Assembly: GCF_001593005.1 (NCBI RefSeq)
Contig: NZ_LQZQ01000045.1
Location: forward strand, 620,001 to 684,000
From: Roseivirga ehrenbergii
GTDB lineage: Bacteria > Bacteroidota > Bacteroidia > Cytophagales > Cyclobacteriaceae
Length of the DNA stretch: 64,000 nt
Direction of reading: 5' to 3'
Shown here: positions 1 to 64,000 of the stretch, piece after piece
Numbering within the stretch: the stretch's first letter is position 1
Layout: each line of letters begins with the position of its first letter
Notes under the pieces: generated by a model
What the model saw: the letters and a program-made list of their open reading frames with translations, nothing else
Database searches by the model: none
What the model was told of the DNA's origin: nothing
Program-made: the position numbers and the translations under genes

Positions 1-614
1 TTATAGAGCTTAGAAATTAAGCCAATACTATCGGCATAAACTTCTCGTCTTATATCTCTAAATGTAATTCCATCCTCGTCATTTTCATGCTCTATGGTCA
101 TGGTAGAAGTAGTCTCTAAGTCATTATTCACCGCTATATTGGTAAGAACTCCAAAATTCAAGATTTTAAACTGATCGACTGCTTTAGTATTAAAGATATT
201 TCCATCCCAAACACGACCTGTTTGAGAAGGGAAAACCATTTTAACCACAGAAATATTGTTCTCGATCGAAACGGCCCTATCCTTTTCTACCCGAGCCGTC
301 CACACCGAATCTAATGCCCACGGTTGAGTATCGTTGTCGCGGGTTAAACGATGAATAATTCTAGATTCCTCTCCTTGGCTATTGACAAAAGACTCATGAA
401 CCTCTTCTCTCAATTGGTACACAAGTGTGTCGCTGATATCTACTGCTGAATACCTGATTTCGCGTACATTATATTCGCGATACTTATTCTCCACCATAAA
501 GAAATAACTCTTTCCTTGATCGGCATCCAGTGCAGGAATTGGGTCTTCACCTGTTTGGCAAGATGAAAGTGCAAGAATGACAATGAAAAAGGATAAGCAG
601 GCTTTTTTCCACAT
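1..614 (-). CDS. Putative lipoprotein, 3' end outside window
   Basis: Reading the minus strand from the ATG at 612-614 gives an open frame of 204 codons that leaves the window without a stop. The protein starts MWKKACLSFFIVILALSSC, a lipoprotein signal with the lipobox Cys at residue 19, so it is probably anchored in the periplasm or outer membrane. The rest is hydrophilic, rich in Asp, Glu and Val, with no motif I recognise and no further membrane segment. It lies upstream, on the same strand, of nothing else visible; a strong terminator at 662-704 separates it from the thioredoxin pair. Function unknown. Confidence 0.75.
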   Translation of the reverse strand, partial: MWKKACLSFFIVILALSSCQTGEDPIPALDADQGKSYFFMVENKYREYNVREIRYSAVDISDTLVYQLREEVHESFVNSQGEESRIIHRLTRDNDTQPWALDSVWTARVEKDRAVSIENNISVVKMVFPSQTGRVWDGNIFNTKAVDQFKILNFGVLTNIAVNNDLETTSTMTIEHENDEDGITFRDIRREVYADSIGLISKLY

Positions 615-661
615 AGGACAAATATAGAACTTCAAAACAAACGAAATATCAATCGATACAT

Positions 662-704
662 TATAAAAAAAGTGGTACTGCAAATAATATTGCACTACCA
701 CTTT
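662..704 (-). terminator. Rho-independent terminator after the thioredoxin pair
   Basis: On the minus strand a long hairpin (arms AAAGTGGTAGTGCAA and TTGCAGTACCACTTT, loop TATTAT, one mismatch) is followed by a run of T. It lies 29 bp past the stop of the 733-975 gene and fits a terminator for the two-gene thioredoxin unit. Confidence 0.8.
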
Positions 705-732
705 CATTCTTTGACCAAACAAATATAAGGGT

Positions 733-975
733 TTAACTAATAGATGTTCTCACTTTTTGAGTGTATTCACGCAGGGCTGTTTTAAAATCAATCCCATTTT
801 TTTCCATTTTCTCTAAAATAAAAATGGCCGCAAACACATGTGTAAGTTGCTCACCCTCATCATCTCCTTGAATTTCTATGGCTGGTTTCTGCTCTTCCAT
901 CAAAGCTTCTTCAGTCGCTTTTAAATCTTCTAAGGCGACTTCCTCAACTAATTTTTTTATTACCGGAATCTTCAT
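733..975 (-). CDS. Small conserved Bacteroidota protein next to thioredoxin (DUF6952-like)
   Basis: An 80-residue acidic cytoplasmic protein beginning MKIPVIKKLVEE, with no signal peptide or membrane segment and no Cys. It starts 1 bp after the stop of the thioredoxin gene, so the two are surely co-transcribed. From memory, Bacteroidota genomes often carry a small protein of this type directly behind a thioredoxin, and I believe it is listed as DUF6952; that name is recall, not a search result. The helical Glu/Lys-rich make-up suggests a partner or client-binding protein of the thioredoxin, which is inference from position only. Confidence 0.75.
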   Translation of the reverse strand: MKIPVIKKLVEEVALEDLKATEEALMEEQKPAIEIQGDDEGEQLTHVFAAIFILEKMEKNGIDFKTALREYTQKVRTSIS

Positions 976-976
976 T

Positions 977-1294
977 TCAATTCAATTTCGAAATCATTTC
1001 TACTACTTGATCTTCTTTATTCGAAGCGATGGTTTCTACCAACTCACCATTCTTAAAAATAGCGAAAGTAGGTAAATTAGATACTTTACCTAGGTTACGA
1101 GCAATTGGGCTTTCTTCGGCATCTACATCCAAGAATTTAATACCATCAAAACGCTCATCTGCTGATAGTCTTTTGAATTTCGGAGAAAACAATCTGCAGC
1201 TACCACACCAGCCAGCAAAATACTTTACTACCACTTTCTCATTTTCTTGAATTTCCTTTTCAAAACTCGTGTCGTTTACTAATACAACTGCCAT
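977..1294 (-). CDS. Thioredoxin-family protein
   Basis: 105 residues, the usual length of a cytoplasmic thioredoxin. The active-site motif is WCGSC (residues about 29-33), preceded by the beta strand VVVKYFAGW, and the cis-Pro loop is present as NLPTFAIFKNGE. It should act as a thiol-disulfide oxidoreductase or thiol-based stress protein. The CGSC dipeptide differs from the CGPC of canonical TrxA, which usually shifts redox potential, so it may be a specialised paralog. No signal peptide is seen. It is the first gene of a two-gene unit with the DUF6952-like gene 1 bp downstream, ended by the hairpin at 662-704. Confidence 0.9.
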   Translation of the reverse strand: MAVVLVNDTSFEKEIQENEKVVVKYFAGWCGSCRLFSPKFKRLSADERFDGIKFLDVDAEESPIARNLGKVSNLPTFAIFKNGELVETIASNKEDQVVEMISKLN

Positions 1295-1401
1295 TTGATA
1301 TATTGTTCTTTGTTAAATATGCTTAAAAATCGAATTCTATTGCTGTCTCTGCAAAGTAATCAGAAGCTTTAAAATTGTATGCAAAACAGCATTAATTCTA
1401 T

Positions 1402-1409
1402 TAGTTTTG
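1402..1409 (+). promoter_or_regulatory. Candidate -7 element (TAGTTTTG) for the TrpF-like gene
   Basis: TAGTTTTG matches the Bacteroidota -7 consensus TAnnTTTG and lies 51 bp before the ATG at 1461. No convincing TTTG is present at the -33 spacing (an ATTG lies somewhat further upstream), so this is a single-box call. Confidence 0.4.
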
Positions 1410-1460
1410 CCAGCATTCCGAATTCAAACAATCAATTGATTATAGAAAAACTCAATAGGC

Positions 1461-2060
1461 ATGGCATTAAGAACTTTTGTAAAAGTAAGCGGTATAAATA
1501 ACCTGAGCGATGCTCGCTATTGTGCAGGCATGGAAGTAAATCAGCTTGGATTTGAAATTGAAGAGAGCGCATCTAATTACACTGATATTCAGAAATATAA
1601 AGAGATTACTGAATGGCTTTCTGGTGTAGAATATGTAGGTGAAATATCCTCAGCCGATAGTGTTATAAAAGTAGTAATTGAAGGTTATCAGTTAAACGCC
1701 ATCCAAGTTGAACATATTGAACATATTAATGAAGCATTAGAAACGGGATTGGCAGTAAGCTTTTTAGCTCATGATATAGATTCGGTAAAAGCAGCTTGGG
1801 AAGCTTCAGGTGAAAAGTTAGCCTATGTGCTCCTCGATGCTTCTGAAATTGATCAAGACAGGCTTAAAAGCTTATCCAAAGACATTCCCGTAGTATTGGC
1901 CTCTGGATTTACAGCAGAAACCGTAACAGAATTGGCTAAAAGTGACCTGAAAGGAATATCCATTCAGGGAGGAAATGAAATAAGACCAGGCTATAAAGAC
2001 TTTGATGAAATGGCTGATATCTTAGAGACCCTTGAGATTGACGACCTTGCCGATGAGTAG
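1461..2060 (+). CDS. TrpF-like (phosphoribosylanthranilate isomerase-fold) protein without the catalytic Cys
   Basis: 199 residues, TIM-barrel length for TrpF. The N-terminus FVKVSGINNLSDARYCAG lines up with the TrpF signature VKICGIT..EDA, but the general-base Cys is a Ser (S10) here. The middle LLDAS keeps the Asp of the general-acid strand (TrpF LLDS), while the GGTG phosphate-binding loop is missing. The C-terminal part GISIQGGNE..PGYKDFD matches TrpF's DVSSGVE..PGxKD. So the fold and ligand end are kept but the isomerase chemistry is probably lost or changed. No other trp gene lies nearby, which also argues against a role in tryptophan synthesis. The true function is unknown; it could bind a phosphorylated ligand. 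Confidence 0.75.
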   Translation: MALRTFVKVSGINNLSDARYCAGMEVNQLGFEIEESASNYTDIQKYKEITEWLSGVEYVGEISSADSVIKVVIEGYQLNAIQVEHIEHINEALETGLAVSFLAHDIDSVKAAWEASGEKLAYVLLDASEIDQDRLKSLSKDIPVVLASGFTAETVTELAKSDLKGISIQGGNEIRPGYKDFDEMADILETLEIDDLADE

Positions 2061-2119
2061 TTTCCTTTACTAAACGCTAAAAAACTTTTTCTATATTGGC
2101 TTGAAATAATAATCAGACC

Positions 2120-2647
2120 ATGAAAAATTTTTTACTCGTTGCCTTATTCATTTTTTGCTTTTCAGGATGTTCCTCCGAGCAGTCAACTACTGAAGTACAA
2201 GTTGTAGAAGAAACCCCTTCTACCACCTTTATTCTTGTTCGTCATGCTGAAAAAGGAACGGATGACCCACGCGACCCATCATTAAATGAAGAAGGTAAGT
2301 TAAGGGCTGAAAAGCTACATCACATGCTATCATCGGCTGAAGTTACAGCGATCTATTCCTCACCTTATAAAAGAACCAGAGAAACAGTAGTTCCTCTAGC
2401 CTCCCAACTTGGACTTGAAATTCAAGAATATAACCCTAGCCAAAATAGTTTTGCTGATGATATAGTAAAGAACTACAAAGGAAAAACTGTTTTAGTGTCT
2501 GGTCATTCTAACACTGTTCCTAGTCTAGTCAATTATCTTTTAGGCGAAAAGAAGTTCGAACAGCTGGATGAAAGTGAATACAGTAAAATATTCATTGTTA
2601 CAGTTGACACAGTAGGAAAAGCCAGAGTAATGGTTTTGAATTATTAA
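2120..2647 (+). CDS. Lipoprotein histidine phosphatase (SixA/phosphoglycerate-mutase family)
   Basis: 175 residues. A lipoprotein signal (MKNFLLVALFIFCFSGC) precedes a short linker and a histidine-phosphatase domain. The catalytic RHA motif is LVRHAEKG at about residues 40-47, a second basic site is YSSPYKRTRET, and the second catalytic His is in VSGHSNTVP. It removes phosphate from a small molecule or protein in the periplasm; the substrate cannot be read from the sequence. Compact size and single domain resemble SixA more than glycolytic mutases. The stop overlaps by 4 bp the stop of the convergent flippase gene, so the two transcripts collide here. Confidence 0.85.
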   Translation: MKNFLLVALFIFCFSGCSSEQSTTEVQVVEETPSTTFILVRHAEKGTDDPRDPSLNEEGKLRAEKLHHMLSSAEVTAIYSSPYKRTRETVVPLASQLGLEIQEYNPSQNSFADDIVKNYKGKTVLVSGHSNTVPSLVNYLLGEKKFEQLDESEYSKIFIVTVDTVGKARVMVLNY

Positions 2648-3546
2648 TTGCCTTTGCTTTTTGCCTCAATAGATTTTACCTGACGCAAGTAAATTAGTCC
2701 AATGAGCGAGCTAAATAGCGTTATCAGGAAAAATAGCGAGGCAAAAGCCAATGCCGCATTCTTATCTAAGTTAAAGAGATCAGGAGCGGCTCCCAAAACC
2801 ATTAGGCCTTCTCGTACACCAAGCCCACCGGGTAATGATATGGGAAATGCGGCAGCTACAGAGGAAGTCAAAAAGAGCGTGAAGTAGTCTAAATAACCAT
2901 CGGTAACGCTCAGACTTTTCAACATGAAAAACGCACATAGCACCTGCAATAATTGCGAAATTAAAGCCTGTAGATTCGTAATATGGTTTACCTTCTTAAA
3001 GGTTGGGAAAAGAAAATAAACAAGAAGGTAATAGCAAGGATAAGCGATAATCAGTCCCACCCAAATGAGAAATCCGTAGCCTTCCATTAATCCATAGGCC
3101 TCTCCGCCAATAAGGGCCATCAGAAAAGTTAAGAAACCAAGTGCTACTACCCCACTGATACGATCGAGAAGTGTAGCTGCAATTAGGCCTTTAACGGGTG
3201 ATTTAAAACGTTTATTGAGCAAGTACACTTTATAGCCATCTCCCCCAATTCCTCCGGGGAAAACCTGATTATAGAGCATTCCCACATAATATAACTTGAG
3301 GTTAAATTGGGTATTTAAATCAAGTTGAATAGCGCGAAAGAAATGATTGAGCCTAAATGCCGCTATTAGTTTGGATAAGTTAAATGCTAAAACGGCCAAA
3401 ACAAGCCAGCCAATATCCACCCCTAAAAGTCGGTTCTTATACTCTTCTAAGTCGATTTCGCCAATTACAAAGTAAATAGCAACTACGGCTATCACCAATT
3501 GGGCGGCTAGCTTAAGCCATTTATTACGCTTCTGCTTGTCCAACAA
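2644..3546 (-). CDS. Flippase-like membrane protein (LPG synthase TM / AglD family)
   Basis: 300 residues with about eight hydrophobic segments, the first starting near residue 10 (LAAQLVIAVVAIYFV). Motifs typical of the UPF0104/lysylphosphatidylglycerol-synthase transmembrane family are present: FPGGIGGDGYKVYLL with a conserved Gly-rich loop, and a C-terminal PGGLGVREGLMVL. Such proteins sit in the inner membrane and are linked to lipid-carried sugar transfer or flipping. It overlaps the 3' end of the glycosyltransferase gene by 23 bp, so both are made together and probably act on one lipid-linked sugar. The exact product is unknown. It lacks the soluble synthetase domain of MprF. Confidence 0.8.
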   Translation of the reverse strand: MLDKQKRNKWLKLAAQLVIAVVAIYFVIGEIDLEEYKNRLLGVDIGWLVLAVLAFNLSKLIAAFRLNHFFRAIQLDLNTQFNLKLYYVGMLYNQVFPGGIGGDGYKVYLLNKRFKSPVKGLIAATLLDRISGVVALGFLTFLMALIGGEAYGLMEGYGFLIWVGLIIAYPCYYLLVYFLFPTFKKVNHITNLQALISQLLQVLCAFFMLKSLSVTDGYLDYFTLFLTSSVAAAFPISLPGGLGVREGLMVLGAAPDLFNLDKNAALAFASLFFLITLFSSLIGLIYLRQVKSIEAKSKGN

Positions 3547-4468
3547 AGACTTCTTTTAAACGATAGACTTTCTTGTCTTGCGACTCATAATAGGTGCGCA
3601 TCATCAGTTCAGCAATTATTCCTACAGTTATAAACTGTATACCGCCAAGTAATAGAATGGCTCCTAACAACAATAATGGCCTGCCCCAAATATCTTCACC
3701 GTAACCAAACTTTACCACCAGTAGATAAATATTAATTAGCATACCAATACTGAAAGTCAAAATTCCTAAACCACCAAAAAGGTGCATTGGCTTTCTGAAG
3801 TACTTTTGGAAGAAGATCATCAACATCAAATCGGCCATTACTTTGAATGTTCGATTGATACCGTATTTAGATTCTCCGTGAATTCGTGCGTGGTGATTTA
3901 CATTTACCTCGGTCATTTTAGCGCCTTGAAGTTTAGCTAAAACAGGGATAAAGCGGTGTAATTCACCATAAAGACCAAGGTTTTTGGCGATGTCCTTTTT
4001 ATAAATTCTTAATGAACAACCATAATCTGAAAGACGAACATCCGTCAGGTTTCGGATCATCCAGTTGGCTATTTTACTCGGAAACTTACGCAACACAAAA
4101 CCATCTTGACGATTGGCACGCACACCAGCCACTACATCAAATTCACCTTCTTCTAGTTTGGCAAGCATGGTAGGAATATCAGCAGGGTCGTTTTGCAAAT
4201 CACCATCCATGGTTACGATGTATTCGCCTTGTGCCATATCAATACCAGCAGACATGGCAGTACTTTGACCATGGTTCTTATTGAAAATCAAAAGCTTGGT
4301 GCGATTGTTTGCAAAAGATTTGATGTTTTTTACGGTATCATCAGTAGAACCGTCATCTACTAAAATCAACTCGTAATCAATGCCTTCTAGGGCTTCGTAT
4401 TCTTTCTGACAAAGGGGAATAACATTGTCTTCTTCGTTGTAAACCGTAACAACTACCGATAGCTTCAT
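3524..4468 (-). CDS. Polyprenyl-phosphate glycosyltransferase, family GT2 (DPM1/GtrB-like)
   Basis: The start is placed at the ATG at 4466-4468 (MKLSVVVTVYNEEDN), because GT2 proteins begin just before this strand; an upstream ATG would add 12 residues. The GT-A domain shows the nucleotide-sugar site LVDDGSTDDT and the metal-binding DxD in TMDGDLQND, followed by about two C-terminal membrane spans. This layout is that of enzymes that transfer a sugar from UDP or GDP to undecaprenyl phosphate at the inner membrane. The adjoining flippase-like gene, overlapping by 23 bp, fits moving the product across the membrane. The sugar is not predictable. Confidence 0.85.
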   Translation of the reverse strand: MKLSVVVTVYNEEDNVIPLCQKEYEALEGIDYELILVDDGSTDDTVKNIKSFANNRTKLLIFNKNHGQSTAMSAGIDMAQGEYIVTMDGDLQNDPADIPTMLAKLEEGEFDVVAGVRANRQDGFVLRKFPSKIANWMIRNLTDVRLSDYGCSLRIYKKDIAKNLGLYGELHRFIPVLAKLQGAKMTEVNVNHHARIHGESKYGINRTFKVMADLMLMIFFQKYFRKPMHLFGGLGILTFSIGMLINIYLLVVKFGYGEDIWGRPLLLLGAILLLGGIQFITVGIIAELMMRTYYESQDKKVYRLKEVFVGQAEA

Positions 4469-4544
4469 AGTGTATTTTTCTGCTTGCAAAATAAATGCTT
4501 TCAATCTTGAATACCTAACAGGACGTTAAGAGACTGAAAATGGT

Positions 4545-4916
4545 TCAAATCCATTCCTGATCGTTGTGTGTACGCTCATGCTGCACTTCACCCGTATGTT
4601 GTGTAGCGGCAGGTTCAAAAAGCATTACCCAAACCTCTTCTCCGTTTTCTGTGCGTGGGTTGTGCTCTACTCCTTTCGGAACAACAATCATTTCACCTTC
4701 ATTGATCGTTTCTGTTCTATCTCTAAACTCCATGATCAAAGTGCCCTTCCACACCAAAAACATTTCGTCTTCGTTTTCATGGCTGTGCCAAACAAAATCA
4801 TCCTTCAGTTTGGCCAATTTAACTAATTGACCATTGAGCTCTCCTATTATTTTGGGGATCCAATGGGCTGAAAACTTGGAGAACTTCTCTGAAATATTGG
4901 CTTTAGTATTTTCCAT
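4545..4916 (-). CDS. Single-domain cupin protein
   Basis: 123 residues, one cupin barrel. The two cupin motifs are visible: WHSHENEDEMFLVWKGTL (metal-binding His, His, Glu) and the later VPKGVEHNPRTENGEEV with the last His. A metal ion and a small ligand are therefore expected. The protein is cytoplasmic. Members of this family are often sugar or amino-acid metabolism helpers or isomerases, but nothing here fixes a substrate. It lies 40 bp from the glycosyltransferase start and 18 bp behind the cyclase gene, all on one strand, so a four-gene transcript from the cyclase is possible. Confidence 0.85.
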   Translation of the reverse strand: MENTKANISEKFSKFSAHWIPKIIGELNGQLVKLAKLKDDFVWHSHENEDEMFLVWKGTLIMEFRDRTETINEGEMIVVPKGVEHNPRTENGEEVWVMLFEPAATQHTGEVQHERTHNDQEWI

Positions 4917-4933
4917 AAGTTGATAGTGGCTTT

Positions 4934-5980
4934 TTAGGCCCTTTCTAGTGAGTAAACTTTTATCAGTTCATGCTTACCTCTCAATTCTTCTTCGCCAAGC
5001 AATTCTGGCTTAAAACCTGTCTGATGTCGGATTTTATTATAGTAGCATTCTGAAACCAATAAAAGGCGATCGTATTGATTACATTTCTCTTGTATCCGAG
5101 ATGTGATGTTCATGGTATCTCCATGATATGCGATTTCTCTTTTAATTTCACCGACTTCAGCCACACTAACTTCCCCCTCGTTGATGCCCGCTTTAAAAAC
5201 AGGCACAAGTCCATATTTGGCCATATAATTGGCTTCACGTTTTTTTAGTTGATCTTGAAAAGCCCAAAAAGCCTTTAAACAAACTAAGTAGTCCATCGAA
5301 GGTGTCGACTTCCAACTTAGCACCACCTCATCGCCTACGTATTGGTAGACTTCAGCACCATATTCATGAATGGCTTGTAAATCGAAAAAACAATCCTGTA
5401 TAAACTGACTATATCGAATGTGCCCAAGAGTTTCGGCTATAGTGGTAGAACTCTTGAGGTCGATAAACATGAATACTCGATTTTCCACTCGGGGAGTATA
5501 AAAGTCGCCTCTCAGTAATTTCCATAAATTACCATCGCCCAACGAGAGATTGATTTGCCTTAACAAGGCCATGATAAAATTGACAAAGATGGAGTAAAAA
5601 AAGGCCAAGATTGCCGAAGGGTTGCTTATAAACTGCCAAAAATCAACAGGCTCATGAAAGCCAAACGTAAATTTGATCATGAAATAAGCCATTATAAACA
5701 TAATGGACATAATGACCACATTACTCACCAAACCAAAAAGCTCTAATCTCCACAGAGGAATCCTTCGATATAAATAGCGCTCAATTTTAATTTGGGTTAA
5801 GCCAAACATAATACCAGCCAAAGGCCCAAATATGATCACTAAACGTAAAGCTTGAACTGGCTCAGTAGTAGTCGGAATATTCAGAGTTACACCATAGCTG
5901 CGCATTACTACCCAAAAAATAATAGCTATGACCCAACCAATAATGTAATCTCGTAATATCCTTAGATTTCTTTTCTTCAT
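4934..5980 (-). CDS. Membrane-bound class III adenylate/guanylate cyclase
   Basis: 348 residues: about four membrane segments in residues 10-140, then a class III cyclase domain from about 165. Metal-binding Asp residues are D174 in FMFIDLKSST and D217 in YQYVGDEVV; the transition-state Asn and Arg are N291 and R295 in HGDTMNITSRIQ. All catalytic positions are thus present, so the protein should make a cyclic nucleotide from ATP or GTP. There is no HAMP or sensory extracytoplasmic loop of note; the membrane part itself may be the regulator. Proteins with this four-helix head are frequent in Bacteroidota. Substrate choice (cAMP versus cGMP) is not settled. Confidence 0.85.
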   Translation of the reverse strand: MKKRNLRILRDYIIGWVIAIIFWVVMRSYGVTLNIPTTTEPVQALRLVIIFGPLAGIMFGLTQIKIERYLYRRIPLWRLELFGLVSNVVIMSIMFIMAYFMIKFTFGFHEPVDFWQFISNPSAILAFFYSIFVNFIMALLRQINLSLGDGNLWKLLRGDFYTPRVENRVFMFIDLKSSTTIAETLGHIRYSQFIQDCFFDLQAIHEYGAEVYQYVGDEVVLSWKSTPSMDYLVCLKAFWAFQDQLKKREANYMAKYGLVPVFKAGINEGEVSVAEVGEIKREIAYHGDTMNITSRIQEKCNQYDRLLLVSECYYNKIRHQTGFKPELLGEEELRGKHELIKVYSLERA

Positions 5981-6161
5981 GCGAACTGTTAATACGGCTC
6001 TAAGTTATATCAGATATATTTAAAGGCAATTTTTGAGTCAATTCAAATTCCCAGATTGGTAGAAAACATTAGGATTGATTGGAGCTTACGGAATTTATAG
6101 TGCATAAATCGAATATGGATTGCACATTTTCTTAAAGTAAAGTATTAGAACGAATATTTAA

Positions 6162-6169
6162 TATCTTTG
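6162..6169 (+). promoter_or_regulatory. Candidate -7 element (TATCTTTG) close to the Bax-like gene start
   Basis: TATCTTTG fits TAnnTTTG exactly but ends only 4 bp before the ATG at 6174. If used, transcription would start at or after that ATG, which points to a leaderless message or a later start (an in-frame TTG lies at codon 10). No TTTG is present at -33. Confidence 0.35.
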
Positions 6170-6173
6170 GCCC

Positions 6174-7022
6174 ATGCCTCAAAGCTACAAAAGGTATAAC
6201 TTGAAGACACCACTTCCGTTTAGCATATTGCTCTGTTCTCTGATTTTCTCTTGCTCAACACCAGAGGTTTCTAATACCGTTACCTTAGAAGTAAAGCATA
6301 TAGAACTACAAAGCCCCGATGACATCCTTCCTCTGAAAGATTCCCTAGTGGCTCCCCTATTGTATTCCCACATCAAAGGTATAGACACACTTGATGTGAG
6401 TGAGAAAAAGAAGAAGTTTATTTCTGCAGTTCTTCCAGCGGTTTTAGTGGCAAGATATAGAATTGAACAGAACAGAAATAAGGTAAAGAACCTGCTCAAA
6501 AAAGAGAACTGGAGCGAACAGGACAGTACTTTTTATAAGCATCTGTGTTCTGAATTTGGTACCGATAACCAAACGGTTTTACTGAACCGAATGGTAACCC
6601 ACCCCAACAGTATCATTTTAGCACAAGCCATAATAGAAAGTGGATGGGGAAGTTCAAGGGTTTTTCAAGAAGCCAATAATATGTTTGGAATATGGTCATA
6701 TAGCCCGAATGAGCCTAGAATAGCAGCCAAATTTCAAAGAGATGGTGAAACAATCTACCTGCGCAAGTATGCAGATTTTGCAGATTCTATTGAAGATTAT
6801 TTAAAGACAGTTGCAAGAGTGAATGCTTATCGTGAATTTAGAGCAGCAAGACTTGTTACCTCAGACCCATTTAAGTTAATATCCCATCTGTCTCATTATT
6901 CCGAACGAAGGGAAGAGTATGTTATAGAACTCTCCGCTATGATTCGGTTTAATGAACTAACAAAGTTCGACAACTATACAATCGACCCTTCTTACATCAA
7001 TTTAAGCGGCAGTATTCAATGA
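6174..7022 (+). CDS. Bax-like glucosaminidase (GH73-type) lipoprotein
   Basis: 282 residues. The N-terminus carries a lipoprotein signal (PFSILLCSLIFSCS). The catalytic region from about residue 135 contains SIILAQAIIESGWGSSRVF and NNMFGIWSY, the hallmark of the Bax / mannosyl-glycoprotein endo-N-acetylglucosaminidase group, with the catalytic Glu in IESGWG. It should cut the glycan strands of peptidoglycan in the periplasm. Its stop overlaps the start of the deacetylase gene (ATGA), so the two cell-wall/glycan enzymes are translationally coupled. A TTG at codon 10 could be the real start if the TATCTTTG box at 6162 is the promoter. Confidence 0.85.
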   Translation: MPQSYKRYNLKTPLPFSILLCSLIFSCSTPEVSNTVTLEVKHIELQSPDDILPLKDSLVAPLLYSHIKGIDTLDVSEKKKKFISAVLPAVLVARYRIEQNRNKVKNLLKKENWSEQDSTFYKHLCSEFGTDNQTVLLNRMVTHPNSIILAQAIIESGWGSSRVFQEANNMFGIWSYSPNEPRIAAKFQRDGETIYLRKYADFADSIEDYLKTVARVNAYREFRAARLVTSDPFKLISHLSHYSERREEYVIELSAMIRFNELTKFDNYTIDPSYINLSGSIQ

Positions 7023-8059
7023 AATACCTTTTAACCTCAACCCTACTTCTAATAACCAGCCTAAGCATTTTAGCACAAGAAAACATTCAGCATGAAGTCA
7101 CTTCTTTGGTGTATCACAGGTTTGGAGACGACCGATTTCCATCTACTAATATTGCCACAGCAACATTTGAAGAGCATTTGAAATTCTTGAAAGCCCAAGG
7201 TTATACTTCTCTCACCATTTCCGAGGTGGTAGACGAAGTAAATGACAGCACAGCTGCTAAACGAAAGTTGGTAGCCATTACTATTGACGATGGTTATAAA
7301 AGCTTTTTCGAAAACGGACTTCCACTGCTAAAGAAATATGGCTTTAAGGCTACCCTCTTTGTCAACACAAAATCAATAGGTTATACCGATTACATGTCAT
7401 GGGAAGATATTCGTGAAGCACAAAAGGCAGGTGTTGAAATTGGAAACCACAGCCACAGCCACCCTTTCTTTTTAAGCGTTTCCGAACGAACACGAAATAG
7501 CTTTTTCAAAAGCGAAGTGCAGGAGAGTCAAGACCTGATGAAATCCAACCTCAACTTTACGCCTAAAGTTTTTGCATACCCTTATGGTGAACATGACGAA
7601 GAAATGAAGATTGCATTATCTGAAATGGGTTTCAAAGGTGCTGTTGCTCAAAATTCTGGAGTAATCACAGAATACTCCGATGTGTTTCAATTCCCTAGGT
7701 TTCCCATGTCAGAGTCTTACGGAGATGTAGATCAGTTTAAGGACAAGATGAAAATGAAAGGATTAGCAGTAACCAATGCCGAAGCCATTTCTACGGGGTA
7801 TAGTGGCAGTACCGAAAAGCCTAAAATACTTATCGAATTTAAAGAGAATGGCCTTTTTGTGGAATCCATGCAATGCTTTGTGCAAGGCAGTAAATGCGCT
7901 AAATCCATGAGAATTACCCGTGACGGAAATGTAGCACTATCTATCCGTCCGCAAACAGATTTAAAAGCCCGAAGAACTTTATTTACCATTACAATTCCCG
8001 ACTCTAAAGGCAATTGGCATTGGTACAGCTATTTATGGGTAAATCCAGAAATTCAATAA
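7019..8059 (+). CDS. Secreted polysaccharide deacetylase (NodB homology)
   Basis: 346 residues with a cleavable signal peptide (MKYLLTSTLLLITSLSILA). The NodB domain follows: TIDDGYKSF holds the catalytic Asp and the metal Asp, and EIGNHSHSHP holds the metal-binding His pair; FAYPYGEHD is motif 3. It should remove N-acetyl groups from a glycan in the periplasm. The last ~110 residues form an additional beta-rich region not seen in minimal deacetylases. Overlap of 4 bp with the Bax-like glucosaminidase suggests both act on the same peptidoglycan or exopolysaccharide. Confidence 0.9.
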   Translation: MKYLLTSTLLLITSLSILAQENIQHEVTSLVYHRFGDDRFPSTNIATATFEEHLKFLKAQGYTSLTISEVVDEVNDSTAAKRKLVAITIDDGYKSFFENGLPLLKKYGFKATLFVNTKSIGYTDYMSWEDIREAQKAGVEIGNHSHSHPFFLSVSERTRNSFFKSEVQESQDLMKSNLNFTPKVFAYPYGEHDEEMKIALSEMGFKGAVAQNSGVITEYSDVFQFPRFPMSESYGDVDQFKDKMKMKGLAVTNAEAISTGYSGSTEKPKILIEFKENGLFVESMQCFVQGSKCAKSMRITRDGNVALSIRPQTDLKARRTLFTITIPDSKGNWHWYSYLWVNPEIQ

Positions 8060-8130
8060 CTAAAGTTGCAGAGCAAACTTTCGCTATAGGGTTTTAGTTC
8101 TAATTTAAGGCGTTTCTAAACTAGTGAATT

Positions 8131-8481
8131 ATGTTAACGAATATACACCCTAAGCTTCCGATGCGCATGAAAAGTGTGACTCAGGATTTCTATATTTCTA
8201 AATTGGGTTTTACCGAATTTGGAAACTATGAGGGCTACCTAATGGTAAAAAAGGATGATATTGAAATCCATTTTTTCGAGTTTAAGGAATTGGAACCATC
8301 AGAAAATTACGGACAGGTTTATATCAGAACCAACGATATTGATGGCCTTTATCAGTCTTTCTTAGACAATAAAATTGAAATACATCCTGCAGGACATTTG
8401 CAATTAAAACCTTGGGGACAAAAAGAGTTTGCCATCCTTGATCCTGACAATAATTTGCTCACTTTTGGTCAAAGTGTTTAA
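8131..8481 (+). CDS. VOC-family protein (bleomycin-resistance/glyoxalase fold)
   Basis: 116 residues, one VOC unit pair. The pattern FYISKLGFTEFGN, DIEIHFFEF, QVYIRTNDIDGLY and FAILDPDNNLLTFGQ is typical of bleomycin-resistance-like VOC proteins; the strand HFFEF and the closing DPDNNLLTF carry likely ligand positions. It is cytoplasmic and may bind and sequester a small molecule or catalyse a metal-dependent step; the ligand is unknown. It stands alone on the plus strand and converges with the amidase gene 20 bp away. Confidence 0.8.
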   Translation: MLTNIHPKLPMRMKSVTQDFYISKLGFTEFGNYEGYLMVKKDDIEIHFFEFKELEPSENYGQVYIRTNDIDGLYQSFLDNKIEIHPAGHLQLKPWGQKEFAILDPDNNLLTFGQSV

Positions 8482-8501
8482 TCTAATACCCTAATTAGCA
8501 A

Positions 8502-10163
8502 TTATTTAGAAAACAAAGGTGGATGCTTTTCGTCAAAATCTGTCACATTTTGATACGCTCTAGCCAAGCCTAAAATCACTCCCTCATCGTATAAATTCCC
8601 AATTAAGGTCAAACTAGTAGGTCGATTTCTTTGGTCGAAACCTGTGGGAATTGTCACTACTGGGTGTCCGGTTAGATTAGTGGTAAGCAATTGACTACCG
8701 CGAGAAGTTTGCGAAATGATTACATCATATTGCATAAAAAGGGCATTTACTTCTTCAATCAATTGTCTTCTTTGGCGGTTGGCCTGCAAATATTCCACAG
8801 CGGGAATAAAACGGGCTTGTCGCAACGAATTCGCCCTTGAGCCTGTGGTTTGCTCTACCATATGATCTACCTCACCAGAGCGCACTAGATCATCGAAAAA
8901 GGCACCTGCTTCGGAACGCAAAATAATATCGAAAACATTGAAGGGGTAATCTGAAGGAAGTTCGATGGCCGTAGGCGTAATGCCCATATCTTTAAAAACA
9001 GCCAATGCCGACCTGATGTTATTTCCCGTAGCAGAAGAGTCTCGATCTATATCTCTTTTTAAATAAGCTACTTTAAGCTCGCTTGGCTTTTTCGTTGAAC
9101 GATTGAAAGGTGCTGTGTTGGTTGTAGGATCTTTTGGATCCTTGCCGTAAATGGCATTAAACACAATTTCGCAATCTTCTGCCGAACGACACATAGGGCC
9201 GATTTTATCCATCGACCAGCTTAAGCTCATTACGCCATAGCGGCTCACCCTTCCATAAGTAGGTCGTAAACCGGTAATTCCGTTTCTAGACGAAGGTGAA
9301 GTAATCGATCCTAAAGTTTCCGTTCCTAAGGAGAAAGCCACCAGGCCTGCTGATGTAGCCGAACCGGGCCCTGCAGACGATCCGCTAGCGCCTTGATTTA
9401 AATCCCAAGGGTTTTTGGTTTTTCCTCCAAACCAAACATCTCCCCTAGCCAATGAACCCGACACCAGTTTTGCAATTAGCACCGCTCCTTGGGCTTCTAG
9501 TTGTTTAACTACGCTAGAAGTGTAATCGATCATTTGATGCTCATAAGGAGCCGCTCCCCAAGTGGTTGGGTAACCTTCTACCGCCATCAAGTCTTTCACA
9601 CCGTAAGGAATACCATGCAACATTCCTTTGTAGTTTCCTGCCGCAATTTCCTGATCTGCTTTTTTGGCTTGCGCCATTCCGAGTTCTTCCGTTAGGTTAA
9701 TCACACTTTGGAGCTGCCCATCATAGCGCTTAATTCGGTCGATGTAGAGTTTGGTAAGTTCTACGGAAGTGATCTTTCTATTCTTTAACAGCGAAGCCAA
9801 TTGCGGAATACTATAAAAGGCTATTTCCTCTTTATTGGCAGGCAATTCTACGTTATCAGGAATAACAAATGGAGCGTTTACTTGAGCCTTTGGAATTTCA
9901 AAACCAGCAGGATGTGGATCGAAAGTCATGGCAGGGAAAGTTTCGTTGTGGGTTTCGTACTTCCTCAAGGTGTCATAGCCGCGCTTATTTCTGCCCAAAT
10001 ACTGATACATGGTATCGATGGCATCTTTCCCGAAGTTCATACCCATTAGCTTCTGCCCACTTCGAATATCTCTTTTTGTAAAACCATATTCATTGGTTTT
10101 ACAGCCAGTAGAAAAAGCCAGAACAAAGCAGGTGGCTAAAATGATCGAGAATTGCTTATTCAT
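8502..10163 (-). CDS. Amidase-signature hydrolase, lipoprotein
   Basis: The start is set at the ATG at 10161-10163, giving a clean lipoprotein signal MNKQFSIILATCFVLAFSTGC; an upstream ATG would add 26 residues with no function. Length is then 553. Amidase-signature motifs are clear: catalytic Lys in GIPYGVKD, Gly/Ser-rich GASGSSAGPGSA, and nucleophile Ser in ETLGSITSPSSRNG, so the Ser-Ser-Lys triad is intact. It hydrolyses a carboxamide, outside the cytoplasm. Homologs are annotated as Glu-tRNA amidotransferase-like, but the secretion signal and lack of gatB/gatC nearby exclude that job. Substrate unknown. Confidence 0.9.
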   Translation of the reverse strand: MNKQFSIILATCFVLAFSTGCKTNEYGFTKRDIRSGQKLMGMNFGKDAIDTMYQYLGRNKRGYDTLRKYETHNETFPAMTFDPHPAGFEIPKAQVNAPFVIPDNVELPANKEEIAFYSIPQLASLLKNRKITSVELTKLYIDRIKRYDGQLQSVINLTEELGMAQAKKADQEIAAGNYKGMLHGIPYGVKDLMAVEGYPTTWGAAPYEHQMIDYTSSVVKQLEAQGAVLIAKLVSGSLARGDVWFGGKTKNPWDLNQGASGSSAGPGSATSAGLVAFSLGTETLGSITSPSSRNGITGLRPTYGRVSRYGVMSLSWSMDKIGPMCRSAEDCEIVFNAIYGKDPKDPTTNTAPFNRSTKKPSELKVAYLKRDIDRDSSATGNNIRSALAVFKDMGITPTAIELPSDYPFNVFDIILRSEAGAFFDDLVRSGEVDHMVEQTTGSRANSLRQARFIPAVEYLQANRQRRQLIEEVNALFMQYDVIISQTSRGSQLLTTNLTGHPVVTIPTGFDQRNRPTSLTLIGNLYDEGVILGLARAYQNVTDFDEKHPPLFSK

Positions 10164-10393
10164 AATATTTAGGTTAGAGGTTTTGTAATTGAATGTACAA
10201 GATGAAAGCTCAATAAAAAGTAAAAATAGGACGAGACACATTTTGCATGTTATTACAAGAACCGAAATTCACCACTGATTTATAAGTGCAATTTACATCA
10301 GTGGAAAATATTATTTGGTGCATTATGTTCTCGCTATTAATAGGACATTTTCAATGTGAACAACGGAAACCAATCAATTCAACCTTTCTTCAT

Positions 10394-10431
10394 GTAAAAA
10401 ATAATGGACTTCTCTTTCCAGGAAGTCCATT
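10394..10431 (-). terminator. Terminator after the PadR-linked permease
   Basis: Minus-strand hairpin AATGGACTTC / GAAGTCCATT (10 bp, 9-nt loop) followed by ATTTTTTAC, 26 bp past the permease stop. The rest of the 293-bp gap up to the amidase start shows no gene. Confidence 0.8.
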
Positions 10432-10456
10432 GTAATGATAAATACATCTGTCTTGA

Positions 10457-13141
10457 TTATTCCGTTCTCAAAGCCTTTACCGGGTTCGATTTGGCTGCTC
10501 TAATGGCATGATAACTAATCACCAATGTGGTTAAGGCAAAAGCCAAAATCCCGCTTAATAAAAACATATCTACCCCTATATTGATTTGGTAAGCAAAGTC
10601 TTTGAGCCAATTGCTCATTAAATACCAGGTAAGCGGCACCGACAATACTATAGCGATCATCAACTGCCAAGAGAAATCACTGAACAGCATTGCGAAGATT
10701 TTAACAGGTGAAGCGCCCAAGATTTTCCGGATTCCAATCTCTTTTACTTTGGTATTCACAATCAGAATAGTAAGGCCCAATAGCCCAATACTGGCAATCA
10801 GTATACTTAATACCGTAGCAATACCGACAATTTTATTTACCCTTGCTTCATCCTGATACATCAGACGTAACTTCTCATCTATAAAATCGAACCTCAATTC
10901 TTCGTTGGGAAAAGTGGAAGCCCAAGCCTGGTCTAAGATAGATTTCACTTCCAAAAGACTTGTTCCATTGTACTTGAAAACCAATTTTGGGGTGGGTGAA
11001 TCGTTGATACTGATGTCGTTGATGCCAGAAAAAATCGTTTGATCGTTTTGCGTAATCACTAAGGGGCGAACCTCACTATGCAGCGATTCAAAATTAAAAT
11101 CTTCGGTAACGCCAATTATGGTATGATTACCGAATCCTTCTCCTGGTATTTTCTTTCCAATGGGTTCGGTTAAACCGAAATAGTCAACTGCTGCTTGGTT
11201 GAGAATAATCGATTCTCGCTTGTCTAAATCCAGAGCAGGGTCAAAGTCTCTACCTTCCTTCATTTGAATTTCAAAACTGGAGATATAATAAGGGTCAACC
11301 ACCAATAAGTTGAATTGCTTAAAAGCATCATTGTTATCGTTAAAGCCCACTTTCATCCATCCATTCGAACCAAAAATATGGCTCCCCATGGCTACATCCG
11401 ATACATCAGGGTTGGCCTCCAACTTAGTTTTCAATAACTGACCGTTCTTAAAGCCTGATGTAAAATTATCGCCTAAACCCTGCCCTTCAGGGTCTGGATA
11501 TAAAGCCACCGACACCATGGCCTCACGGTTAAAACCCAAATCTTCGTTCTGAATATAATTGAGCTGCTTTTTCATAATCAAAGTACTCGAAATCAAAAAT
11601 ACCGTAAGCAGTAGCTGAAAGACCAAAAGTGATTTACGTAAAACGTTTTTTCCGCCCATGCTAGATTGACCACCCCTCAGTACATTGGTTAATTTAAGGC
11701 TGGAAAGCACCAATGCAGGATAAGCTCCTGTAGCCAAACCGATACCCAAAGCCATTACCAAATACACCCAAAGCGACTCGAAATCGAAGGGCATTACCAA
11801 ATTTGTGTTAGCCAAATTGTTGAAAAGCGGCAAGAGCAAATAGGCCACTACCAAACCAATCACCATGGCAATAAAGGTGATCAGGACACTTTCCGATAAA
11901 TACTGCCAAACCAAGCCTGATTTCTGTGCGCCTACTACTTTTCTTACCCCAACTTCTTTGGCGCGCTTCATAGACTGCCCCATAGAAAGCGTGGTGTAGT
12001 TAATGCAAGCAATAAGTAACACCAACAAGCCAATGGCTCCAAGCACATATACATATTTAGGATTGCCAACCGGCATATTACCCAAAGGGAAATCAGGGTT
12101 TAAGTGGATGTCGGTGAGGGGTTGCAAGCCCAAAGTATATTCACCCTCTTCCATCCTATCACCCAACACCGTTTTTATCATTGCAGGAAGTTTTTCTTCA
12201 ACCGCTTTCAGTGTAGAATTCTCTTTGACTAGCACAAATGTCTCTGGCGAAACATGAAACCAAGCTTGTAAAGCCCGTTTTTCATACAGTAGCTCATCAT
12301 TTGCATTCGAAATCATCATGTCAAAACTAAAGCCTGTATTCTTGGGCAAGTCTTGCATAATGGCCGACACATTGAATATTCGATTTTCTCCATTCATGAG
12401 TACCGAAATCGGTTCACCGATGGGCGTTTTGTTGCCAAAATACTTGGTCGCATAAGCCTCGCTAATTACGATGGAAGTTCTATCTGCCAATGGGTTTTTC
12501 TGATTTCCATTTACAATAGGAAATGAAAACATCTCGAAGAATTCTGGACTGGCTATAGCAATCGTCTCATTAATTCTTGCGTTATCTTCACCCACCAAAA
12601 AGTTATTGCGGTTGTATTGCACTGCCATTTCTATGTCTGGAATATGATCTTCCAGCGCCTTTTCTAAAGGAAGTGGCGAGTTGGTGTAAAAGAACTGTTG
12701 GTCGCCACCGTAATCTTCTAAAGTCCAGGTGCGGTAAATTCTATCTCCTTTTTCATGAAATTGATCGAAGCTTATTTCCTGCTTTACATAAAGTGAAATG
12801 AGCAAAAAGCAGGCGATGCCAATGGAGATTCCGGTTACATTTAATAGGGTATTTACCTTCTGCCGCCAAAGTACCCTTGCGGCAATTTTAAAGTTGTTGC
12901 GTGTCATTGTTACAATATTTGAGTTGAACCTTGTTGTTTTCTTGATATTGGACCACTTGAAAAAGCGCAGCACATTCCAGGCATAGCGCCAATTGGCACT
13001 TCGTTTTCCATGCGCTCGATAGTTGACATGATAGATTTCTTCTAAGTCGCCACTGATTTCTTCCAGAAATTCTTCTTTGCAGAAGAAAGTGAGGAAGCGA
13101 AATACCCAGCGTGGTGGCCTTATGGATTGTTGTTCTTTCAT
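10457..13141 (-). CDS. FtsX-type ABC transporter permease with PadR-linked N-terminal domain
   Basis: 894 residues. Residues 1-70 (PPRWVFRFLTFFCKEEFLEE, ISGDLEEIY) form the small domain known as a permease prefix, found in permeases paired with PadR regulators. After it come two MacB-like halves: TM1 near residue 100, a large periplasmic domain, three TMs around 370-480 with the repeated motif AKEVGVRKVVGA, then a second periplasmic domain and TMs near 770-880 with VKEIGIRKILGAS. No ATPase is encoded beside it, so the ATP-binding partner is elsewhere. Likely export of a peptide, lipid or drug. It overlaps the padR stop by one base and is ended by the hairpin at 10394-10431. Confidence 0.9.
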   Translation of the reverse strand: MKEQQSIRPPRWVFRFLTFFCKEEFLEEISGDLEEIYHVNYRAHGKRSANWRYAWNVLRFFKWSNIKKTTRFNSNIVTMTRNNFKIAARVLWRQKVNTLLNVTGISIGIACFLLISLYVKQEISFDQFHEKGDRIYRTWTLEDYGGDQQFFYTNSPLPLEKALEDHIPDIEMAVQYNRNNFLVGEDNARINETIAIASPEFFEMFSFPIVNGNQKNPLADRTSIVISEAYATKYFGNKTPIGEPISVLMNGENRIFNVSAIMQDLPKNTGFSFDMMISNANDELLYEKRALQAWFHVSPETFVLVKENSTLKAVEEKLPAMIKTVLGDRMEEGEYTLGLQPLTDIHLNPDFPLGNMPVGNPKYVYVLGAIGLLVLLIACINYTTLSMGQSMKRAKEVGVRKVVGAQKSGLVWQYLSESVLITFIAMVIGLVVAYLLLPLFNNLANTNLVMPFDFESLWVYLVMALGIGLATGAYPALVLSSLKLTNVLRGGQSSMGGKNVLRKSLLVFQLLLTVFLISSTLIMKKQLNYIQNEDLGFNREAMVSVALYPDPEGQGLGDNFTSGFKNGQLLKTKLEANPDVSDVAMGSHIFGSNGWMKVGFNDNNDAFKQFNLLVVDPYYISSFEIQMKEGRDFDPALDLDKRESIILNQAAVDYFGLTEPIGKKIPGEGFGNHTIIGVTEDFNFESLHSEVRPLVITQNDQTIFSGINDISINDSPTPKLVFKYNGTSLLEVKSILDQAWASTFPNEELRFDFIDEKLRLMYQDEARVNKIVGIATVLSILIASIGLLGLTILIVNTKVKEIGIRKILGASPVKIFAMLFSDFSWQLMIAIVLSVPLTWYLMSNWLKDFAYQINIGVDMFLLSGILAFALTTLVISYHAIRAAKSNPVKALRTE

Positions 13142-13470
13142 TAACTGCTGAATGAGATATTGGGAATGCGGTTGTACAAGCTCATGCGCTGTTCTTGCAC
13201 TTCGTCCAAAGCCTTTTTACCAAAGGCAGTGAGTTCGAAAATGCGCTTTCTGCGGCCTCCCCTTTCGTTGGTAGACCCGCCCATTTCAGATTTAACAAAA
13301 CCCTTTTCATCCAAGCGCCTTAAGGCAGAATGAATGGCACTGATATTTACCGATCGACCTGTCTCTTTGGCAATTTCATCCATAATGCCTACCCCATAGG
13401 CTTCTGGATAAAGGGCACCTACGGTAAGTAGCACCAGTTCTTCAAATTCTCCGAGGTATGTTCCTTTCAT
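13141..13470 (-). CDS. PadR-family transcriptional regulator
   Basis: 109 residues. The winged helix is recognisable: LGEFEELVLLTVGAL (helix 1), YGVGIMDEIAKETGR, VNISAIHSALRRLDEKGFV (recognition helix and wing) and GRRKRIFELTAFGKKAL. It should bind DNA as a dimer and sense a ligand to control its own operon. It is the first gene of a two-gene unit with the 894-residue permease, overlapping by one base, which is the usual arrangement in Cytophagales for regulators of such permeases. A TATATTTG promoter box lies 29 bp upstream. Confidence 0.92.
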   Translation of the reverse strand: MKGTYLGEFEELVLLTVGALYPEAYGVGIMDEIAKETGRSVNISAIHSALRRLDEKGFVKSEMGGSTNERGGRRKRIFELTAFGKKALDEVQEQRMSLYNRIPNISFSS

Positions 13471-13498
13471 GTGTATGGCTTAAGTTTTATTACTTACA

Positions 13499-13506
13499 CA
13501 AATATA
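13499..13506 (-). promoter_or_regulatory. -7 element (TATATTTG) of the padR-permease unit; 322-bp gap
   Basis: Read on the minus strand, TATATTTG matches TAnnTTTG 29 bp before the padR ATG. An AT-rich near-symmetric stretch just upstream (13504-13518) could hold the PadR operator, but no clear dyad is seen. The rest of the gap 13471-13792 has a short direct repeat of GTTAACACT near 13540-13560 and nothing else I can name. Confidence 0.5.
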
Positions 13507-13792
13507 AAAGAAATATATCTTTCACTTATGTACAACTAATTAACACTCGTTAACACTGGAGTTGTAATGAGTTGTGGAATGGGTGTATTGAATTGGGGAT
13601 CAGTGCTCAGAGCTCAGTGTATGGAAGTGAAAAGGTTTGATATTTGTTGTTTGGTTTTTGTTGTATAGTGTTGGACCTGTGAATTGTATTTGCAGAATCA
13701 AACAAATCTCAATTAACTATTGAATTAGTTGTTCGGTCGGGATGTTTTCTGCAACTTCCCGTCTCAACCGAAAAACAACCAAAACACTACGC

Positions 13793-15040
13793 ATGAGAAC
13801 CTTCAAATACATTGCCCTTACCTTACTTGCCATCATCCTTTGGGCTGCTTTTATCATCTATGGTATTTCCGATGGTTTCATTTTAAAAAGCCTTTCTAAA
13901 AACGGAAGTCCTGAAGCTTTTATAGAAGCTACCAAAGCAAAAATTGACAAGGAGTTTGTTGGTAATATGGCTATGGTTTTGGTGGAGAATGGAAAAGTAG
14001 CGGAGCAGTTCTTCCATTCAGAGGATAAGCCAGTGCATGAAAACACCGTTTTTCAAATGGCATCGGTCAGTAAATGGGTTACCTCTTGGGGGATTATGTC
14101 ACTCGTGCAAAATGGGCAATTGGATTTGGACAAACCAGTGGACGAATATTTAACCCGTTGGCATTTACCTACCAGCGACTTTGACAATAATAAAGTAACC
14201 GTGCGCAGGCTACTCTCCCACTCTGCTGGTTTGGTAGACGATTTGGGCTATGAAGGTTTTGGACCCGATGAAACAGTGCAAAGCCTCGAAGAGTCGCTTA
14301 CAAAGGCGACTGATGCGGGCTATTCAGATGGCGTGACCAAAGTGGGCATAGCACCCGGAACGCAATACCTGTATTCTGGAGGCGGCTATACCCTATTACA
14401 ATTGCTGATTGAAGAAGTATCAGGCCAATCTTTTCAAGACTACATGACAGAGACGGTTTTTAAACCGCTAGGAATGAACAATTCTACCTTTGATTTAGAA
14501 GTACGCCCTGACCTTGAATTGGCCACCCTTTATAAATCTGATGGTACTGTTTCTGCTCCTTACAAGTTTGCTTCATTGGCTGCTGCCTCGCTGTATACTT
14601 CTGCGGCAGATTTAACCAAGTTCTTAATGGCCAATATCAACCCGAACCCAGTATTGAAGTCTGAGACCATCACACAAATGACACAAGCGGAAACCTTTAT
14701 TGGTAATTTGGGCGTCTATGGCATGGGGCCTCATTTGTATAGCCAAAACGCTGAAGATTCTTATGTGATTGGCCATGACGGCAACAGCAATAGACCGACC
14801 GTAAATACAGCGGCCCGCATTGATTTAATGGCTAAAAACGGGATTATCATTATGGAAATGGGCAGCCCTAATATTGCTACTGTGTTGGCAGACGAATGGT
14901 TATTTGAAGCCGCTGGCATTGCCGACTTCGTGGTGATCCAGCGCAATATGTCCTATTTGATTATGCTCTTCAGTATAGGCACACTTTTAATAATTATTGG
15001 TGCAGTGGTTTTAGCGAGAAGGAAATCTAAAACTCATTAA
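13793..15040 (+). CDS. Serine hydrolase, beta-lactamase/PBP4*-like, membrane-anchored
   Basis: The start is set at the ATG at 13793, which puts the membrane segment (YIALTLLAIILWAAFIIYG) right after MRTFK; an earlier ATG at 13742 adds 17 charged residues. Length 415. The beta-lactamase-like domain shows SxxK in MASVSKW, YSG in LYSGGGY (YxN variant) and a terminal HDGNS in place of KTG. A second TM is at the very C-terminus (LIMLFSIGTLLIIIGAVVLA). The active site thus faces the periplasm. It is likely an esterase or D-amino-acid peptidase. A remnant matching its last ~20 codons lies 3.7 kb downstream at 18767. Confidence 0.88.
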   Translation: MRTFKYIALTLLAIILWAAFIIYGISDGFILKSLSKNGSPEAFIEATKAKIDKEFVGNMAMVLVENGKVAEQFFHSEDKPVHENTVFQMASVSKWVTSWGIMSLVQNGQLDLDKPVDEYLTRWHLPTSDFDNNKVTVRRLLSHSAGLVDDLGYEGFGPDETVQSLEESLTKATDAGYSDGVTKVGIAPGTQYLYSGGGYTLLQLLIEEVSGQSFQDYMTETVFKPLGMNNSTFDLEVRPDLELATLYKSDGTVSAPYKFASLAAASLYTSAADLTKFLMANINPNPVLKSETITQMTQAETFIGNLGVYGMGPHLYSQNAEDSYVIGHDGNSNRPTVNTAARIDLMAKNGIIIMEMGSPNIATVLADEWLFEAAGIADFVVIQRNMSYLIMLFSIGTLLIIIGAVVLARRKSKTH

Positions 15041-16872
15041 CCCTGTCTTATTATTTGAATCAGCTTATTTAGTTGAGAATCCTCACCCTTCAATACCTGC
15101 GCTTCATCTGCTGGAATAACAATATCGGGAACGGTGCCATTTCCATCTAAGGTTTTTCCATTTCTCTGAAAAGACAGCATGGTCGATACCTTGATGCGGA
15201 TTGCTGAGTTCTTCAAGTACAATACCTGTGAATTTCCGCTTGAACCATCGGTTGTTTCTCCAACGATTTTAACATTTGGTAAACCTTTAAACACACTCGC
15301 AAAGACGCTTGCTGCACTAAAACTACTCTCGTTTACCAAAATATAAACAGGCTGAGTATAGGTATAATCTCCACTACGCAAAACCATATAAAACGGAGCA
15401 CTAAACTTAGAGCTGTCTACTGTCTTTCCAGGTTGAAAGCTCTGATTAAACTTATCAATGGCTTGTCGGTCACGGTCTGTAAATTTCTCAGAGTGATAAC
15501 TGTACAGGTAGCGTCCATTCATTGATTCCTCGTCTGCATTCAAGGGTTTGTCAGTTCTCAGATAAGCTACATTAGCTACCCAAGGCGACTGTGTGGGTTG
15601 CACCACATAGCTTGCCACCGTTTGCAGAATGTCTCTAACACCTCCAGGGTTATTTCTGACATCAATAATGAGTGCTTTGGTATTTGAAAAGCTAATAATC
15701 TTGTTTTGGATAAAGTCCTTTAAACCTTCTACATCATCATAATGGTACATTTCCGGAAGATTGATGTACCCAATGTTTTGCCCTAATATTTTGCTTAGCC
15801 CATCAAGTTTTCCATTCGCTACCTGCTCACTATGTTTAGCATGTTCTTCGCTTAGTATAGACCTGTAGCCTTTATGCTCATTTGTTAATTGAAAGGTTTC
15901 AGTCCTTTCGTTTGTACCATCAGTGAAAACTACTTTTACATTACTTGTACTTTCTAGGTTGTTTTTAAAAAGCAATTCTCCGTACCTCTCAATGGCCAGT
16001 GCTCCCAATGTATTTTTTGCCGCCATCGGTGCTTTGGCCGCTTTATAGTTAAAGCTGTTGATCAGCGTTTCTACTGAAACTTCATTGATACTTTTCAGGT
16101 ATGGGTAATGCTGATCATAGTAGGTGTAGCCTTTTTCAGTCAAACGCTGCTTTGTCGCGACCAACTTTCCATCTATGGTAGTTAGCCCAAAAGGAAGTCT
16201 TAAATTATAGCTTTCATGCCCACGACTATCGAATGACTCGTTCTTTATTGAGGAATGTCTATCTCCTATTTTGGCCATGATTTTTGCCATTTCGTGCGCT
16301 AACTCATCAATATCTATCGTCTCTTTTTTACTGACAATTGAGCTTGATAATTCTTTTATGGCCGCCTTATAGTCGTAACCCGAAATCTGAGCGTAAGATG
16401 ATTTAGACTCCAATATTTCCTCAAACTGCTGTAAATCTTCAATGGCTTGTTTATTCGTGATTTTCTGAGGCCGATTGGCTTGTTCGGCACTGGCATTGTA
16501 TCGAAGTACTTGCTGTCTATTGGCCAAAGTAAATGTGCCTGTGTATGTTTTCGAATTACCATTTCTAGACAGCACTAATTCAACTTTTGCATTGGGTTTA
16601 TAACCAAGGCCTTGCAATACTTCCACAAGGTCTTCAGAAAACCGCTTTTGCCATTTACCCCCAAATTCACTTTTACTAAACGCTATAATCTCCTCTTTTT
16701 TCAGGTGGTCCAACTTTTCAAAATGATACCACTCATTATCGAATCGAACGATAGGCTGGCCTTCTTCCCACTTTATGGCAGTGAAGGGCGATGCCTTTTC
16801 CAACGCTAGTTTTTGACCAAAAACCACCAGTGCATTAAAGCTCAAAGCGATTAGAATAACATAGAATCTCAT
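15037..16872 (-). CDS. S41-family (C-terminal processing-like) peptidase
   Basis: 611 residues with a signal peptide (MRFYVILIALSFNALVVFG). An N-terminal ~130-residue region is followed by the S41 domain: ALIIDVRNNPGG (oxyanion strand), then VNESSFSAASVFASVFKG with the nucleophile Ser, and VGETTDGSSGNSQV near the catalytic Lys/Glu region. The final segment GNGTVPDIVIPADE is usual for S41. No clear PDZ domain is seen. It acts in the periplasm or on the surface and degrades proteins or peptides. Its stop overlaps the stop of the convergent serine hydrolase by 4 bp. Confidence 0.88.
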   Translation of the reverse strand: MRFYVILIALSFNALVVFGQKLALEKASPFTAIKWEEGQPIVRFDNEWYHFEKLDHLKKEEIIAFSKSEFGGKWQKRFSEDLVEVLQGLGYKPNAKVELVLSRNGNSKTYTGTFTLANRQQVLRYNASAEQANRPQKITNKQAIEDLQQFEEILESKSSYAQISGYDYKAAIKELSSSIVSKKETIDIDELAHEMAKIMAKIGDRHSSIKNESFDSRGHESYNLRLPFGLTTIDGKLVATKQRLTEKGYTYYDQHYPYLKSINEVSVETLINSFNYKAAKAPMAAKNTLGALAIERYGELLFKNNLESTSNVKVVFTDGTNERTETFQLTNEHKGYRSILSEEHAKHSEQVANGKLDGLSKILGQNIGYINLPEMYHYDDVEGLKDFIQNKIISFSNTKALIIDVRNNPGGVRDILQTVASYVVQPTQSPWVANVAYLRTDKPLNADEESMNGRYLYSYHSEKFTDRDRQAIDKFNQSFQPGKTVDSSKFSAPFYMVLRSGDYTYTQPVYILVNESSFSAASVFASVFKGLPNVKIVGETTDGSSGNSQVLYLKNSAIRIKVSTMLSFQRNGKTLDGNGTVPDIVIPADEAQVLKGEDSQLNKLIQIIRQG

Positions 16873-17031
16873 TTTCGATATTTTAGTGATTTACGATCAA
16901 ACGTATTTTTATTTGAGCTTCAATAAAAATGAGATAGACAAACATGGGGTCTGCACAGATGAACCTAGCTTTCTAACCGACTTAGCAGAATTTGAATTCT
17001 ATATCTTTACAGGTACTTACTACATACCCAT

Positions 17032-18042
17032 ATGTTTCCACTATCGCTTAAGACCATACGAAAGATTAAAGTCATTTTTAATGTGATTTTAATCTCAATC
17101 GTGATTCTTCAACTGATAAGAAGCGCTTACTTCTTAATACCAGACGATTGGCTTTTCTTTTGGACAAGCGATGCGCTAGAGAATCTCCTATTCGCTTCAA
17201 GCGCCTATGTCTTATATTATTACAGTTTAAAATTCCGTAGCCTTTTGAAAAAAATTGGCTTGGCCAGTGCCCTCATTATTCCCCTAGTGTTATTGGCAGC
17301 TCTGAAAAATTATAGAATATATGATGAGCTTAGTTTTGAACAGACCTTTGAGTTTTTCACTAGCTTTTTGGGGCATGCGCTTTTGTATTACTTACTCATC
17401 TATTTCGTAAATCGCTTAGAGCTTTTTAGTCGTTATAAGCAACTGGAAGATGAACTGAACCAAGCCAAAGCTCAGTTATTGCGGAACCAATTGCACCCTC
17501 ATTTTTTATTCAACGCATTTAATTCACTCTACAGTTTATCCCTAAAAAACCATCCCGATACCTCAGAGTATATCCTAAAATTATCGAGTATGATGCGTTA
17601 TTTGACCGATGAAACGCATTTGAATAAGGTACCACTGAGTAAAGAGTTAGACTTTATTCAGAAATACATAGCCATTGAAAAAATCAGGTTTGGGAACGAT
17701 GCACGGATTAACCTGAGTATCAATAAGGCTGCTGATAATGAAAAATGGATTGAACCTTTCCTCTTAATTGTTTTGGTAGAAAATGCATTCAAGCATGGTT
17801 TTTATACCAATGCCAAAGGTGCATTTGTGAATATTACTGTCACTATTGAACAGGATGAGCTTCTGTTTACAGTAGAAAATAGTGTATTTGAGCAACAGCA
17901 TTTTCAGGAAAGCAATAGACAGGGAAAAGGGCTTGAAAACTTAAAACAACGTTTAGCGCTGCTATACCCCAATAGTTCGGGTTTAAAAACCACTCATACT
18001 GAAGATGCCTATACCACAAAACTTAAATTAACTTTAGCTTAA
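17032..18042 (+). CDS. LytS-type sensor histidine kinase
   Basis: 336 residues. About four membrane segments (residues 12-130) are followed by a His_kinase domain with the motif LHPHFLFNAFNSLYSL, where the first His after Pro is the phospho-site, and a shortened HATPase region with VENAFKHGF and GKGLENLKQRL. The signal is unknown. It ends one base before the start of the LytTR response regulator, so the two form a standard LytS/LytR pair. The gap before it (16873-17031) has no convincing promoter; TATCTTTA at about 17001 is only a partial match. Confidence 0.92.
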   Translation: MFPLSLKTIRKIKVIFNVILISIVILQLIRSAYFLIPDDWLFFWTSDALENLLFASSAYVLYYYSLKFRSLLKKIGLASALIIPLVLLAALKNYRIYDELSFEQTFEFFTSFLGHALLYYLLIYFVNRLELFSRYKQLEDELNQAKAQLLRNQLHPHFLFNAFNSLYSLSLKNHPDTSEYILKLSSMMRYLTDETHLNKVPLSKELDFIQKYIAIEKIRFGNDARINLSINKAADNEKWIEPFLLIVLVENAFKHGFYTNAKGAFVNITVTIEQDELLFTVENSVFEQQHFQESNRQGKGLENLKQRLALLYPNSSGLKTTHTEDAYTTKLKLTLA

Positions 18043-18744
18043 ATGAAGTTGTATAAAACCATAATCATTGATGATGAACCTTTGGCGATTGACGTTATAG
18101 CACACCATTTAAAGCGGTTTTCTAATTTTGAGGTCATCCATACATTTACCGATTCGGTAGAAGCTTTTAACTTTTTAAAAGAAGCCCCTAAAATAGACCT
18201 TGTCTTTACCGACATTGCCATGCCCGAAATTTCCGGTATTGAACTGGTCAAACTTTCCAAGGCCAATACCAAGTTTATCATCACTACTTCTTTTAGCGAA
18301 TATGCCGTAGAAAGTTTTGATTTGGAGGTGGTTGATTACTTATTGAAACCTATCTCTTTCGAACGCTTTGCCAAAGCCATTTCTCGCTTTGAAGGTTTGC
18401 AAAACCATGAGTATCAAGCCCCGCAATCGCCCTCCTTTTTTATAAAAGAAGGTGATGAATTTGTGAAAATTTTAGTGAAAGACATCGACTATATAGAAGG
18501 GCTGAAAGATTACGCTAAAATTGTAGTTGGGAAAAATCATTGCTTGGCTTTAAAAACCCTTAAGTCAATTGAAGAAACGCTAAGCCCCTATCAATTTATA
18601 AGAATCCATAAATCATATATTGTACCCTTAACTAAAATAAGCCAGTACAATGGCAGCTGCGTACTGATTAACAACACTGAAATACCTGTGGGCAGCAGTT
18701 ACCGCGAAGCCCTAAAGACCTATTTAAATAAGAATAAGTTGTAA
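18043..18744 (+). CDS. LytTR-family response regulator
   Basis: 233 residues. The receiver domain has the acidic pocket IIDDEP, the phospho-acceptor Asp in LVFTDIAMPE, and the Lys in YLLKPISFERF. The C-terminal LytTR DNA-binding domain runs from about residue 130 (FFIKEGDEFVKILVKDIDY, FIRIHKSYIV, IPVGSSYRE). It is immediately downstream of its kinase with no spacer. Targets are unknown; in Bacteroidota such pairs often control envelope or neighbouring transporter genes. The S41 peptidase or the serine hydrolase nearby are possible targets, but this is inference only. Confidence 0.93.
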   Translation: MKLYKTIIIDDEPLAIDVIAHHLKRFSNFEVIHTFTDSVEAFNFLKEAPKIDLVFTDIAMPEISGIELVKLSKANTKFIITTSFSEYAVESFDLEVVDYLLKPISFERFAKAISRFEGLQNHEYQAPQSPSFFIKEGDEFVKILVKDIDYIEGLKDYAKIVVGKNHCLALKTLKSIEETLSPYQFIRIHKSYIVPLTKISQYNGSCVLINNTEIPVGSSYREALKTYLNKNKL

Positions 18745-18766
18745 GCGCATTGTTGATGCCGCTTGC

Positions 18767-18850
18767 AGCAGTGGTGCCCTTTTGATGATTATTGGCGCGG
18801 TGGTTTTGGTGAGGAGGAAAAGGGTTAAGGGTCTAGAGAACATACAATAG
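18767..18850 (+). pseudogene. 3'-end remnant of a second serine hydrolase gene
   Basis: Reading from 18767 gives SSGALLMIIGAVVLVRRK and then a stop at 18848-18850, which matches the C-terminal membrane anchor SIGTLLIIIGAVVLARRK of the intact serine hydrolase (13793-15040). DNA identity is also clear through this stretch. No upstream part of the gene is left. So a paralog once stood here and has been deleted except for its last ~28 codons, right at the edge of the CBASS island. Confidence 0.75.
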
Positions 18851-18879
18851 GGGCATTAAAACTAAAAAACCACTTACAC

Positions 18880-19737
18880 TCATTTAGAATATTTCATATT
18901 CATAGTCCATTTTGTATGCGCTCCTATATCATAAGGTTCATTTCTATCAACTTGACTAAAACCGAGATTATTAATTATTATTTCATCAGCCCACTTTATA
19001 TAGTCAGTGTCTCCTTTTTTCAATAATTCTATAAGTGCCATCTCTTGTTCATTAGAGGGTAGAAGATCATATACTTCATACTTTAGGATCTCTAGACACC
19101 CGAGTTTTTCAGACTTCTTAAGAGGAGTCTGAACATAACCAGCATATCTATAATTCACATGTGGGAACACTTTAAACTCTAGCACCTCATTTCTCACTAA
19201 CTCTTCACAGAATTCACGCCAATGAGAAATCTCTCTACCCTTACCTGAGTCGAACCAGTCTAAGAATTCTAGAGCTTTTGAGGCAGGCACCATTAATCTC
19301 AAATCATCTCGCTTCTCCCCATTTGTTGGTAATTTCTTATCCAGTTCAACATTGTATTTTTCTTGAAGCCTTGACATTTCTCCAGGCAATACTTTATATA
19401 CCCCCCCCACTGGCTGATAAAAATTCCACTTTGAATTTTTAACTAGCAAATATTTGTCACTAACTCTGATACGGTATATGTATGACATCGAAAAGCGTAT
19501 TAAACTTCTTCGATGCCATATTTTAGTAAGAAACCATAGTCTGAATCTTTTAATATTCTGAAGTAAACCATCTATAAACCAAGCTATTAAAGGAGCAAGA
19601 ATACTTATTGTTAAAGCCACGGAAACAGTTAACCAAAAGTTCGATTGAGCTTCATCTTCAAAGAAAGTTGCCATTGCCAAAAGATAGATTATGGCTATTA
19701 AAGCTATTATAACATATCTGTTAGATTTAGAACTCAT
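18880..19737 (-). CDS. CBASS effector: 2TM protein with degenerate Nudix-like domain
   Basis: 285 residues. Two membrane helices (about 8-25 and 35-57) are followed by a basic linker and a cytoplasmic domain from about residue 85. The strand YIYRIRVSDKYLLVKN and the QPVGGVYKVLPGE that follows resemble the SMODS-associated Nudix fold, but the catalytic box G-x5-E-x7-REUxEExGU is not kept, so it more likely binds a nucleotide than hydrolyses one. This fits a TM-Nudix effector (I recall Cap16), which would disrupt the inner membrane once the second messenger binds. It is the last gene of the operon and overlaps the ATPase stop by 4 bp. Confidence 0.8.
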   Translation of the reverse strand: MSSKSNRYVIIALIAIIYLLAMATFFEDEAQSNFWLTVSVALTISILAPLIAWFIDGLLQNIKRFRLWFLTKIWHRRSLIRFSMSYIYRIRVSDKYLLVKNSKWNFYQPVGGVYKVLPGEMSRLQEKYNVELDKKLPTNGEKRDDLRLMVPASKALEFLDWFDSGKGREISHWREFCEELVRNEVLEFKVFPHVNYRYAGYVQTPLKKSEKLGCLEILKYEVYDLLPSNEQEMALIELLKKGDTDYIKWADEIIINNLGFSQVDRNEPYDIGAHTKWTMNMKYSK

Positions 19738-20621
19738 TTTATAACTGGGCTAGGTTTAATATGATTTAAAGTTTCACGGACTATATCATAATTTAATGGT
19801 GAACTAGGGAATGCAGCAGCAATAGATTCTGGGAAAAGTCGCAATCTGAGGTCGGAAAAAGAGAAGCCAATACCCTCATTTTCATTAGGGCCAGTGAGTT
19901 CTACAATACTTTTTATTTCTTCCGTACTCAAATCTGCACCATCTAGGTCTTTTTCAATCAATTCTTTTCTTTCATCATCCGTTGGTCTTTCAAATTTCAC
20001 CACAATAGCAGCTCTTCTAATAATGGCTTCATCAAGAAAATGTAGTCGATTAGTTGACATAATGACAATGGCTCTTCCATTTAAGCTTCTTATCTCATCT
20101 ATTTTTTGAATAAGGGTATTAACACCCGCCTTTTCTTCTTGATGCATCTGATGAGTACTCCTTGTTGTGGCAATCGCGTCTGCCTCATCTATTAGTAAAA
20201 ATGCTAACCTCCTTTTACCTGCTTGAGTGATGAGTTCGGCAAAAGCATCGTTTACGAGGTTACCCATTTCACCATGTAATCCTTCACCTCTTACTCTTGT
20301 ACTTAACCTCAAGAAAAACCCTTGTTTGCCGAGCTCTCGGGTCATTCTATCTGCAAGCGCCTCGGCAGAGGCCGTCTTACCAGTACCAACATCTCCCTCA
20401 AATATTATTAATGGATACTTATCTACAAGATAATCAACGGCTGGAAGACTTCCCATGTGAAATTTTTGTCTCCACGACTCTAATCCCTCTTTGTCTAGAA
20501 GAAGCCTCAAATTATTATGGATACGGTTAAATTTTTGCTCGAAACCGACTAATGTTTCTGCTTTCTCTTTAATCTGAGAATTAGGTAACTCTAAGATGTT
20601 ATCAAATACTTTGTCAGACAT
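19734..20621 (-). CDS. cap6: CBASS TRIP13/Pch2-like AAA+ ATPase
   Basis: 295 residues, one AAA+ module. Walker A is GDVGTGKT (residues 76-83), Walker B is LLIDEADA (142-149), sensor 1 is in VIMSTNR (Asn191) and the Arg finger region is IRRAAIVVKF. With a HORMA gene next to it, this is the remodeller that opens closed HORMA proteins and so holds the system off until a phage peptide triggers it. Its start lies 1 bp after the HORMA stop, and its stop overlaps the effector start by 4 bp, so stoichiometry is probably set by coupling. Known family: Cap6 of type III CBASS. Confidence 0.9.
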   Translation of the reverse strand: MSDKVFDNILELPNSQIKEKAETLVGFEQKFNRIHNNLRLLLDKEGLESWRQKFHMGSLPAVDYLVDKYPLIIFEGDVGTGKTASAEALADRMTRELGKQGFFLRLSTRVRGEGLHGEMGNLVNDAFAELITQAGKRRLAFLLIDEADAIATTRSTHQMHQEEKAGVNTLIQKIDEIRSLNGRAIVIMSTNRLHFLDEAIIRRAAIVVKFERPTDDERKELIEKDLDGADLSTEEIKSIVELTGPNENEGIGFSFSDLRLRLFPESIAAAFPSSPLNYDIVRETLNHIKPSPVIK

Positions 20622-20622
20622 A

Positions 20623-21129
20623 TTAGTTAAAATTAGTTTTGCTTAGCTCATAGCCCTTGCTTCCGTAAGTCTGTGCAGAATCTGCTCTAAGATGACTGTA
20701 GCTAGTGTCAATTGATGAATTAGTCCAGTCAATTTTGAATCCATGGTCTATATATATTTGCTCTTTTTGTTCTTCAGTAAGTCTATGCCAACTACTGCTA
20801 TAAAACACTATTGCGTTGAGTCTTGTATCCGGTGTATCTGGCCAATAATTTTTCCCTGCACGATCACCTTTCATTGTTCTTCCATCCATGGCAACGTTAT
20901 ATCTCACCGCTTGAACCGCTTTATTATTTTTGTCTAACAATGTTATATCAACCTTATCAAGGTATTTCAGCTCTGCTAATTTCACGATATCATGACAGAT
21001 ATCCTCCACGTAGATTTGTGTCCACTTGTTAGTCTTTCTAGCAATCATTCTAACGTCAGCGACAAAATTTTCAAATGTTTTTCTAATGTCGACCACAGTA
21101 TAGGTCGCTGTATGTGTTCCGTAACTCAT
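20623..21129 (-). CDS. cap7: CBASS bacterial HORMA-domain protein
   Basis: 168 residues. The N-terminal TATYTVVDIRKTFENFVADV, the central LDKVDITLLDKNNKAV strand pair and the C-terminal part match, as far as I can judge, the bacterial HORMA domain family 1. In known systems this protein closes around a phage peptide and then switches on the CD-NTase. Only one HORMA gene is present, so the one-HORMA form of type III CBASS. No obvious closure-motif tail is fused to it. It overlaps the CD-NTase stop by 4 bp. The assignment rests partly on context with the CD-NTase and the TRIP13-like gene. Confidence 0.82.
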   Translation of the reverse strand: MSYGTHTATYTVVDIRKTFENFVADVRMIARKTNKWTQIYVEDICHDIVKLAELKYLDKVDITLLDKNNKAVQAVRYNVAMDGRTMKGDRAGKNYWPDTPDTRLNAIVFYSSSWHRLTEEQKEQIYIDHGFKIDWTNSSIDTSYSHLRADSAQTYGSKGYELSKTNFN

Positions 21130-22094
21130 TCTTCTGTAATGTTAAAATGTGGTCCAAAAATAGACTTCCACTCAGAAATAGCATCTCCCATAGTACCCCT
21201 CGCTTGCGCTAGAGTTAGAGTTTCATAGGCTTCTTCAGCCTCTTCTTGAATCTCGTTCCAATCAGACTCTGTTATCTTGTTGGTTGTACTGTTTTCGTTA
21301 TTTGTCGGATCTGCGATATAGACCGGAGTAGTATAGTAGGGTATAGTATTGATAGCCCCTATAAAATTGAGCTCCTTTAACTTCTCAGAACTAGCAAACT
21401 CAAAAAACCTAATCAAAGCCTCTTCAATATTTGTTTCAACTCCTTTTGTCAGGTCCAAGTGTGATACAATTAGCTCTACAGAAAAGGATTTCAAGACATC
21501 AAGTTCTTTGTAATTTCTCCACCATTTTACTGCTCTTACAACTGAAGTAAAACTGCTGTTGGCATTTTTCCTCTCTTTTGCAAACTCCAATTGCCCATCG
21601 ACACTAGTTATGTATTTGCCCTTACCACCACGTTCAGGTTGCCAAACATAGCCCTCTGGAGAACTCAATGGCACTACTGGTACAATATCAACCTCCAACC
21701 CAGTTCCAGAGAATTTAATCTTAATAGACTTGGTATTTCCAGATGCATCTACATCTCTATATATATCCTTTGATGGATAGATGCTTTCTAAGTAGTCTAC
21801 CACGAAGTCGTGCAATTTTTGTACGTCATTCTTCACAGTCTCATCACCCTTTATGAAAAATACGAGATCTATATCAATGGGAAAATCTCCTGTTGGTCGT
21901 AATATTGTGCCTTTCTTCCAAGAACCTGCTCGAAGAACTCTAGTTACTCTCAAGCCAGTGCTGTCATCATTCTTAATTTTGTCCTCCAGTTTAGAAACGA
22001 GGTTCTCTATCTGACCTTTATATTTCGGCATGTTGTCCCTCTTTAGTTTTATTCTGCCGATAAAATTCTGCAATTGAGTATTGGTGAGTTTCAT
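21126..22094 (-). CDS. CBASS CD-NTase (cGAS/DncV-like nucleotidyltransferase)
   Basis: 322 residues. The Pol-beta nucleotidyltransferase signature is intact: GSWKKGT (57-63), the metal Asp pair D74 and D76 in DFPIDIDLVFF, and the third Asp D136 in GLEVDIVPV. A helical C-terminal domain with VVRAVKWWRNY, SFSVELIVSH and IADPTNN follows, as in CD-NTases of clades C/D that pair with HORMA and TRIP13. It should make a cyclic di- or trinucleotide; the product is not predictable from sequence alone. It starts 2 bp after the DUF2188 stop and overlaps the HORMA start by 4 bp. Confidence 0.92.
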   Translation of the reverse strand: MKLTNTQLQNFIGRIKLKRDNMPKYKGQIENLVSKLEDKIKNDDSTGLRVTRVLRAGSWKKGTILRPTGDFPIDIDLVFFIKGDETVKNDVQKLHDFVVDYLESIYPSKDIYRDVDASGNTKSIKIKFSGTGLEVDIVPVVPLSSPEGYVWQPERGGKGKYITSVDGQLEFAKERKNANSSFTSVVRAVKWWRNYKELDVLKSFSVELIVSHLDLTKGVETNIEEALIRFFEFASSEKLKELNFIGAINTIPYYTTPVYIADPTNNENSTTNKITESDWNEIQEEAEEAYETLTLAQARGTMGDAISEWKSIFGPHFNITEE

Positions 22095-22096
22095 AT

Positions 22097-22324
22097 TTAT
22101 CCTTTTGGTGGATGAGGGTCATTACCATAAGAATTTTTCTCTCTAAACTGCCCATTCTTTCCCTGAATAGTTAACTCAGAACTGTTATTAGTAGCAAGAC
22201 GTTTACCTATCTCTATTGCTTCTTTTTGAGTACTGGTGTTTGCTGAAGCTCTTTGGCTTCCTCCTGATTTCACGCTCCATCCTCCTTGAGGATTGGACAC
22301 GACAAAGTAATTTTTCTTTGGCAT
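22097..22324 (-). CDS. DUF2188-family small protein leading the CBASS operon
   Basis: 75 residues, no signal. The pattern VVSNPQGGWSVKSGGSQRAS, TQKEAIEIGKRLA, SELTIQGKNGQFREKNSYG and DPHPPKG matches DUF2188, a widespread small domain of unknown role. It is only 2 bp ahead of the CD-NTase and on the same strand, so it is the first gene of the CBASS transcript. I know of no defined role for DUF2188 in CBASS; it might set expression, act as an inhibitor, or ride along by chance. The leader in front carries an inverted repeat (22341-22356). Confidence 0.85.
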   Translation of the reverse strand: MPKKNYFVVSNPQGGWSVKSGGSQRASANTSTQKEAIEIGKRLATNNSSELTIQGKNGQFREKNSYGNDPHPPKG

Positions 22325-22340
22325 ATTGTTTGTCTTTTTA

Positions 22341-22356
22341 AGGTTAGGAATAACCT
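22341..22356. promoter_or_regulatory. Inverted repeat in the CBASS leader
   Basis: AGGTTA-GGAA-TAACCT is a perfect 6+6 dyad 16 bp before the DUF2188 start codon. It could be an operator or an RNA hairpin covering the ribosome-binding region. No good TAnnTTTG box for the operon itself was found on the minus strand. Confidence 0.45.
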
Positions 22357-22379
22357 GATGGGCAGCTTAAAACAAACAG

Positions 22380-22410
22380 TTTGGATAAGAGAAAGAATCA
22401 ATTACCTTTG
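22380..22410 (+). promoter_or_regulatory. Complete Bacteroidota promoter reading away from CBASS
   Basis: TTTG at 22380-22383, exactly 19 bp, then TACCTTTG at 22403-22410: both boxes and spacing match the housekeeping promoter of this phylum. It faces the plus strand, away from CBASS, and no protein gene follows on that strand before 23256. Confidence 0.7.
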
Positions 22411-22415
22411 CAGTC

Positions 22416-22490
22416 CAATAAAAAACTACCCCTTCAGGGTAAACACACATTGAATTATCATCGAGGCTAACCGCAAATTAGCCTCGGTCT
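22416..22490 (+). ncRNA. Candidate small RNA divergent from the CBASS operon
   Basis: A perfect promoter at 22380-22410 is followed, within 80 bp, by a hairpin with a 9-bp perfect stem (22462-22470 with 22478-22486) and GTCTATTTTA, a weak terminator tail. A first small hairpin TACCC/GGGTA lies at about 22427-22441. A transcript of about 75 nt with two hairpins and no start codon of note is predicted. It could be a small RNA, an antitoxin-type RNA of the island, or the leftover leader of a lost gene. The remaining gap up to 22820 contains only the 55-bp repeat at 22740 and a decayed reading frame on the minus strand. Confidence 0.4.
22462..22490 (+). terminator. Terminator-like hairpin of the candidate small RNA
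   Basis: CGAGGCTAA and TTAGCCTCG pair perfectly (9 bp, loop CCGCAAA), followed by GTCTATTTTA. The T run is short, so termination strength is uncertain. Confidence 0.55.
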
Positions 22491-22739
22491 ATTTTATCAA
22501 GTGGTATGCCAAACAGTACAAATACATTTATTTGTCGTTAAAACACAGATTATAAGACAGTATGTCAGTCATTGTCATGTTGCTGCTCATTTAAAAGTCT
22601 GCCAAGGCTATAAAATCATGACAATCTTCAACACCTAAATGTCTCGCTAAAAAGCCACCCAATCAGGAGTTAGCTGGCATAATTGTATCCTGAAATGAAA
22701 TTATTTGTTACGGATTAAGTCTTAAGGCATATATCCTAT

Positions 22740-22794
22740 CCTCCCAGTCACCCCATAAAAAACGGCCATTTCGTTGACGAAAAGCTGATGAAAC
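22740..22794. repeat. 55-bp direct repeat, copy 1
   Basis: This segment recurs at 23665-23719 in the same direction with three mismatches. Read on the minus strand it encodes RNGRFLWGDWE and, only in this copy, runs on to RIYALRLNP and a stop at about 22710, which looks like a genuine protein C-terminus. A stop codon lies a few codons upstream of the repeat, so the frame is a fragment. Confidence 0.7.
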
Positions 22795-22820
22795 AATTAA
22801 ATCTTACTTGAGTTTTGTAC

Positions 22821-23081
22821 TTAATCAATAGTTTTAACAACTTTCTCTTTCACTTTTGGTGGCCGCTCCCCTCTTAAATGTATAATCAGTCCATCTAAAA
22901 ATTTCCTAAGGATTTGATCGCCAGCATCTACATATTTGGGGTGGTCTTCTGCCCTAAATAAATCGCCTAACGCGCCTTTGGTAATTTCAAAGTCAGCCAG
23001 TTTTAAAATCTCTACAATATGTTCGTCACGCAGTTTATGGGCAACCCTTAGTTTTTTGAGGATATCGTTGTTTGTCAGCAT
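22821..23081 (-). CDS. DUF1456-family protein, single repeat
   Basis: 86 residues. MLTNNDILKKLRVAHKLRD and the acidic helix DEHIVEILKLADFEITKGALGD match the DUF1456 (YehS) repeat. YehS of enteric bacteria has about 156 residues with two repeats; this protein has only one, followed by a basic tail PPKVKEKVVKT. It is cytoplasmic, with unknown function. It lies between the two 55-bp repeats, together with the first GIY-YIG element. Confidence 0.75.
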   Translation of the reverse strand: MLTNNDILKKLRVAHKLRDEHIVEILKLADFEITKGALGDLFRAEDHPKYVDAGDQILRKFLDGLIIHLRGERPPKVKEKVVKTID

Positions 23082-23141
23082 AGCAATCCGAATTTAAGTG
23101 TTTTATTTCTTCTCCTTTAGCAAATTTCAATGTCTTTCATC

Positions 23142-23203
23142 TTCCCTCCGAACAAACAGACGCTCACGGTTTCGCTTTTCAAGCTCAACCTCAGCGTGAC
23201 GGG
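23142..23203 (-). repeat. GIY-YIG-associated palindromic repeat, left arm (copy A)
   Basis: Contains CCGAACAAACAGACGCTCAC, then TTTCGCTTTTCAAG, then CCTCAGCGTGACGG. It matches the reverse complement of the arm on the other side of the nuclease gene and recurs near 37600, 37840, 38360 and 41365. Confidence 0.75.
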
Positions 23204-23255
23204 TAGTTTTACGGGCATTCTAAGTAAATCTTCTTCAATTTTGATAAATTCAATC

Positions 23256-23555
23256 ATGGCTTACGGAGGTTCAGTTTATATTTTGACCAATAAAAATAAA
23301 ACAACCCTATATACTGGTGTTACTTCCGATCTAGGCGCTAGACTTCGACAGCATCGAAATAAGGCCTTTCCAAATAGCTTTACAGCGCGGTATAATTTGA
23401 CAGTGCTTGTTTACATGGAGCATTTTTCTTCTATTGAGGAAGCCATTCAAAGGGAAAAGGCGATTAAAGCAAAAACTAGGGCCAATAAGGAAAAACTTAT
23501 CGATTCGGTTAACCCTAATTGGGATGACCTCGCAAACGAAGTATTGAATTGGTAG
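23256..23555 (+). CDS. Small GIY-YIG endonuclease, element copy 1
   Basis: The start is the ATG at 23256 (MAYGGSVYILTNKN): homology to the second copy stays protein-like only from here, and the upstream frame runs through the repeat. 99 residues, one GIY-YIG domain (UPF0213/YhbQ size): VYIL, LYTGVT, the Arg in LGARLRQH and the metal Glu in SSIEEAIQREKAIK. It should nick or cut DNA or branched DNA. It differs from the copy at 37946 at 8 of 99 positions. Both genes sit between inverted arms CCTCAGxGTGACGG and CCGTCxTTCTGAGG, so the gene is likely part of a small mobile unit. Confidence 0.88.
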   Translation: MAYGGSVYILTNKNKTTLYTGVTSDLGARLRQHRNKAFPNSFTARYNLTVLVYMEHFSSIEEAIQREKAIKAKTRANKEKLIDSVNPNWDDLANEVLNW

Positions 23556-23571
23556 TTGCTGCTCATTTACA

Positions 23572-23659
23572 CCGTCTTTCTGAGGGAGAGTATTTCGCGA
23601 TAGAGAAATAATCGACCGTGAGAAACTGTCAGTTCTTGACACCTCCCCCGAACAAACAT
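23572..23659 (+). repeat. GIY-YIG-associated palindromic repeat, right arm (copy B)
   Basis: Begins CCGTCTTTCTGAGGGAGAG, passes through CGACCGTGAGAAACTGT and ends near CCCCGAACAAACA. It is the inverted partner of copy A on the other side of the nuclease gene. Confidence 0.75.
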
Positions 23660-23664
23660 AGTTA

Positions 23665-23719
23665 CCTCCCAGTCACCCCATAAAAAACGGCCATTTCGTT
23701 AACAAAAAGCTGGTGAAAC
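23665..23719. repeat. 55-bp direct repeat, copy 2
   Basis: Same direction as 22740-22794, three mismatches. On the minus strand the shared frame RNGRFLWGDWE is interrupted by a stop (TGT-TAA-CGA) in this copy, so it is the more decayed one. The two copies bracket the DUF1456 gene and the GIY-YIG element. Confidence 0.7.
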
Positions 23720-23862
23720 TTATGGCTAGCGTAAAAGTAATTATTGCCGAATTTATTAGATAATTCGACCATTTCAAATTTTAATAATGTTCTCTTGATG
23801 CTTCAATAATGATGAAGCCAATGAATTTTCATAATCTTGTAGCGCAAACGAATACGCATTTT

Positions 23863-24642
23863 ATGAAGAAGCTATTATTACTGGCCACACTATTCATTTT
23901 CAGCAGCCATACCCTTAAAGACGAGACCGTTTTTTGGGGTCAAATTGGCCACCGTGCCGTAGGTCATATTGCTGATGGCATGCTAACAAAAAAGGCGCAG
24001 AAGCAGGTAAAACGAGTTTTAGGCAATGAAACCCTGGCCGTAGTCAGTACTTGGATGGACGATATTAAATCAGACCGCTCTTATAGCTATGCCAGTCCTT
24101 GGCATTACTGCACCATTCCTGATGGAATGACTTACGAGACCGCCCCAACGCAAGAAGGTGGTGATGTGGTTTGGGCCATAGAAAAAATAATTAGAGAGTT
24201 GAAAGCGGGCGGACTTACCCCTGAGCAAGAAGCCACAAACCTTAAATTCCTCGTGCACCTTGTAGGCGATATTCACCAACCGATGCACGTAGGCAATGGA
24301 GAAGATAGAGGCGGAAATGACACTAAAGTGGAATGGTTTGGTAGCAGCACCAACTTACACAGCGTTTGGGACAGCCGTATGATTGAGGGCAAACAATACA
24401 GCTATACCGAGTTTGCCGATGTGGCAAATCACCCTACCAAAGAGCAGGTTAAAGAATGGCAGGCAGCTACGGTTCGCGATTGGGCGATGGAGTCTATGAG
24501 CTACCGCGATAAGATTTATGATATTCCTGAAAACGGAAGGTTGAGTTACGAGTACTCTTATAAGTATTTCGATATCCTAGAACTTAGAATTGCCCAAGCC
24601 GGTGTTCGTTTGGCGGGTATTATCAATGATATTTATAAGTAG
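23863..24642 (+). CDS. Secreted S1/P1-type nuclease
   Basis: The start is the ATG at 23863, giving a signal peptide MKKLLLLATLFIF; upstream ATGs add 18 residues without signal character. 259 residues. Zinc-cluster motifs of the S1/P1 family are in place: WGQIGHRAVGHIAD (N-terminal Trp and His), the later HLVGDIHQPMHVG, DRGGND and NLHSVWD. These bind three zinc ions and cut single-stranded DNA or RNA outside the cell, often for phosphate or nucleotide scavenging. The last ~18 codons (AQAGVRLAGIINDIYK) recur twice downstream in a tandem repeat. Confidence 0.92.
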   Translation: MKKLLLLATLFIFSSHTLKDETVFWGQIGHRAVGHIADGMLTKKAQKQVKRVLGNETLAVVSTWMDDIKSDRSYSYASPWHYCTIPDGMTYETAPTQEGGDVVWAIEKIIRELKAGGLTPEQEATNLKFLVHLVGDIHQPMHVGNGEDRGGNDTKVEWFGSSTNLHSVWDSRMIEGKQYSYTEFADVANHPTKEQVKEWQAATVRDWAMESMSYRDKIYDIPENGRLSYEYSYKYFDILELRIAQAGVRLAGIINDIYK

Positions 24643-25148
24643 ATAAGCATCTTCGGTGAGAAGAATACGGGTCGCTCCTACGGAGCTTAATTTTCATTTT
24701 ATACATTTCTACAAACAGTTCGCCCCGATGGGGCTTTTGGCTTGCATGTCTCTGTTAGTTTAGTGGAAGGTGCGACCCTGCTAGGGTCGAGGTTTGCACT
24801 AAATTATTTTTTTACAAATGTATGCCCCTTTGGGGTCTGAAGGGTGCTTTATTGATGTTTACTTTATAAACGTATGACCTCGATAGGGCTTTGGGCTCAG
24901 CTCAGAAATTGATAGTCAAAAAAGCCCTAAACCTCTTTTTCACATCAGTCAACACCCCCTAAAAGCTGGTACAGATCAACTTTGCCAAAACCTATAATCC
25001 CATAGGGATGGCCTGTTGGTAGCAGTGAATTAATCACTGCGTCAAGCTCCGTAGGTGCGACCAGATAATAATGATGGGTTATCTAATGTCTAAAATCGCC
25101 CAATCCAGTGTTCGATTTGCCGGTATCATCAACGAGATTTATAAGTAA
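24643..25148 (+). repeat. 506-bp direct repeat, unit 1
   Basis: Begins right after the S1/P1 nuclease stop and ends with a second copy of that gene's last codons plus stop (AQSSVRFAGIINEIYK). The next 507 bp repeat it with about nine-tenths identity by eye. No intact gene is inside; the unit is full of short hairpins such as GCCCCGATGGGGC. Confidence 0.85.
24670..25062. mobile_element. 393-bp inverted-repeat element (MITE/REP-like), copy 1
   Basis: Bounded by GGTCGCTCCTACGGAGCTT on the left and AAGCTCCGTAGGTGCGACC on the right, a 19-bp inverted repeat with one mismatch. The inside codes for nothing but has several GC-rich hairpins (CGACCCTGCTAGGGTCG, CCCCTTTGGGG). It looks like a non-autonomous element or a cluster of REP-like hairpins. 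Confidence 0.6.
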
Positions 25149-25655
25149 ATAAGCATCTTACGGTGAGAAGAATGCGGGTCGCTCCTACGGAGCTTAATTT
25201 TCATTTTATACATTTCTACAAATAGTTCGCCCCTATGGGGCTTTTGGCTTGCATATCTCTGCTGGTTTGGTGGAAGGTGTGCCCCTCCTAGGGTCGAGGT
25301 TTGCTCTGCATTATTCTTTTACAAATGTATGACCCCGCTGGGGTCTGAAGGGTATTTTGTTGATGTTTACGTTATAAACGTATGAAATAGATAGGGCTTT
25401 GGGCTCAACTTGGAAATTGATAGTCAAAAAGCCCTAAACCTCTTTTTCACATCAGTCAACACCCCCTAAAAGCTGGTACAGATCAACTTTGCCAAAACCT
25501 ATAATCCCGTAGGGATGGCCTGTTGGTAGCAGTGAATTAATCACTGCGTCAAGCTCCGTAGGTGCGACCAGATAATAATGATGGGTTATCTAATGTCTAA
25601 AATCGCCCAATCCAGTGTTCGATTTGCCGGTATTATCAACGAGATTTATAAGTAA
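25149..25655 (+). repeat. 507-bp direct repeat, unit 2
   Basis: Tandem copy of 24643-25148, also ending with a copy of the nuclease 3' codons and a TAA. After it, 25656-25788 is unique sequence with one dispersed-repeat fragment. Confidence 0.85.
25177..25569. mobile_element. 393-bp inverted-repeat element, copy 2
   Basis: Same length and same terminal 19-bp inverted repeats as the element at 24670-25062; carried along in the tandem duplication. Confidence 0.6.
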
Positions 25656-25691
25656 GAAGAGATTCCAACCCTCAAGAGCGTCTATGAAACG

Positions 25692-25722
25692 TTTCTTTCC
25701 CTGAGGTTACGAAGGGTCTAGA
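25692..25722 (-). repeat. Dispersed repeat fragment (inverse of 45.9 and 51.6 kb copies)
   Basis: On the minus strand this is TCTAGACCCTTCGTAACCTC followed by AGGGAAAGAA, the end of the ~100-bp repeat present at 45864-45966 and 51551-51653, with one base changed. Confidence 0.6.
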
Positions 25723-25788
25723 TGTCTCGTCCTGATTTTAGTTGACAGTTATCAATTGATTGTGTCAACCTATTTCAGAACGGGACCA

Positions 25789-28362
25789 TCACTTCTGCTG
25801 CAAACTCTGCTTCCCTCCTAGAATTCTTTCTGAACGGAAAAGATTGTCTGCTGCTTGCAAAATCTTCATTTTCAACTGGGCATTATAATCAGGGTTATCC
25901 TCTAAGAAATCACGCACCGTTTTTACTGCCGAAGTCGAATTGTAATTGCCTAAAGTTTGATCTAACCAACGGGTTGGGAAGAAAATATCGCCCGTTTCTT
26001 GAATCTCTTTTAGCAATTCTAAACTTGGCAGAATGTACTTTTCAGAAGACTCTTTTCTCAATGGATGATGTAAAGCACCCAAAGCAGAAAGCACCCAAGA
26101 CTCGGTCTCGCGGTTTTTCGCATCCTTCAACGATTCAAAGAATGTATCGCGCACTTGTTGTGAATTGGAAAGCGCTGGCATCACAAATTCGAATCTACGT
26201 TTGGTATCAGGGTTTTTAATGGAATCTAATTGCTGTTTCAAAATGGCATCTGCCCTATCGGGTAAACGAATGGCCAATTGCGAAGCCAGCCCAACCATAT
26301 CATTTTCAGATAAATTCAAACCTTTCACTTTAGAGCCATTCCAGATGTCATACAAACGTCCAATGTTGTTTTGGGTAATGGTTATGTTTCTAAAGGCATT
26401 GAAGAAGATTTTCTTCACACTCGGCTTTTCAGATTTGGTTTCCATTAGAAAGTATAAAGTGCGCTCCAAATCTGGTGCTACGCTGGCCCTTTCATCTTCC
26501 GTTAAATACGACCAGTAAATATTGTTGAGTTGTCCTAAAACCAAATTCAGAATCAATTCATTTTCTTCTTTGGCAATTACCCATTTCACCATTTCTACAT
26601 AGCCAATACGAGGAACTTTCCCATCGAGGAAATTCTCGTAAAGATTCACAAAAGTGGTTCCCTTTTCTACATCTGTCATGCGTGAATACCGCTGAGTAAC
26701 CATATTGATATCCACTTCAAAAAGACCATAGCCTCTTCCATCTGCATTCAACACGAGGTCTCCCAATCGTAGAATAGGTAGATCGATATCTAAAACTGCC
26801 TGCTTTGAAACAATTTTCTTATACACTTTGGTTTGATCGAGCCAAGCAGCCGCACTGAATACCTGAGGCCAAACTCGGTTTTTCCCTAATGGATCAAACT
26901 GACTCAACCGCATCTGATTTAACATTCCTTGCTCACGAACAAGCTCCAACTGAAACTCTGGGCGACCGGGAGTATTTACCCAAACCTCACTCCAAGTTTT
27001 TAAATCCTCAGGCGTTTTCTTGTCCAGAATATTGATTAAATCAGGCCAAGTAGCATTGGAGTGCGAATAGGTTTTTAAGTACTCCTGCATGCCTTCTTGG
27101 AACAGTTGTTCCCCTATCAGCATTTCTAACTGACGCATCATAATCGGTGCTTTATTGTAAATAATGGCCCCATACATTTGTCCAGCCTCGTTCAGGTTGT
27201 TCAGTTCTTGTCGGATTGGGTTTGCTCCTTCAGTTCTGTCTACCCCATAAGCAGATGGGTAATGACGCACCAAGAAATTCAATTCATGATCGATTTCAGG
27301 AAAACTTGGATTTACCATTTTGGCGGCCATAAAATTGGCAAACACCTCTTTGGTCCAAACATCATTGAACCAGTCCATGGTGACCAAATCGCCAAACCAC
27401 ATGTGGGCGGTTTCGTGAGCAATCAAACTGGCTCTGCTCAATAATTGAGATTGCGAAGGGTCTTCATCCAACAAAAGGCTATTGGCTTGATACTGAATTG
27501 CGCCTACATGCTCCATTCCGCCATATTGAAAACTAGGAATTAGTGCGAAATCGAATTTTTTAAAGGGATATGGAATGCCCGTGTATTCTTGTAACCATTG
27601 AATTGAAGCGCCATGGAGGTAAAAAATCAAATCGAGGTTTCTAGCTACTTTTTCGCTGTCTGTTTCTCTGTGAAGCATGGTCATTTCCATACCCCCCACA
27701 TTTCGAGTTTCGGTTTTGAACTTGCCCGCTACAAAAGAGAACAAGTAAGTACTGATCAAATCAGACTTTTCGAACTGAATATTTTTTCTACCATCTTTCA
27801 CACTTAAAAGTGCCACAGGGCCATTGGCTATGGCTGTCCAGCTTTCAGGTAAGTCCAAAGTCAGGTCGTAGGTCGCCTTTAAGTTGGGCTGATCGAATGA
27901 AGGAAAAAGGGTTCTTGCTCTATCGGGAACTAGCAAGGTGTACATAAACTCTTCCTTTCGGTTGAGCGAGGTTTCTCCTGCAAAAAAGTTGATTTCGATA
28001 ATGTTCTTCCCTCTTCTCAATAAATCCTTACTGATAATGATGTGCTCATTCTTAAAATTGATTTCAGTGGATTGATCATTGACAATAATACCTTTAAGCT
28101 TATCGGCTGATGCTCTAAAATCTAAAAGCAGGTCTTCAGAGTTATCGCTCAGGTTAAAAGTCAAAGTTTCTAAGGACTGAATGGGCTGAGCTAGCGCTTC
28201 AGGCACCCTGAATTCAAGCTTATAATTGATATTAGAAACAATGGCCTTTCTGGATTTGGCCAAGGCCAAGGAAACGCCATTTTCAATGCCCTCAAACTCA
28301 TCTTTGCTGTTACACGAAAAGATTAAAAAGGGAAGCAGGCAGATTAAAAGTAGTTTTTTCAT
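25789..28362 (-). CDS. M1-family aminopeptidase (APN-like) lipoprotein
   Basis: 857 residues. Lipoprotein signal MKKLLLICLLPFLIFSC, then the M1 beta domain, and the catalytic domain with the exopeptidase motif GGMEH (281-285, in place of GAMEN), zinc motif HETAH (316-320) and the third zinc ligand Glu339 in VWTKEVFANF. A long helical C-terminal domain (about 540-840) closes the active site. It trims N-terminal residues from peptides in the periplasm. Its start overlaps by 4 bp the stop of the preceding zinc-ribbon gene (28359-28949). All catalytic residues are present, so it should be active. Confidence 0.95.
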   Translation of the reverse strand: MKKLLLICLLPFLIFSCNSKDEFEGIENGVSLALAKSRKAIVSNINYKLEFRVPEALAQPIQSLETLTFNLSDNSEDLLLDFRASADKLKGIIVNDQSTEINFKNEHIIISKDLLRRGKNIIEINFFAGETSLNRKEEFMYTLLVPDRARTLFPSFDQPNLKATYDLTLDLPESWTAIANGPVALLSVKDGRKNIQFEKSDLISTYLFSFVAGKFKTETRNVGGMEMTMLHRETDSEKVARNLDLIFYLHGASIQWLQEYTGIPYPFKKFDFALIPSFQYGGMEHVGAIQYQANSLLLDEDPSQSQLLSRASLIAHETAHMWFGDLVTMDWFNDVWTKEVFANFMAAKMVNPSFPEIDHELNFLVRHYPSAYGVDRTEGANPIRQELNNLNEAGQMYGAIIYNKAPIMMRQLEMLIGEQLFQEGMQEYLKTYSHSNATWPDLINILDKKTPEDLKTWSEVWVNTPGRPEFQLELVREQGMLNQMRLSQFDPLGKNRVWPQVFSAAAWLDQTKVYKKIVSKQAVLDIDLPILRLGDLVLNADGRGYGLFEVDINMVTQRYSRMTDVEKGTTFVNLYENFLDGKVPRIGYVEMVKWVIAKEENELILNLVLGQLNNIYWSYLTEDERASVAPDLERTLYFLMETKSEKPSVKKIFFNAFRNITITQNNIGRLYDIWNGSKVKGLNLSENDMVGLASQLAIRLPDRADAILKQQLDSIKNPDTKRRFEFVMPALSNSQQVRDTFFESLKDAKNRETESWVLSALGALHHPLRKESSEKYILPSLELLKEIQETGDIFFPTRWLDQTLGNYNSTSAVKTVRDFLEDNPDYNAQLKMKILQAADNLFRSERILGGKQSLQQK

Positions 28363-28949
28363 ATCAGAATAAAGTCTTTTCTCAATTCAGGAGGAATACC
28401 AAAATGCTGGTCAATAAATCCGTCCATGTCTTCTTTGGTTTCTTTTGAAAGCAAACCGTTTAATTCTTCTAAAGCCATACCTCCAATCATATAGGGTGGC
28501 ATAAAATTCGTCATCAAACGATCACCTTTAAAGGAAGCCGCCACCTGATACTCGGTCATTTCTTCTTTGGGCGTGCCATGAATCATGCAATGCGACATCC
28601 ACTTCTCAGGATCTTCTGGGTTTTCCTCAATGCGTTGCTGCATGGCCGAAAAATCCATATTGTTCATCATGTAATTGGAAAGGTTCTGCATGCTTTCTGC
28701 GGAAAGGCTGTCCTTCATTTTTTCATAGCAAACGCTGCACATGCCGTACTCAAAAAGCACTTGGGTGGAATCAAGGTTTGGGTACCTCTTAAATACCTTT
28801 TCGATCATATATGAGCGATCGCCTTTAAGTAATTCGTAATCGCATTGAATACAGTGCGTGATATAACCCTTGGTGTCGGAATTTTTAAATATTTCTGGAA
28901 TGGGAAGGCCTTCTTGTGGCACTTCGTCATTGAATTCTTCTTCGTTCAT
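28359..28949 (-). CDS. Uncharacterised protein with two CxxC knuckles
   Basis: 196 residues, cytoplasmic, acidic. Two CxxC pairs (C33-C36 and C71-C74) can bind one zinc ion as a split ribbon; a further Cys is in SHCMIHG near residue 124. The middle region is rich in Met and Asn (NYMMNNMDFSAMQQ). I do not recognise a family with known function. It overlaps the start of the M1 aminopeptidase by 4 bp and so is translated with it, though it has no export signal. A role as a metal-binding or regulatory protein is possible but not shown. Confidence 0.75.
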   Translation of the reverse strand: MNEEEFNDEVPQEGLPIPEIFKNSDTKGYITHCIQCDYELLKGDRSYMIEKVFKRYPNLDSTQVLFEYGMCSVCYEKMKDSLSAESMQNLSNYMMNNMDFSAMQQRIEENPEDPEKWMSHCMIHGTPKEEMTEYQVAASFKGDRLMTNFMPPYMIGGMALEELNGLLSKETKEDMDGFIDQHFGIPPELRKDFILI

Positions 28950-28981
28950 CGTGTTTTTTGTTCTTTCCTAGAAATTAACGC

Positions 28982-29728
28982 TTAGTTTCTATCCACCAAA
29001 GTTGGGGAAGCCTGTGCGGCAGGTAAAATGAGCGTGTCGGCAATATTTACATGCGCAGGGCGAGTTACGATAAAACGAATTAGGTCTGCAATATCTTCGG
29101 CACGAAGGGCTTCAAAGCCTTCATAAGCCATTTTGGCCCTGTCTTTATCGCCTTTAAAGCGCACCAGTGAAAATTCTGTTTCCACCAAGCCTGGGCAAAC
29201 CTGAGAAACTTTCACTCCTGTTCCGTTCAAGTCCATTCGCATGCCATTATTAATCGCGTCTACCGCATGTTTAGAACCGCAATACACATTTCCGCCCGGA
29301 TAAGCTTCTTTGCCCGCAATAGACCCAATATTCACTACATGACCTGCACCGCGCTCTACCATATTCGGTACAATGGCTTTGGTGACATATAACAGGCCTT
29401 TCACGTTAATGTCAATCATGGCATCCCAGTCATCAATATTGCCTTCATGAATTTTGCCCAAACCATGTGCATTTCCAGCATTATTGATCAATACGTCAAT
29501 CTGTTTCCATGCTGTAGGAAGATTGTTAAGCGATTCTGCCACCGCGGCTCTATCACTCACATCAAAAATGAGTTCTAGGGTTTTTACACCCACTTTCGCA
29601 GACAATTCTTGTAATCGTTCCTTTCGTCTTCCACAGATAATCAATTGATAACCTTCCTTGGCCAGTGCTTCGGCAGTAGCCCAACCAATACCAGAGGTGG
29701 CTCCGGTAACCATTGCTATTTTGCTCAT
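28982..29728 (-). CDS. Short-chain dehydrogenase/reductase (YdfG-like)
   Basis: 248 residues, classical SDR. Cofactor motif TGATSGIG (residues about 8-15), RRKERL after strand 2 which favours NADP, NNAG, catalytic Ser in NIGSIAG, and YCGSK as the YxxxK pair. It should oxidise or reduce a 3-hydroxy acid or similar alcohol in the cytoplasm; E. coli YdfG acts on serine and 3-hydroxypropionate-type substrates. It stands 33 bp upstream of the zinc-ribbon gene on the same strand, so one transcript through 25789 is possible. Confidence 0.92.
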   Translation of the reverse strand: MSKIAMVTGATSGIGWATAEALAKEGYQLIICGRRKERLQELSAKVGVKTLELIFDVSDRAAVAESLNNLPTAWKQIDVLINNAGNAHGLGKIHEGNIDDWDAMIDINVKGLLYVTKAIVPNMVERGAGHVVNIGSIAGKEAYPGGNVYCGSKHAVDAINNGMRMDLNGTGVKVSQVCPGLVETEFSLVRFKGDKDRAKMAYEGFEALRAEDIADLIRFIVTRPAHVNIADTLILPAAQASPTLVDRN

Positions 29729-29884
29729 TCCTGTTCTAAATTCTTAAGGTTCGAATTTAGAAGAAATATGGGTAAGTAAGAAGGCATTATTTATGATGTG
29801 AGTTGGGTTTTGGAATCCTTCCCTCTATTAAAGCGACTAATACTCGTTTGTAACATGCTCAAATAGGTTGGCTCACCTCCCTTA

Positions 29885-29900
29885 CCCTCCTCGAGGAGGG
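29885..29900. repeat. Perfect 16-bp palindrome in the SDR-porT gap
   Basis: CCCTCCTCGAGGAGGG is a perfect palindrome. A second hairpin CCCTCTATTAAGAGGG lies near 29967. Both look like dispersed repeat material; no gene is seen in 29729-30021. Confidence 0.5.
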
Positions 29901-30021
29901 AATACTCCAGAGGTTATTTGGCTTGAGTTAGGTCTGTGAAGTTGAATATTAATGGCGATCTATTCCCCTCTATTAAGAGGGTTTAGGAAATGTTTTGTCA
30001 ACCTATTTCAGGACGATACAA

Positions 30022-30756
30022 CTAATCCGTAAAATGAAAATAGATAGAGAAATTGTGTGTGGTAATTTGGCCTATGCCATTCGAGTAGAAGTTGTTTGAA
30101 GGGTTTAGCACATTCGTCAAGCCTCTGGAGTAGCGTATTTCAGGTTCAAGCTTGAAAAACTCAAAGTAGTTCTCGAAGCCAAAGCCGATTTCAGCTTTCA
30201 AGTTTCCTTTCCTTATCTCCAACTTATCCACTCCACCCAAGTCTTCAGCTTTGCCCGAACGCATGGAGGCACTTATGCCTGCAATCACGTACATTCTGAG
30301 ATTGTCGCGTCTGATAGAGCGGTATTTAAGAAATAAGCCAGGCTCTATACGGGTGCTTTCAATCAATTGTTCATCCACTGTGCCATCGGTCATATTATAT
30401 TGCACCATATGTTGGTACAAACCAATTTTCACCGGCACAAACCTTAGGGTAAATTGATCGGCAAGCCTGAAGTTAACCATGAAGCCTAAATTAAACCCAG
30501 AGTTTTGCTTAGACACAATAGAGGTTACATTATCGTAATCGGGGCCTTCAAAGGCATCGGAGTATTTTATTCCGTAGTAGTTCTGATGATAGCCCAAAAA
30601 GAAGCCATAATTTGCTTTTTTATCATCACTACCAATCCGATTCAGCTTTATGGGTGCTTTTTGCCCCAATGCTAAATTGGCCGTGAACAGTGCTAAAAAG
30701 AAAACTATTTTTGACCGATGTATATTGAGCTTATACCAAAAGTTAGTGGCTTGCAT
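30022..30756 (-). CDS. porT: PorT-family outer-membrane beta-barrel (gliding/T9SS)
   Basis: 244 residues: signal peptide ([16 protein letters not shown]), then a barrel with alternating hydrophobic strands and the terminal aromatic-rich strand HNFSIYFHF. It follows ubiE and overlaps it by 52 bp, the arrangement found in many Bacteroidota where the second gene is porT (sprT), needed for type IX secretion and gliding. There is no later Met before the signal peptide, so the overlap is real unless a non-ATG start is used. The assignment rests on barrel character, length and the ubiE neighbour together. Confidence 0.8.
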
Positions 30757-31427
30757 TCAGTTTTGTTAAATCCTACTTCCCCTAAAATATTCAAAAATCT
30801 TTCGCCATCAGGAAAAGCAGCTACCGATTCTGGCAAATACGTATAAGCCGATTGATCTTTAGACACTACTTTACCAATGACAGGTAAAATCGACTTAAAA
30901 TAAAAATTATAGAGCTGCTTCATGGGGAAAGTTCTCGGTTGCGAAAACTCTACAATGACTACCTTCCCTCCTGGCTTCAATACACGGTGCATATCGCTCA
31001 AACCTTTCTTTAAGTTCTCGAAATTCCTTACGCCAAAGGAAACGATGACGGCATCAAAGGTATTGTCTTCAAAGAGTAACTTCTCAGAATCGCCCATCTG
31101 CATATCAATGATATGATCCAGCCCTTTCTTCTTCATTTTCTGCTTACCGATTTCTAGCATTCCTGCAGAAATATCAACCCCTACTACCCTATCTGGATTA
31201 AGAGCTAAAGCCTCAATGGCGAAATCACCTGTACCAGTGGCAATATCCAAAATCTGCTTCGGCTGATGCGATTTCAGCATTCTAATGGCCTTTTTACGCC
31301 AAAGAATATCTATGCCTAGGCTTAAAAAATGATTCAAGAAATCATACTTGTGGCTTATGTTATTGAACATTTCAGCCACCTGTTCTTTTTTACTCGCTTG
31401 GTTCTCTTTGTAAGGTACAACCGCCAT
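30705..31427 (-). CDS. ubiE: Demethylmenaquinone methyltransferase UbiE/MenG
   Basis: 240 residues, class I SAM-dependent methyltransferase. UbiE signatures are present: [19 protein letters not shown] at the start, SAM site [24 protein letters not shown], and [20 protein letters not shown] with SYTYLPESV-like AYTYLPESV near the end. It adds the last methyl group in menaquinone synthesis at the inner face of the membrane. Cytophagales respire with menaquinone, so MenG is the likely role. First gene of the ubiE-porT pair. Confidence 0.95.
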
Positions 31428-31556
31428 TTTTTCGAATTTGGGTGCAATAATACGAAGGAAACAGGGGGGATAAGAGTTTTGTTGCGATTAATTGCAGTGA
31501 AAATAGTAAGTGATCGCAGATTTTTAGGGATTACGGGATAGCGTAGAACTCACTAT

Positions 31557-31579
31557 AATCCTCGTTTTTAACGAGGATT
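31557..31579. promoter_or_regulatory. Perfect 10-bp dyad in the M48-ubiE gap
   Basis: AATCCTCGTT-TTT-AACGAGGATT is a perfect 10-bp stem with a 3-nt centre, followed at 31591-31603 by a second dyad GCCTTT-A-AAAGGC. They lie in the 314-bp gap 31428-31741 that otherwise has only the M48 terminator. They could be an operator, REP-like debris or a hairpin; no T run follows the first. Confidence 0.45.
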
Positions 31580-31668
31580 TACCTCCATTAGCCTTTAAAA
31601 GGCCTCATATCAAACCGAAAACCTATCTATCATAGTCAGGGAAGGACAAGGTTACACATCTCTAACAC

Positions 31669-31695
31669 AAAAAAACGGAGGACAAAAGCCCTCCG
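31669..31695 (-). terminator. Terminator of the M48 peptidase gene
   Basis: Minus-strand hairpin CGGAGG...CCTCCG followed by seven T, 47 bp past the stop. Confidence 0.85.
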
Positions 31696-31741
31696 CATAA
31701 CTACCTGACATATTCAAAAGCCCCGAAAGACTGAATATTAA

Positions 31742-32551
31742 TTACTTCAATGTACTCTTATTATAGTACTCCATTGCTTTTGGTAAGGCAGCATTCAGCC
31801 TTTCAATCCTAGTTTCATGACTTGGGTGAGTGGAAAGAAACTCTGGTGGTGCTTGTCCACTACTTCCTGCCGACATTCTTTCCCAAAACTTAGGCGCTTC
31901 ACTTGGGTCGTAACCAGCTATGGCCATAAAAGTCAAGCCCAATTCATCGGCTTCTGATTCATGCGTTCTTGAGAATTTCAAGAGTCCAATATCGGTACCA
32001 ATACCTACTGCCTGAAATACCATTTGCTGTGCCAAAGTTGGATCCTGACCTAGTGCCACCGCACCAATACTTAAACCCACTTGTTTAGCATAATTCTGAT
32101 TCATTCGCTCCTGACCATGCTTAGCAACTGCATGCGCCACTTCGTGTCCCATAACTACAGCTACCCCTAGGTCATCTTTACAAATAGGAAGTATCCCTGT
32201 ATAGAAAGCCACCTTTCCGCCTGGCATAGCCCAAGCGTTTACTTGATCACTTTCAATCAGATTAAACTCCCAATCAAAACCATCCAAAAGCCCTTCATAA
32301 CCATTATTGTTCATATATTGCTCTACAGCCTTTTGAATTCTGGTACCTACTCGCTTAACCATTGCCACTTGCTCTTGATTATTCGATAACTGTACCGAAT
32401 CAATCACCTGCTGGTAAGCATCTGCGCTCATGGCAATTACTTCTTCACTCCCAACCACTCCAGTAAGTTGTTTTCTACCTGTAATCGGCACAGTAGTACA
32501 ACCAATTACTAAGGCTACTATAAAACTCAGTGCTATTAATTTTCTCATCAC
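31742..32551 (-). CDS. M48-family metallopeptidase lipoprotein (LoiP/YcaL-like)
   Basis: 269 residues; the second Met (one codon later) is an equally good start. Lipoprotein signal RKLIALSFIVALVIGC is followed by the TTVPITGRKQL motif usual for this group. The M48 zinc site is HEVAH (136-140) with the third ligand Glu in SRTHESEADELG. Such small secreted M48 enzymes work in outer-membrane protein quality control. No other gene is in the unit, and a strong terminator follows. Confidence 0.93.
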   Translation of the reverse strand: MMRKLIALSFIVALVIGCTTVPITGRKQLTGVVGSEEVIAMSADAYQQVIDSVQLSNNQEQVAMVKRVGTRIQKAVEQYMNNNGYEGLLDGFDWEFNLIESDQVNAWAMPGGKVAFYTGILPICKDDLGVAVVMGHEVAHAVAKHGQERMNQNYAKQVGLSIGAVALGQDPTLAQQMVFQAVGIGTDIGLLKFSRTHESEADELGLTFMAIAGYDPSEAPKFWERMSAGSSGQAPPEFLSTHPSHETRIERLNAALPKAMEYYNKSTLK

Positions 32552-32722
32552 TAAAAATTCTCTTTTATTAAAAATCTATCTTCCTGAACAACAAGGTATA
32601 CTGGCATATTCCTTCGTTTCACAAAATTGATCATAAATGACAGGTTGTCAAATCAGATCGAAGTTTTAATTTTGTCCATTGTTACCTTTTATAGTTATCC
32701 AACCCTAACTAAACTTATCAGA

Positions 32723-33331
32723 ATGAAGATTGTTGCTATTGGCCGTAATTATGCAGAACATATTGCAGAATTAAACAATGAACGCCCCACAGAACCGGTA
32801 GTGTTTTTAAAGCCCGATACCGCTGTATTGAGAAACAATGCACCATTCTATCATCCTGATTTCTCTGATGACATTCATTTTGAGGTAGAAATCCTTCTAA
32901 AAATAAGTAGGGAAGGAAAACACATTGAAAAGAAATTCGCCCACAAGTACTATGATGAAATTGGCGTGGGAATAGATTTCACCGCCAGAGATGTTCAGCA
33001 GCGCTGCAAAGAAAAAGGCTTACCTTGGGAAAAAGCCAAGGCCTTTAATGGCTCTGCCCCTATTTCTGAATTTGTGAGCAAAGACAAGTTTGATTTAAAC
33101 AACTTGAATTTCAGTTTACAGCAGAATGGCGAAGTAAAGCAAAATGGAAATACCAATATGATGCTTTTCAGTTTTGACGACATCATTGAGCATATTTCGA
33201 AATACTTTACGTTAAAGAAGGGAGACATCATTTTTACCGGTACGCCTGCAGGTGTTGGTAAAACGGTGATTGGCGACACACTTACTGCTTATATAGAGAA
33301 TGAGAAAATGTTGGAAGTTGAGGTTAAGTAG
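32723..33331 (+). CDS. Fumarylacetoacetate hydrolase-family protein
   Basis: The start is the ATG at 32723 (MKIVAIGRNYAEHIAELN), which is where family similarity begins; an earlier ATG adds 32 residues. 202 residues, the length of single-domain FAH enzymes such as YcgM. Motifs: FLKPDTAV, the metal-binding Glu pair in IHFEVEILL, DFTARDVQ and FTGTPAGVG. It should cleave or decarboxylate a beta-keto acid in the cytoplasm, for example as acylpyruvase or oxaloacetate decarboxylase. Its last codons overlap the start of the M23 gene by 32 bp. Confidence 0.9.
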   Translation: MKIVAIGRNYAEHIAELNNERPTEPVVFLKPDTAVLRNNAPFYHPDFSDDIHFEVEILLKISREGKHIEKKFAHKYYDEIGVGIDFTARDVQQRCKEKGLPWEKAKAFNGSAPISEFVSKDKFDLNNLNFSLQQNGEVKQNGNTNMMLFSFDDIIEHISKYFTLKKGDIIFTGTPAGVGKTVIGDTLTAYIENEKMLEVEVK

Positions 33332-35213
33332 ATTTTATTTTATTCCCCTTTTGTTAATTAGCATTGCGAGCTTTGCCCAATACAGCAAAATCGAAAAAGG
33401 CTATTATCAATTCCCCATACAGCCAGAGCGCACGAACTATTTGGCTGGAAATATGGGAGAATTGCGTGCCTCGCATTTTCACGCTGGGCTCGACATTAAA
33501 ACCAATGGCGTAGAAGGGCTCAATGTTTATGCTGCTGCCGAAGGCTATGTAAGTCGAATTGCGGTATCTACCGGAGGCTATGGCAACGCTGTATACGTGG
33601 TTCACCCCAATGGCACCACAACAGTGTATGCCCACTTACAGCGATTTAATGATGAACTAGCCAAATACGTATTGGAAAGTCAGTACAAGCAAAAGTCATT
33701 TACTGTAAACCTATTTCCTGATCGCGGAAGATTTAAATTGAAGAAGGGAGAAGTATTGGGTTACTCAGGTAACTCGGGTTCATCTACCGGTCCACACCTT
33801 CATTTTGAAATTAGAGATGCCAATCAAGAAGTGCTCGATCCGTTAAGAATTGGTTTTACCGAAATCAAAGATAAGATCGCCCCTATTGCTGAAAGGATTG
33901 CTTTGAAAACCATGGACATCAACTCAAGGGTCAATGGGCAATTCGGTAGGTTCGAATTCAACCTAGAAAAGCGAGGAAATGAATATGTGATTACCGACAC
34001 CATTCGCACCGCAGGCAAAATTGGTTTCGAAATTTGGGCACACGACAAGCTCGATGGCGCTGCCAATAAAAATGGTGTTCCTGAAATTGATGTTTATCAA
34101 AATCGGAAATTGTTGTTCAGTCAGAGAATTGATTCTGTCAATTTTTCTTTACAATACAATATTAAGTCACTTACCAATTACCAAGCTGAGCAAGAAACTA
34201 GAAGGCGCTATAATAAGCTCTATATCGATGATGGTAATAGTTTGGGTTTTTACAACGACATGAAAGACCGTGGATTCTTTTATCCACAGCAAGACTCGAT
34301 TTACCTTTTCCAAATTCTTTTGGCCGATGCCTATGGCAACCAGCGTAGGGTCTCATTCAATGTAAAAGGAGAAAAGACTGCCCCCACCGAACTCACTCAA
34401 ATTGACCGTAGAAATCATTCCTACTTATTAGACAATACGCTACAAATCCACAGAAAGCGTAAAGACGAACTCAACAACATTACTGTGTATACCCAACAAG
34501 GTTCACACATTCTAGAACCCGCTTATTCTGATAGCGAAGAAAACGTTTACTTGGTAGATTTGAATAAAGGCCTGCCAAAAACCATAGATTTCGGAGACAA
34601 CCAAGAGGAAATGGACTTTATAGATATGGTTCCTTCAGAAAAGGAACACTCCTATCTTTCTGAATCTTTTTCTGCGGCCTTCGGTAAAAACACTCTATTC
34701 GATACGCTATACTTAAAAGCGAGGCACTACATAAATGAGGAAAAGAAAATCGAAGTACTACAGATTGGGGATGAAATTTCTGCTTTACGAGGAATTGTAG
34801 AAATAGAGCTAGTACCACTTTTAGAATATGACACACTTGAGCAGTATCAGGCCTATGCACTGAGTAATACGGGCAATGCAAGCTTTGTAGGCGGAAATTG
34901 GAGCGAAGGAAAAATCAGGTTTGCCATTTCCTCCTTTGGTAACTTCACATTGATGAGAGATTTAACCCCTCCTACAATCAAGCAACGTGCATCAAACAAC
35001 GGAATTCTCTATTTCAATATTGATGATGAACTTTCGGGCATTAAAGAATACGAGGCTACGATTAACGGAGAATGGCTTTTAATGAACTACGACTCTAAAA
35101 GAAAATTAATTTGGTCAGAAACTTTAGATAAGAGCAAACCATTAAAGGGAGATTTTGCTTTAACAGTAACAGATTACGCTGGAAACAAGAAAACCCTAAC
35201 GTTAAAACTTTAA
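33300..35213 (+). CDS. M23-family peptidase (LytM), secreted
   Basis: 637 residues. A signal peptide (FYFIPLLLISIASFAQ) is followed at once by the M23 domain: HFHAGLDIKT (zinc His and Asp), the central VYAHL and HLHFEI with the third zinc ligand and catalytic His. All zinc residues are present, so an active peptidoglycan endopeptidase is likely. The long C-terminal part (about 190-637) holds several beta-rich segments of unknown fold, including DYAGNKKTLTL near the end. The gene overlaps the FAH gene by 32 bp and is 2 bp ahead of the peroxiredoxin gene. Confidence 0.92.
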   Translation: MRKCWKLRLSRFYFIPLLLISIASFAQYSKIEKGYYQFPIQPERTNYLAGNMGELRASHFHAGLDIKTNGVEGLNVYAAAEGYVSRIAVSTGGYGNAVYVVHPNGTTTVYAHLQRFNDELAKYVLESQYKQKSFTVNLFPDRGRFKLKKGEVLGYSGNSGSSTGPHLHFEIRDANQEVLDPLRIGFTEIKDKIAPIAERIALKTMDINSRVNGQFGRFEFNLEKRGNEYVITDTIRTAGKIGFEIWAHDKLDGAANKNGVPEIDVYQNRKLLFSQRIDSVNFSLQYNIKSLTNYQAEQETRRRYNKLYIDDGNSLGFYNDMKDRGFFYPQQDSIYLFQILLADAYGNQRRVSFNVKGEKTAPTELTQIDRRNHSYLLDNTLQIHRKRKDELNNITVYTQQGSHILEPAYSDSEENVYLVDLNKGLPKTIDFGDNQEEMDFIDMVPSEKEHSYLSESFSAAFGKNTLFDTLYLKARHYINEEKKIEVLQIGDEISALRGIVEIELVPLLEYDTLEQYQAYALSNTGNASFVGGNWSEGKIRFAISSFGNFTLMRDLTPPTIKQRASNNGILYFNIDDELSGIKEYEATINGEWLLMNYDSKRKLIWSETLDKSKPLKGDFALTVTDYAGNKKTLTLKL

Positions 35214-35215
35214 TT

Positions 35216-35665
35216 ATGGCATTACAAGCAGGCGATAAAGCCCCAAATTTTGAAGGAATCGATCAAGACAGTAACCCAATTAAGCTTTCTGATTTTGCTG
35301 GAAAGAAATTAGTTCTCTTCTTCTACCCTAAAGACAATACCCCCGGCTGCACCGCAGAAGCATGCAACCTTAGAGATAATTATAATGCCCTTTTAGAGGC
35401 CGGATACGCAATTGTTGGGATTAGTTCGGATTCGGCAAAGAAGCATCAAAATTTTATTAATAAATTCGCACTTCCATTTCCGCTAATTGCCGATGAAGAC
35501 AAAAGCATTCATGAGCAGTTTGGAACTTGGGTAGAAAAATCGATGTATGGCAGAACTTATATGGGAACTGCCCGCACAACATTTATAATTGATGAAAACG
35601 GAGTGATTGAAGAAGTGATTGCGAAAGTAAAAACCAAAGACCACACCGCTCAGATATTGAAATAA
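35216..35665 (+). CDS. bcp: Thioredoxin-dependent thiol peroxidase (BCP)
   Basis: 149 residues. Atypical 2-Cys peroxiredoxin of the Bcp/PrxQ type: peroxidatic C45 in NTPGCTAEAC and resolving C50 five residues on. The Arg of the active site is in TARTTFIID. It reduces hydrogen peroxide and organic peroxides in the cytoplasm using thioredoxin. The start is 2 bp after the M23 gene's stop, so translation is likely coupled to it. Confidence 0.96.
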   Translation: MALQAGDKAPNFEGIDQDSNPIKLSDFAGKKLVLFFYPKDNTPGCTAEACNLRDNYNALLEAGYAIVGISSDSAKKHQNFINKFALPFPLIADEDKSIHEQFGTWVEKSMYGRTYMGTARTTFIIDENGVIEEVIAKVKTKDHTAQILK

Positions 35666-35689
35666 TTTTTAACCAATCATAAATACAGC

Positions 35690-36538
35690 GTGAATAAACC
35701 TAGTATTGAAACCCTAGAGAAAACAGCTTCTCAGGTAAGGCGTGATATTGTACGAATGGTACATGCCGTGAACTCTGGTCACCCAGGTGGTTCTTTAGGA
35801 TGCACCGATTTCCTTACTGCTTTGTACTTCAACATTATGGACATCAAAAAACCATTTGATCCAGATGGAAGAGACGAAGACATGTTCTTTTTATCGAACG
35901 GGCACATTTCTCCGGTTTGGTACAGCATTTTGGCCCGTAGCGGTTACTTTCCTGTATCCGAACTTGCCACTTTCAGAAAATTAGACTCTAGGCTTCAGGG
36001 CCACCCTGCTACTGAAGAAGGTTTACCCGGAATTCGTGTAGCATCAGGTTCATTAGGCCAAGGCCTTTCTGTAGCCTGTGGAGCAGCTCAAGCTAAAAAA
36101 CTGAACAAGGACGACAAACGCGTGTATGTTTTGATGGGCGATGGAGAACTTGACGAAGGTCAGGTTTGGGAAGCAGCCATGTATGCAGCTCACCATAAAA
36201 TTGATAACCTTATTGCTACGGTAGACTATAACGGTCAGCAAATTGACGGCCCTACATCTGATGTAATGGATCTTAAGGACTTGAAAGCCAAATGGCAAGC
36301 CTTTGGTTGGGACGTGATTGAAAGCGATGGTAACGACATGAAGTCTGTAATCAACGCCATGAGCTTAGCGAAATCACTTTCTGGTAAAGGAAAACCAGTA
36401 GTTAACCTTATGAAAACTGAAATGGGTGCCGGTGTAGACTTTATGATGGGGTCGCACAAATGGCATGGTGTAGCGCCAAACGATGAACAATTGGCTACCG
36501 CTTTGGCTCAGTTAGAAGAAACCCTTGGAGACTATTAA
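35690..36538 (+). CDS. Transketolase, N-terminal subunit
   Basis: 282 residues, starting with a GTG (35690). ThDP-binding half: HPGGSLG, the substrate His in LSNGHISP, and the diphosphate motif GDGELDEGQVWEA. With the next gene it makes a split transketolase of the pentose-phosphate pathway, common in Bacteroidota and archaea. The pair is separated by 9 bp. No signal peptide. All ThDP and metal residues are visible. Confidence 0.95.
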   Translation: MNKPSIETLEKTASQVRRDIVRMVHAVNSGHPGGSLGCTDFLTALYFNIMDIKKPFDPDGRDEDMFFLSNGHISPVWYSILARSGYFPVSELATFRKLDSRLQGHPATEEGLPGIRVASGSLGQGLSVACGAAQAKKLNKDDKRVYVLMGDGELDEGQVWEAAMYAAHHKIDNLIATVDYNGQQIDGPTSDVMDLKDLKAKWQAFGWDVIESDGNDMKSVINAMSLAKSLSGKGKPVVNLMKTEMGAGVDFMMGSHKWHGVAPNDEQLATALAQLEETLGDY

Positions 36539-36547
36539 TAAGCAGCA

Positions 36548-37501
36548 ATGACGAAATTTACATATACAGATCAAAAAGATACACGTTCTGGCTTCGGTGC
36601 TGGTTTATTGGAATTAGGACGTACGAACCCTGAAGTAGTGGCGCTTTGTGCCGACCTTGTGGGTTCTTTAAAAATGCAGGATTTCATCGATGAATTTCCT
36701 GAAAGATTTTTCCAAGTAGGTATTGCTGAAGCCAACATGATGGGCGTGGCTGCTGGTTTAACCATTGGCGGTAAAATTCCTTTCACAGGTACTTTCGCCA
36801 ACTTCTCTACGGGTCGTGTTTACGATCAAATCCGTCAGTCGATTGCTTATTCTGGTAAAAACGTAAAGATTTGTGCTTCTCACGCAGGTTTAACTTTGGG
36901 TGAAGATGGCGCAACGCACCAGATTTTGGAAGACATCGGTTTGATGAAAATGTTACCGCACATGACGGTGATCAATCCATGTGATTACAACCAAACTAAA
37001 GCGGCTACTATTGCGATTGCTGAATATGAAGGCCCTGTTTACTTGCGTTTTGGAAGACCAAAAGTGCCTGTATTCACGCCAGCCGACCAAAAATTCGAAA
37101 TTGGTAAAGCCATTAAAATGATTGAAGGAAATGATGTAACCATCTTTGCTACGGGTCATTTGGTATGGGAAGCTATTGAAGCAGAAGCGATATTGGCCAA
37201 AGAAGGGATTAGCGTGGAAGTAATTAACATTCATACCATTAAGCCTTTGGATGTTCAAGCGATTATTGAATCTGCTAAGAAAACGGGTTGTGTAGTAACT
37301 GCCGAAGAACACCAAATGAATGGTGGTTTGGGCGATAGCGTAGCACAGACTTTAGCACTTAACCTCCCTACCCCATTAGAAATGGTAGCGGTGAATGATT
37401 CTTTCGGTGAAAGTGGAACACCAGAGCAATTGATGAAGAAATACGGTATCGATGCTGAAAATATCGTAAAAGCCGTTAAAAGAGTAATGAAGAGAAAATA
37501 A
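36548..37501 (+). CDS. Transketolase, C-terminal subunit
   Basis: 317 residues: pyrimidine-binding domain with the catalytic Glu in [28 protein letters not shown], then the C-terminal transketolase domain ([19 protein letters not shown]). It completes the enzyme encoded by the preceding gene. A compact terminator follows 28 bp later. Confidence 0.95.
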
Positions 37502-37529
37502 TTTCCTTTAACCCCTAAAATACTGAAAG

Positions 37530-37557
37530 CCCGATTCGAGAGAATTGGGTTTTTTTG
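37530..37557 (+). terminator. Terminator after the transketolase pair
   Basis: CCCGATTC-GAGA-GAATTGGG (8 bp with one G-T pair) followed by seven T. Confidence 0.88.
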
Positions 37558-37590
37558 TGTTGGTTGAATTGTAGCCCCCTGCCCCTCTTA

Positions 37591-37663
37591 TTCTTGGCAC
37601 TCACTCTTTGAACAGGCGGACTCTAGCGGTTTCGTTTTTGAAACTTCAACCTCAGAGTAACGG
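37591..37663 (-). repeat. GIY-YIG-associated repeat, single arm (copy C)
   Basis: Carries TTCTTGGCACTCACTCTTTG, GACTCTAGCGGTTTCG and CCTCAGAGTAACGG, the left-arm type, without its own nuclease gene. Confidence 0.7.
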
Positions 37664-37759
37664 TTATTTATAGTCCCACTGTCGCGGGTTCTCCGAACCT
37701 GTGAACAACTAATAATCAAGGACTCTATCCGTTTTCTTTTCAATAAGACCAATTCGGAG

Positions 37760-37892
37760 CGTCATTCTGAGGGAGAGTATTTCACGATAGAGAAATACAC
37801 GACCGCGAGAATCTGTTGGTTCTTGGCACCCTCTCTCCAAACAAACAGACTCTCACGGTTTCGTTTTTCAAACTTCAACCTCAGAGTGACGG
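37760..37892. repeat. GIY-YIG-associated palindromic repeat, both arms (copy D)
   Basis: Starts CGTCATTCTGAGGGAGAG and ends CCTCAGAGTGACGG; the two arms pair as a long imperfect palindrome (GCGAGAATCTGTTGG against AACAGACTCTCACGG type sequence). It ends 53 bp before the second GIY-YIG start. Confidence 0.75.
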
Positions 37893-37945
37893 TAAATTTT
37901 AGTTCCTTTCTCAGCAAATCTTCTTCAATTTTGATAAATTCAATT

Positions 37946-38245
37946 ATGGCTTATGGTGGCTCAGTTTACATTTTGACGAATAAAAATAGAACTACCCTGT
38001 ATACTGGTGTTACTTCGGATTTAGGCGCCAGACTTAGACAACATCGTGATAAGGCTTTCCCAAAGAGCTTTACGGCTAAATATAATTTGACAGTGCTGGT
38101 TTACATGGAACACTTTTCCTCAATAGAGGAAGCCATTCAAATGGAAAAAGCGATTAAAGCAAAGACCAGAATTAATAAGGAAAAGCTCATCAATTCGGTC
38201 AACCCTAATTGGGAAGATTTAGCAAATGAAGTGCTGAATTGGTGA
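37946..38245 (+). CDS. Small GIY-YIG endonuclease, element copy 2
   Basis: Start at ATG 37946, at the same place as in copy 1. 99 residues, differing from copy 1 at 8 positions, all conservative or at surface-type sites; VYIL, LYTGVT, the Arg in LGARLRQH and Glu in SSIEEAIQMEKAIK are kept. The 30 bp in front of both start codons are nearly identical (ATCTTCTTCAATTTTGATAA), so the homology block is larger than the gene. Arms of type CCTCAGAGTGACGG before and CCGTCATTCTGAGG after flank it. Function as for copy 1. Confidence 0.88.
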   Translation: MAYGGSVYILTNKNRTTLYTGVTSDLGARLRQHRDKAFPKSFTAKYNLTVLVYMEHFSSIEEAIQMEKAIKAKTRINKEKLINSVNPNWEDLANEVLNW

Positions 38246-38261
38246 TAGCTGCTAATTCTTC

Positions 38262-38396
38262 CCGTCATTCTGAGGGAATTCACTTGTGGATACACAATGT
38301 GAATGACCGCGAGAATCTGTCTGCTCTTTGCACTATCCCTCCGAACAAACAGACTCTAGCGGTTTCGTTTTTCAAGCTTCAACCTCAGAGTAACGG
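38262..38396. repeat. GIY-YIG-associated palindromic repeat (copy E)
   Basis: Starts CCGTCATTCTGAGGGAATTC and ends CCTCAGAGTAACGG, again two inverted arms joined by GAATCTGTCTGCTCTTTGCA. It begins 17 bp after the nuclease stop. Confidence 0.75.
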
Positions 38397-38489
38397 TAAA
38401 TTGTAGGACTCAGCGTTCTTTGCGGTGAAGAAACCAATTCTCTTATTATGCCACAAAGGCCAAAAGCTTTGTTAATTTAGGGCTTGCCA

Positions 38490-38963
38490 ATGAACAAGTC
38501 TACCTTTAAGCTCCGTTCCTTTTTATACAGTTTATTCATATTGATTGCCTTGGTGATTATTACAGACTTTGCGCTACCCGGAAAATCCTTTACAGATCAG
38601 GTAATAAAAGTCCAAGCAGAACGACAACAGTATTACAATGCCGCCCAGAACTACCATTATTCATACAAACTAACTACTGGACAACACGATTTTTCTGTGT
38701 CGGAAGATTTTGCAAAAACAGTCAATGAAGGTGATACTGTAAACTACCGTATTTCCCGCATATTCAAGGAAGTTAATCGCTATCAACTAAGCGAAGATAA
38801 GAATATGCACACGGATTCTTTGAGGCGGTATTCTGGCCTTATCCTTCCATTGCTAGTGCTCGTGGTTATGGGATTTGCTTATCGGCATGGAAGAAAAATG
38901 AGTGCGCTAATTTTCGTTATGCAAACCCTTACCTTAGCTGATTTAGCCTTTCTTATAATGTGA
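38490..38963 (+). CDS. Small membrane protein of unknown function
   Basis: 157 residues from the ATG at 38490 (an in-frame TTG two codons earlier is possible). One hydrophobic segment near the N-terminus (FLYSLFILIALVIITDFAL), a polar extracytoplasmic stretch of ~90 residues, and two C-terminal membrane segments (LILPLLVLVVMGFAY, ALIFVMQTLTLADLAF). I see no family motif. It is flanked by repeat copy E and the stress gene terminator and stands alone on the plus strand. Confidence 0.65.
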   Translation: MNKSTFKLRSFLYSLFILIALVIITDFALPGKSFTDQVIKVQAERQQYYNAAQNYHYSYKLTTGQHDFSVSEDFAKTVNEGDTVNYRISRIFKEVNRYQLSEDKNMHTDSLRRYSGLILPLLVLVVMGFAYRHGRKMSALIFVMQTLTLADLAFLIM

Positions 38964-39052
38964 CACTTTCAATTCAACGACAATTTTTTCTAAGCTAATC
39001 ACTACGAAAACCTCATGTGGCTTTGGTGCTTTCTTATCTAATATCTAGGTAT

Positions 39053-39095
39053 AAAAAAAACACCACATTTAGCCATAAAACTAAATGCGGTGTTC
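39053..39095 (-). terminator. Terminator of the ferritin-like gene
   Basis: Minus-strand hairpin GAACACCGCATTTAG / CTAAATGTGGTGTT with eight T, 25 bp past the stop. Confidence 0.9.
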
Positions 39096-39120
39096 TAAAC
39101 AAATAAACTACTCTAGTATC

Positions 39121-39570
39121 TTAAGCTACTTTTTCCATCATTTTCAGTTTAACTACTGTTGCGTCAATACTGGCTTTGTGACCTCTTAGCATGTTAGTTA
39201 CACTTGGTGGAAGCGATAGATCACTTTCCAAAATGTCTTTATAGTCTTCACTAGCCGTTTCTTCTCCGCGAATACACTCCTGCAAAACTTTTTCTGCATT
39301 ATTAGAGGCAATTGAAGATTTCAAATCCATCCATGCTCTGTGTAAAGCTGCTTTAAAACTACTCTCAGTTACTGGCTCTCCACCTAAGGCCGTTATTTCA
39401 GAAGCCAATTCTCCGGCAAACCTAGTTCTTTCCATTACCTGGTTCTTAAAGAAGTTTTTCAATTGGGCATCAGTCATGTCATCAATAGCGTTTTCATACC
39501 CTTGAATCGCATCATATGAACGTCTTAAAACATCATTTAATTTGTCGACTAATTTTTCTGTATAATTCAT
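39121..39570 (-). CDS. PA2169-family four-helix bundle (DUF2383) protein
   Basis: 149 residues, all-helical, ferritin-like. It begins LVDKLNDVLRRSYDAIQGYE and has regular Glu/His positions (QVMERTRFAGELASEI, RGEETASEDYKDIL), as in the DUF2383/PA2169 group. These are general-stress proteins of unknown detailed function, often induced in stationary phase. It is a single-gene unit with a strong terminator. Confidence 0.88.
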   Translation of the reverse strand: MNYTEKLVDKLNDVLRRSYDAIQGYENAIDDMTDAQLKNFFKNQVMERTRFAGELASEITALGGEPVTESSFKAALHRAWMDLKSSIASNNAEKVLQECIRGEETASEDYKDILESDLSLPPSVTNMLRGHKASIDATVVKLKMMEKVA

Positions 39571-39936
39571 GTTTCTATATTTTAATTAAAAGTTATCTAG
39601 CCTTTTGAAAGAACTATGCCAGTTCTATAAAGACCTCTCAATTAAGCGTATATGCGATTTTGCTCAACATATTAATAAAAAACAGTAGAGTGAATTCCAC
39701 ACTAGTGGTGAAAGAAGCTACAGGTTAAAACTCCCACATCTTAGCTATCCAATATCAGTTGTAAACCCTCTAAATATTACCCTCTAAATCAGTCTGGTTG
39801 CAAAGGAGTGCGATGACTACCCTTTAAATAAAAAAGATCATAATTTGGGTAATAGCATGGGTACAGAAATAATATTGTAAAAAGTATTTTTATCTTCAAC
39901 ACACCTAATCAAACATTCCATTAAACATCGCCTATT
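39571..39936. other. 366-bp gap between the ferritin-like and PETase-like genes
   Basis: This divergent intergenic region must hold both promoters but no full TTTG-N19-TAnnTTTG was found. An imperfect palindrome centred on ACTAGT (about 39701-39716) and two copies of ACCCTCTAAAT near 39767-39790 are the only structure seen. Confidence 0.4.
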
Positions 39937-40797
39937 ATGAAAGTCCGAACCTTATTAGTATTGTTAATATGTGTGTTATCGTATTCTGTTTACGGACAAT
40001 GCGAATCTATAACAGCAAAAAGTGTTTCAACCTACACACCATTCTCCTTAGATTCACTGTATGAGGCTGATGGATTACGAAACGGTGATGATTATGATGG
40101 TGCCACTTTGTACTTTCCAACCAATAGCGAATCGAATTTAAAAAGTATCGTATTAGTACCTGGCTACAAGGCCACTCAAAGGTCTGTAAGCTTATGGGCA
40201 AGATACCTTGCCGAACGTGGTTATGTTACCATGACAATTGGCACAAACGCTCTAACCGACAGCCCCGCATTAAGGGCCAAAGCACTTGTAGATGGTATGG
40301 AAACCATTCGACAAGAGAATAATAGAACGGATTCGCCCTTATTCCAAAAACTAGATACTGAAAACATTGCTGTGGGTGGGTGGTCCATGGGTGGTGGTGG
40401 CGCACAATTAGCCGCAGCGCTCGATAAAAGAGTGAAAGCTGTGATTGCAATAACACCCTGGTTATACCCTAAAACACTTGCAGAAACGGATTTAAACCAT
40501 ACCGCACCTGTATTGATCTTAAGCGGACAAGTTGACCCTACAGCCCCTCCCGCCAGTCATTCGAATGTGCATTATGAATATACCCCTTCAAATACTAAAA
40601 AAATGCTTTTTGAAATTACCGAAGGAAATCATTCTACCCCGCTTTACCCAAACACAGGAAACGGAGATTTAGGTAATGTAGCCTACGCTTGGCTCGAACT
40701 GTTTGTACGCGGAAACGACTGTTATAGTCAATTACTAAGTACGAATGCACTTAATCAAAACTCAACCGCTTCAAAACAGCAAAGCAATCTAAATTGA
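39937..40797 (+). CDS. PETase-like polyester hydrolase/lipase (cutinase-type alpha/beta hydrolase)
   Basis: 286 residues with a signal peptide (MKVRTLLVLLICVLSYSVYG). The serine motif GWSMGGGG (148-155) is identical to that of the Ideonella PET hydrolase. Triad: S150, D200 in SGQVDPTAPP, H232 in TEGNHSTP. The aromatic clamp residues of PETase are also present: Tyr77 in VPGYKATQ, Met151 and Trp175 in ITPWLY. The extra disulfide of IsPETase is absent. It should hydrolyse ester bonds of polyesters, cutin-like polymers or lipids outside the cytoplasm. No T9SS C-terminal domain is seen. It overlaps the DUF1648 gene by 4 bp. Activity on PET itself is not shown by sequence. Confidence 0.88.
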   Translation: MKVRTLLVLLICVLSYSVYGQCESITAKSVSTYTPFSLDSLYEADGLRNGDDYDGATLYFPTNSESNLKSIVLVPGYKATQRSVSLWARYLAERGYVTMTIGTNALTDSPALRAKALVDGMETIRQENNRTDSPLFQKLDTENIAVGGWSMGGGGAQLAAALDKRVKAVIAITPWLYPKTLAETDLNHTAPVLILSGQVDPTAPPASHSNVHYEYTPSNTKKMLFEITEGNHSTPLYPNTGNGDLGNVAYAWLELFVRGNDCYSQLLSTNALNQNSTASKQQSNLN

Positions 40798-41327
40798 ATT
40801 CAAAAACGGATAAAAATAGTCGCCCGATATTAAAACTTAAATTATCGGGTATAGATGTTGTCATGGAGCTTTTTGGCTGGCTGATCTTGATTGGGCTTTG
40901 GGTTTTAGTATTCATTAATTTTCAGGGTTTACCTGAAACCATACCCATTCACTTTAATGCGGCTGGAAAAGCAGATGGTTTTGGAGACAAATGGAACATG
41001 TTAACATTACCAATCGTTGCTTCGGTATTATACATTGGCATGACGGTTTTGAACAAATACCCTCATGTTTTTAACTACCCTACTGAGGCATTAACAGAAG
41101 AAAATGCACTGAAAAACTACACAATGGCTACCCGTTTAATACGAATATTGAAATTAGTTTTAGTGATAATCTTTGGCCTGATTATATTTAGAACTATACA
41201 GAATATTAACGGAACGGCTGAAGGCTTAGGTCTTTGGTTCTTGCCTTTAACATTGGGGATGATCTTTATTCCAATAACATACTATATCATAAAATCCATA
41301 AAGCTGGGTAAAACGAAGGCTAAGTAA
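40794..41327 (+). CDS. DUF1648-family membrane protein
   Basis: 177 residues with four membrane segments. The DUF1648 signature IPIHFNAAGKADGFGDKWNM is in the first loop. The start is a TTG overlapping the hydrolase stop (TTGA); an internal ATG at codon 24 would cut off the charged N-terminus. Its closeness to the PETase-like gene suggests joint expression but gives no mechanism. DUF1648 proteins are membrane proteins of unknown role, some near SdpI-type immunity proteins. Confidence 0.8.
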   Translation: MNSKTDKNSRPILKLKLSGIDVVMELFGWLILIGLWVLVFINFQGLPETIPIHFNAAGKADGFGDKWNMLTLPIVASVLYIGMTVLNKYPHVFNYPTEALTEENALKNYTMATRLIRILKLVLVIIFGLIIFRTIQNINGTAEGLGLWFLPLTLGMIFIPITYYIIKSIKLGKTKAK

Positions 41328-41334
41328 GCAGCTA

Positions 41335-41395
41335 CCACTCCGAACAGACAGACTCTCGCGGTTTCGCTTTTCAAGATTCAAACTTAGAGTAACGA
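41335..41395 (-). repeat. GIY-YIG-associated repeat, single arm (copy F)
   Basis: CCGAACAGACAGACTCTCGC, TTTCGCTTTTCAAG and a degenerate AACTTAGAGTAACG; left-arm type, no nuclease gene attached. Confidence 0.65.
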
Positions 41396-41471
41396 TACAG
41401 TTATAAGGTATTGAACTTAGTTATTCACGCTCTGATTTTTAAAATCAGGCTTTTGCTCGTATTTTGAACCT

Positions 41472-42011
41472 ATGACCAGAGAAGAAGCACGAAACATTCT
41501 AGAATCCATGACCAAAGGGGAAAGTCTATTACGTCATGCCCGAAGTGTAGAATTGGTAATGGAAGCTTACGGAAAGCATTTTGGGGAAGACCCTGAGGAA
41601 TGGGCTATAACAGGCATGCTCCATGATGCCGATTATGAGGCTTACCCCGAAGAACACCCCAACCGAATTGTAAACATGCTTAATGAAATGGGTGAAGAGA
41701 AAATCGCACATGCTATTTCTGCCCACTACACCAAATGGGGCGTTGAATATGAAACCAAGCTAGACAAAGCTTTACTCGCTTGTGATGAACTCACAGGTTT
41801 TACCATTGCCTGTTGCCAAGTTAGGCCAGAAAGCATTGAGGGTTTAACAGCTAAATCGGTAAAGAAAAAACTCAAGCAGAAAAGCTTTGCGGCCAAAGTA
41901 GAGCGTGATGAAATCGAAAAGGGTGTGGAACTCTTAGGGGTTGACCTCACCGAACACATTGAATTCATTATCAAGGTGTTGGAAGAGAATAGAAAAGAGC
42001 TTAATATTTGA
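41472..42011 (+). CDS. HD-domain hydrolase (YfbR/HDIG-like)
   Basis: 179 residues. Metal site residues are His in SLLRHARSVE, HD in GMLHDADYE and a later Asp in ACDELTGF, the pattern of compact HD hydrolases annotated as HDIG proteins. A phosphohydrolase role on nucleotides is likely, in the cytoplasm. Its stop TGA overlaps the ATG of the sirtuin gene (TGATG), so the two are coupled; a link to NAD or nucleotide turnover is possible but unproven. A near-perfect palindrome (CTGATTTT-T-AAAATCAG) lies about 35 bp upstream and may be an operator or hairpin. Confidence 0.85.
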   Translation: MTREEARNILESMTKGESLLRHARSVELVMEAYGKHFGEDPEEWAITGMLHDADYEAYPEEHPNRIVNMLNEMGEEKIAHAISAHYTKWGVEYETKLDKALLACDELTGFTIACCQVRPESIEGLTAKSVKKKLKQKSFAAKVERDEIEKGVELLGVDLTEHIEFIIKVLEENRKELNI

Positions 42012-42703
42012 TGAAAAAGCTAGTTGTACTCTCTGGTGCAGGTATAAGTGCCGAAAGTGGGTTGAAGACTTTTCGTGATGCAGACGGACTTTGGGAAGGT
42101 CATTCCGTAACAGAAGTAGCCACCCCCGAAGGTTGGCGAAGCAACCCAGAATTAGTGTTGGAGTTTTACAACCAACGCAGAAAGCAAGCCTTAAAAGCCA
42201 AGCCCAACAAAGCACATGAAATCCTCAAAGAATTAGAAGCTCATTTCGAGGTGAGCATCATCACGCAAAACGTAGACGACTTCCATGAAAAGGCAGGTTC
42301 AAGCCAAGTAATTCACTTACACGGCCAGCTTTTTCAAAGTCGTAGTGAAAAAGATGAAACCCTAATTTACGACATGGACCATTGGGAACTCAAGCTCGGA
42401 GATCTTTGCGAAAAAGGACATCAGCTGCGTCCAAATATTGTTTGGTTTGGAGAAGCAGTACCTATGATGGATATCGCTGCTAAAATTACCCAAGAAGCCG
42501 ATACTCTGGTGATTGTGGGAACTTCACTTGTGGTATACCCTGCTGCTAGTTTAGTGCATTATGTAGGCAATCATGTGCCTATATTTATTGTAGACCCACA
42601 TCAGCCAGAAATTAGCCGTAGATCAAACCACCATTTTATTCAAGAAAAAGCAACTATTGGAATGGTATCGCTCAAAGAAATCTTACTTGAGAAATACGCT
42701 TAA
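42011..42703 (+). CDS. Sirtuin NAD-dependent deacylase (CobB/SIRT5-like)
   Basis: The start is the ATG at 42011, overlapping the HD gene stop. 230 residues. NAD site GAGISAESGL and FRDADGLW, catalytic His in VIHLHGQLF with TQNVDD before it, and VWFGEAVP after. The Tyr-x-x-Arg pair of desuccinylases is present (Y53, R56 in FYNQRRK). The four zinc Cys of most sirtuins are missing; only one Cys is left in that region. So it is a zinc-less class III-like deacylase, removing acidic acyl groups from Lys. Position next to the HD protein suggests joint control. Confidence 0.9.
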   Translation: MKKLVVLSGAGISAESGLKTFRDADGLWEGHSVTEVATPEGWRSNPELVLEFYNQRRKQALKAKPNKAHEILKELEAHFEVSIITQNVDDFHEKAGSSQVIHLHGQLFQSRSEKDETLIYDMDHWELKLGDLCEKGHQLRPNIVWFGEAVPMMDIAAKITQEADTLVIVGTSLVVYPAASLVHYVGNHVPIFIVDPHQPEISRRSNHHFIQEKATIGMVSLKEILLEKYA

Positions 42704-42992
42704 TTCATAATCAGTTAATTATAGCAGAATCAAGAATCGTCAAAACATGAAGCAAAGCCCTCTCCTTTGGGGAAGTTCCGACACTCCAGAATTGATGGGT
42801 CTAAAAAAAATAATTAAAGACTACATCGGGATTTTGTAAAAAGAAAAAAAACTTACACATTTGCGTCATCATGAAGTTATGAGAATTGTGTTTACCATAG
42901 TAGCCGTCAGTGCACTGGTCGCAGAAGCGAGCAAGTAAAATAGCTCGTCCCCCTATTACTCATATTTTTACATTACTTTTTTCAAGACAACA

Positions 42993-44402
42993 ATGACAGA
43001 TTTTTCAAAATCTTCTATCAAGAAGTTTATACGCTATTTTAAAATAGCCATTACCGGTAAAGAAGAGGACTTCACTACTGGTAGCATTCGCAAAGCCATC
43101 TTTATGCTTTCCATTCCAATGATTTTGGAAATGCTGATGGAATCTACTTTCGCTTTAGTCGACATGATTTTTGTGTCGCAGGTTAGCACCAATGCCATTG
43201 CCACAGTGGTACTCACAGAATCGGTAATCACCTTGGTGTATGCTTTGGCGATTGGCTTGAGCATGGCCGCCACCGCTGTTGTAGCACGTAGAACTGGCGA
43301 AAAGGACATGGCTGGTGCTTCCAAAACGGCAGTTCAAGCCATATTTCTAGGTACAATTATCGCTACAGTAATTGGTGTTTTCGGTATTATTTATCCCAAG
43401 GAAATTCTTGGTTTAATGGGTGGAGAACCCGATTTAATCGAAGAAGGCTATCGTTATACCCAAATTATGATTGGGGGAAATATTACGGTGGTACTCCTAT
43501 TCTTAATCAATGCGGTTTTCCGTGGTGCAGGCAATGCCTCTATCGCCATGTGGACCTTAGTGCTTTCCAACGGCATCAACATTATTCTCGATCCGATGTT
43601 CATTTTCGGCTTTGGTCCTATTCCAGCCTATGGCGTGGAAGGTGCAGCCATTGCTACCAATATTGGTCGTGGGGTGGCAGTAATCGGCCAGCTCGTAGTG
43701 CTCTTTATGGGCGGCAGTCGCATTAAAGTCGGTCTTAAAGATTTGGTGTTCCGAGGCAAAATCATGTGGGGACTTATTAAGGTTTCTTTAGGAGGTATTG
43801 GTCAGTTCATTATTGGAACTTCCTCTTGGGTTATTCTCACCAGGATTATTTCTGAATTTGGCAGCGATGTATTGGCGGGTTACGGCATTTCCATCCGTGT
43901 AATGATGTTTACCATGATGCCCGCTTGGGGAATGAGTAATGCTGCTGCTACCCTTGTTGGGCAAAACTTAGGCGCAGGCCAGCCTGATAGGGCCGAGAAA
44001 TCGGTATGGACAACAGCTAAATACAATGCCATTTTTATGGTGAGTATTTCTGTGATCTACCTGCTCTTTGCCAAAACCATTGTCGGCTGGTTTAAAGGCG
44101 ATATTGCCGTAGTAGAAGCCGGAGCCTTGAGTTTACAAGTGATTGCGGCTGGTTATGTTTTCTATGCCTATGGTATGGTGCTAACCCAGTCCTTTAATGG
44201 AGCAGGAAATACCAAAGTACCAACGGTAATTAACTTCTTCTGCTTTTGGTTGTTCCAAATCCCTGTGGCTTATGTGGCTGCGCTTGTGCTTGGCTGGGGG
44301 CCATTGGGTGTTTATTTGGCCATTACCCTTTCGGAAACCTTGATTGCAGCGGTGTCTTGGTATTGGTTCAAAAAAGGAAAATGGAAAACTTTTAAGGTTT
44401 AG
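42993..44402 (+). CDS. MATE-family multidrug/organic cation exporter
   Basis: 469 residues with 12 predicted membrane segments and two homologous halves. Conserved MATE stretches are PMILEMLMESTFALVDMIFV, VFRGAGNASIAMW in the first half, and QSFNGAGNTKVPT in the second. It should exchange cationic drugs or metabolites for Na+ or H+ at the inner membrane. It is a single-gene unit with its own terminator at 44424; the 289 bp in front show no promoter I can name. Confidence 0.93.
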   Translation: MTDFSKSSIKKFIRYFKIAITGKEEDFTTGSIRKAIFMLSIPMILEMLMESTFALVDMIFVSQVSTNAIATVVLTESVITLVYALAIGLSMAATAVVARRTGEKDMAGASKTAVQAIFLGTIIATVIGVFGIIYPKEILGLMGGEPDLIEEGYRYTQIMIGGNITVVLLFLINAVFRGAGNASIAMWTLVLSNGINIILDPMFIFGFGPIPAYGVEGAAIATNIGRGVAVIGQLVVLFMGGSRIKVGLKDLVFRGKIMWGLIKVSLGGIGQFIIGTSSWVILTRIISEFGSDVLAGYGISIRVMMFTMMPAWGMSNAAATLVGQNLGAGQPDRAEKSVWTTAKYNAIFMVSISVIYLLFAKTIVGWFKGDIAVVEAGALSLQVIAAGYVFYAYGMVLTQSFNGAGNTKVPTVINFFCFWLFQIPVAYVAALVLGWGPLGVYLAITLSETLIAAVSWYWFKKGKWKTFKV

Positions 44403-44423
44403 CCTACTTCAAACTTTAAGGAG

Positions 44424-44460
44424 CGCCTTATGTTGAATTTTCAGCATAAGGCGTTTTTTT
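44424..44460 (+). terminator. Terminator of the MATE gene
   Basis: CGCCTTATG / CATAAGGCG hairpin followed by seven T. Confidence 0.9.
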
Positions 44461-44526
44461 AATCGCTTGTTTTCAAGTGCTTTTATAAATCCCTTACATT
44501 TGATTCAAGTAATAAATTTGGAAGCA

Positions 44527-45828
44527 ATGAAAAAGCCAGCTGTATTATTCACCCTATTTATTCTCTTCTGCCTTTCTTGCGGAAAACCCACTGAATCTAC
44601 CGTAGAAATGAATTCAATTTCTGAAGCCTATGTGAAGTTAGTATTGGAGATTGGCCAATACGATTCAGACTTTGTGGACGCTTATTATGGCCCTGAAGAA
44701 TGGAAACCAAAAGGCGAAAAACTAGCGGTATTTCCTTCCACAGATTTTAGAGAAAGGGCTTTCTTGCTACTCATGCAGCTAGAATTAGTGAATAGTGACG
44801 GATTTACCGAGCTTGAACAATCACGCTTAAGCATGATGAAAAAGCAGTTGACAGCTGTAAAAACCAAAGTGGAAATGATGGCAGGAAAATCGTTCACCTT
44901 CGATGAAGAAGCAAAACTATTATACGATGCCGAACCGCCTCATTATGACTTAACACACTTCGATAGCTTATTAAGCGATCTTGATAATGCGCTTAGTGGA
45001 GAAGGCTCTATTTCAGAACGATACGCAGCTTATGCGAGTCAGTTTGTGATCCCTAAAGATAAATTAGACGCTGTGTTCAGGGCCGCCATTACCGAAGCCC
45101 GAAAGCGCACCGATTTGCATTTCAACCTACCCGAAAACGAAAACTTTGCTTTAGAATATGTGAACGATAAATCTTGGTCGGGTTACAATTACTATCAGGG
45201 CAACAGCCAAAGTTTAATTCAGTTGAACACCGATTTCCCTATTTATATTGAAAGGGCGATCGATTTGGCTTGCCATGAAGGTTACCCTGGGCATCATGTT
45301 TTTAACGCTTTGCTAGAGCAAAACTTAGTGAATGGAAAAGGCTGGAAAGAATTTTCGGTGTACCCACTTTTTTCTCCTCAGTCGCTTATTGCGGAAGGAA
45401 GCGCCAACTACGGTATTAACGTGGCTTTTCCGGGTGCAGAAAGAATCAAGTTTGAAAAGGAAGTGCTTTTCCCTTTGGCAGGAATTGACCCGAACAAAGC
45501 AGAACAGTACTATGAAATTCAAGAGTTACGTTCTAAGCTAGACTATGCAGGAAACGAAGCGGCCAGAAAGTACTTGAATAAAGAAATCAGTAGAGAAGAA
45601 GCCGCCAAATGGCTTGAGAAATACCTACTCTACGAACCTGACCGTGCTTTACAACGCACCCGCTTTTTCAATCAATACAGAAGCTATGTAATCAATTATA
45701 ACCTCGGTAGAGACTTGGTTGCGAATTATATTGAAAAACAAGGCGGTACGGCAGACCAACCAGAAAAACGCTGGGAAGTCTTTAAGGTTTTATTGAGCAA
45801 TCCGCATACTGCAAGTGGATTGAAATAG
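44527..45828 (+). CDS. DUF885-like zinc metallopeptidase lipoprotein
   Basis: The start is the ATG at 44527; 20 extra residues upstream would hide the lipoprotein signal KKPAVLFTLFILFCLSC. 433 residues. The zinc-type motif HEGYPGHHVFN is followed by a Glu in LIAEGSANY, as in the DUF885 group of predicted metallopeptidases. The rest is helical. It likely degrades peptides in the periplasm, but no activity is proven for close members. It is a single-gene unit. A dispersed repeat of about 100 bp lies just behind the stop. Confidence 0.85.
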   Translation: MKKPAVLFTLFILFCLSCGKPTESTVEMNSISEAYVKLVLEIGQYDSDFVDAYYGPEEWKPKGEKLAVFPSTDFRERAFLLLMQLELVNSDGFTELEQSRLSMMKKQLTAVKTKVEMMAGKSFTFDEEAKLLYDAEPPHYDLTHFDSLLSDLDNALSGEGSISERYAAYASQFVIPKDKLDAVFRAAITEARKRTDLHFNLPENENFALEYVNDKSWSGYNYYQGNSQSLIQLNTDFPIYIERAIDLACHEGYPGHHVFNALLEQNLVNGKGWKEFSVYPLFSPQSLIAEGSANYGINVAFPGAERIKFEKEVLFPLAGIDPNKAEQYYEIQELRSKLDYAGNEAARKYLNKEISREEAAKWLEKYLLYEPDRALQRTRFFNQYRSYVINYNLGRDLVANYIEKQGGTADQPEKRWEVFKVLLSNPHTASGLK

Positions 45829-45863
45829 TTGGGATCATCTATTATAAGATGCAAGGGTACTTA

Positions 45864-45966
45864 GTTATCAACTGAAAACTGTTGTATAGTTTTTCATCCT
45901 GATCCCGAAATTTCGGGAGAAGGAACTATAATTAAACTCTAGACCCTTCGTAAACTCAGGGAAAGA
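45864..45966 (+). repeat. ~100-bp dispersed repeat, copy 1
   Basis: Includes the hairpin CCCGAAATTTCGGG, then AGAAGGAACTATAATTAA and CTCTAGACCCTTCG up to CAGGGAAAGAA. It recurs at 51551-51653 and, in part and reversed, at 25692. Confidence 0.8.
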
Positions 45967-45974
45967 ATTCGTGA

Positions 45975-47282
45975 TTACCTATTACTGATCTTTCTATTTT
46001 TATCCAAACCAGCTTCGGCTACAGTGACCAATAAAGCTAATTTAATAGCATCAGCGCCATTTTTGTTTAACCACCATTCGGTCAATGAATGCCCGTCTGA
46101 CCCTACACCACCACGGCCCAAAGTAACTGCTGGAATGCCCAAGGATATAGGAATATTAGAGTTAGTAGAACCTCTGGTCAATGAAGGTTCTTCACCAAAG
46201 AACTGAGTAGCCGCCATAGAACGCTGCACCAAAGCTAGGCTTGTCGGCAGTTCGCCACTGGGCCTATCTCCTATTTGCTCAAGCTCTAAAGTGAGCTTCT
46301 CGCCTTTAATGCCGCTGTTGTTGTAATCTACCAATGCACGGTTCATGGCGTCTTTAAAAATCTTATCAATTTGATTTAAACGATCAGGACTTACTGAACG
46401 CATATCTACTTCCATCCATGATTCAAAAGGAATAGAATTCACCGAAGTTCCTCCGCCCATTCGGCCCACATTAAAGCTAGTTCTTGGCCCTTCTGCTGTG
46501 AATTTAGAAGCATCTTGCGTGAAATAATCAATCGCTTTTCCAATGGCATGATGAGGATTTCCCAAACCAAAAGCACCCCAAGAGTGACCACCTGGCCCTT
46601 TAAAAATGGCCTTGTACCTTTTAGACCCCAACGCTTGATTATTGACACGACCGATAGAGCCTCCATCAATCGAAATCCAAGCGTCAATTTTAACTTCACC
46701 TTTTTCAAACAAATGACGAACACCTCTTAAATCGCCCAAGCCTTCTTCGCCCACAGTACCTATAAAAAGTAAGTCGGCTTCAGTTTGGATTTCGGCCTTA
46801 TTCAAAGCCCTTAAGGTGGTTAGTACTACCACCAAACCTCGGGTATCGTCACCGATTCCGGGGGCGTACATAGTGTCGCCTTTGTGTTTTACTTTTACAT
46901 CGGTGCCTTCAGGAAAAACGGTATCCAAATGTGCATCTAAAGCGACAGTTCGATCGCCTTTTATACCCTTCTTTAAAGCCAAAACATTCCCCACTTCGTC
47001 AATCCATACTCGATCAGCACCCGCTTCTTCCAGCATTTCTTTATACTTTAAGGCCCGTTTGGTTTCCTTAAATGGAGGTGCTTCAATTTCTGTAAGTAAG
47101 ACTAAATCACTTTGAGTTTGAGGTTCAAGCTCATCTATCACTTGGAAAGCCTTTTCAAGCTGTTTCTCCAAAGTAAGGTTCTTAATCTCTTTCGTATAGG
47201 CCTTGTCAATCTCAGCCTTTTGGGCAAAGAGGTTAATGCTTAAGAAAGTCAAGAAAAGTATGGCTGTTAGTTTCTTCATCAT
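45975..47282 (-). CDS. M20/M28-type exopeptidase (PepT-like), secreted
   Basis: 435 residues, signal peptide (ILFLTFLSINLFA). Di-zinc sites: ALDAHLDTVF (His, Asp), GIGDDTRG (Asp), GTVGEEGLGD (Glu pair) and GSDGHSLTEWW (His). The dimerisation domain is in the middle (GGHSWGAFG). It removes amino acids from di- or tripeptides outside the cytoplasm. Likely M20 family T-like; the substrate is unknown. Confidence 0.9.
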   Translation of the reverse strand: MMKKLTAILFLTFLSINLFAQKAEIDKAYTKEIKNLTLEKQLEKAFQVIDELEPQTQSDLVLLTEIEAPPFKETKRALKYKEMLEEAGADRVWIDEVGNVLALKKGIKGDRTVALDAHLDTVFPEGTDVKVKHKGDTMYAPGIGDDTRGLVVVLTTLRALNKAEIQTEADLLFIGTVGEEGLGDLRGVRHLFEKGEVKIDAWISIDGGSIGRVNNQALGSKRYKAIFKGPGGHSWGAFGLGNPHHAIGKAIDYFTQDASKFTAEGPRTSFNVGRMGGGTSVNSIPFESWMEVDMRSVSPDRLNQIDKIFKDAMNRALVDYNNSGIKGEKLTLELEQIGDRPSGELPTSLALVQRSMAATQFFGEEPSLTRGSTNSNIPISLGIPAVTLGRGGVGSDGHSLTEWWLNKNGADAIKLALLVTVAEAGLDKNRKISNR

Positions 47283-47448
47283 TTAGGTCTTTATTCGGAA
47301 TGAAGATAGCGTTTAAATTTGAGTTGATTAAAGCCTTTTTGATGAACGTTTTATGTTCTTCATCACACAATACTTCTTGTCTCGCCTTAAACTTTCAGCT
47401 ATATTGAACAGTCAATCAATAAGTTAAACCCACCAAATCTATACTCAC

Positions 47449-48336
47449 ATGAAAAAGCTAACCAAAGAAGAAGTCAATCCGGAAATTTTTGATCTGTACG
47501 ATGATTATGCCCATAGTAAAATTGACCGAAGGGCTTTTATGGAAAGGCTCTCTATTTATGCAATTGGTGGAATAACCGTTGGTTCCCTCATGAGCTTTAT
47601 GATGCCTAATTATAAAGACACCATGCTAGTAGCCCCAGATGATGAAAGAATCAGTTCAGATTATATCAACTATGATTCGCCAAAAGGTGGAGGAACTATC
47701 AAAGGTTTGTTATCTAAACCCAACAATTCGAGCGGTAAACTACCGGGGATAGTTGTGGTGCATGAAAATCGTGGTTTAAACCCTTATATCGAAGATGTAG
47801 GACGCAGAGCTGCTGTAGATGGTTTTATCACTTTGGCTCCTGATGCACTCACTCCGCTGGGTGGCTACCCCGGCAATGACGATGAGGGAAGGACCATGCA
47901 AAGCAAGCGCGATAGAAACGAGATGCTAGAGGATTTCATTGCTGCTTATGAGTATTTACGCAATCACCCCGATTGTAATGGCAAAATAGGCGTTGTCGGT
48001 TTCTGTTTTGGTGGTTGGATCGCCAATATGATGGCAGTAAAAGTCCCTACTTTAGGCGCAGCAGTTCCTTTCTATGGTGGTCAGCCTTCGGCAGAAGATG
48101 CCGCCAAAGTTAAGGCCCCTTTAATGTTACAATATGCCGGTTTAGATACACGAGTGAATGCGGGCTGGCCTGCTTATGAGGAAGTACTAAAGGCCAATAA
48201 CGTAAAGTATGAGGTATTTATCTACCCAGAGGTAAATCATGGTTTCCATAACAACACTACTCCTCGTTATGATGAAGCAGCCGCGACTTTAGCCTGGTCA
48301 AGAACCATCAAGTTCTTTAAGGATAATTTGGTTTAA
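47449..48336 (+). CDS. Dienelactone hydrolase-family protein, exported or anchored
   Basis: 295 residues. An N-terminal [20 protein letters not shown] resembles a Tat-type signal or anchor. The DLH triad is present: Cys in [13 protein letters not shown], Asp in [10 protein letters not shown], His in EVNHGFHN, and the fold motif [14 protein letters not shown]. It hydrolyses a lactone or ester, probably in the periplasm. Neighbours give no pathway. A block of repeats follows. Confidence 0.9.
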
Positions 48337-48364
48337 CTCATCACCCTTTCTTAATACAAGAAAT

Positions 48365-48592
48365 TATTACGCCCCTTCAGGGCTTATTAATTATATATTG
48401 AACATATGGAATGGGTTGCACCCATTCCTATGATATTCCACCCCTTTGGGGCTTTTTTTGGGTGAAATGGTATTTAGTCTAAAATAGAAATCACGCTACC
48501 TATTAGCCCTGAAAGGACGTAATAACTAAACGAAGGGTGTAACCCTTCGACAAGTACAATCTAATTTCTTCAAAAGCCCTGAAGGGGCTGGA
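48365..48592. mobile_element. REP-like hairpin cluster with inverted ends
   Basis: GCCCCTTCAGGGCTTATTAA at the left pairs with TATTAGCCCTGAAAGGACGT on the right. Between and after lie hairpins AATGGGTTGCACCCATT and CGAAGGGTGTAACCCTTCG and a further GCCCTGAAGGGGC. No protein is encoded; 48337-48700 is otherwise empty apart from the terminator. Confidence 0.55.
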
Positions 48593-48643
48593 TACAAAAC
48601 ACATCAATCCTTTCAATGGAAGTTTCCAAATAGTTCGTAATCA

Positions 48644-48680
48644 TAAAAAAATGACTTCTCTATTCACTAGAGAAGCCATT
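48644..48680 (-). terminator. Terminator of the sigma factor unit
   Basis: Minus-strand hairpin AATGGCTTCTCTA / TAGAGAAGTCATT followed by seven T, 21 bp past the stop. Confidence 0.88.
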
Positions 48681-48700
48681 TTATTTATAGAAGATTGAAA

Positions 48701-49291
48701 TTACATTTCGAATTCGTTGATCAGTTTTTCCTTTAGGTCTAGCAGTTGCTTCTTTTTTCCGAGGTTAAATCGCTTGTGTTCCCAACGGCTCATAATAAAG
48801 CCTACAATAAAGAAAGCCGAGATCAAGACAATGTTAAACACAGATTGATCGCTGTTGAGTACAGTAAACATAGTGAGTGCAATCACAATCAAGCAGAACC
48901 AAATCATTGATTGAGAAAGCTTAATACGGTAATTAATATTCTCGATTGCATTCTCTAAATCTCCCAAAATAGAAACATCCGTTTGCTGATCTCTTTTAAT
49001 TCTTTGCCAACGTAAAAACAATATATATACCCCAACAAACATCATCATAGCTCCCATAGTAAGTGCAGCTACATTGCCACTATTTTTCAGTAAGTGTGAT
49101 ATAATTACCACGCCTCCCGCACAAAGGTTAGAGGCAATAAGTAAAACTTCTGAGAAACTGGTTCTACTTTTTGTGCCCATTTTCTTCGCTTTAATTCTTC
49201 TGTGCAGTGCATCTTCATTAATAACATAAAGTGCCTCATCATTCTGCGTATCCCATATTTTTTTCATTTCCTTAAATTCCATGGCGATCAT
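48701..49291 (-). CDS. Membrane protein coupled to the ECF sigma factor
   Basis: 196 residues with four membrane segments (two near 50-95, two near 125-165) and soluble ends. The first soluble part MEFKEMKKIWDTQNDEALYV is typical of proteins next to sigma factors in Bacteroidota. The 4-bp overlap with the sigma gene and the position suggest it holds the sigma factor at the membrane, but there is no classical anti-sigma motif. The start could also be the ATG three codons in. Confidence 0.75.
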   Translation of the reverse strand: MIAMEFKEMKKIWDTQNDEALYVINEDALHRRIKAKKMGTKSRTSFSEVLLIASNLCAGGVVIISHLLKNSGNVAALTMGAMMMFVGVYILFLRWQRIKRDQQTDVSILGDLENAIENINYRIKLSQSMIWFCLIVIALTMFTVLNSDQSVFNIVLISAFFIVGFIMSRWEHKRFNLGKKKQLLDLKEKLINEFEM

Positions 49292-49782
49292 GATTTTTCT
49301 GATTTCGTTGTTAAATGTTTTTTGATTCGGTTGATCTTCACTCCTACGTTGCTTTCAGAAATTCCCAAAATCTTAGACATCTCTTTATAGCTGAACCCAT
49401 CTAATAATAAGAGGGTGAGTGAACGATCTACCTCATTGAGTTGGGCAATTTCCTCATACAACCAAGCCAGCCGATCGTCTGGTGGTTGATGACTTTCAAT
49501 GATGTGCTGACTAACATCAATCGACTCATGTCTATCTTGGTGCTTTCGCTCCTTGGCAGTCCATTTAATGGCCGTGTTTAGCGCTACACGATAGAGCCAA
49601 GTGGTTACCGCTGATTGTTGCTTAAAACTCGTCACAGACCTCCAAACCTGAATCGCGATTTCTTGAAAAAGATCATCTCTGTCTTCTTCGTTAAAGGCAT
49701 AGGACCTCACTATTTTAAATAGTAAAGCTTTGTGCTGCTTTAACCAGGTTTGAAAAATGTGATTGATTTCGTTTTCCGTCAT
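49288..49782 (-). CDS. ECF-type RNA polymerase sigma factor
   Basis: 164 residues. Region 2 (LFKIVRSYAFNEEDRDDLFQ, IWRSVTSFKQQSAVTTWLYR) and region 4 (LDGFSYKEMSKILGISESNVGVKINRIKK) are both intact. It directs transcription of a regulon not visible here. It forms a unit with the membrane protein, overlapping by 4 bp, and is followed by a terminator at 48644. Confidence 0.93.
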   Translation of the reverse strand: MTENEINHIFQTWLKQHKALLFKIVRSYAFNEEDRDDLFQEIAIQVWRSVTSFKQQSAVTTWLYRVALNTAIKWTAKERKHQDRHESIDVSQHIIESHQPPDDRLAWLYEEIAQLNEVDRSLTLLLLDGFSYKEMSKILGISESNVGVKINRIKKHLTTKSEKS

Positions 49783-49893
49783 TTTGCCTCATTCTCAAAT
49801 TACTAGTACCAACAGGCAATGGATTTCTTACACAAGGACGTAAATTTTTAGAATTTCATCCGTAGCACTTCGGTGAGTTACTTCATTTATAAA

Positions 49894-49922
49894 GTTGAAA
49901 TCAGGTTTAATGTATACCTTTG
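49894..49922 (+). promoter_or_regulatory. Promoter of the unusual SDR gene
   Basis: TACCTTTG at 49915-49922 fits the -7 consensus and GTTG at 49894-49897 sits 17 bp upstream as a weak -33 box. The ATG is 27 bp downstream. Confidence 0.55.
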
Positions 49923-49949
49923 CAGCCATAATTTTCAATCCTTTGTTTT

Positions 49950-51497
49950 ATGAAAGAAGAGGCCGATAAACAGCTAAGTCAGGAAGAAATACAACGCTGT
50001 ATTGAAGTAATGGAACGCCTTATTGGCGATACCAACCAACTCTTTGAAATGCCTAAAGAACAACGAGTGGCCTTATTTATGGCGGCTGGAAAATTAACCC
50101 GTCCCGACCGAGAAGAATTTGCAAGGCGCAGAAAGGACGCTAAAAAAGCTGCCAAACGTAAAATGATTGAGCGCGATAAACACGCTCGAAAAGCCACTGG
50201 GATTAGAAGTGCGAGAGAGCAAATTGTTTTCGAAGCGCCAAAACTCATTTCTTTGGTGGAACCAGAAATGCTAGATACCCCAGAACTAGAATCGCCAAGA
50301 AACTGCTACGTGTGCAAAACGGTCTATACCAAAGTACACCATTTCTACGATGCCATGTGCAAAGATTGCGGTGACTTCAATTATGCCAAAAGATTTCAAA
50401 CTGCAGACCTTACCGGCCAAGTAGCATTAGTTACTGGTTCCAGACTTAAGATTGGTTATCACATTACTTTAATGCTCTTAAGGGCTGGCGCTACCGTAGT
50501 GGCCACTACTCGTTTCCCTGTGGATTCTGCCATTCGCTTTTCTAAAGAAGCAGACTATGCCGACTGGGGTGATCGTTTGAAGATTCACGGTTTAGATTTA
50601 AGACACATTCCAAGTGTAGAGATCTTCTGCAATTACATTGAGCAGAAATACGATCGACTCGATATTCTCATTAACAATGCGGCACAAACCGTAAGAAGGC
50701 CTTCTGGTTTCTACCATCACCTGATGGAAAATGAGGAAAAACCCATTGAGAAACTAACGCCTTATGTGAAAGACCTTTTGGCTGATCATCATTACTGTTT
50801 ACAAGAATTGAGAACGCTTTCTTCAGGTGCTTCGGACAAGAAGAACAACGCCCTTTCGGTCACTTGGCATGCGCAAGAACCAGGCATTGGAATCAGGGCT
50901 TCCGCGCAGTTATCGCAGATTCCGTACAGTTTCGATAATTCGCTTCCTACTAAAGAAGTATTCCCTGAAGGTCAATTAGATGCAGATTTGCAGCAAGTTG
51001 ACTTGAGAAAGACCAATAGCTGGCGTTTGAAGTTGGGTCAAATTGAAACACCTGAAATGGTGGAAGTACAACTGGTAAATGCCGTAGCGCCCTTTGTGCT
51101 GTGCAATCGCCTTTCGAATTTAATGCGAAAGGAAAACACAGGCATGAAGCACATCATTAACGTTTCGGCCATGGAAGGCAAGTTCCACCGCTTCCATAAA
51201 GAAGACCGACATCCGCATACGAACATGGCCAAAGCTGCCTTGAACATGATGACGCACACTTCAGCTTCTGACTTTGCCAAGGACGGCATTTACATGAATG
51301 CTGTAGATACGGGTTGGGTTACTGATGAAGATCCTGCTGAGCTTTCTAAGATGAAACAGGAAGTACATGATTTTCAACCGCCCTTGGACATTGTAGACGG
51401 AGCAGCTCGAGTTTTAGATCCTTTGTTTGACGGAATTAACACTGGAAAGCATTGGTGCGGTAAATTCTTAAAAGACTATAGACCAATAGATTGGTAA
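49950..51497 (+). CDS. SDR-type protein with N-terminal four-Cys domain and no catalytic Tyr
   Basis: 515 residues. An N-terminal helical, basic region (1-110) is followed by two CxxC pairs (C119/C122 and C137/C140), probably a zinc knuckle, and then an SDR domain: TGSRLKIG (162-169), DILINNAAQ, and NVSAMEG (Ser). At the YxxxK site the sequence is TNMAK, so the Tyr is Thr424 while Lys428 stays. A long insert (about 250-370) separates the SDR halves. So binding of NAD(P) is likely but normal reductase chemistry is doubtful. Function unknown. Confidence 0.8.
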
Positions 51498-51550
51498 ACT
51501 AAACTTCATTAAAAAGAATAGATTTACTCATTTAGTATTCAACTGCTCGA

Positions 51551-51653
51551 TTATCTGATGGTAACTGTTTTATGGTTTTCTATCCTGATCCCGAAATTTC
51601 GGGAGAAGGAACTATAATTAAGCTCTAGACCCTTCGTAAACTCAGGGAAAGAA
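51551..51653 (+). repeat. ~100-bp dispersed repeat, copy 2
   Basis: Same direction as 45864-45966, nearly identical from CCTGATCCCGAAATTTCGGG onward to CAGGGAAAGAA; the left part is more diverged. Confidence 0.8.
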
Positions 51654-51677
51654 ACTTCCAGCAACCTAAGTGACCTT

Positions 51678-51714
51678 AAAAAAAAAGCCCTTTAATGAAT
51701 TTTATTAAAGGGCT
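51678..51714 (-). terminator. Terminator of the two-permease unit
   Basis: Minus-strand hairpin AGCCCTTTAAT / ATTAAAGGGCT followed by nine T. Confidence 0.92.
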
Positions 51715-51736
51715 GTTTTGATATATAGGCTCGCTG

Positions 51737-54148
51737 TTACTCGCTTCTTAACGCATCTACCGGATTTGATCTGGTGGCCAAAATTGATCGGTAACTTACC
51801 GTCAGCAAGGCAATCACCATGGTCATCAATCCCGCTACAATAAATGCCATTGGACTGATGTTCACGTGATAGACGAATCCATTCAACCAATTTTTCATGA
51901 TCCAAAAAGCAAAGGGGCTCGCAATGATAAAGGCAATGAATACTTGCTTCGCGAAAGTGGATGAAAGTAAATAGAACAAGCTCAACTGACTGGCGCCTAA
52001 CACTTTTCGGATACCCAATTCCTTGATTCGTTTTTCAACCGTAAACGAAGCCAAACCAAATAGGCCCAAACAAGCCACGAAAATACTGAGCCCAGCTCCC
52101 ACTTTATAAATCACACTGGCTTGTGTTTCGGCCTGATAGAACAAGGCGAGTTGACTGTCAAGAAAATGAGTTTCAATCACCGAGGCCTGGTCAAACTTAT
52201 TATGAACTGCCGTTAAATCTTCAATCATCTTTGCAGACGCTCCGTTTTTTGTGGTTCTCACAGTAAAATAGTCTATGCCGCTAAAAGGTGCATTCCAATA
52301 GCCTAGAATTATAGGTTCTACCTTTTTGTGTAACGACTGAAAATTGAAGTCTTCCACCACTCCAATCACTTGGACTCGCACATTGCCATTTCCACTAATC
52401 ACTTCAATGGTTTCTCCAATAGGGTTTTCTAAGCCAAAAGCTTTTACGGCAGCTTGGTTCAATAAAACTTTGGTGCTATCAGCAGAATCATTACCGCTAA
52501 AGCTATTACCAACCGTTAATTTGAAGCCGAATGTCTCCAAGAGATTTTCATCAAAACCCATATAAAAAGTACGAAGAGAGTCCGTGCTTTGACGATTGGC
52601 TCCATTCAATACAACATTGACTTCATTGATACTTTTCCATTCTCCCGGTACTCGGGTTGAAACACTTACCGATTCGACACCAGGCACATTAGATAATTCT
52701 GTACGCATGGCTTTAAAATTGGCACGAACATTAGCATTATTAATATCAATCACCACCAAGTCATTTTGATTGAAGCCTAGATTTTTGTCCTTAATAAAAT
52801 TCATCTGATCACTGACGATAATGGTGGAAATGATCATAATGATAGACATGCAAAACTGACTGATCACCAATACTTTTCTTAAAGCGAATGGGCTACTGGT
52901 TTTGCGCTCCCCTTTTAGTACATCCACTGTTTTAAAACGGGTCATGAAAAAGGAAGGATATATCCCAGAGAGCAGGGCAATAACAGCGGTAAGCCCAAGT
53001 AACATTGGCATATAATCGCCTAAAGTAGACCAGCTAAAATCGAAATTCTTTTGAGTAAGGTCATTAAAGAATGGCATGCTGAGGTCAGTCAAACCAATGG
53101 AAACAATTAGAGAAATAAATGTGATCAATAGCGATTCCATCAAAAACTGAGTGACCAACTGTTTTTTTACCGCTCCTACTACCTTTCTAATTCCAATTTC
53201 TTTTGCTCTAAACACCGCTCTAGAAGTCGCTAAATTCATGTAATTGACAGAAGCAATTACGATTAGAAATACTGCTATGGAAATGAAAATTATGATGTAA
53301 CTCCTATTTCCATTACTCTCCGCCAGACTACCTTCAATATTGGCAGAATCGAAATGAATATCTGTCAAGGCCTGAAATTCATAGTCCACCATGTCGTCAA
53401 AAGGAGCCCCCATCCTTTCATTCGCAATCGCTTCTGCTTTCTTCTGAACTTCTGCCATATCGGCTCCTTTGGCCAAAACTAAATAAGAAGCTGGACCAAT
53501 TTCTTCCCAACTAGTAAACATTCTGGTCCATTGTGGATTATTGAAATTCTGAGAAAGTAACATCTCAAACTGAATGTGCGAATTGGCGGGAGTATTCTTG
53601 GCAATCCCCGTTACTATAAACTCACCGGCAAATGGCGAGGTAATAGTTCTACCTAGTACATCGGTTGTACCAAAATAACGAATGGCTTCATTTTCACTCA
53701 AAACCGCAGAATTGGGTTCAGCCAATGCTTTAACCCTATCTCCTGCCAAAAACTCAAAATCAAATACTTCGAAGAAAGATGGATCGGTGATGAAGTAATT
53801 TCGTTGTGCAAAACGCACCCCATCTATGGTGAAATTCATATGCCCACCCCGCATGAACAAGGTAGTAGCCTTGGTTACCTCTGGCAATTCTTCCACCAAA
53901 GTAGAGGCGAATATTGCTGAACTCGCTGCAAATTTTCTTGGTGCTTCCCCTGTTTTGTCCACAACGATAACCCGTACAATATCATCCGACTTACTGTGGA
54001 ACTGATCGAAGGAAGTTTCATCCTTTACATAGGTGAGCAAAAGTGTGGCTCCAGTAATACCAATGGCCAAGCCAAGGATATTAATAAAGGCGTAGCCCTT
54101 ACTTCTGGCAAGGGTACGAAAGGCGATTTTAAAATAGTTTCTAAGCAT
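51737..54148 (-). CDS. FtsX-type ABC transporter permease (MacB-like), second of pair
   Basis: 803 residues with no PadR-linked prefix. TM1 starts at residue 20 (YAFINILGLAIGITGATLLL), then a periplasmic domain, three TMs (about 280-430) with AKEIGIRKVVGA, a second periplasmic domain, and three C-terminal TMs with IKELGIRKVLGAS. It likely works with an ATPase encoded elsewhere to export a substrate or move it across the envelope. It starts 23 bp after the other permease's stop, so the two are in one operon, facing the NtrC-type regulator gene. Confidence 0.92.
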   Translation of the reverse strand: MLRNYFKIAFRTLARSKGYAFINILGLAIGITGATLLLTYVKDETSFDQFHSKSDDIVRVIVVDKTGEAPRKFAASSAIFASTLVEELPEVTKATTLFMRGGHMNFTIDGVRFAQRNYFITDPSFFEVFDFEFLAGDRVKALAEPNSAVLSENEAIRYFGTTDVLGRTITSPFAGEFIVTGIAKNTPANSHIQFEMLLSQNFNNPQWTRMFTSWEEIGPASYLVLAKGADMAEVQKKAEAIANERMGAPFDDMVDYEFQALTDIHFDSANIEGSLAESNGNRSYIIIFISIAVFLIVIASVNYMNLATSRAVFRAKEIGIRKVVGAVKKQLVTQFLMESLLITFISLIVSIGLTDLSMPFFNDLTQKNFDFSWSTLGDYMPMLLGLTAVIALLSGIYPSFFMTRFKTVDVLKGERKTSSPFALRKVLVISQFCMSIIMIISTIIVSDQMNFIKDKNLGFNQNDLVVIDINNANVRANFKAMRTELSNVPGVESVSVSTRVPGEWKSINEVNVVLNGANRQSTDSLRTFYMGFDENLLETFGFKLTVGNSFSGNDSADSTKVLLNQAAVKAFGLENPIGETIEVISGNGNVRVQVIGVVEDFNFQSLHKKVEPIILGYWNAPFSGIDYFTVRTTKNGASAKMIEDLTAVHNKFDQASVIETHFLDSQLALFYQAETQASVIYKVGAGLSIFVACLGLFGLASFTVEKRIKELGIRKVLGASQLSLFYLLSSTFAKQVFIAFIIASPFAFWIMKNWLNGFVYHVNISPMAFIVAGLMTMVIALLTVSYRSILATRSNPVDALRSE

Positions 54149-54171
54149 GTTGTGTTGTTTTTGAGTTTATT

Positions 54172-56553
54172 TTATTCGCTTTTCAAGGCGTTTATTGGGT
54201 TGGCTTTAGCAGCTTTAATGGCTTGTAAACCAACGGTAATAAGTACAATCACTAGAGAAATAACCAACGCGACCACGAAGGGTATTACACCAATATTGGT
54301 AGTATAAGCAAAGTTTGAAAGCCATTCTTTTCCAGCCCCAAGTGCCAAAGGAATTGAGATAACAGCAGCTATGGCCAACACCATTAAAAACTCCTTGAGA
54401 ATGATGAAATTGATATTGGTGCCAGAGGCTCCTAAAACTTTACGAATCCCGATCTCTTTCAATTTTCGCTCAATCACGAAAGTGACCATGCCGAATAAGC
54501 CTAAAGCGGTGAGTACAATGCTCACAATAGAAAAGAAGCTAATGGCCTTCAACAGTCTAGTTTCGTTGGCATAGAACCTTGCAAAGTCATCATTCACAAA
54601 ACTGTAGGTAAATGGTTGATCTGGTTCAAATTCAGCCCATTTGCTTTCTAAGAATGCAAGTGTCTCTGTAATATTTTCGGCCTTAATGTTCACCGATAGG
54701 TTCCATAAATTTCTGTTGGCAATTCTAAAAGCTACCGGACTTATTTTCTGATGAAGCTTTTGAAAGTGAAAATCCTTCACCACGCCTATAATCTTCATTC
54801 CCCTGTTATTGGGGTTATAAAGTGTCACTTCGTCTTCCATCGGATTATCTAAACCGAGTTGAGCGATAAAAGCTTCGTTTACGATCAGCGCAGTCGAGTC
54901 TGATGAAGATTGAGGATCGAAATCTCTACCATTCACCAACTCCAAATCATAGGTTTTGATAAAGTCGAAGTCTACTCCAAAAATGGTGGTGACTGCGCTC
55001 AAGTCAGGATTGGTCTTGGACATCATCGGCCCAGAGTTATTTGTATAGCCGCTTCCCAATACATCGGTGCTCACCGATGAAGCTACCACACCCGGATAGG
55101 CATCAATTTCACTTTTGAAGGATCTATAATTTCTACTTAAATTTTTGGTGGAAACACTGAATGTAATGACTTGATCTTTGTTAAAACCTAAATCCTTATT
55201 GTGCAAAAATTCATTTTGTCTAAATGTGATTACGGTGACAGCGATCAAAAATATAGAGATCACAAACTGAACAAACATCAATGTTTTACGTGCCCTTCCT
55301 CCTTTTAAAGATTCACGTGCCGAAGCTTTAAGTGCCTGAGAAGGCTGGAATGACGACAACACTAAAGCAGGATAAAGACCTGAGAACAAGGATGTAAAAA
55401 GGACAACACCCAATAAAACAGGCAGTAATCCCTCGTTCATTAAAGTGGCCGTGGTGAATTCTTTACCCGTCAGCTGATTGAAGGACGATAAGCCTACATC
55501 AATCAACAAAATGGAGAATATCGCGGAGATGATCGTAATCAGAATGGCCTCACCTAAGAACTGACGGATCAGCTGCCCTCTGTGCGCTCCCATTACTTTT
55601 CGTACACCCACCTCCATCGATCGCCTCGCTCCTTTTGCAGTCTGTAAATTGATGTAGTTGATACAAGCCACCAACAAAATGATAATGGCAATAAATAAGA
55701 GCGTTTGAATGGCTGAAGCACTCCCCGATGCGAAAGACATAAACTGAATGTCTCCAGATTTTAAATACATATCTGTAACGGGTAGAAACTCATAGCTGAA
55801 GTCTCCATCAAAGTCTGGTTCGTTGGCTAACTTATCATTCTTTAAAGCTCGAACTTCATCAATACTGGCTCCTGGCGTGGTTTTTACATAGGTGTAAAGC
55901 GAGTAAGCAAAGCCTTTAGCGGGTTGCGAGCCATCAGGAAAAGTCATTTCCCACGGAATAATCGCTTTAAATTTGATATGTGAATTCTTAACGTCAGCCG
56001 CAATACCCCTCACTACCAGTGCTTTGTCAGACGAAACCCCAGCCATGGTTACTGTTTTTCCAATGGCATTGGAAGTACCGAACAGGGCAATGGCGGTGCT
56101 TTCTGTAATTACAATGGAAGAAGGGTCATTCAGTACTTGGGCTGCATTTCCTTCGATTAAAGGGAAACCAAAAAACTCGAAGAAGTTGCTGCTCGCATAC
56201 CAATAATCAATGTTCAGTTTCTTGGTCGAGTTATTTTCTGGGTAAAAATCACTGCTGTTATTTCTAATTATCGCAGTTTCTTTAATTCCAGCATAATTGC
56301 TCGATAAATCTTTGTAGTCATTCTCAATGGAAAGCCCCACTTTTCTTGCATTTACACCAGTTTGAGTGCCATATAGAAAATACGTATTCTCTCTTTCAGG
56401 AATGAAATCATCCATATTATATTCATACTGAACATAAAGCAATAGAAGTAGGCTGCATGAAATCCCTAAAGTAAGACCAATCAGGTTGGTGCCAGTTACC
56501 AATTTGTTTTTCCAGAGGTTACGAATAGCGAGTTTGAAGTAGTTCTTAATCAT
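54172..56553 (-). CDS. FtsX-type ABC transporter permease (MacB-like), first of pair
   Basis: The start is the ATG at 56551-56553 (MIKNYFKLAIRNLWKNK), which places the membrane entry as in its neighbour; an upstream ATG adds 11 residues. 793 residues with the same two-half layout: TM1 (LVTGTNLIGLTLGISCSLLL), SMEVGVRKVMGAH in the first half, LKEIGIRKVLGAS in the second. It is clearly paralogous to the downstream gene. Divergent from the NtrC-type gene with a 224-bp region between, so that regulator may control it. Confidence 0.92.
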   Translation of the reverse strand: MIKNYFKLAIRNLWKNKLVTGTNLIGLTLGISCSLLLLLYVQYEYNMDDFIPERENTYFLYGTQTGVNARKVGLSIENDYKDLSSNYAGIKETAIIRNNSSDFYPENNSTKKLNIDYWYASSNFFEFFGFPLIEGNAAQVLNDPSSIVITESTAIALFGTSNAIGKTVTMAGVSSDKALVVRGIAADVKNSHIKFKAIIPWEMTFPDGSQPAKGFAYSLYTYVKTTPGASIDEVRALKNDKLANEPDFDGDFSYEFLPVTDMYLKSGDIQFMSFASGSASAIQTLLFIAIIILLVACINYINLQTAKGARRSMEVGVRKVMGAHRGQLIRQFLGEAILITIISAIFSILLIDVGLSSFNQLTGKEFTTATLMNEGLLPVLLGVVLFTSLFSGLYPALVLSSFQPSQALKASARESLKGGRARKTLMFVQFVISIFLIAVTVITFRQNEFLHNKDLGFNKDQVITFSVSTKNLSRNYRSFKSEIDAYPGVVASSVSTDVLGSGYTNNSGPMMSKTNPDLSAVTTIFGVDFDFIKTYDLELVNGRDFDPQSSSDSTALIVNEAFIAQLGLDNPMEDEVTLYNPNNRGMKIIGVVKDFHFQKLHQKISPVAFRIANRNLWNLSVNIKAENITETLAFLESKWAEFEPDQPFTYSFVNDDFARFYANETRLLKAISFFSIVSIVLTALGLFGMVTFVIERKLKEIGIRKVLGASGTNINFIILKEFLMVLAIAAVISIPLALGAGKEWLSNFAYTTNIGVIPFVVALVISLVIVLITVGLQAIKAAKANPINALKSE

Positions 56554-56681
56554 AGTTTGAGTATTTGACAATGCCCCAATGGCCAATTTTGAACCAAGAA
56601 TATATTTTTCTGTATATCAATAAGTTACGTACAAACATGTCGATTTAAGCCCTTTCAATTGTCCATCAGTAAAACAGGAGT

Positions 56682-56699
56682 GCCCAAAATTGGGCACTT
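56682..56699. promoter_or_regulatory. 18-bp perfect palindrome between permease and regulator units
   Basis: GTGCCCAAAATTGGGCAC reads GTGCCCAA-AA-TTGGGCAC, arms of 8 bp with a 2-bp centre. It lies midway between the divergent permease and NtrC-type genes, as expected for an enhancer-like site of the sigma-54 activator or a hairpin. Confidence 0.5.
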
Positions 56700-56754
56700 T
56701 TCAATAGATTCATATTACTAAAAGTAAATGAATCAGCATATTGTAAACTTGGTA

Positions 56755-56762
56755 TAAATTTG
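56755..56762 (+). promoter_or_regulatory. -7-like element (TAAATTTG) upstream of the NtrC-type gene
   Basis: TAAATTTG fits TAnnTTTG 15 bp before the ATG. No -33 box was seen. The gap also holds a short dyad GTGCCCAAAATTGGGCAC at 56682-56699, a perfect palindrome, which could be a regulator site between the divergent units. Confidence 0.45.
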
Positions 56763-56777
56763 GTGTTTTAGACAGTT

Positions 56778-58148
56778 ATGAAAAACAAAGGTCGAATTCT
56801 AATTGTAGACGATGACAATTATGTGATGCTCTCCATCCGCATTTTATTGGAGCAGCATTATGACGATGTTCGGGGCATTAACAATCCATTACAAATTGAA
56901 ACGGCCTTGGCCGAAAACGATTATGACCTTGTTGTTCTAGACATGAATTTCAAAACAGGCGAAAGCTCTGGAAATGATGGCCTAAACTACCTAAAACAAA
57001 TAAAAAGTATTTCCCCAGAAACCTCCATTGTGCTAATCACGGCCTATGGAGAAATCCATTTGGCCGTAGAAGCCATAAAACTGGGTGCCTTCGATTTCAT
57101 TACCAAGCCATGGCAGAATGAAAAGCTGCTGACCACGGTTTCGGCTGCTTTTCAACTGAATAAATCAAACCATAAGGTCAAAGAATTAAGTTCAAAGCAA
57201 ACAGTGCTGAATGATATGCTGGATGCCCCCTTCACTGAAATTATTGGTGAATCGGAAAAGATCAAGCAGGTTTTTCAGCAAATTGAAAAGGTAGCCCATA
57301 CGGATGCTAATATCCTGATTACGGGAGAAAACGGCACAGGAAAGGAATTGGTCGCTAGAGCGATTCATCGTGCTTCCAACCGCTCTAAATCCATTTTTGT
57401 GAATGTTGATATGGGTGCTATTACCGAAACCCTTTTTGAAAGCGAACTCTTCGGACATAAAAAGGGTGCCTTTACCGATGCCAAAACCGACCGCATTGGG
57501 AAGTTTGAAGCAGCCAATGAAGGCACTTTGTTTTTAGATGAAATCGGCAACCTGATTAAACCGCTTCAGGCCAAAATGTTACGCGTTATTCAGGATCGTA
57601 AGATTGTGCCTGTTGGGTCGAATGATGCCAAAGACATTGATGTCCGTTTGATTTGCGCTACCAACGCCAAGCTACCCGAAATGGTCAATGAAGGCGAATT
57701 CAGACAGGATTTGCTGTTTAGAATCAATACCATCGAAATCCACCTTCCTCCCCTGCGCGAACGCAAAGAAGACATTGCAGTGTTGGCCGAGCACTTCATC
57801 AATTTGTATAAAACCAAATATGGAAAGAAAGGCCTTTTTGTACCCGAATACGTCATAGCCAAACTCGAGAAATACGACTGGCCCGGCAACATCAGGGAGC
57901 TTCAGCACAGCATTGAACGTGCGGTAATCATGAGTGATGGCAAACAACTCCATGTTCAGGATTTCAACCTAAGCAGCCAAAATACCAGTGATAACGCACA
58001 GGTAGAGAGTTTTAACCTTGAAGAGCTAGAAAAATGGGCGATAGAGACCTGTATCAAAAAGCACCAAGGAAACATTAGTAATGCGGCTGGAGAATTGGGG
58101 CTGAGTCGTGGCGCCTTGTACCGTAGAATGGAGAAGTATGAACTCTAA
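56778..58148 (+). CDS. Sigma-54-dependent response regulator (NtrC family)
   Basis: 456 residues in three domains: receiver (acidic IVDDDNYVM, phospho-Asp in [12 protein letters not shown], Lys in FITKPW), AAA+ activator (GENGTGKE Walker A, GAFTDA loop that contacts sigma-54, LFLDEIGNL), and Fis-type HTH at the end ([19 protein letters not shown]). It activates sigma-54 promoters. Together with the next gene it forms a two-component pair; divergent from the two-permease unit, which is a likely target. Confidence 0.95.
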
Positions 58149-59517
58149 GCATTTTCAAATTCAGATCATTGTTAGGCTGCTGCTCATCACTGTGGGTTTG
58201 GGCTTTTTGCTGTTCTACATTTTTGAGGACCGCAATTACATTCGCTTGTTCTTTATTGTCATTTTTATCTTGTCCGCTCTGATTGAGCTTTTCTACTACA
58301 TCAATCGGACAAACAAGGACACCAAGAACTTTTTAGAAGCTATTCTCCATAATGATTTCACCCTGAAGTATTCAGCCGATAAAAAAGGCAAGAGTTTTAA
58401 AAAGCTCTATAACAGTTTTAACCAAGTGAACCAAAAGTTCATCGAGGCCTCTCAGCGCGAAGCCAACGAATATCAGTACCTGTCGGTGTTGGTGCAGCAG
58501 CTCGAAATTGGCGTGCTTTCTTATGACGATAAGGAAAGAATTCATTTGGCAAATAAGGCACTCAAGCAACTATTGGGTAAAGAAGAATTGATCACATTAA
58601 ACAGTATAAAGACAATCAGTTCAATACTTTACAAATCCATAATTCAACTAGAGGTTGGACACAATGAATTACTAAAGGTGAATATTCATGGAAGGGAATT
58701 TCAGCTTTCTATCAAGGCTTCTATTTTCAAATTAAGGGGAACCAAATACACTTTGGTTTCTATTCACGACATCCATACCGAACTGGACAATAATGAAATG
58801 ATGGCATGGCAAAAGTTGATTCGTGTACTGACCCATGAAATCATGAATTCGGTGGCGCCTATTACTTCACTGTCTGCTACGCTCAACCATTTTGTAAGTC
58901 AATCACAGGCATCAGGTCATGACTTAACCGAAGCACAGCTCCAATCCCTCCAAGAAGGCCTTGATGCCATACAACACCGCAGCGCAGGGCTCATGACCTT
59001 TACTGAAGCCTACAGAAGTTTAACACGCGTACCCCTACCCAACATTAAGCCAGTTGAAGGTCAACTTTACTTCCAGCGCATTGCTTCGCTTTTTAAGCCT
59101 ACATTGACCCAAAGCAATATTCAGTTCCATATGGAGCTGCCTAAAGAAGCCTTCACCTTAACCATCGACCCAGACTTAATGGAGCAAGCGCTGATTAACC
59201 TACTGAAGAATGCCAAAGAAGCGGTGGAAGCCAGTACGGGTACCATCCGTTTAGTCGTGAAACAACCTAGCCAGTTAGAAGAAAAATCTGGTGGTTTTCA
59301 AATTTCGATTACGGATAATGGCGGAGGCATTCCCCAAGAAATTCAGGAAAATATTTTCATTCCGTTTTACACCACTAAATCCAATGGTTCGGGGGTTGGG
59401 CTCAGTTTAGTCAAACAAATTGTACAAGCCCATAAAGGGGAAATTGGCTTTACTATCGACCAACACAAAGGAACTACTGAGTTTAGGATTAAGCTGGCTG
59501 TAAAAGTTTTAAGTTGA
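58138..59517 (+). CDS. Membrane sensor histidine kinase (NtrY-like)
   Basis: The start is the ATG at 58138, overlapping the stop of the regulator by 11 bp; an ATG ten codons earlier is inside the regulator's HTH and unlikely. 459 residues. Two membrane segments (about 15-55), a PAS-like middle (VLVQQLEIGVLSYDD), DHp with H in RVLTHEIMNSVAP, and HATPase (LINLLKNAKEAVEA, ITDNGGGIP, SNGSGVGLSLVKQI). It should phosphorylate the adjacent NtrC-type protein. Periplasmic loop is tiny, so the signal is probably intramembrane or cytoplasmic. Confidence 0.93.
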   Translation: MNSKHFQIQIIVRLLLITVGLGFLLFYIFEDRNYIRLFFIVIFILSALIELFYYINRTNKDTKNFLEAILHNDFTLKYSADKKGKSFKKLYNSFNQVNQKFIEASQREANEYQYLSVLVQQLEIGVLSYDDKERIHLANKALKQLLGKEELITLNSIKTISSILYKSIIQLEVGHNELLKVNIHGREFQLSIKASIFKLRGTKYTLVSIHDIHTELDNNEMMAWQKLIRVLTHEIMNSVAPITSLSATLNHFVSQSQASGHDLTEAQLQSLQEGLDAIQHRSAGLMTFTEAYRSLTRVPLPNIKPVEGQLYFQRIASLFKPTLTQSNIQFHMELPKEAFTLTIDPDLMEQALINLLKNAKEAVEASTGTIRLVVKQPSQLEEKSGGFQISITDNGGGIPQEIQENIFIPFYTTKSNGSGVGLSLVKQIVQAHKGEIGFTIDQHKGTTEFRIKLAVKVLS

Positions 59518-59686
59518 ACCTTGTACCGATCTACTCTTACTACAGATTACACCACTATAGGTTATAGAAGAATTGATGACTTAAAGATTTTTTTAATAAC
59601 TTTTTAACAAGCACTATGCAGGCACAGGTGTAATTATGCTTATGAGTAAATAACTTAACGGCTCAAACTTATTAACTTTATTAGCT

Positions 59687-60172
59687 ATGAAACTATTCAA
59701 AAAGCTCTCGATTCTAGTACTAATTTTAAGTTATACATCTATTCAAGCGCAAAGCCTTCAACAACAAAAAAAGTACTTCCCAAAAGCTATAAAAAAAATG
59801 AATGTCTTTTTGGGTTCTTCCGAACAAGAGCTTTTAACTAACTGTGATAATTGCGTAGATCAAAAGACAGAAGAATCATTCAGAACGGTATACCTCTCAA
59901 ATTTAGACGATAAAGAGTTTCAATCGGCTATTTTTTATGTAAGTACCAGTAAATCGGAAGTATACGAAGTGATTTTAACTGCAAAAGAGGGCATAGATGT
60001 TAACAAAGTAGCCAATAAGCTTTTTGGAAGCCCAAATGCTGAAAACAATGAATGGCGTTACTTTTCAGATAAGACAAAACAAAAATTCACAATGGCCATG
60101 TGGGTTTTCAAAAACAAACTGGTGATTGCAGGAGATATTCAAGGAAGTGAATGGGAAAAAGGTTTCCAATAG
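59687..60172 (+). CDS. Small secreted protein of unknown function
   Basis: 161 residues with a signal peptide (FKKLSILVLILSYTSIQAQ). Two Cys lie close in TNCDNCVD and may form a disulfide. The rest is a mixed alpha/beta sequence, with EWRYFSDKTKQKFTMAMWVF near the end. No family is recognised. It stands alone between the kinase and the decayed toxin-antitoxin remains. Confidence 0.65.
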   Translation: MKLFKKLSILVLILSYTSIQAQSLQQQKKYFPKAIKKMNVFLGSSEQELLTNCDNCVDQKTEESFRTVYLSNLDDKEFQSAIFYVSTSKSEVYEVILTAKEGIDVNKVANKLFGSPNAENNEWRYFSDKTKQKFTMAMWVFKNKLVIAGDIQGSEWEKGFQ

Positions 60173-60242
60173 TATAGGGTGTTGGTTGATTCAAATATTG
60201 TAATTACTTTGTAAATACATATTTTTCCATTTTGGAAATCCG

Positions 60243-60476
60243 ATTATAAAAATTGGAAACTCAAAAGGGCTAAGACTTTCCAAAGATATTCTGACACGCT
60301 ACAACATTAAAGATACCGTTGAAATGGTTCTTGAGAATGGATATATCATTTTAAAACCTACAGAACAACCTCGCAAAGGATGGGAGAAAGCTTTTAAAGA
60401 AATGCACGATCGCGAAGATGATCAGCTATTAATGAATGATGTTTTCGAAGACGAAAACTATTTGGAATGGAGGTAA
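60243..60476 (+). pseudogene. MazE-type antitoxin missing its start
   Basis: The frame IIKIGNSKGLRLSKDIL, then VLENGYIILKPTEQP, RKGWEKAFKEMH and DVFEDENYLEWR is clearly an AbrB/MazE antitoxin, 77 codons to the TAA. There is no ATG in frame; the frame is open upstream only to a TAA near 60200 with no start codon that fits. The usual beginning (Met plus a few residues before IIKIGNS) is lost. So the antitoxin gene is probably dead, unless a rare ATT/ATA start is used. Confidence 0.75.
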
Positions 60477-60480
60477 AACA

Positions 60481-60546
60481 ATGTACCCTCATCTTTGTCA
60501 ACCCTTGAATCCAACTACAAAAGAGCTCCCGGTTACCCCATCGTAG
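60481..60546 (+). pseudogene. MazF-type toxin remnant
   Basis: Directly behind the antitoxin a strong ribosome site GGAGG (60469-60473) and an ATG at 60481 open a frame of 21 codons that includes LNPTTKELP, like the MazF start region LNPT...K.TRP, and then stops. The rest up to 60729 has no intact toxin frame. So the toxin has decayed and the antitoxin with it. Confidence 0.5.
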
Positions 60547-60729
60547 AAACCATTCTCACGAGTATCAAATAGCGTGGTTTGGTTATGAATTAGCTCCTCA
60601 ATCGCCTACTAAATTTTGCACTAGAAAGGATTTACAGAACAACCCACATTTTTTTAAGGAAAACCCAAAACTTTATGCTTTATCAAATAGTTGGTTTTTG
60701 AGAAAATCTTAAATCTAAATCGATCAATC

Positions 60730-62874
60730 ATGGCGAAGGAAACAAAAAAAACTCCCCAAGACGAGTCTAAAAAACAAGACCAATTAAAGAACTATCAGAA
60801 AGATCATACAGGAAAGCCACTTACTACTAATCAGGGCATGAAGGTAAATGACACCAACAATTCTCTGAAAAGCGGTGAGCGCGGCTCCACCCTTTTAGAA
60901 GATTTCTTACTTCGTGAAAAAATCACCAGTTTCGATCACGAGCGTATTCCAGAACGAATTGTACATGCCCGAGGCAGCGCTGCCCATGGAGTTTTTGAGC
61001 TATATGAAGCCATTCCTGAATATACTAAAGCTGGCATCTTCAACGATACCTCTAGAAAAACACCTGTATTTGTCCGTTTTTCTACGGTAGCGGGCTCTAA
61101 GGGCTCTCCCGATCTTGCACGAGACGTTCGTGGCTTTGCAACTAAATTTTATACAGAAGAAGGAACATGGGACTTGGTAGGAAATAATATGCCTATTTTC
61201 TTCATTCAAGATGCGATGAAATTTCCTGATTTGATTCATTCAGTAAAACCAGAACCTAACAACGAAATTCCACAGGCAGCTTCTGCACACGATACCTTCT
61301 ACGATTTTGTTTCTCACACGCCCGAAACCCTTCATAACCATATATGGGTGATGAGTGACCGAGCCATTCCCCGAAGTTTGAGAATGATGGAAGGCTTTGG
61401 TATCCATACTTTTAGAATGATTAATGACAAGGGGGAAGCTCATTTCGTGAAATTCCATTGGAAACCAATATTGGGCGTACATTCCGTAACATGGGAAGAA
61501 GCCGTTAAAATTAACGGTGCCGATGCCGACTTTCATCGCAGGGATTTATGGGACGCGATTGAAGATGGACAGTTTCCTGAATGGGAATTGGGTTTACAGA
61601 TTGTTCCTGAAGCAGACGAACACAAATTCGATTTCGACTTATTGGACCCTACCAAACTGATACCAGAAGAAATGGTTCCGGTGAAAATTGTGGGTAAAAT
61701 GACTTTAAACAAAAACCCAGAAAACTTCTTCGCTGAAACCGAACAGGTGGCTTTCTTGCCTGGTCATATTGTTCCAGGGTTAGATTTTACCAATGACCCA
61801 CTTTTACAAGGAAGACTTTTTTCATATCGCGACACTCAATTGTCGCGTTTGGGTGGGCCTAATTTTGATCAAATTCCTATTAACCGTCCCGTTGCTGAAT
61901 CTCATAACAATCAACGTGACGGCCACATGCAAACAAACGTGCCCAAGGGGAACACTGCTTATTTCCCAAACAGTATGAGTGGTGGATGTCCGCATTTAAG
62001 CAAAATGTCAGAAGGGGCATTTCATTCTTATGAAGAACGAATAGACGCAAAGAAAATCCGTGGACGAAGCGAAAGTTTCAATGATCACTTCTCTCAACCC
62101 GCACTATTTTACCGCAGTCTTTCAGAATGGGAACAGGCACATGTTGCAGACGCCTACACTTTTGAATTAGGCAAATGCAATCAAGCTCATATTAAATCTA
62201 GAATGCTGTATTTAATCAATGAAATTGATGGTGACTTGGCTAAAAAAGTGGCTGATGGTTTAGGTATGGAAGTTCCTAAAAACATTGATCAACCTGTTAA
62301 TCAAGCCATTGGTGCGGATGCGGATGTGGAGAAGCATCAGCCTAGAAAAAAGAAAAACTACCTTGATAAATCTACCGCGTTAAGTCAAGCAGAAACCAAA
62401 TTTGACAGTATTTCTACCAGAAAAGTCGCTGTGCTTGCCGCTGATGGCTTCGACCACAATAATTATGAAAAAATGAGAAAAGCCCTAGAAAAAAAAGGAG
62501 CCAAACTTATGATCATAGCTCCGCATGGTGGCGAAATTACTTGTAATGAAAATAAAAAGCATGCTGTAGACGCGGCCATAGCCACAACCGAAAGCGTGCT
62601 ATTTGATGCCGTTTATATACCCGGTGGCGAGAAATCGGTGAAAGCACTATTGAAAGTGGCTAAGTTTACCAAGTTCGTTAATGAAGCGTTTAAGTATTGT
62701 AAAGCCGTTGCGGCAGATAATGAAGGGGAAGAATTGATTGACAATAGCGCTGTGGCAGATCACAAATCGGATAAAGCGGTATTTGTAAACGCAAAACCAG
62801 ATGATTTTAAAAAAGCGATTGCCCAACACCGTAATTGGGAACGAATGAAAGTTGCCGAAACTATTGCTGTATAA
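60730..62874 (+). CDS. katE: Large-subunit catalase with DJ-1/PfpI-like C-terminal domain (KatE/HPII type)
   Basis: The start is the ATG at 60730 ([13 protein letters not shown]); 13 extra residues are possible. 714 residues, the clade 2 length. Heme-site residues: His in [14 protein letters not shown], Asn in [12 protein letters not shown], and proximal Tyr in [13 protein letters not shown]. The last ~150 residues ([26 protein letters not shown]) are the glutamine-amidotransferase-like (DJ-1) domain typical of HPII. It breaks down hydrogen peroxide in the cytoplasm. A terminator follows at 62900. Confidence 0.95.
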
Positions 62875-62899
62875 GCGTTTATGTTCTATCAATAAATAG

Positions 62900-62934
62900 A
62901 AATAGGTCATGGGTAATGCCTCATGACCTATTTT
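62900..62934 (+). terminator. Terminator of the catalase gene
   Basis: AAATAGGTCATG / CATGACCTATTT hairpin followed by TTTATAT. Confidence 0.8.
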
Positions 62935-63019
62935 ATATAGAGTTTATATATCAGTGCAAATGCTTATTCGGAGCACCATTACTCCTTTGCTGTAGTATAA
63001 GCCTAGTGAGGCTGTCAAA

Positions 63020-63360
63020 TCGAAGCGCCATTGCGAGAAGCAGACTTCGCGATAGCAATGTGCTGTGACGAAGCAATCTCTAGCCAGCGGTTTCTGTCAT
63101 TTGAAATTGAGATTGCCTCACTTCATCGTAACCACACCTAACCGCAAACCCTCAATCGAAGCGCCATTGCGAGAAATAAGCGTTGCGACAGCAAAAGCTT
63201 ATGACGAAGCAATCTAAGACGTTCGCTAACTGGGCGGGGAGATTGCTTCACGTAAACACTATCACTTCGCAAGACTTTAGCAGGTTCGCAACGCTTGCGC
63301 TGAAGCTACACTATGTTCGTATTAGCTTTAGCGGTTGCGAAGCGAAGGCGCAATGACGGG
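63020..63360. repeat. REP-like repeat cluster (GCCATTGCGAG / GACGAAGCAATCT)
   Basis: Two direct copies start GCGCCATTGCGAGAA and end GACGAAGCAATCT (about 63025-63083 and 63160-63214); inverted versions (AGATTGCTTCACG near 63240, GCGCAATGACGG near 63348) follow. No gene is seen in 62935-63534, apart from the cassette-like end at 63437. Confidence 0.65.
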
Positions 63361-63436
63361 TAACGCAGGCTTTATTAGTATTTTAATACTAAATAGCCAA
63401 CGAATGTTACTGTTCTAAAATTAATTTCGCTAAACT

Positions 63437-63530
63437 TATAACTTGTTAATAGGTGCGTATAGTACACCGTATTGGGGTGCTAACGCTCATAAATGTGAGC
63501 TATAGCCATTGTTGTAAGCAATTAAGTCAG
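63437..63530. other. Cassette-border-like sequence before the last gene
   Basis: GTTAATAG... and ...GCTAAC pair around a GGTG/CACC stem, followed by GCTCATAAATGTGAGC and AGCTATAGCCATTGTTGTAA. From memory such borders precede single accessory genes in Bacteroidota genomes. No integrase is visible here, so this is a weak call. Confidence 0.3.
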
Positions 63531-63534
63531 ACCA

Positions 63535-64000
63535 ATGCTAACCATTGAAAAAATAAAAATATATAACAAATATGGAGGCGATATTGACGGATTCTCTCGA
63601 GGAGGAAAAACGTCTGAACAAAATTTGTTTGGTGACAATAATTGGTCTTTAATTGATGAATTTGAACAGGATGTAAAATTGATTTCTGATAGACTTGTAT
63701 CAAAAGAATACAGAGAAAAATCTTTAATCAAACTGAATGAAAACTGTGATTTGGAAACCAAAGACTATTTCAACTCTAAAATTTCATTTTATTCGGACTT
63801 TAAAGAAGTTTCTGAAATAATGGCTAATATCAAATCAAGAATTAATGATGAAACTGATACTGTTTGGGCGGGATTTGATAATACAGAAGTTTTGATAAAA
63901 GAACTTGATTCTGACCAAAAACAAATAGAACTTTTGGACTTTGATACTCTTGAGAAAATAATGGTAGAATTTTTACCCACCAGCACTTATCAAGAATTAG
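63535..64000 (+). CDS. Hypothetical protein, 3' end outside window
   Basis: From the ATG at 63535 the frame stays open for 155 codons to the window end. It begins MLTIEKIKIYNKYGGDIDGF and is rich in Asp, Glu, Lys and Ser, with no signal peptide or membrane segment. Only one Cys is present. No family is recognised. Low GC compared with the flanking catalase and the repeat/cassette-like border in front suggest an accessory, probably acquired gene. Confidence 0.65.
   Translation, partial: MLTIEKIKIYNKYGGDIDGFSRGGKTSEQNLFGDNNWSLIDEFEQDVKLISDRLVSKEYREKSLIKLNENCDLETKDYFNSKISFYSDFKEVSEIMANIKSRINDETDTVWAGFDNTEVLIKELDSDQKQIELLDFDTLEKIMVEFLPTSTYQEL

Follow-up and report, generated by a model that had tools for sequence, protein, structure and literature searches.

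A type III CBASS operon with a TM-Nudix effector and an optional DUF2188 gene

A HORMA/TRIP13 switch of type III CBASS is described in a review (PMC10419184), and regulation of this type by HORMA–peptide binding and Trip13 is described in the CapW paper (PMC9122588). As the CapW paper describes it, the E. coli upec-117 type III system with CapW has CdnC, the Cap7 HORMA protein and the Cap6 TRIP13 protein in common with the locus analysed here, and differs in having the Cap18 exonuclease, the three-transmembrane protein Cap19, Cap17 and the CapW regulator, with no NUDIX gene named in that passage. A second described system, CdnC–HORMA–TRIP13 of E. coli MS115-1 (PDB 6p80, 6p8v and 6u7b), has cyclase and HORMA proteins of the same families as this locus, and the bacHORMA_1 profile is named for 6u7b. 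Here we analyse a five-gene operon in a stretch of 64,000 nucleotides of Roseivirga ehrenbergii DNA (the window).

Gene content, conserved motifs and effector choice

The operon consists of five open reading frames on the minus strand at 18880–22324, with coordinates unchanged from an earlier sequence-only reading of the same DNA (Table 1). The effector and TRIP13 genes overlap by 4 bp, as do the HORMA and cyclase genes, and gaps of 1 bp and 2 bp separate TRIP13 from HORMA and the cyclase from DUF2188, respectively; the ORF coordinates thus bear out the compact layout proposed earlier. A profile search with the five proteins matched, at scores well beyond chance level, DUF2188, CBASS cyclase (NF041116, cut-off 200), bacHORMA_1, TRIP13-type AAA+ and Sa_NUDIX models, with the HORMA and effector genes each matching the profiles expected of them. 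The locus is a type III CBASS operon recognised by existing models: a CD-NTase with an intact active site, a HORMA protein, a TRIP13-like ATPase and an effector gene all stand within it. The earlier assignment to type III with a two-helix, Nudix-fold effector was right, as judged from profiles, motifs and model fold. Its components are all covered by models in PADLOC, Pfam and NCBIfam, and as CBASS the operon is ordinary; the one less usual component is the small gene at its head.

Table 1. Features of the operon, in window coordinates.
Feature	Position	Strand	Evidence
TM-Nudix effector, 285 aa: two N-terminal hydrophobic helices and SMODS-associated Nudix domain	18880..19737	-	PF18167 Sa_NUDIX 250.8 bits; PADLOC 2TM effector 314.7 bits
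Split Nudix box, second half REFCEEL, effector residues 174-180	19198..19218	-	R174 E175 F176 E178 E179 L180 invariant in 17/17
Split Nudix box, first half VGG, effector residues 110-112	19402..19410	-	invariant in 17/17 aligned effectors; VGG in 7/7 further homologues
Effector hydrophobic helices, residues about 5-29 and 33-60	19558..19725	-	Kyte-Doolittle
TRIP13/Pch2-like AAA+ ATPase, 295 aa	19734..20621	-	PADLOC TRIP13 382.2 bits
Bacterial HORMA protein, 168 aa	20623..21129	-	PF18138 bacHORMA_1 194.8 bits over 1-169/169; PADLOC HORMA 197.7 bits
CD-NTase, CBASS oligonucleotide cyclase, 322 aa	21126..22094	-	NF041116 318.4 bits; SMODS 46 bits
CD-NTase third Asp D136	21687..21689	-	invariant, 19 rows
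CD-NTase Asp pair D74, D76	21867..21875	-	invariant, 19 rows
CD-NTase nucleotidyltransferase motif GSWKKGT, residues 57-63	21906..21926	-	G57 S58 W59 K61 T63 invariant, 19 rows
DUF2188 protein, 75 aa, first operon gene, optional accessory	22097..22324	-	PF09954 79.1 bits; PADLOC PDC-S16 113.6 bits over 75/75

Across 19 aligned rows, comprising the window and 18 relatives (among them the identical pair L020 and L021), the CD-NTase keeps the nucleotidyltransferase motif and the three aspartates that had been noted earlier; within the motif, the invariant residues are those in its row of Table 1. The ATPase likewise keeps the Walker A (GDVGTGKT, residues 76–83) and Walker B (LLIDEAD, residues 142–148) motifs noted earlier, with G76, G81, K82, T83, D145 and E146 invariant in the same rows. 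The best solved relative of the CD-NTase was E. coli MS115-1 CdnC (4.3e-26 over residues 18–317). The HORMA protein is distant from the solved bacterial HORMA proteins (6u7b, E = 0.26; 6p8v, E = 0.28), which rank below unrelated acetyltransferases in the same search. PF18134 (AGS_C) had no match in the operon's own genome.

The sequence-only reading regarded a TM-Nudix effector as a less common choice for type III, which we reject for close relatives: a search with the cyclase retrieved 18 loci (58–62% identical), and every one of them has the cyclase, HORMA and TRIP13 genes together with an effector of this kind, in the same order. Close relatives of the system therefore all use one effector type. 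Further from these relatives the description may hold, as 84 plasmid records carry a related cyclase and the three inspected among them, all proteobacterial, each have, by annotation only, a 3'-5' exonuclease downstream and no NUDIX gene.

The two genes on either flank encode a histidine kinase, a LytTR response regulator, a DUF1456 protein and a GIY-YIG protein, and by Pfam none of these four is CapW- or CapH/CapP-like. Promoter-like sites numbered 17 compared to 14.0 ± 3.7 in shuffled sequences, and we therefore claim no promoter.

DUF2188 as the first gene

The DUF2188 protein scores far above the PF09954 gathering cut-off (79.1 compared to 22 bits), and its model has a beta3-alpha-beta2 arrangement (pLDDT 83.5). 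It matched no solved structure by sequence, and a fold search with the model likewise found nothing at a threshold of E = 0.001. The best VIA-align match was the anti-CRISPR AcrIF5 (7f45; Z = 5.5, 58 residues aligned, rmsd 2.6), followed by 7eqg (Z = 5.4) and by YaiA and YegP (Z < 5); these scores are within the range for unrelated folds, and we thus make no claim about fold. A literature search returned no paper on the function of DUF2188 and, judged by title, none about CBASS; it likewise returned none on PDC-S16.

Among the 18 relatives, 3 have DUF2188 upstream of the cyclase and the other 15 lack it, making it an optional accessory rather than a core part. The cyclase tree leaves the window's place unresolved, and the DUF2188 label takes two changes on it; the label may have had a single origin. 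DUF2188 is widespread. In the window and in four further genomes (G411, G064, G076 and G084), as well as in three plasmid type I-like loci with a common backbone, the CBASS genes are immediately preceded on their own strand by DUF2188, and it precedes both type I-like CBASS genes and a cyclase–SAVED operon. Its other neighbours include a type I methyltransferase, QatA and further PADLOC candidates, and it is found in phage and other plasmid regions. The scan of neighbours covered, upstream, 33 hand-picked from 78 and, downstream, the 45 of 80 loci in which a simple ORF rule placed an ORF on the same strand no more than 200 bp away. This rule overlooked one real gene or more, including the L087 phospholipase, and the neighbour tables hold the first 25 families.

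An alternative that carries real weight, while falling short of being the probable one, is that DUF2188 is a defence-island passenger standing upstream of the cyclase by chance and forming no part of the system. Its absence from most relatives and its varied company fit this explanation, as does the lack of an annotated neighbouring CBASS gene in 8 of the 12 plasmid DUF2188 regions inspected. At the level of genomes, co-occurrence of DUF2188 with SMODS was not enriched (Fisher p = 0.22). Proximity of DUF2188 to CBASS genes, on the other side, has a Poisson P of 3e-12 under random placement. As a partial control for defence islands, we took the 13 of 44 SMODS genomes that appear among the HsdM_N places listed; two of them (G153 and G271) have HsdM_N and SMODS no more than 3 kb apart. 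Compared to 6/11 for DUF2188, the difference among matches listed was not significant (p = 0.08), and by proximity alone DUF2188 is thus not distinguished from genes that cluster in defence islands generally. The HsdM_N counts, and the DUF2188 counts of 12 and 7, were made by eye from listings. The repeated same-strand position directly upstream is stronger evidence than proximity for a tie to CBASS, and DUF2188 is most likely a small leader gene with a regulatory or auxiliary role. Since it opens several CBASS operons, it lends itself to study as a candidate regulator or accessory common to them.

A split Nudix box in the effector and the proposed mechanism

The effector has two hydrophobic N-terminal segments, with Kyte-Doolittle 19-residue windows of at least 1.6 starting at residues 5–11 and 33–42. 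Its model has the two N-terminal helices expected of Cap16-like TM-NUDIX effectors, at residues 3–23 and 31–60, where confidence is lowest (block pLDDT 54–75). Searches with the model show that it has a Nudix fold. Foldseek gave three matches at E = 0.001 or better, which are modest (best E = 6.7e-4; TM-score 0.25–0.31 by query length), and VIA-align gave Z scores up to 9.3 (119 residues aligned, 3.3 A), with the best rows at 8–9. The best 50 VIA-align rows are Nudix-fold entries, led by the Nudix-like domain of MUTYH, which is not known to be a hydrolase. By sequence, the best match among solved structures was unrelated (E = 0.31).

The earlier claim that the catalytic box is missing from this domain does not stand. 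The effector has no contiguous box, of consensus GX5EX7REUXEEXGU, yet it retains both halves: VGG and REFxEEL do not vary across the 17 aligned effectors, a set made from the 19 without L016 and L021 (the same as L020), and both recur in all seven further homologues, the second as REFxEE[LI]. Two of these seven come from Firmicutes plasmids and lie beside a nucleotidyltransferase gene. The halves are 61–64 residues apart, and in the window protein VGG and REF are separated by 62 residues instead of about 14, so that the box is interrupted by about 48 extra residues. Counted back from REF, the position of the first glutamate of the box is a lysine in the window protein, whereas R174, E175, E178 and E179 of the REUxEE helix do not vary. 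In L016, the effector ORF is 165 aa long, starts after VGG and retains REFCEEL.

The split box probably positions a metal and the phosphates of a ligand, and it may also hydrolyse a nucleotide. Since pure sensing does not need metal-binding glutamates, their invariance hints at an enzymatic role. The effector might then be mainly an enzyme, a membrane-anchored, messenger-activated Nudix hydrolase that depletes a nucleotide and uses its helices as an anchor only. The conservation of both halves, their recurrence in the plasmid homologues and the Nudix proteins that fill the fold matches all speak for this reading, which we nevertheless consider unlikely given the broken box, the lysine at the first glutamate position and the likeness to MUTYH. 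In addition, the review reports that Cap16, a transmembrane effector that includes a NUDIX domain, keeps its toxicity after mutation of that domain (PMC10419184). That the effector senses the messenger and breaks the membrane, as the sequence-only reading suggested, is a reasonable inference, and with both halves of the box retained, sensor and enzyme can be told apart by three Glu substitutions.

We propose that the operon is, very likely, a type III CBASS system with a HORMA/TRIP13-controlled cyclase and a membrane-disrupting TM-Nudix effector. During infection, a closed, peptide-bound HORMA protein would dock on the CD-NTase and switch it on, and TRIP13 would separate this pair and keep the system silent without infection. 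The active CD-NTase would make a cyclic oligonucleotide, probably cyclic tri-AMP in view of its kinship with CdnC, which makes this molecule. The cyclic oligonucleotide would bind the Nudix-like domain, and the effector would oligomerise via its two N-terminal helices and disrupt the inner membrane, so that infection ends with the cell.

A bolder and rather improbable combination is that the effector is a bacterial 'chanzyme', with the split, invariant Nudix box hydrolysing a nucleotide, perhaps the messenger itself to give a self-limiting alarm, and that DUF2188 is a small accessory used generally by operons of abortive defence. In several of these it would stand with a CapH/CapP-like regulator on one side and CBASS genes, of differing types, on the other, and it would serve a shared function such as damping or licensing the operon. 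Decay or silencing of the operon, which its sporadic presence might suggest (among 19 genomes of the genus, only that of the window gave a HORMA match), is very improbable, as all five frames are intact and the cyclase and ATPase catalytic motifs are kept.

Relation to known systems

Compared to the MS115-1 system, whose effector is the endonuclease NucC, the operon in the window has a TM-Nudix effector and a HORMA protein that is weakly similar by sequence. Its first gene matches PADLOC PDC-S16 (PDC presumably standing for 'phage defence candidate'), which is listed there without description and here opens several CBASS operons. The NUDT9-H domain of the TRPM2 'chanzyme' (8srb and 8sra; domain Z = 8.5 and 8.4) is a Nudix domain serving a membrane channel; this likeness is an analogy of working rather than a relationship, as many other Nudix proteins score the same. 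The closest counterparts of the effector are the Cap16 / 2TM-NUDIX effectors (PF18167; PADLOC PDLC00675), which it matches over nearly the full length of the 2TM model and from which, compared by profile, it shows no evident difference in kind.

Gene content, conservation and origin of the operon

The five same-strand ORFs described in the sequence-only reading are all present at the claimed positions and spacing, with two junctions overlapping by 4 bp and the other two leaving 1 and 2 bp between genes (table), and its family call, type III CBASS with a TM-Nudix effector, stands, as profiles name all five genes. The nearest solved structure to the cyclase was E. coli MS115-1 CdnC (4.3e-26), and the active-site residues of the cyclase and ATPase are whole and invariant across 19 sequences (the window and 18 relatives). 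Judged by its sequence, the locus is an intact operon of an already known kind; what remains of interest is DUF2188 and a Nudix box that is split but conserved.

Genes of the operon and its flanks (window coordinates)
Feature	Position	Strand	Basis or relation
LytTR response-regulator gene	ends 18744		flanks operon
2TM Sa_NUDIX effector	18880-19737	-	Pfam/PADLOC/NCBIfam profiles
TRIP13-like AAA+	19734-20621	-	Pfam/PADLOC/NCBIfam profiles
bacHORMA_1	20623-21129	-	Pfam/PADLOC/NCBIfam profiles
CBASS oligonucleotide cyclase	21126-22094	-	Pfam/PADLOC/NCBIfam profiles
DUF2188/PDC-S16	22097-22324	-	Pfam/PADLOC/NCBIfam profiles
DUF1456 gene	22821-23081		flanks operon

We searched genome contigs with the cyclase alone, a method limited to close relatives. 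It recovered 18 loci (58–62% identity; hosts 16 Bacteroidota, one Acidobacteriota and one Ignavibacteriota), and each has the cyclase, HORMA, TRIP13 and effector genes in unchanged order. The loci are not 18 independent events, as the L020 and L021 cyclases are identical and those of L010, L013 and L016 nearly so. The effector had been thought a less common choice, which fails among close relatives given the same effector gene in 18/18 loci. An effector search added three loci (L055, L201 and L203), all with the same four genes. DUF2188 immediately precedes the cyclase in 3 of the 18 relatives (L010, L013 and L016, one tight clade) and was not found in the three added loci; thus, the core consists of four genes and DUF2188 is optional. 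Annotated effectors change at greater distance within the cyclase family: among 84 plasmid records matching the cyclase, the three proteobacterial loci inspected have a 3'-5' exonuclease gene downstream. The L016 effector ORF is shortened (L016:9736-10233, 165 aa) beside three whole core genes, which points to a disrupted gene or a misassembly.

The operon is sporadic, because the window HORMA was matched in one of 19 genus genomes, its own, and the operon had no match in the sister genome G014, where stretches over the LytTR and DUF1456 genes (81% and 83% DNA identity) lie ~23.5 kb apart and other ORFs fill the interval. Its GC content is 37.3% vs 40.0% for the window, and it was probably acquired horizontally. 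Two terminator-like hairpins on opposite strands lie upstream of DUF2188 (22426-22488); the region held four such hairpins vs 2.6 ± 1.6 in shuffles. A second SMODS-type nucleotidyltransferase is encoded elsewhere in the same genome (G000:C2:386834-387313).

The split Nudix box of the effector

The Nudix catalytic box, previously called missing, is kept in both halves, split by an insertion of ~48 residues. In canonical boxes the GG strand and REUxEE helix are ~14 residues apart; in the window effector this distance is 62 residues. V110, G111 and G112, together with R174, E175, F176, E178, E179 and L180, were invariant in an alignment of 17 of the 19 effectors (17/17). VGG and REFxEE[LI], 62–64 residues apart, were also kept in 7/7 further homologues: two Firmicutes plasmid proteins, each adjoined by a nucleotidyltransferase gene, four proteins from genomes G018, G020, G258 and G179, and that of L055.

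The expected Nudix fold was borne out by a structure model (pLDDT 84.5) that resembles Nudix domains, with a best Foldseek E of 6.7e-4 (TM-score 0.30 when scaled to query length, 0.57 when scaled to target length) and VIA-align Z up to 9.3 (119 residues, 3.3 Å). The Nudix-like domain of MUTYH, a non-hydrolase, took the top VIA-align rows, tied with many others; the fold is thus compatible with a sensor or an enzyme alike. The two N-terminal helices are hydrophobic and were modelled with low confidence. According to a review, Cap16 remains toxic with its NUDIX domain mutated (PMC10419184), which favours killing through membrane damage. The retained box may serve to bind a ligand or a metal, or may have a side activity.

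L200 (G018) and L202 (G258) encode Sa_NUDIX proteins, and a SMODS gene adjoins L202; cyclase, HORMA and TRIP13 of this clade were not found within the 9–9.5 kb read. The PADLOC RTasNUDIX (DRT) model also matches the window effector (196.6 bits).

DUF2188 beside CBASS genes and elsewhere

Among 395 genomes of the phylum, DUF2188 occurs in 75, SMODS in 44 and both in 12, with no enrichment of per-genome co-occurrence (p 0.22). The two lie within 3 kb in 7 of these 12 genomes, the window's counted. With the window left out, 6 of 11 genomes have such a pair, where random placement predicts 0.036 (P 3e-12; P 7e-8 for the four genera spanned). A control with HsdM_N, among the matches listed, warns that general island clustering accounts for part of this proximity. 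In the window, G411, G064, G076 and G084, DUF2188 immediately precedes the first CBASS gene on the same strand; the last three, with a patatin phospholipase and cyclase, are type I-like. In G169 it lies downstream with a stop inside, and in G387 (L133) inserted DNA separates two parts ~1.3 kb apart, whose remains adjoin SMODS; L133 has two SMODS genes there. Among 12 plasmid regions inspected, not randomly chosen, DUF2188 directly precedes CBASS genes in four: three of these (L060, L186 and L188) have a conjugative backbone and a phospholipase–nucleotidyltransferase pair in common, and the fourth, L056, has a cyclase and a SAVED gene.

DUF2188 is not specific to CBASS. Its 45 directly downstream neighbours, from 80 loci, include at least three phospholipase effectors and at least one cyclase, together with a type I methyltransferase, QatA, other PADLOC models and ordinary genes such as epimerases. 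Hand-picked upstream neighbours (33 of 78 scanned) include four type I specificity subunits, four HSP70 and three M78 peptidases. DUF2188 also occurs in 29 phage and 455 plasmid records, and lies near a CI-like repressor in phage Javan35. The DUF2188 genes of L183 and L190 (two annotated copies in the latter) neighbour a CI-like repressor or XRE genes, within regulator regions of mobile elements from Gram-positive bacteria.

Putative regulatory genes upstream

In L017–L021, a 58-aa ORF (with an extended start in L019) occupies the leader position without DUF2188, just upstream of the cyclase, as does a small, possibly single-helix ORF in L006, L007 and L011; further upstream, L011 has an HTH gene and a likely HExxH peptidase gene.

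A divergent three-gene module, encoding an M78 (ImmA/IrrE-like) peptidase and proteins of ~110–140 and ~190–230 aa, lies upstream of CBASS in 7/18 relatives (L006, 4595-6384; L007; L017–L021, the L019 peptidase cut by the contig end) and of DUF2188 in L103, L104 and L185. The ~190–230-aa protein has weak ECF sigma-factor similarity, all below NCBI's cut-off (TIGR02985, 8e-5 in L006; TIGR02937, 5e-8 to 2e-7 in L103, L104 and L185), with no such match in L017. A profile of the seven CBASS-side proteins retrieved no sigma factors from the PDB and aligned to the L185 protein with an hhalign probability of 0.7%, which counts against one family.

Among the DUF2188 loci, L086 has a CapH+CapP-like pair upstream, formed by a divergent HTH gene and an M78 peptidase gene, and in L186 a divergent gene encodes an HTH–M78 protein. 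CapH+CapP is described as controlling neighbouring immune operons in response to DNA damage (PMC13373217). Should the ECF-like module prove genuine, a sigma factor under protease control might take the place of the CapH repressor.

Follow-up and report, generated by a model that had tools for sequence, protein, structure and literature searches.

The best described relatives of the hydrolase analysed here are PET30 of Kaistella jeonii, a PET-active esterase of solved structure (7PZJ), and PET27, PET28 and PET29 of Aequorivita. PET activity has been reported for PET27, whose clamp is Phe-Met-Trp, and for PET30, whose clamp is Phe-Met-Tyr, whereas PET28 and PET29, with Phe-Met-Trp, are active on PCL and BHET but not on PET (PMC8767016). 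Mutation of the PET30 clamp to Tyr or Trp abolished its activity; all four enzymes are promiscuous on PCL, BHET and Impranil, with PET27 and PET30 described as promiscuous esterases, and PET30 carries a C262-C285 disulfide and a PorC tail (PMC8767016). More distant references are IsPETase of Ideonella sakaiensis and the type II enzymes BurPL and PE-H. Finally, PET93 and PET94, secreted dienelactone hydrolases of the Bacteroidota Maribacter and Arenibacter, have a Tyr-Met-Trp clamp and no PorC tail (PMC13188925).

The window, a 64,000-nucleotide stretch of a Roseivirga ehrenbergii contig, contains a PETase-family gene with the following features:

39937-40797, + strand: PETase-family (PF12740) serine hydrolase gene, 286 aa, from the ORF with profile and structure matches
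39937-39999, + strand: predicted Sec signal peptide, residues 1-20/21 (SVYG|QC), from sequence reading and a helix at residues 2-20 of the model
40000-40002, + strand: C22, retained N-terminal cysteine, conserved in Bacteroidota members
40165-40167, + strand: Y77, clamp residue (IsPETase Y87), by alignment
40384-40386, + strand: S150, catalytic nucleophile in GWSMGGGG, in 81/81 relatives
40387-40389, + strand: M151, oxyanion/clamp residue, in 81/81 relatives
40459-40461, + strand: W175, clamp residue (IsPETase W185), Trp in 63/81 relatives
40465-40479, + strand: residues 177-181 (YPKTL), a five-residue insert after W175 absent in PET27/PET30-type and IsPETase-type enzymes
40534-40536, + strand: D200, catalytic acid, in 81/81 relatives
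40630-40632, + strand: H232, catalytic base, in 81/81 relatives
40639-40644, + strand: P235-L236 following the catalytic His; about 71/81 relatives and IsPETase have Ala-Asn there
40720-40722, + strand: C262, retained cysteine; the neighbouring CYC is CYS in the Roseivirga hydrolase
40794-41327, + strand: four-helix membrane protein of family DUF1648 (PF07853); its gene shares 4 bp with that of the hydrolase
39121-39570, - strand: ferritin-like protein (DUF2383/TIGR02284), belonging to the locally inserted block that holds the hydrolase
38964-41471, no strand: accessory block (DUF2383, hydrolase, DUF1648), missing at the R. echinicomitans syntenic site; edges approximate

The open reading frame begins with ATG and accommodates 286 codons' worth of protein at exactly 39937-40797 (+). 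An earlier note on this DNA described a PETase-like hydrolase with complete triad and aromatic clamp, which is right at the family level: the Pfam search gave 162 bits for PF12740 against a cut-off of 28 (E 2.3e-47), together with weak overlapping matches to the AXE1, DLH and Abhydrolase families, and S150, D200, H232, Y77, M151 and W175, read from codons, all lie at the positions given there. The score against the BHET hydrolase equivalog NF051441 was 127.9 bits, below its cut-off of 520. The N terminus is a predicted Sec signal peptide; a lipoprotein was ruled out, since Gln precedes C22 and there is hence no lipobox.

PET30 is the closest solved relative by sequence (E 2.8e-82), followed by IsPETase and other polyester hydrolases, so that the best alignment is not to a different hydrolase family. 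An AlphaFold model built from an alignment of 57 homologues reached a mean pLDDT of 90, while single-sequence prediction reached only 40. The model has a predicted alpha/beta hydrolase fold with a Ser-Asp-His triad, and structure comparison placed it on 7PZJ with Z 38.1 and 1.8 Å over 256 residues at 48% identity, and on IsPETase with Z of about 36; PET30 and IsPETase thus lead the matches by fold as they do by sequence. With PET30 and PET27-29 the protein shares fold, triad, the N-terminal Cys and the position of C262 at 46-50% identity; those enzymes differ by Phe in place of Y77, the T9SS/PorC tail, the C262-C285 disulfide, the lack of the five-residue insert and their placement in another clade (PMC8767016). 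With IsPETase and the type II enzymes, at about 30% identity, it shares Tyr-Met-Trp, the Trp before the nucleophile and the Ser after the catalytic His (W149 and S233, matching W159 and S238 of IsPETase) and the length of the extended loop, which aligns without gaps. It differs from them in P235-L236, in the insert after W175, in having no equivalents of the C203-C239 and C273-C289 disulfides, and in H208/H212, which stand where IsPETase has S214/I218. The small residues at these two positions of IsPETase leave the Trp of the clamp free, and H210S/F214I variant entries among the structure matches are in keeping with this. PET93 and PET94 differ from the Roseivirga protein in length (433-434 aa) and, by their description, are set apart on different scaffolds outside the PET27/PET30 subcluster (PMC13188925).

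How much do the motif and the clamp predict? The triad and M151 are invariant in the 81 aligned family members (the window protein and 80 loci from a genome scan), Trp149 is present in 77 of the 81, and G152-G155 are invariant in the alignment of 57. Because GWSMGGGG and the triad are common to the whole family, they are no predictors of PET activity. Clamps vary, with Tyr-Met-Trp in 24 members, Phe-Met-Trp in 33 and Phe-Met-Tyr in 15; the Roseivirga clamp is Tyr-Met-Trp, as against the Phe-Met-(Trp/Tyr) of the PET27/PET30 bacteroidetal subcluster. Given that PET30 works with Phe-Met-Tyr and loses activity when changed towards Tyr or Trp, and that PET28 and PET29 are inactive on PET, the clamp is no evidence for PET hydrolysis either, and the weight that the earlier note had put on GWSMGGGG and the clamp was too high.

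Bacteroidota polyester hydrolases had been supposed to be few, but relatives of the hydrolase are not: a single genome scan gave 102 matches, mostly in marine Flavobacteriales, and PET93/PET94 are already Bacteroidota enzymes with Tyr-Met-Trp (PMC13188925). In a maximum-likelihood tree the window protein and its orthologues from R. seohaensis (97% identity) and R. echinicomitans (82%) fall within a nine-member clade (support 100/100) whose other members come from Flavobacteriaceae, Polaribacter, Crocinitomicaceae and unplaced Bacteroidota MAGs. The Aequorivita and Kaistella sequences, home of PET27 and PET30, form a separate clade (99/93). The Roseivirga sequences are nested among Flavobacteriales-type sequences, and the branching order between family groups is poorly resolved. 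In all nine members the clamp Trp is followed by the insert and the catalytic His by Pro-Leu, and no member of the clade was found among the characterised Bacteroidota enzymes in the literature examined. The Roseivirga hydrolase is a real, well-formed PETase-family member from this branch. Its clade relatives from Polaribacter irgensii (L041) and Flavobacteriaceae UBA2540 (L036) share 57-63% identity, the insert, Pro-Leu and the lack of a T9SS tail; they differ in keeping the cysteines of the C-terminal disulfide and in having no DUF1648 neighbour. Elsewhere in the scan, one short Flavobacteriales contig (L107, 519-2575) carries two divergent PETase-family genes facing each other.

The cysteines of the hydrolase are C12 (within the signal peptide), C22 and C262 only, in agreement with the earlier remark that the PETase-specific extra disulfide is absent. 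Two further absences had gone unmentioned, those of the conserved C-terminal disulfide and of the T9SS tail. Nearly all Bacteroidota members align CYC at the C262 site and a later Cys; in the three Roseivirga proteins the motif reads CYS or CYL and the chain stops short of the later Cys, so that this disulfide cannot form. C22 and C262 could pair with each other. An HMM search for the T9SS tail (TIGR04183) found none on the hydrolase, which ends at residue 286, and no tail out of frame or as a downstream remnant was found in Roseivirga, P. irgensii or UBA2540. Elsewhere the same Roseivirga genome encodes 25 such tails. Within the nine-member clade L039 and L040 have the tail, L036 and L041 lack it and in L038 it lies behind an in-frame stop, a pattern from which it was probably lost more than once. 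With a Sec signal and no tail, in a genome where 25 other proteins carry one, the hydrolase is probably periplasmic; the missing tail speaks against an attack on solid plastic in the surroundings of the cell. On the other hand, a tail-less protein could still be exported from the cell in some other way, and as the tail is also missing from the relatives in P. irgensii and UBA2540, its loss may mean little.

The hydrolase gene is present in 3 of 19 sampled Roseivirga genomes; at comparable strength it turned up in no genome outside the genus in samples of 390 from the order and 395 from the phylum. The DUF1648 gene occurs jointly with it in the same three genomes, and the coupling pointed out earlier is real: the genes overlap by 4 bp in three species, as TTGA in two and as ATGA in R. 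echinicomitans, which supports a TTG start for the DUF1648 gene. R. echinicomitans has no accessory block at the syntenic site, where the flanking genes adjoin each other; there the hydrolase-DUF1648 pair is found on the same contig at a distance of about 206 kb. The chromosomal site of the pair differs between Roseivirga species. Both genes are under purifying selection (dN/dS about 0.08 for the hydrolase, 0.17-0.22 for DUF1648). Between the window and R. echinicomitans the hydrolase has a dS of 1.5, versus 0.2-0.6 for other genes, which could reflect separate acquisition or changed codon use. A dispersed repeat of about 60-80 bp has seven matches genome-wide, with window copies at 41326-41405, 38333-38398, 37835-37894, 37610-37662 and 23146-23201. 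The hydrolase block has one copy at its downstream edge, R. echinicomitans has a copy beside its DUF2383 gene, and two window copies overlap the 5′ ends of short GIY-YIG nuclease ORFs (23130-23555, 37823-38245). The repeat may mark a mobile element that helped to move the block.

We propose, with a probability of about 0.75, that the hydrolase was acquired by lateral transfer, is kept by purifying selection and acts in the periplasm as a serine esterase on soluble esters or oligomers, with likely promiscuous activity towards BHET or PCL. The analysis shows the family, the predicted fold, the triad, the clade, the purifying selection and the absence of the tail; periplasmic location, substrate class and direction of transfer we infer. 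In the model, which takes its catalysis from family membership, S150 would attack the ester carbonyl aided by H232 and D200, Y77 and M151 would hold the oxyanion, and W175 and Y77 would pack against the acyl part of the substrate. The gene was probably gained by a Roseivirga ancestor from marine Flavobacteriales. The protein would have lost the T9SS tail by which its relatives reach the cell surface, and for that reason its expected site of action is the periplasm, with short oligomers or soluble esters as substrates. Promiscuous cleavage of PCL, BHET and comparable model esters would be likely, and the enzyme may show weak activity on PET film in vitro. As a polymer, PET is both recent and man-made; it is unlikely to have kept the gene under selection, and the enzyme's target is more likely some natural ester or oligomer. 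An ecovio-enriched Roseivirga MAG is described in PMC10734441.

It is unlikely that the protein is a PET hydrolase proper, attacking solid PET, in a bacterium with a role in plastic breakdown. Such a reading could appeal to the family, the fold, the Tyr-Met-Trp clamp, the IsPETase-like W149/S233 and the PET activity of PET30 at 48% identity (PMC8767016), but the clamp does not predict activity (PMC8767016), neither the second nor the C-terminal disulfide is present, H208/H212 replace the S214/I218 pair and the T9SS tail is missing. A search for ring-hydroxylating oxygenases gave one match of unassigned substrate and no sign of a terephthalate pathway; the tannase (MHETase) search gave no matches, but its controls were equally silent. 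The enzyme may have PET activity; the gene is no evidence of a plastic-eating bacterium. Somewhat less doubtful, though still not favoured, is an envelope esterase, either lipase-like or acting on carbohydrate esters (acetyl or feruloyl), with polyester activity as a by-product: the weak AXE1, DLH and Abhydrolase matches and the promiscuity described for PET27/PET30 (PMC8767016) point that way, against a PF12740 score far above that of all other families and no carbohydrate-active genes identified among the surrounding ORFs read.

A comparably tentative standing belongs to the idea that hydrolase and DUF1648 protein function together, with the membrane protein as the enzyme's partner, sensor or protector. 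The conserved overlap, the joint presence in 3/19 genomes and the different chromosomal sites of the pair argue for it; against it, DUF1648 was found beside none of the other scanned hydrolase homologues, and its relatives occur without a PETase. The literature search on DUF1648 returned nothing relevant. Its nearest sampled relative outside Roseivirga (59%; L169, 2768-4383) follows a beta-lactamase-family serine hydrolase gene, not a PETase. Quite improbable is the bolder proposal that the nine-member clade is a functionally distinct PETase branch with a cleft remodelled by the insert and Pro-Leu, represented in Roseivirga by a periplasmic oligomer hydrolase with a dedicated DUF1648 partner; if it were true, such bacteria would finish polyester oligomers released by their neighbours.

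The Roseivirga protein joins an IsPETase-type clamp to a PET30-type scaffold lacking the T9SS tail and either known PETase disulfide, a combination that makes it a useful test of what clamp, tail and disulfides contribute. If it is periplasmic, the use of polyester oligomers would be separated from surface depolymerisation in marine Bacteroidota; if it is an ordinary esterase, it would show once more that a matching motif is not enough to call an enzyme a PETase.

The second alpha/beta hydrolase of the window (47449-48336), YqhI-like at its N terminus, is by its PF01738 match (E 7e-49) an ordinary dienelactone hydrolase. The window also holds, at 18880-22094, a likely type III CBASS anti-phage locus with oligonucleotide cyclase (PADLOC E 1e-99), HORMA (E 3e-59) and TRIP13 (E 5e-115) genes, in which a 285-aa membrane protein at 18880-19737 is a possible effector.
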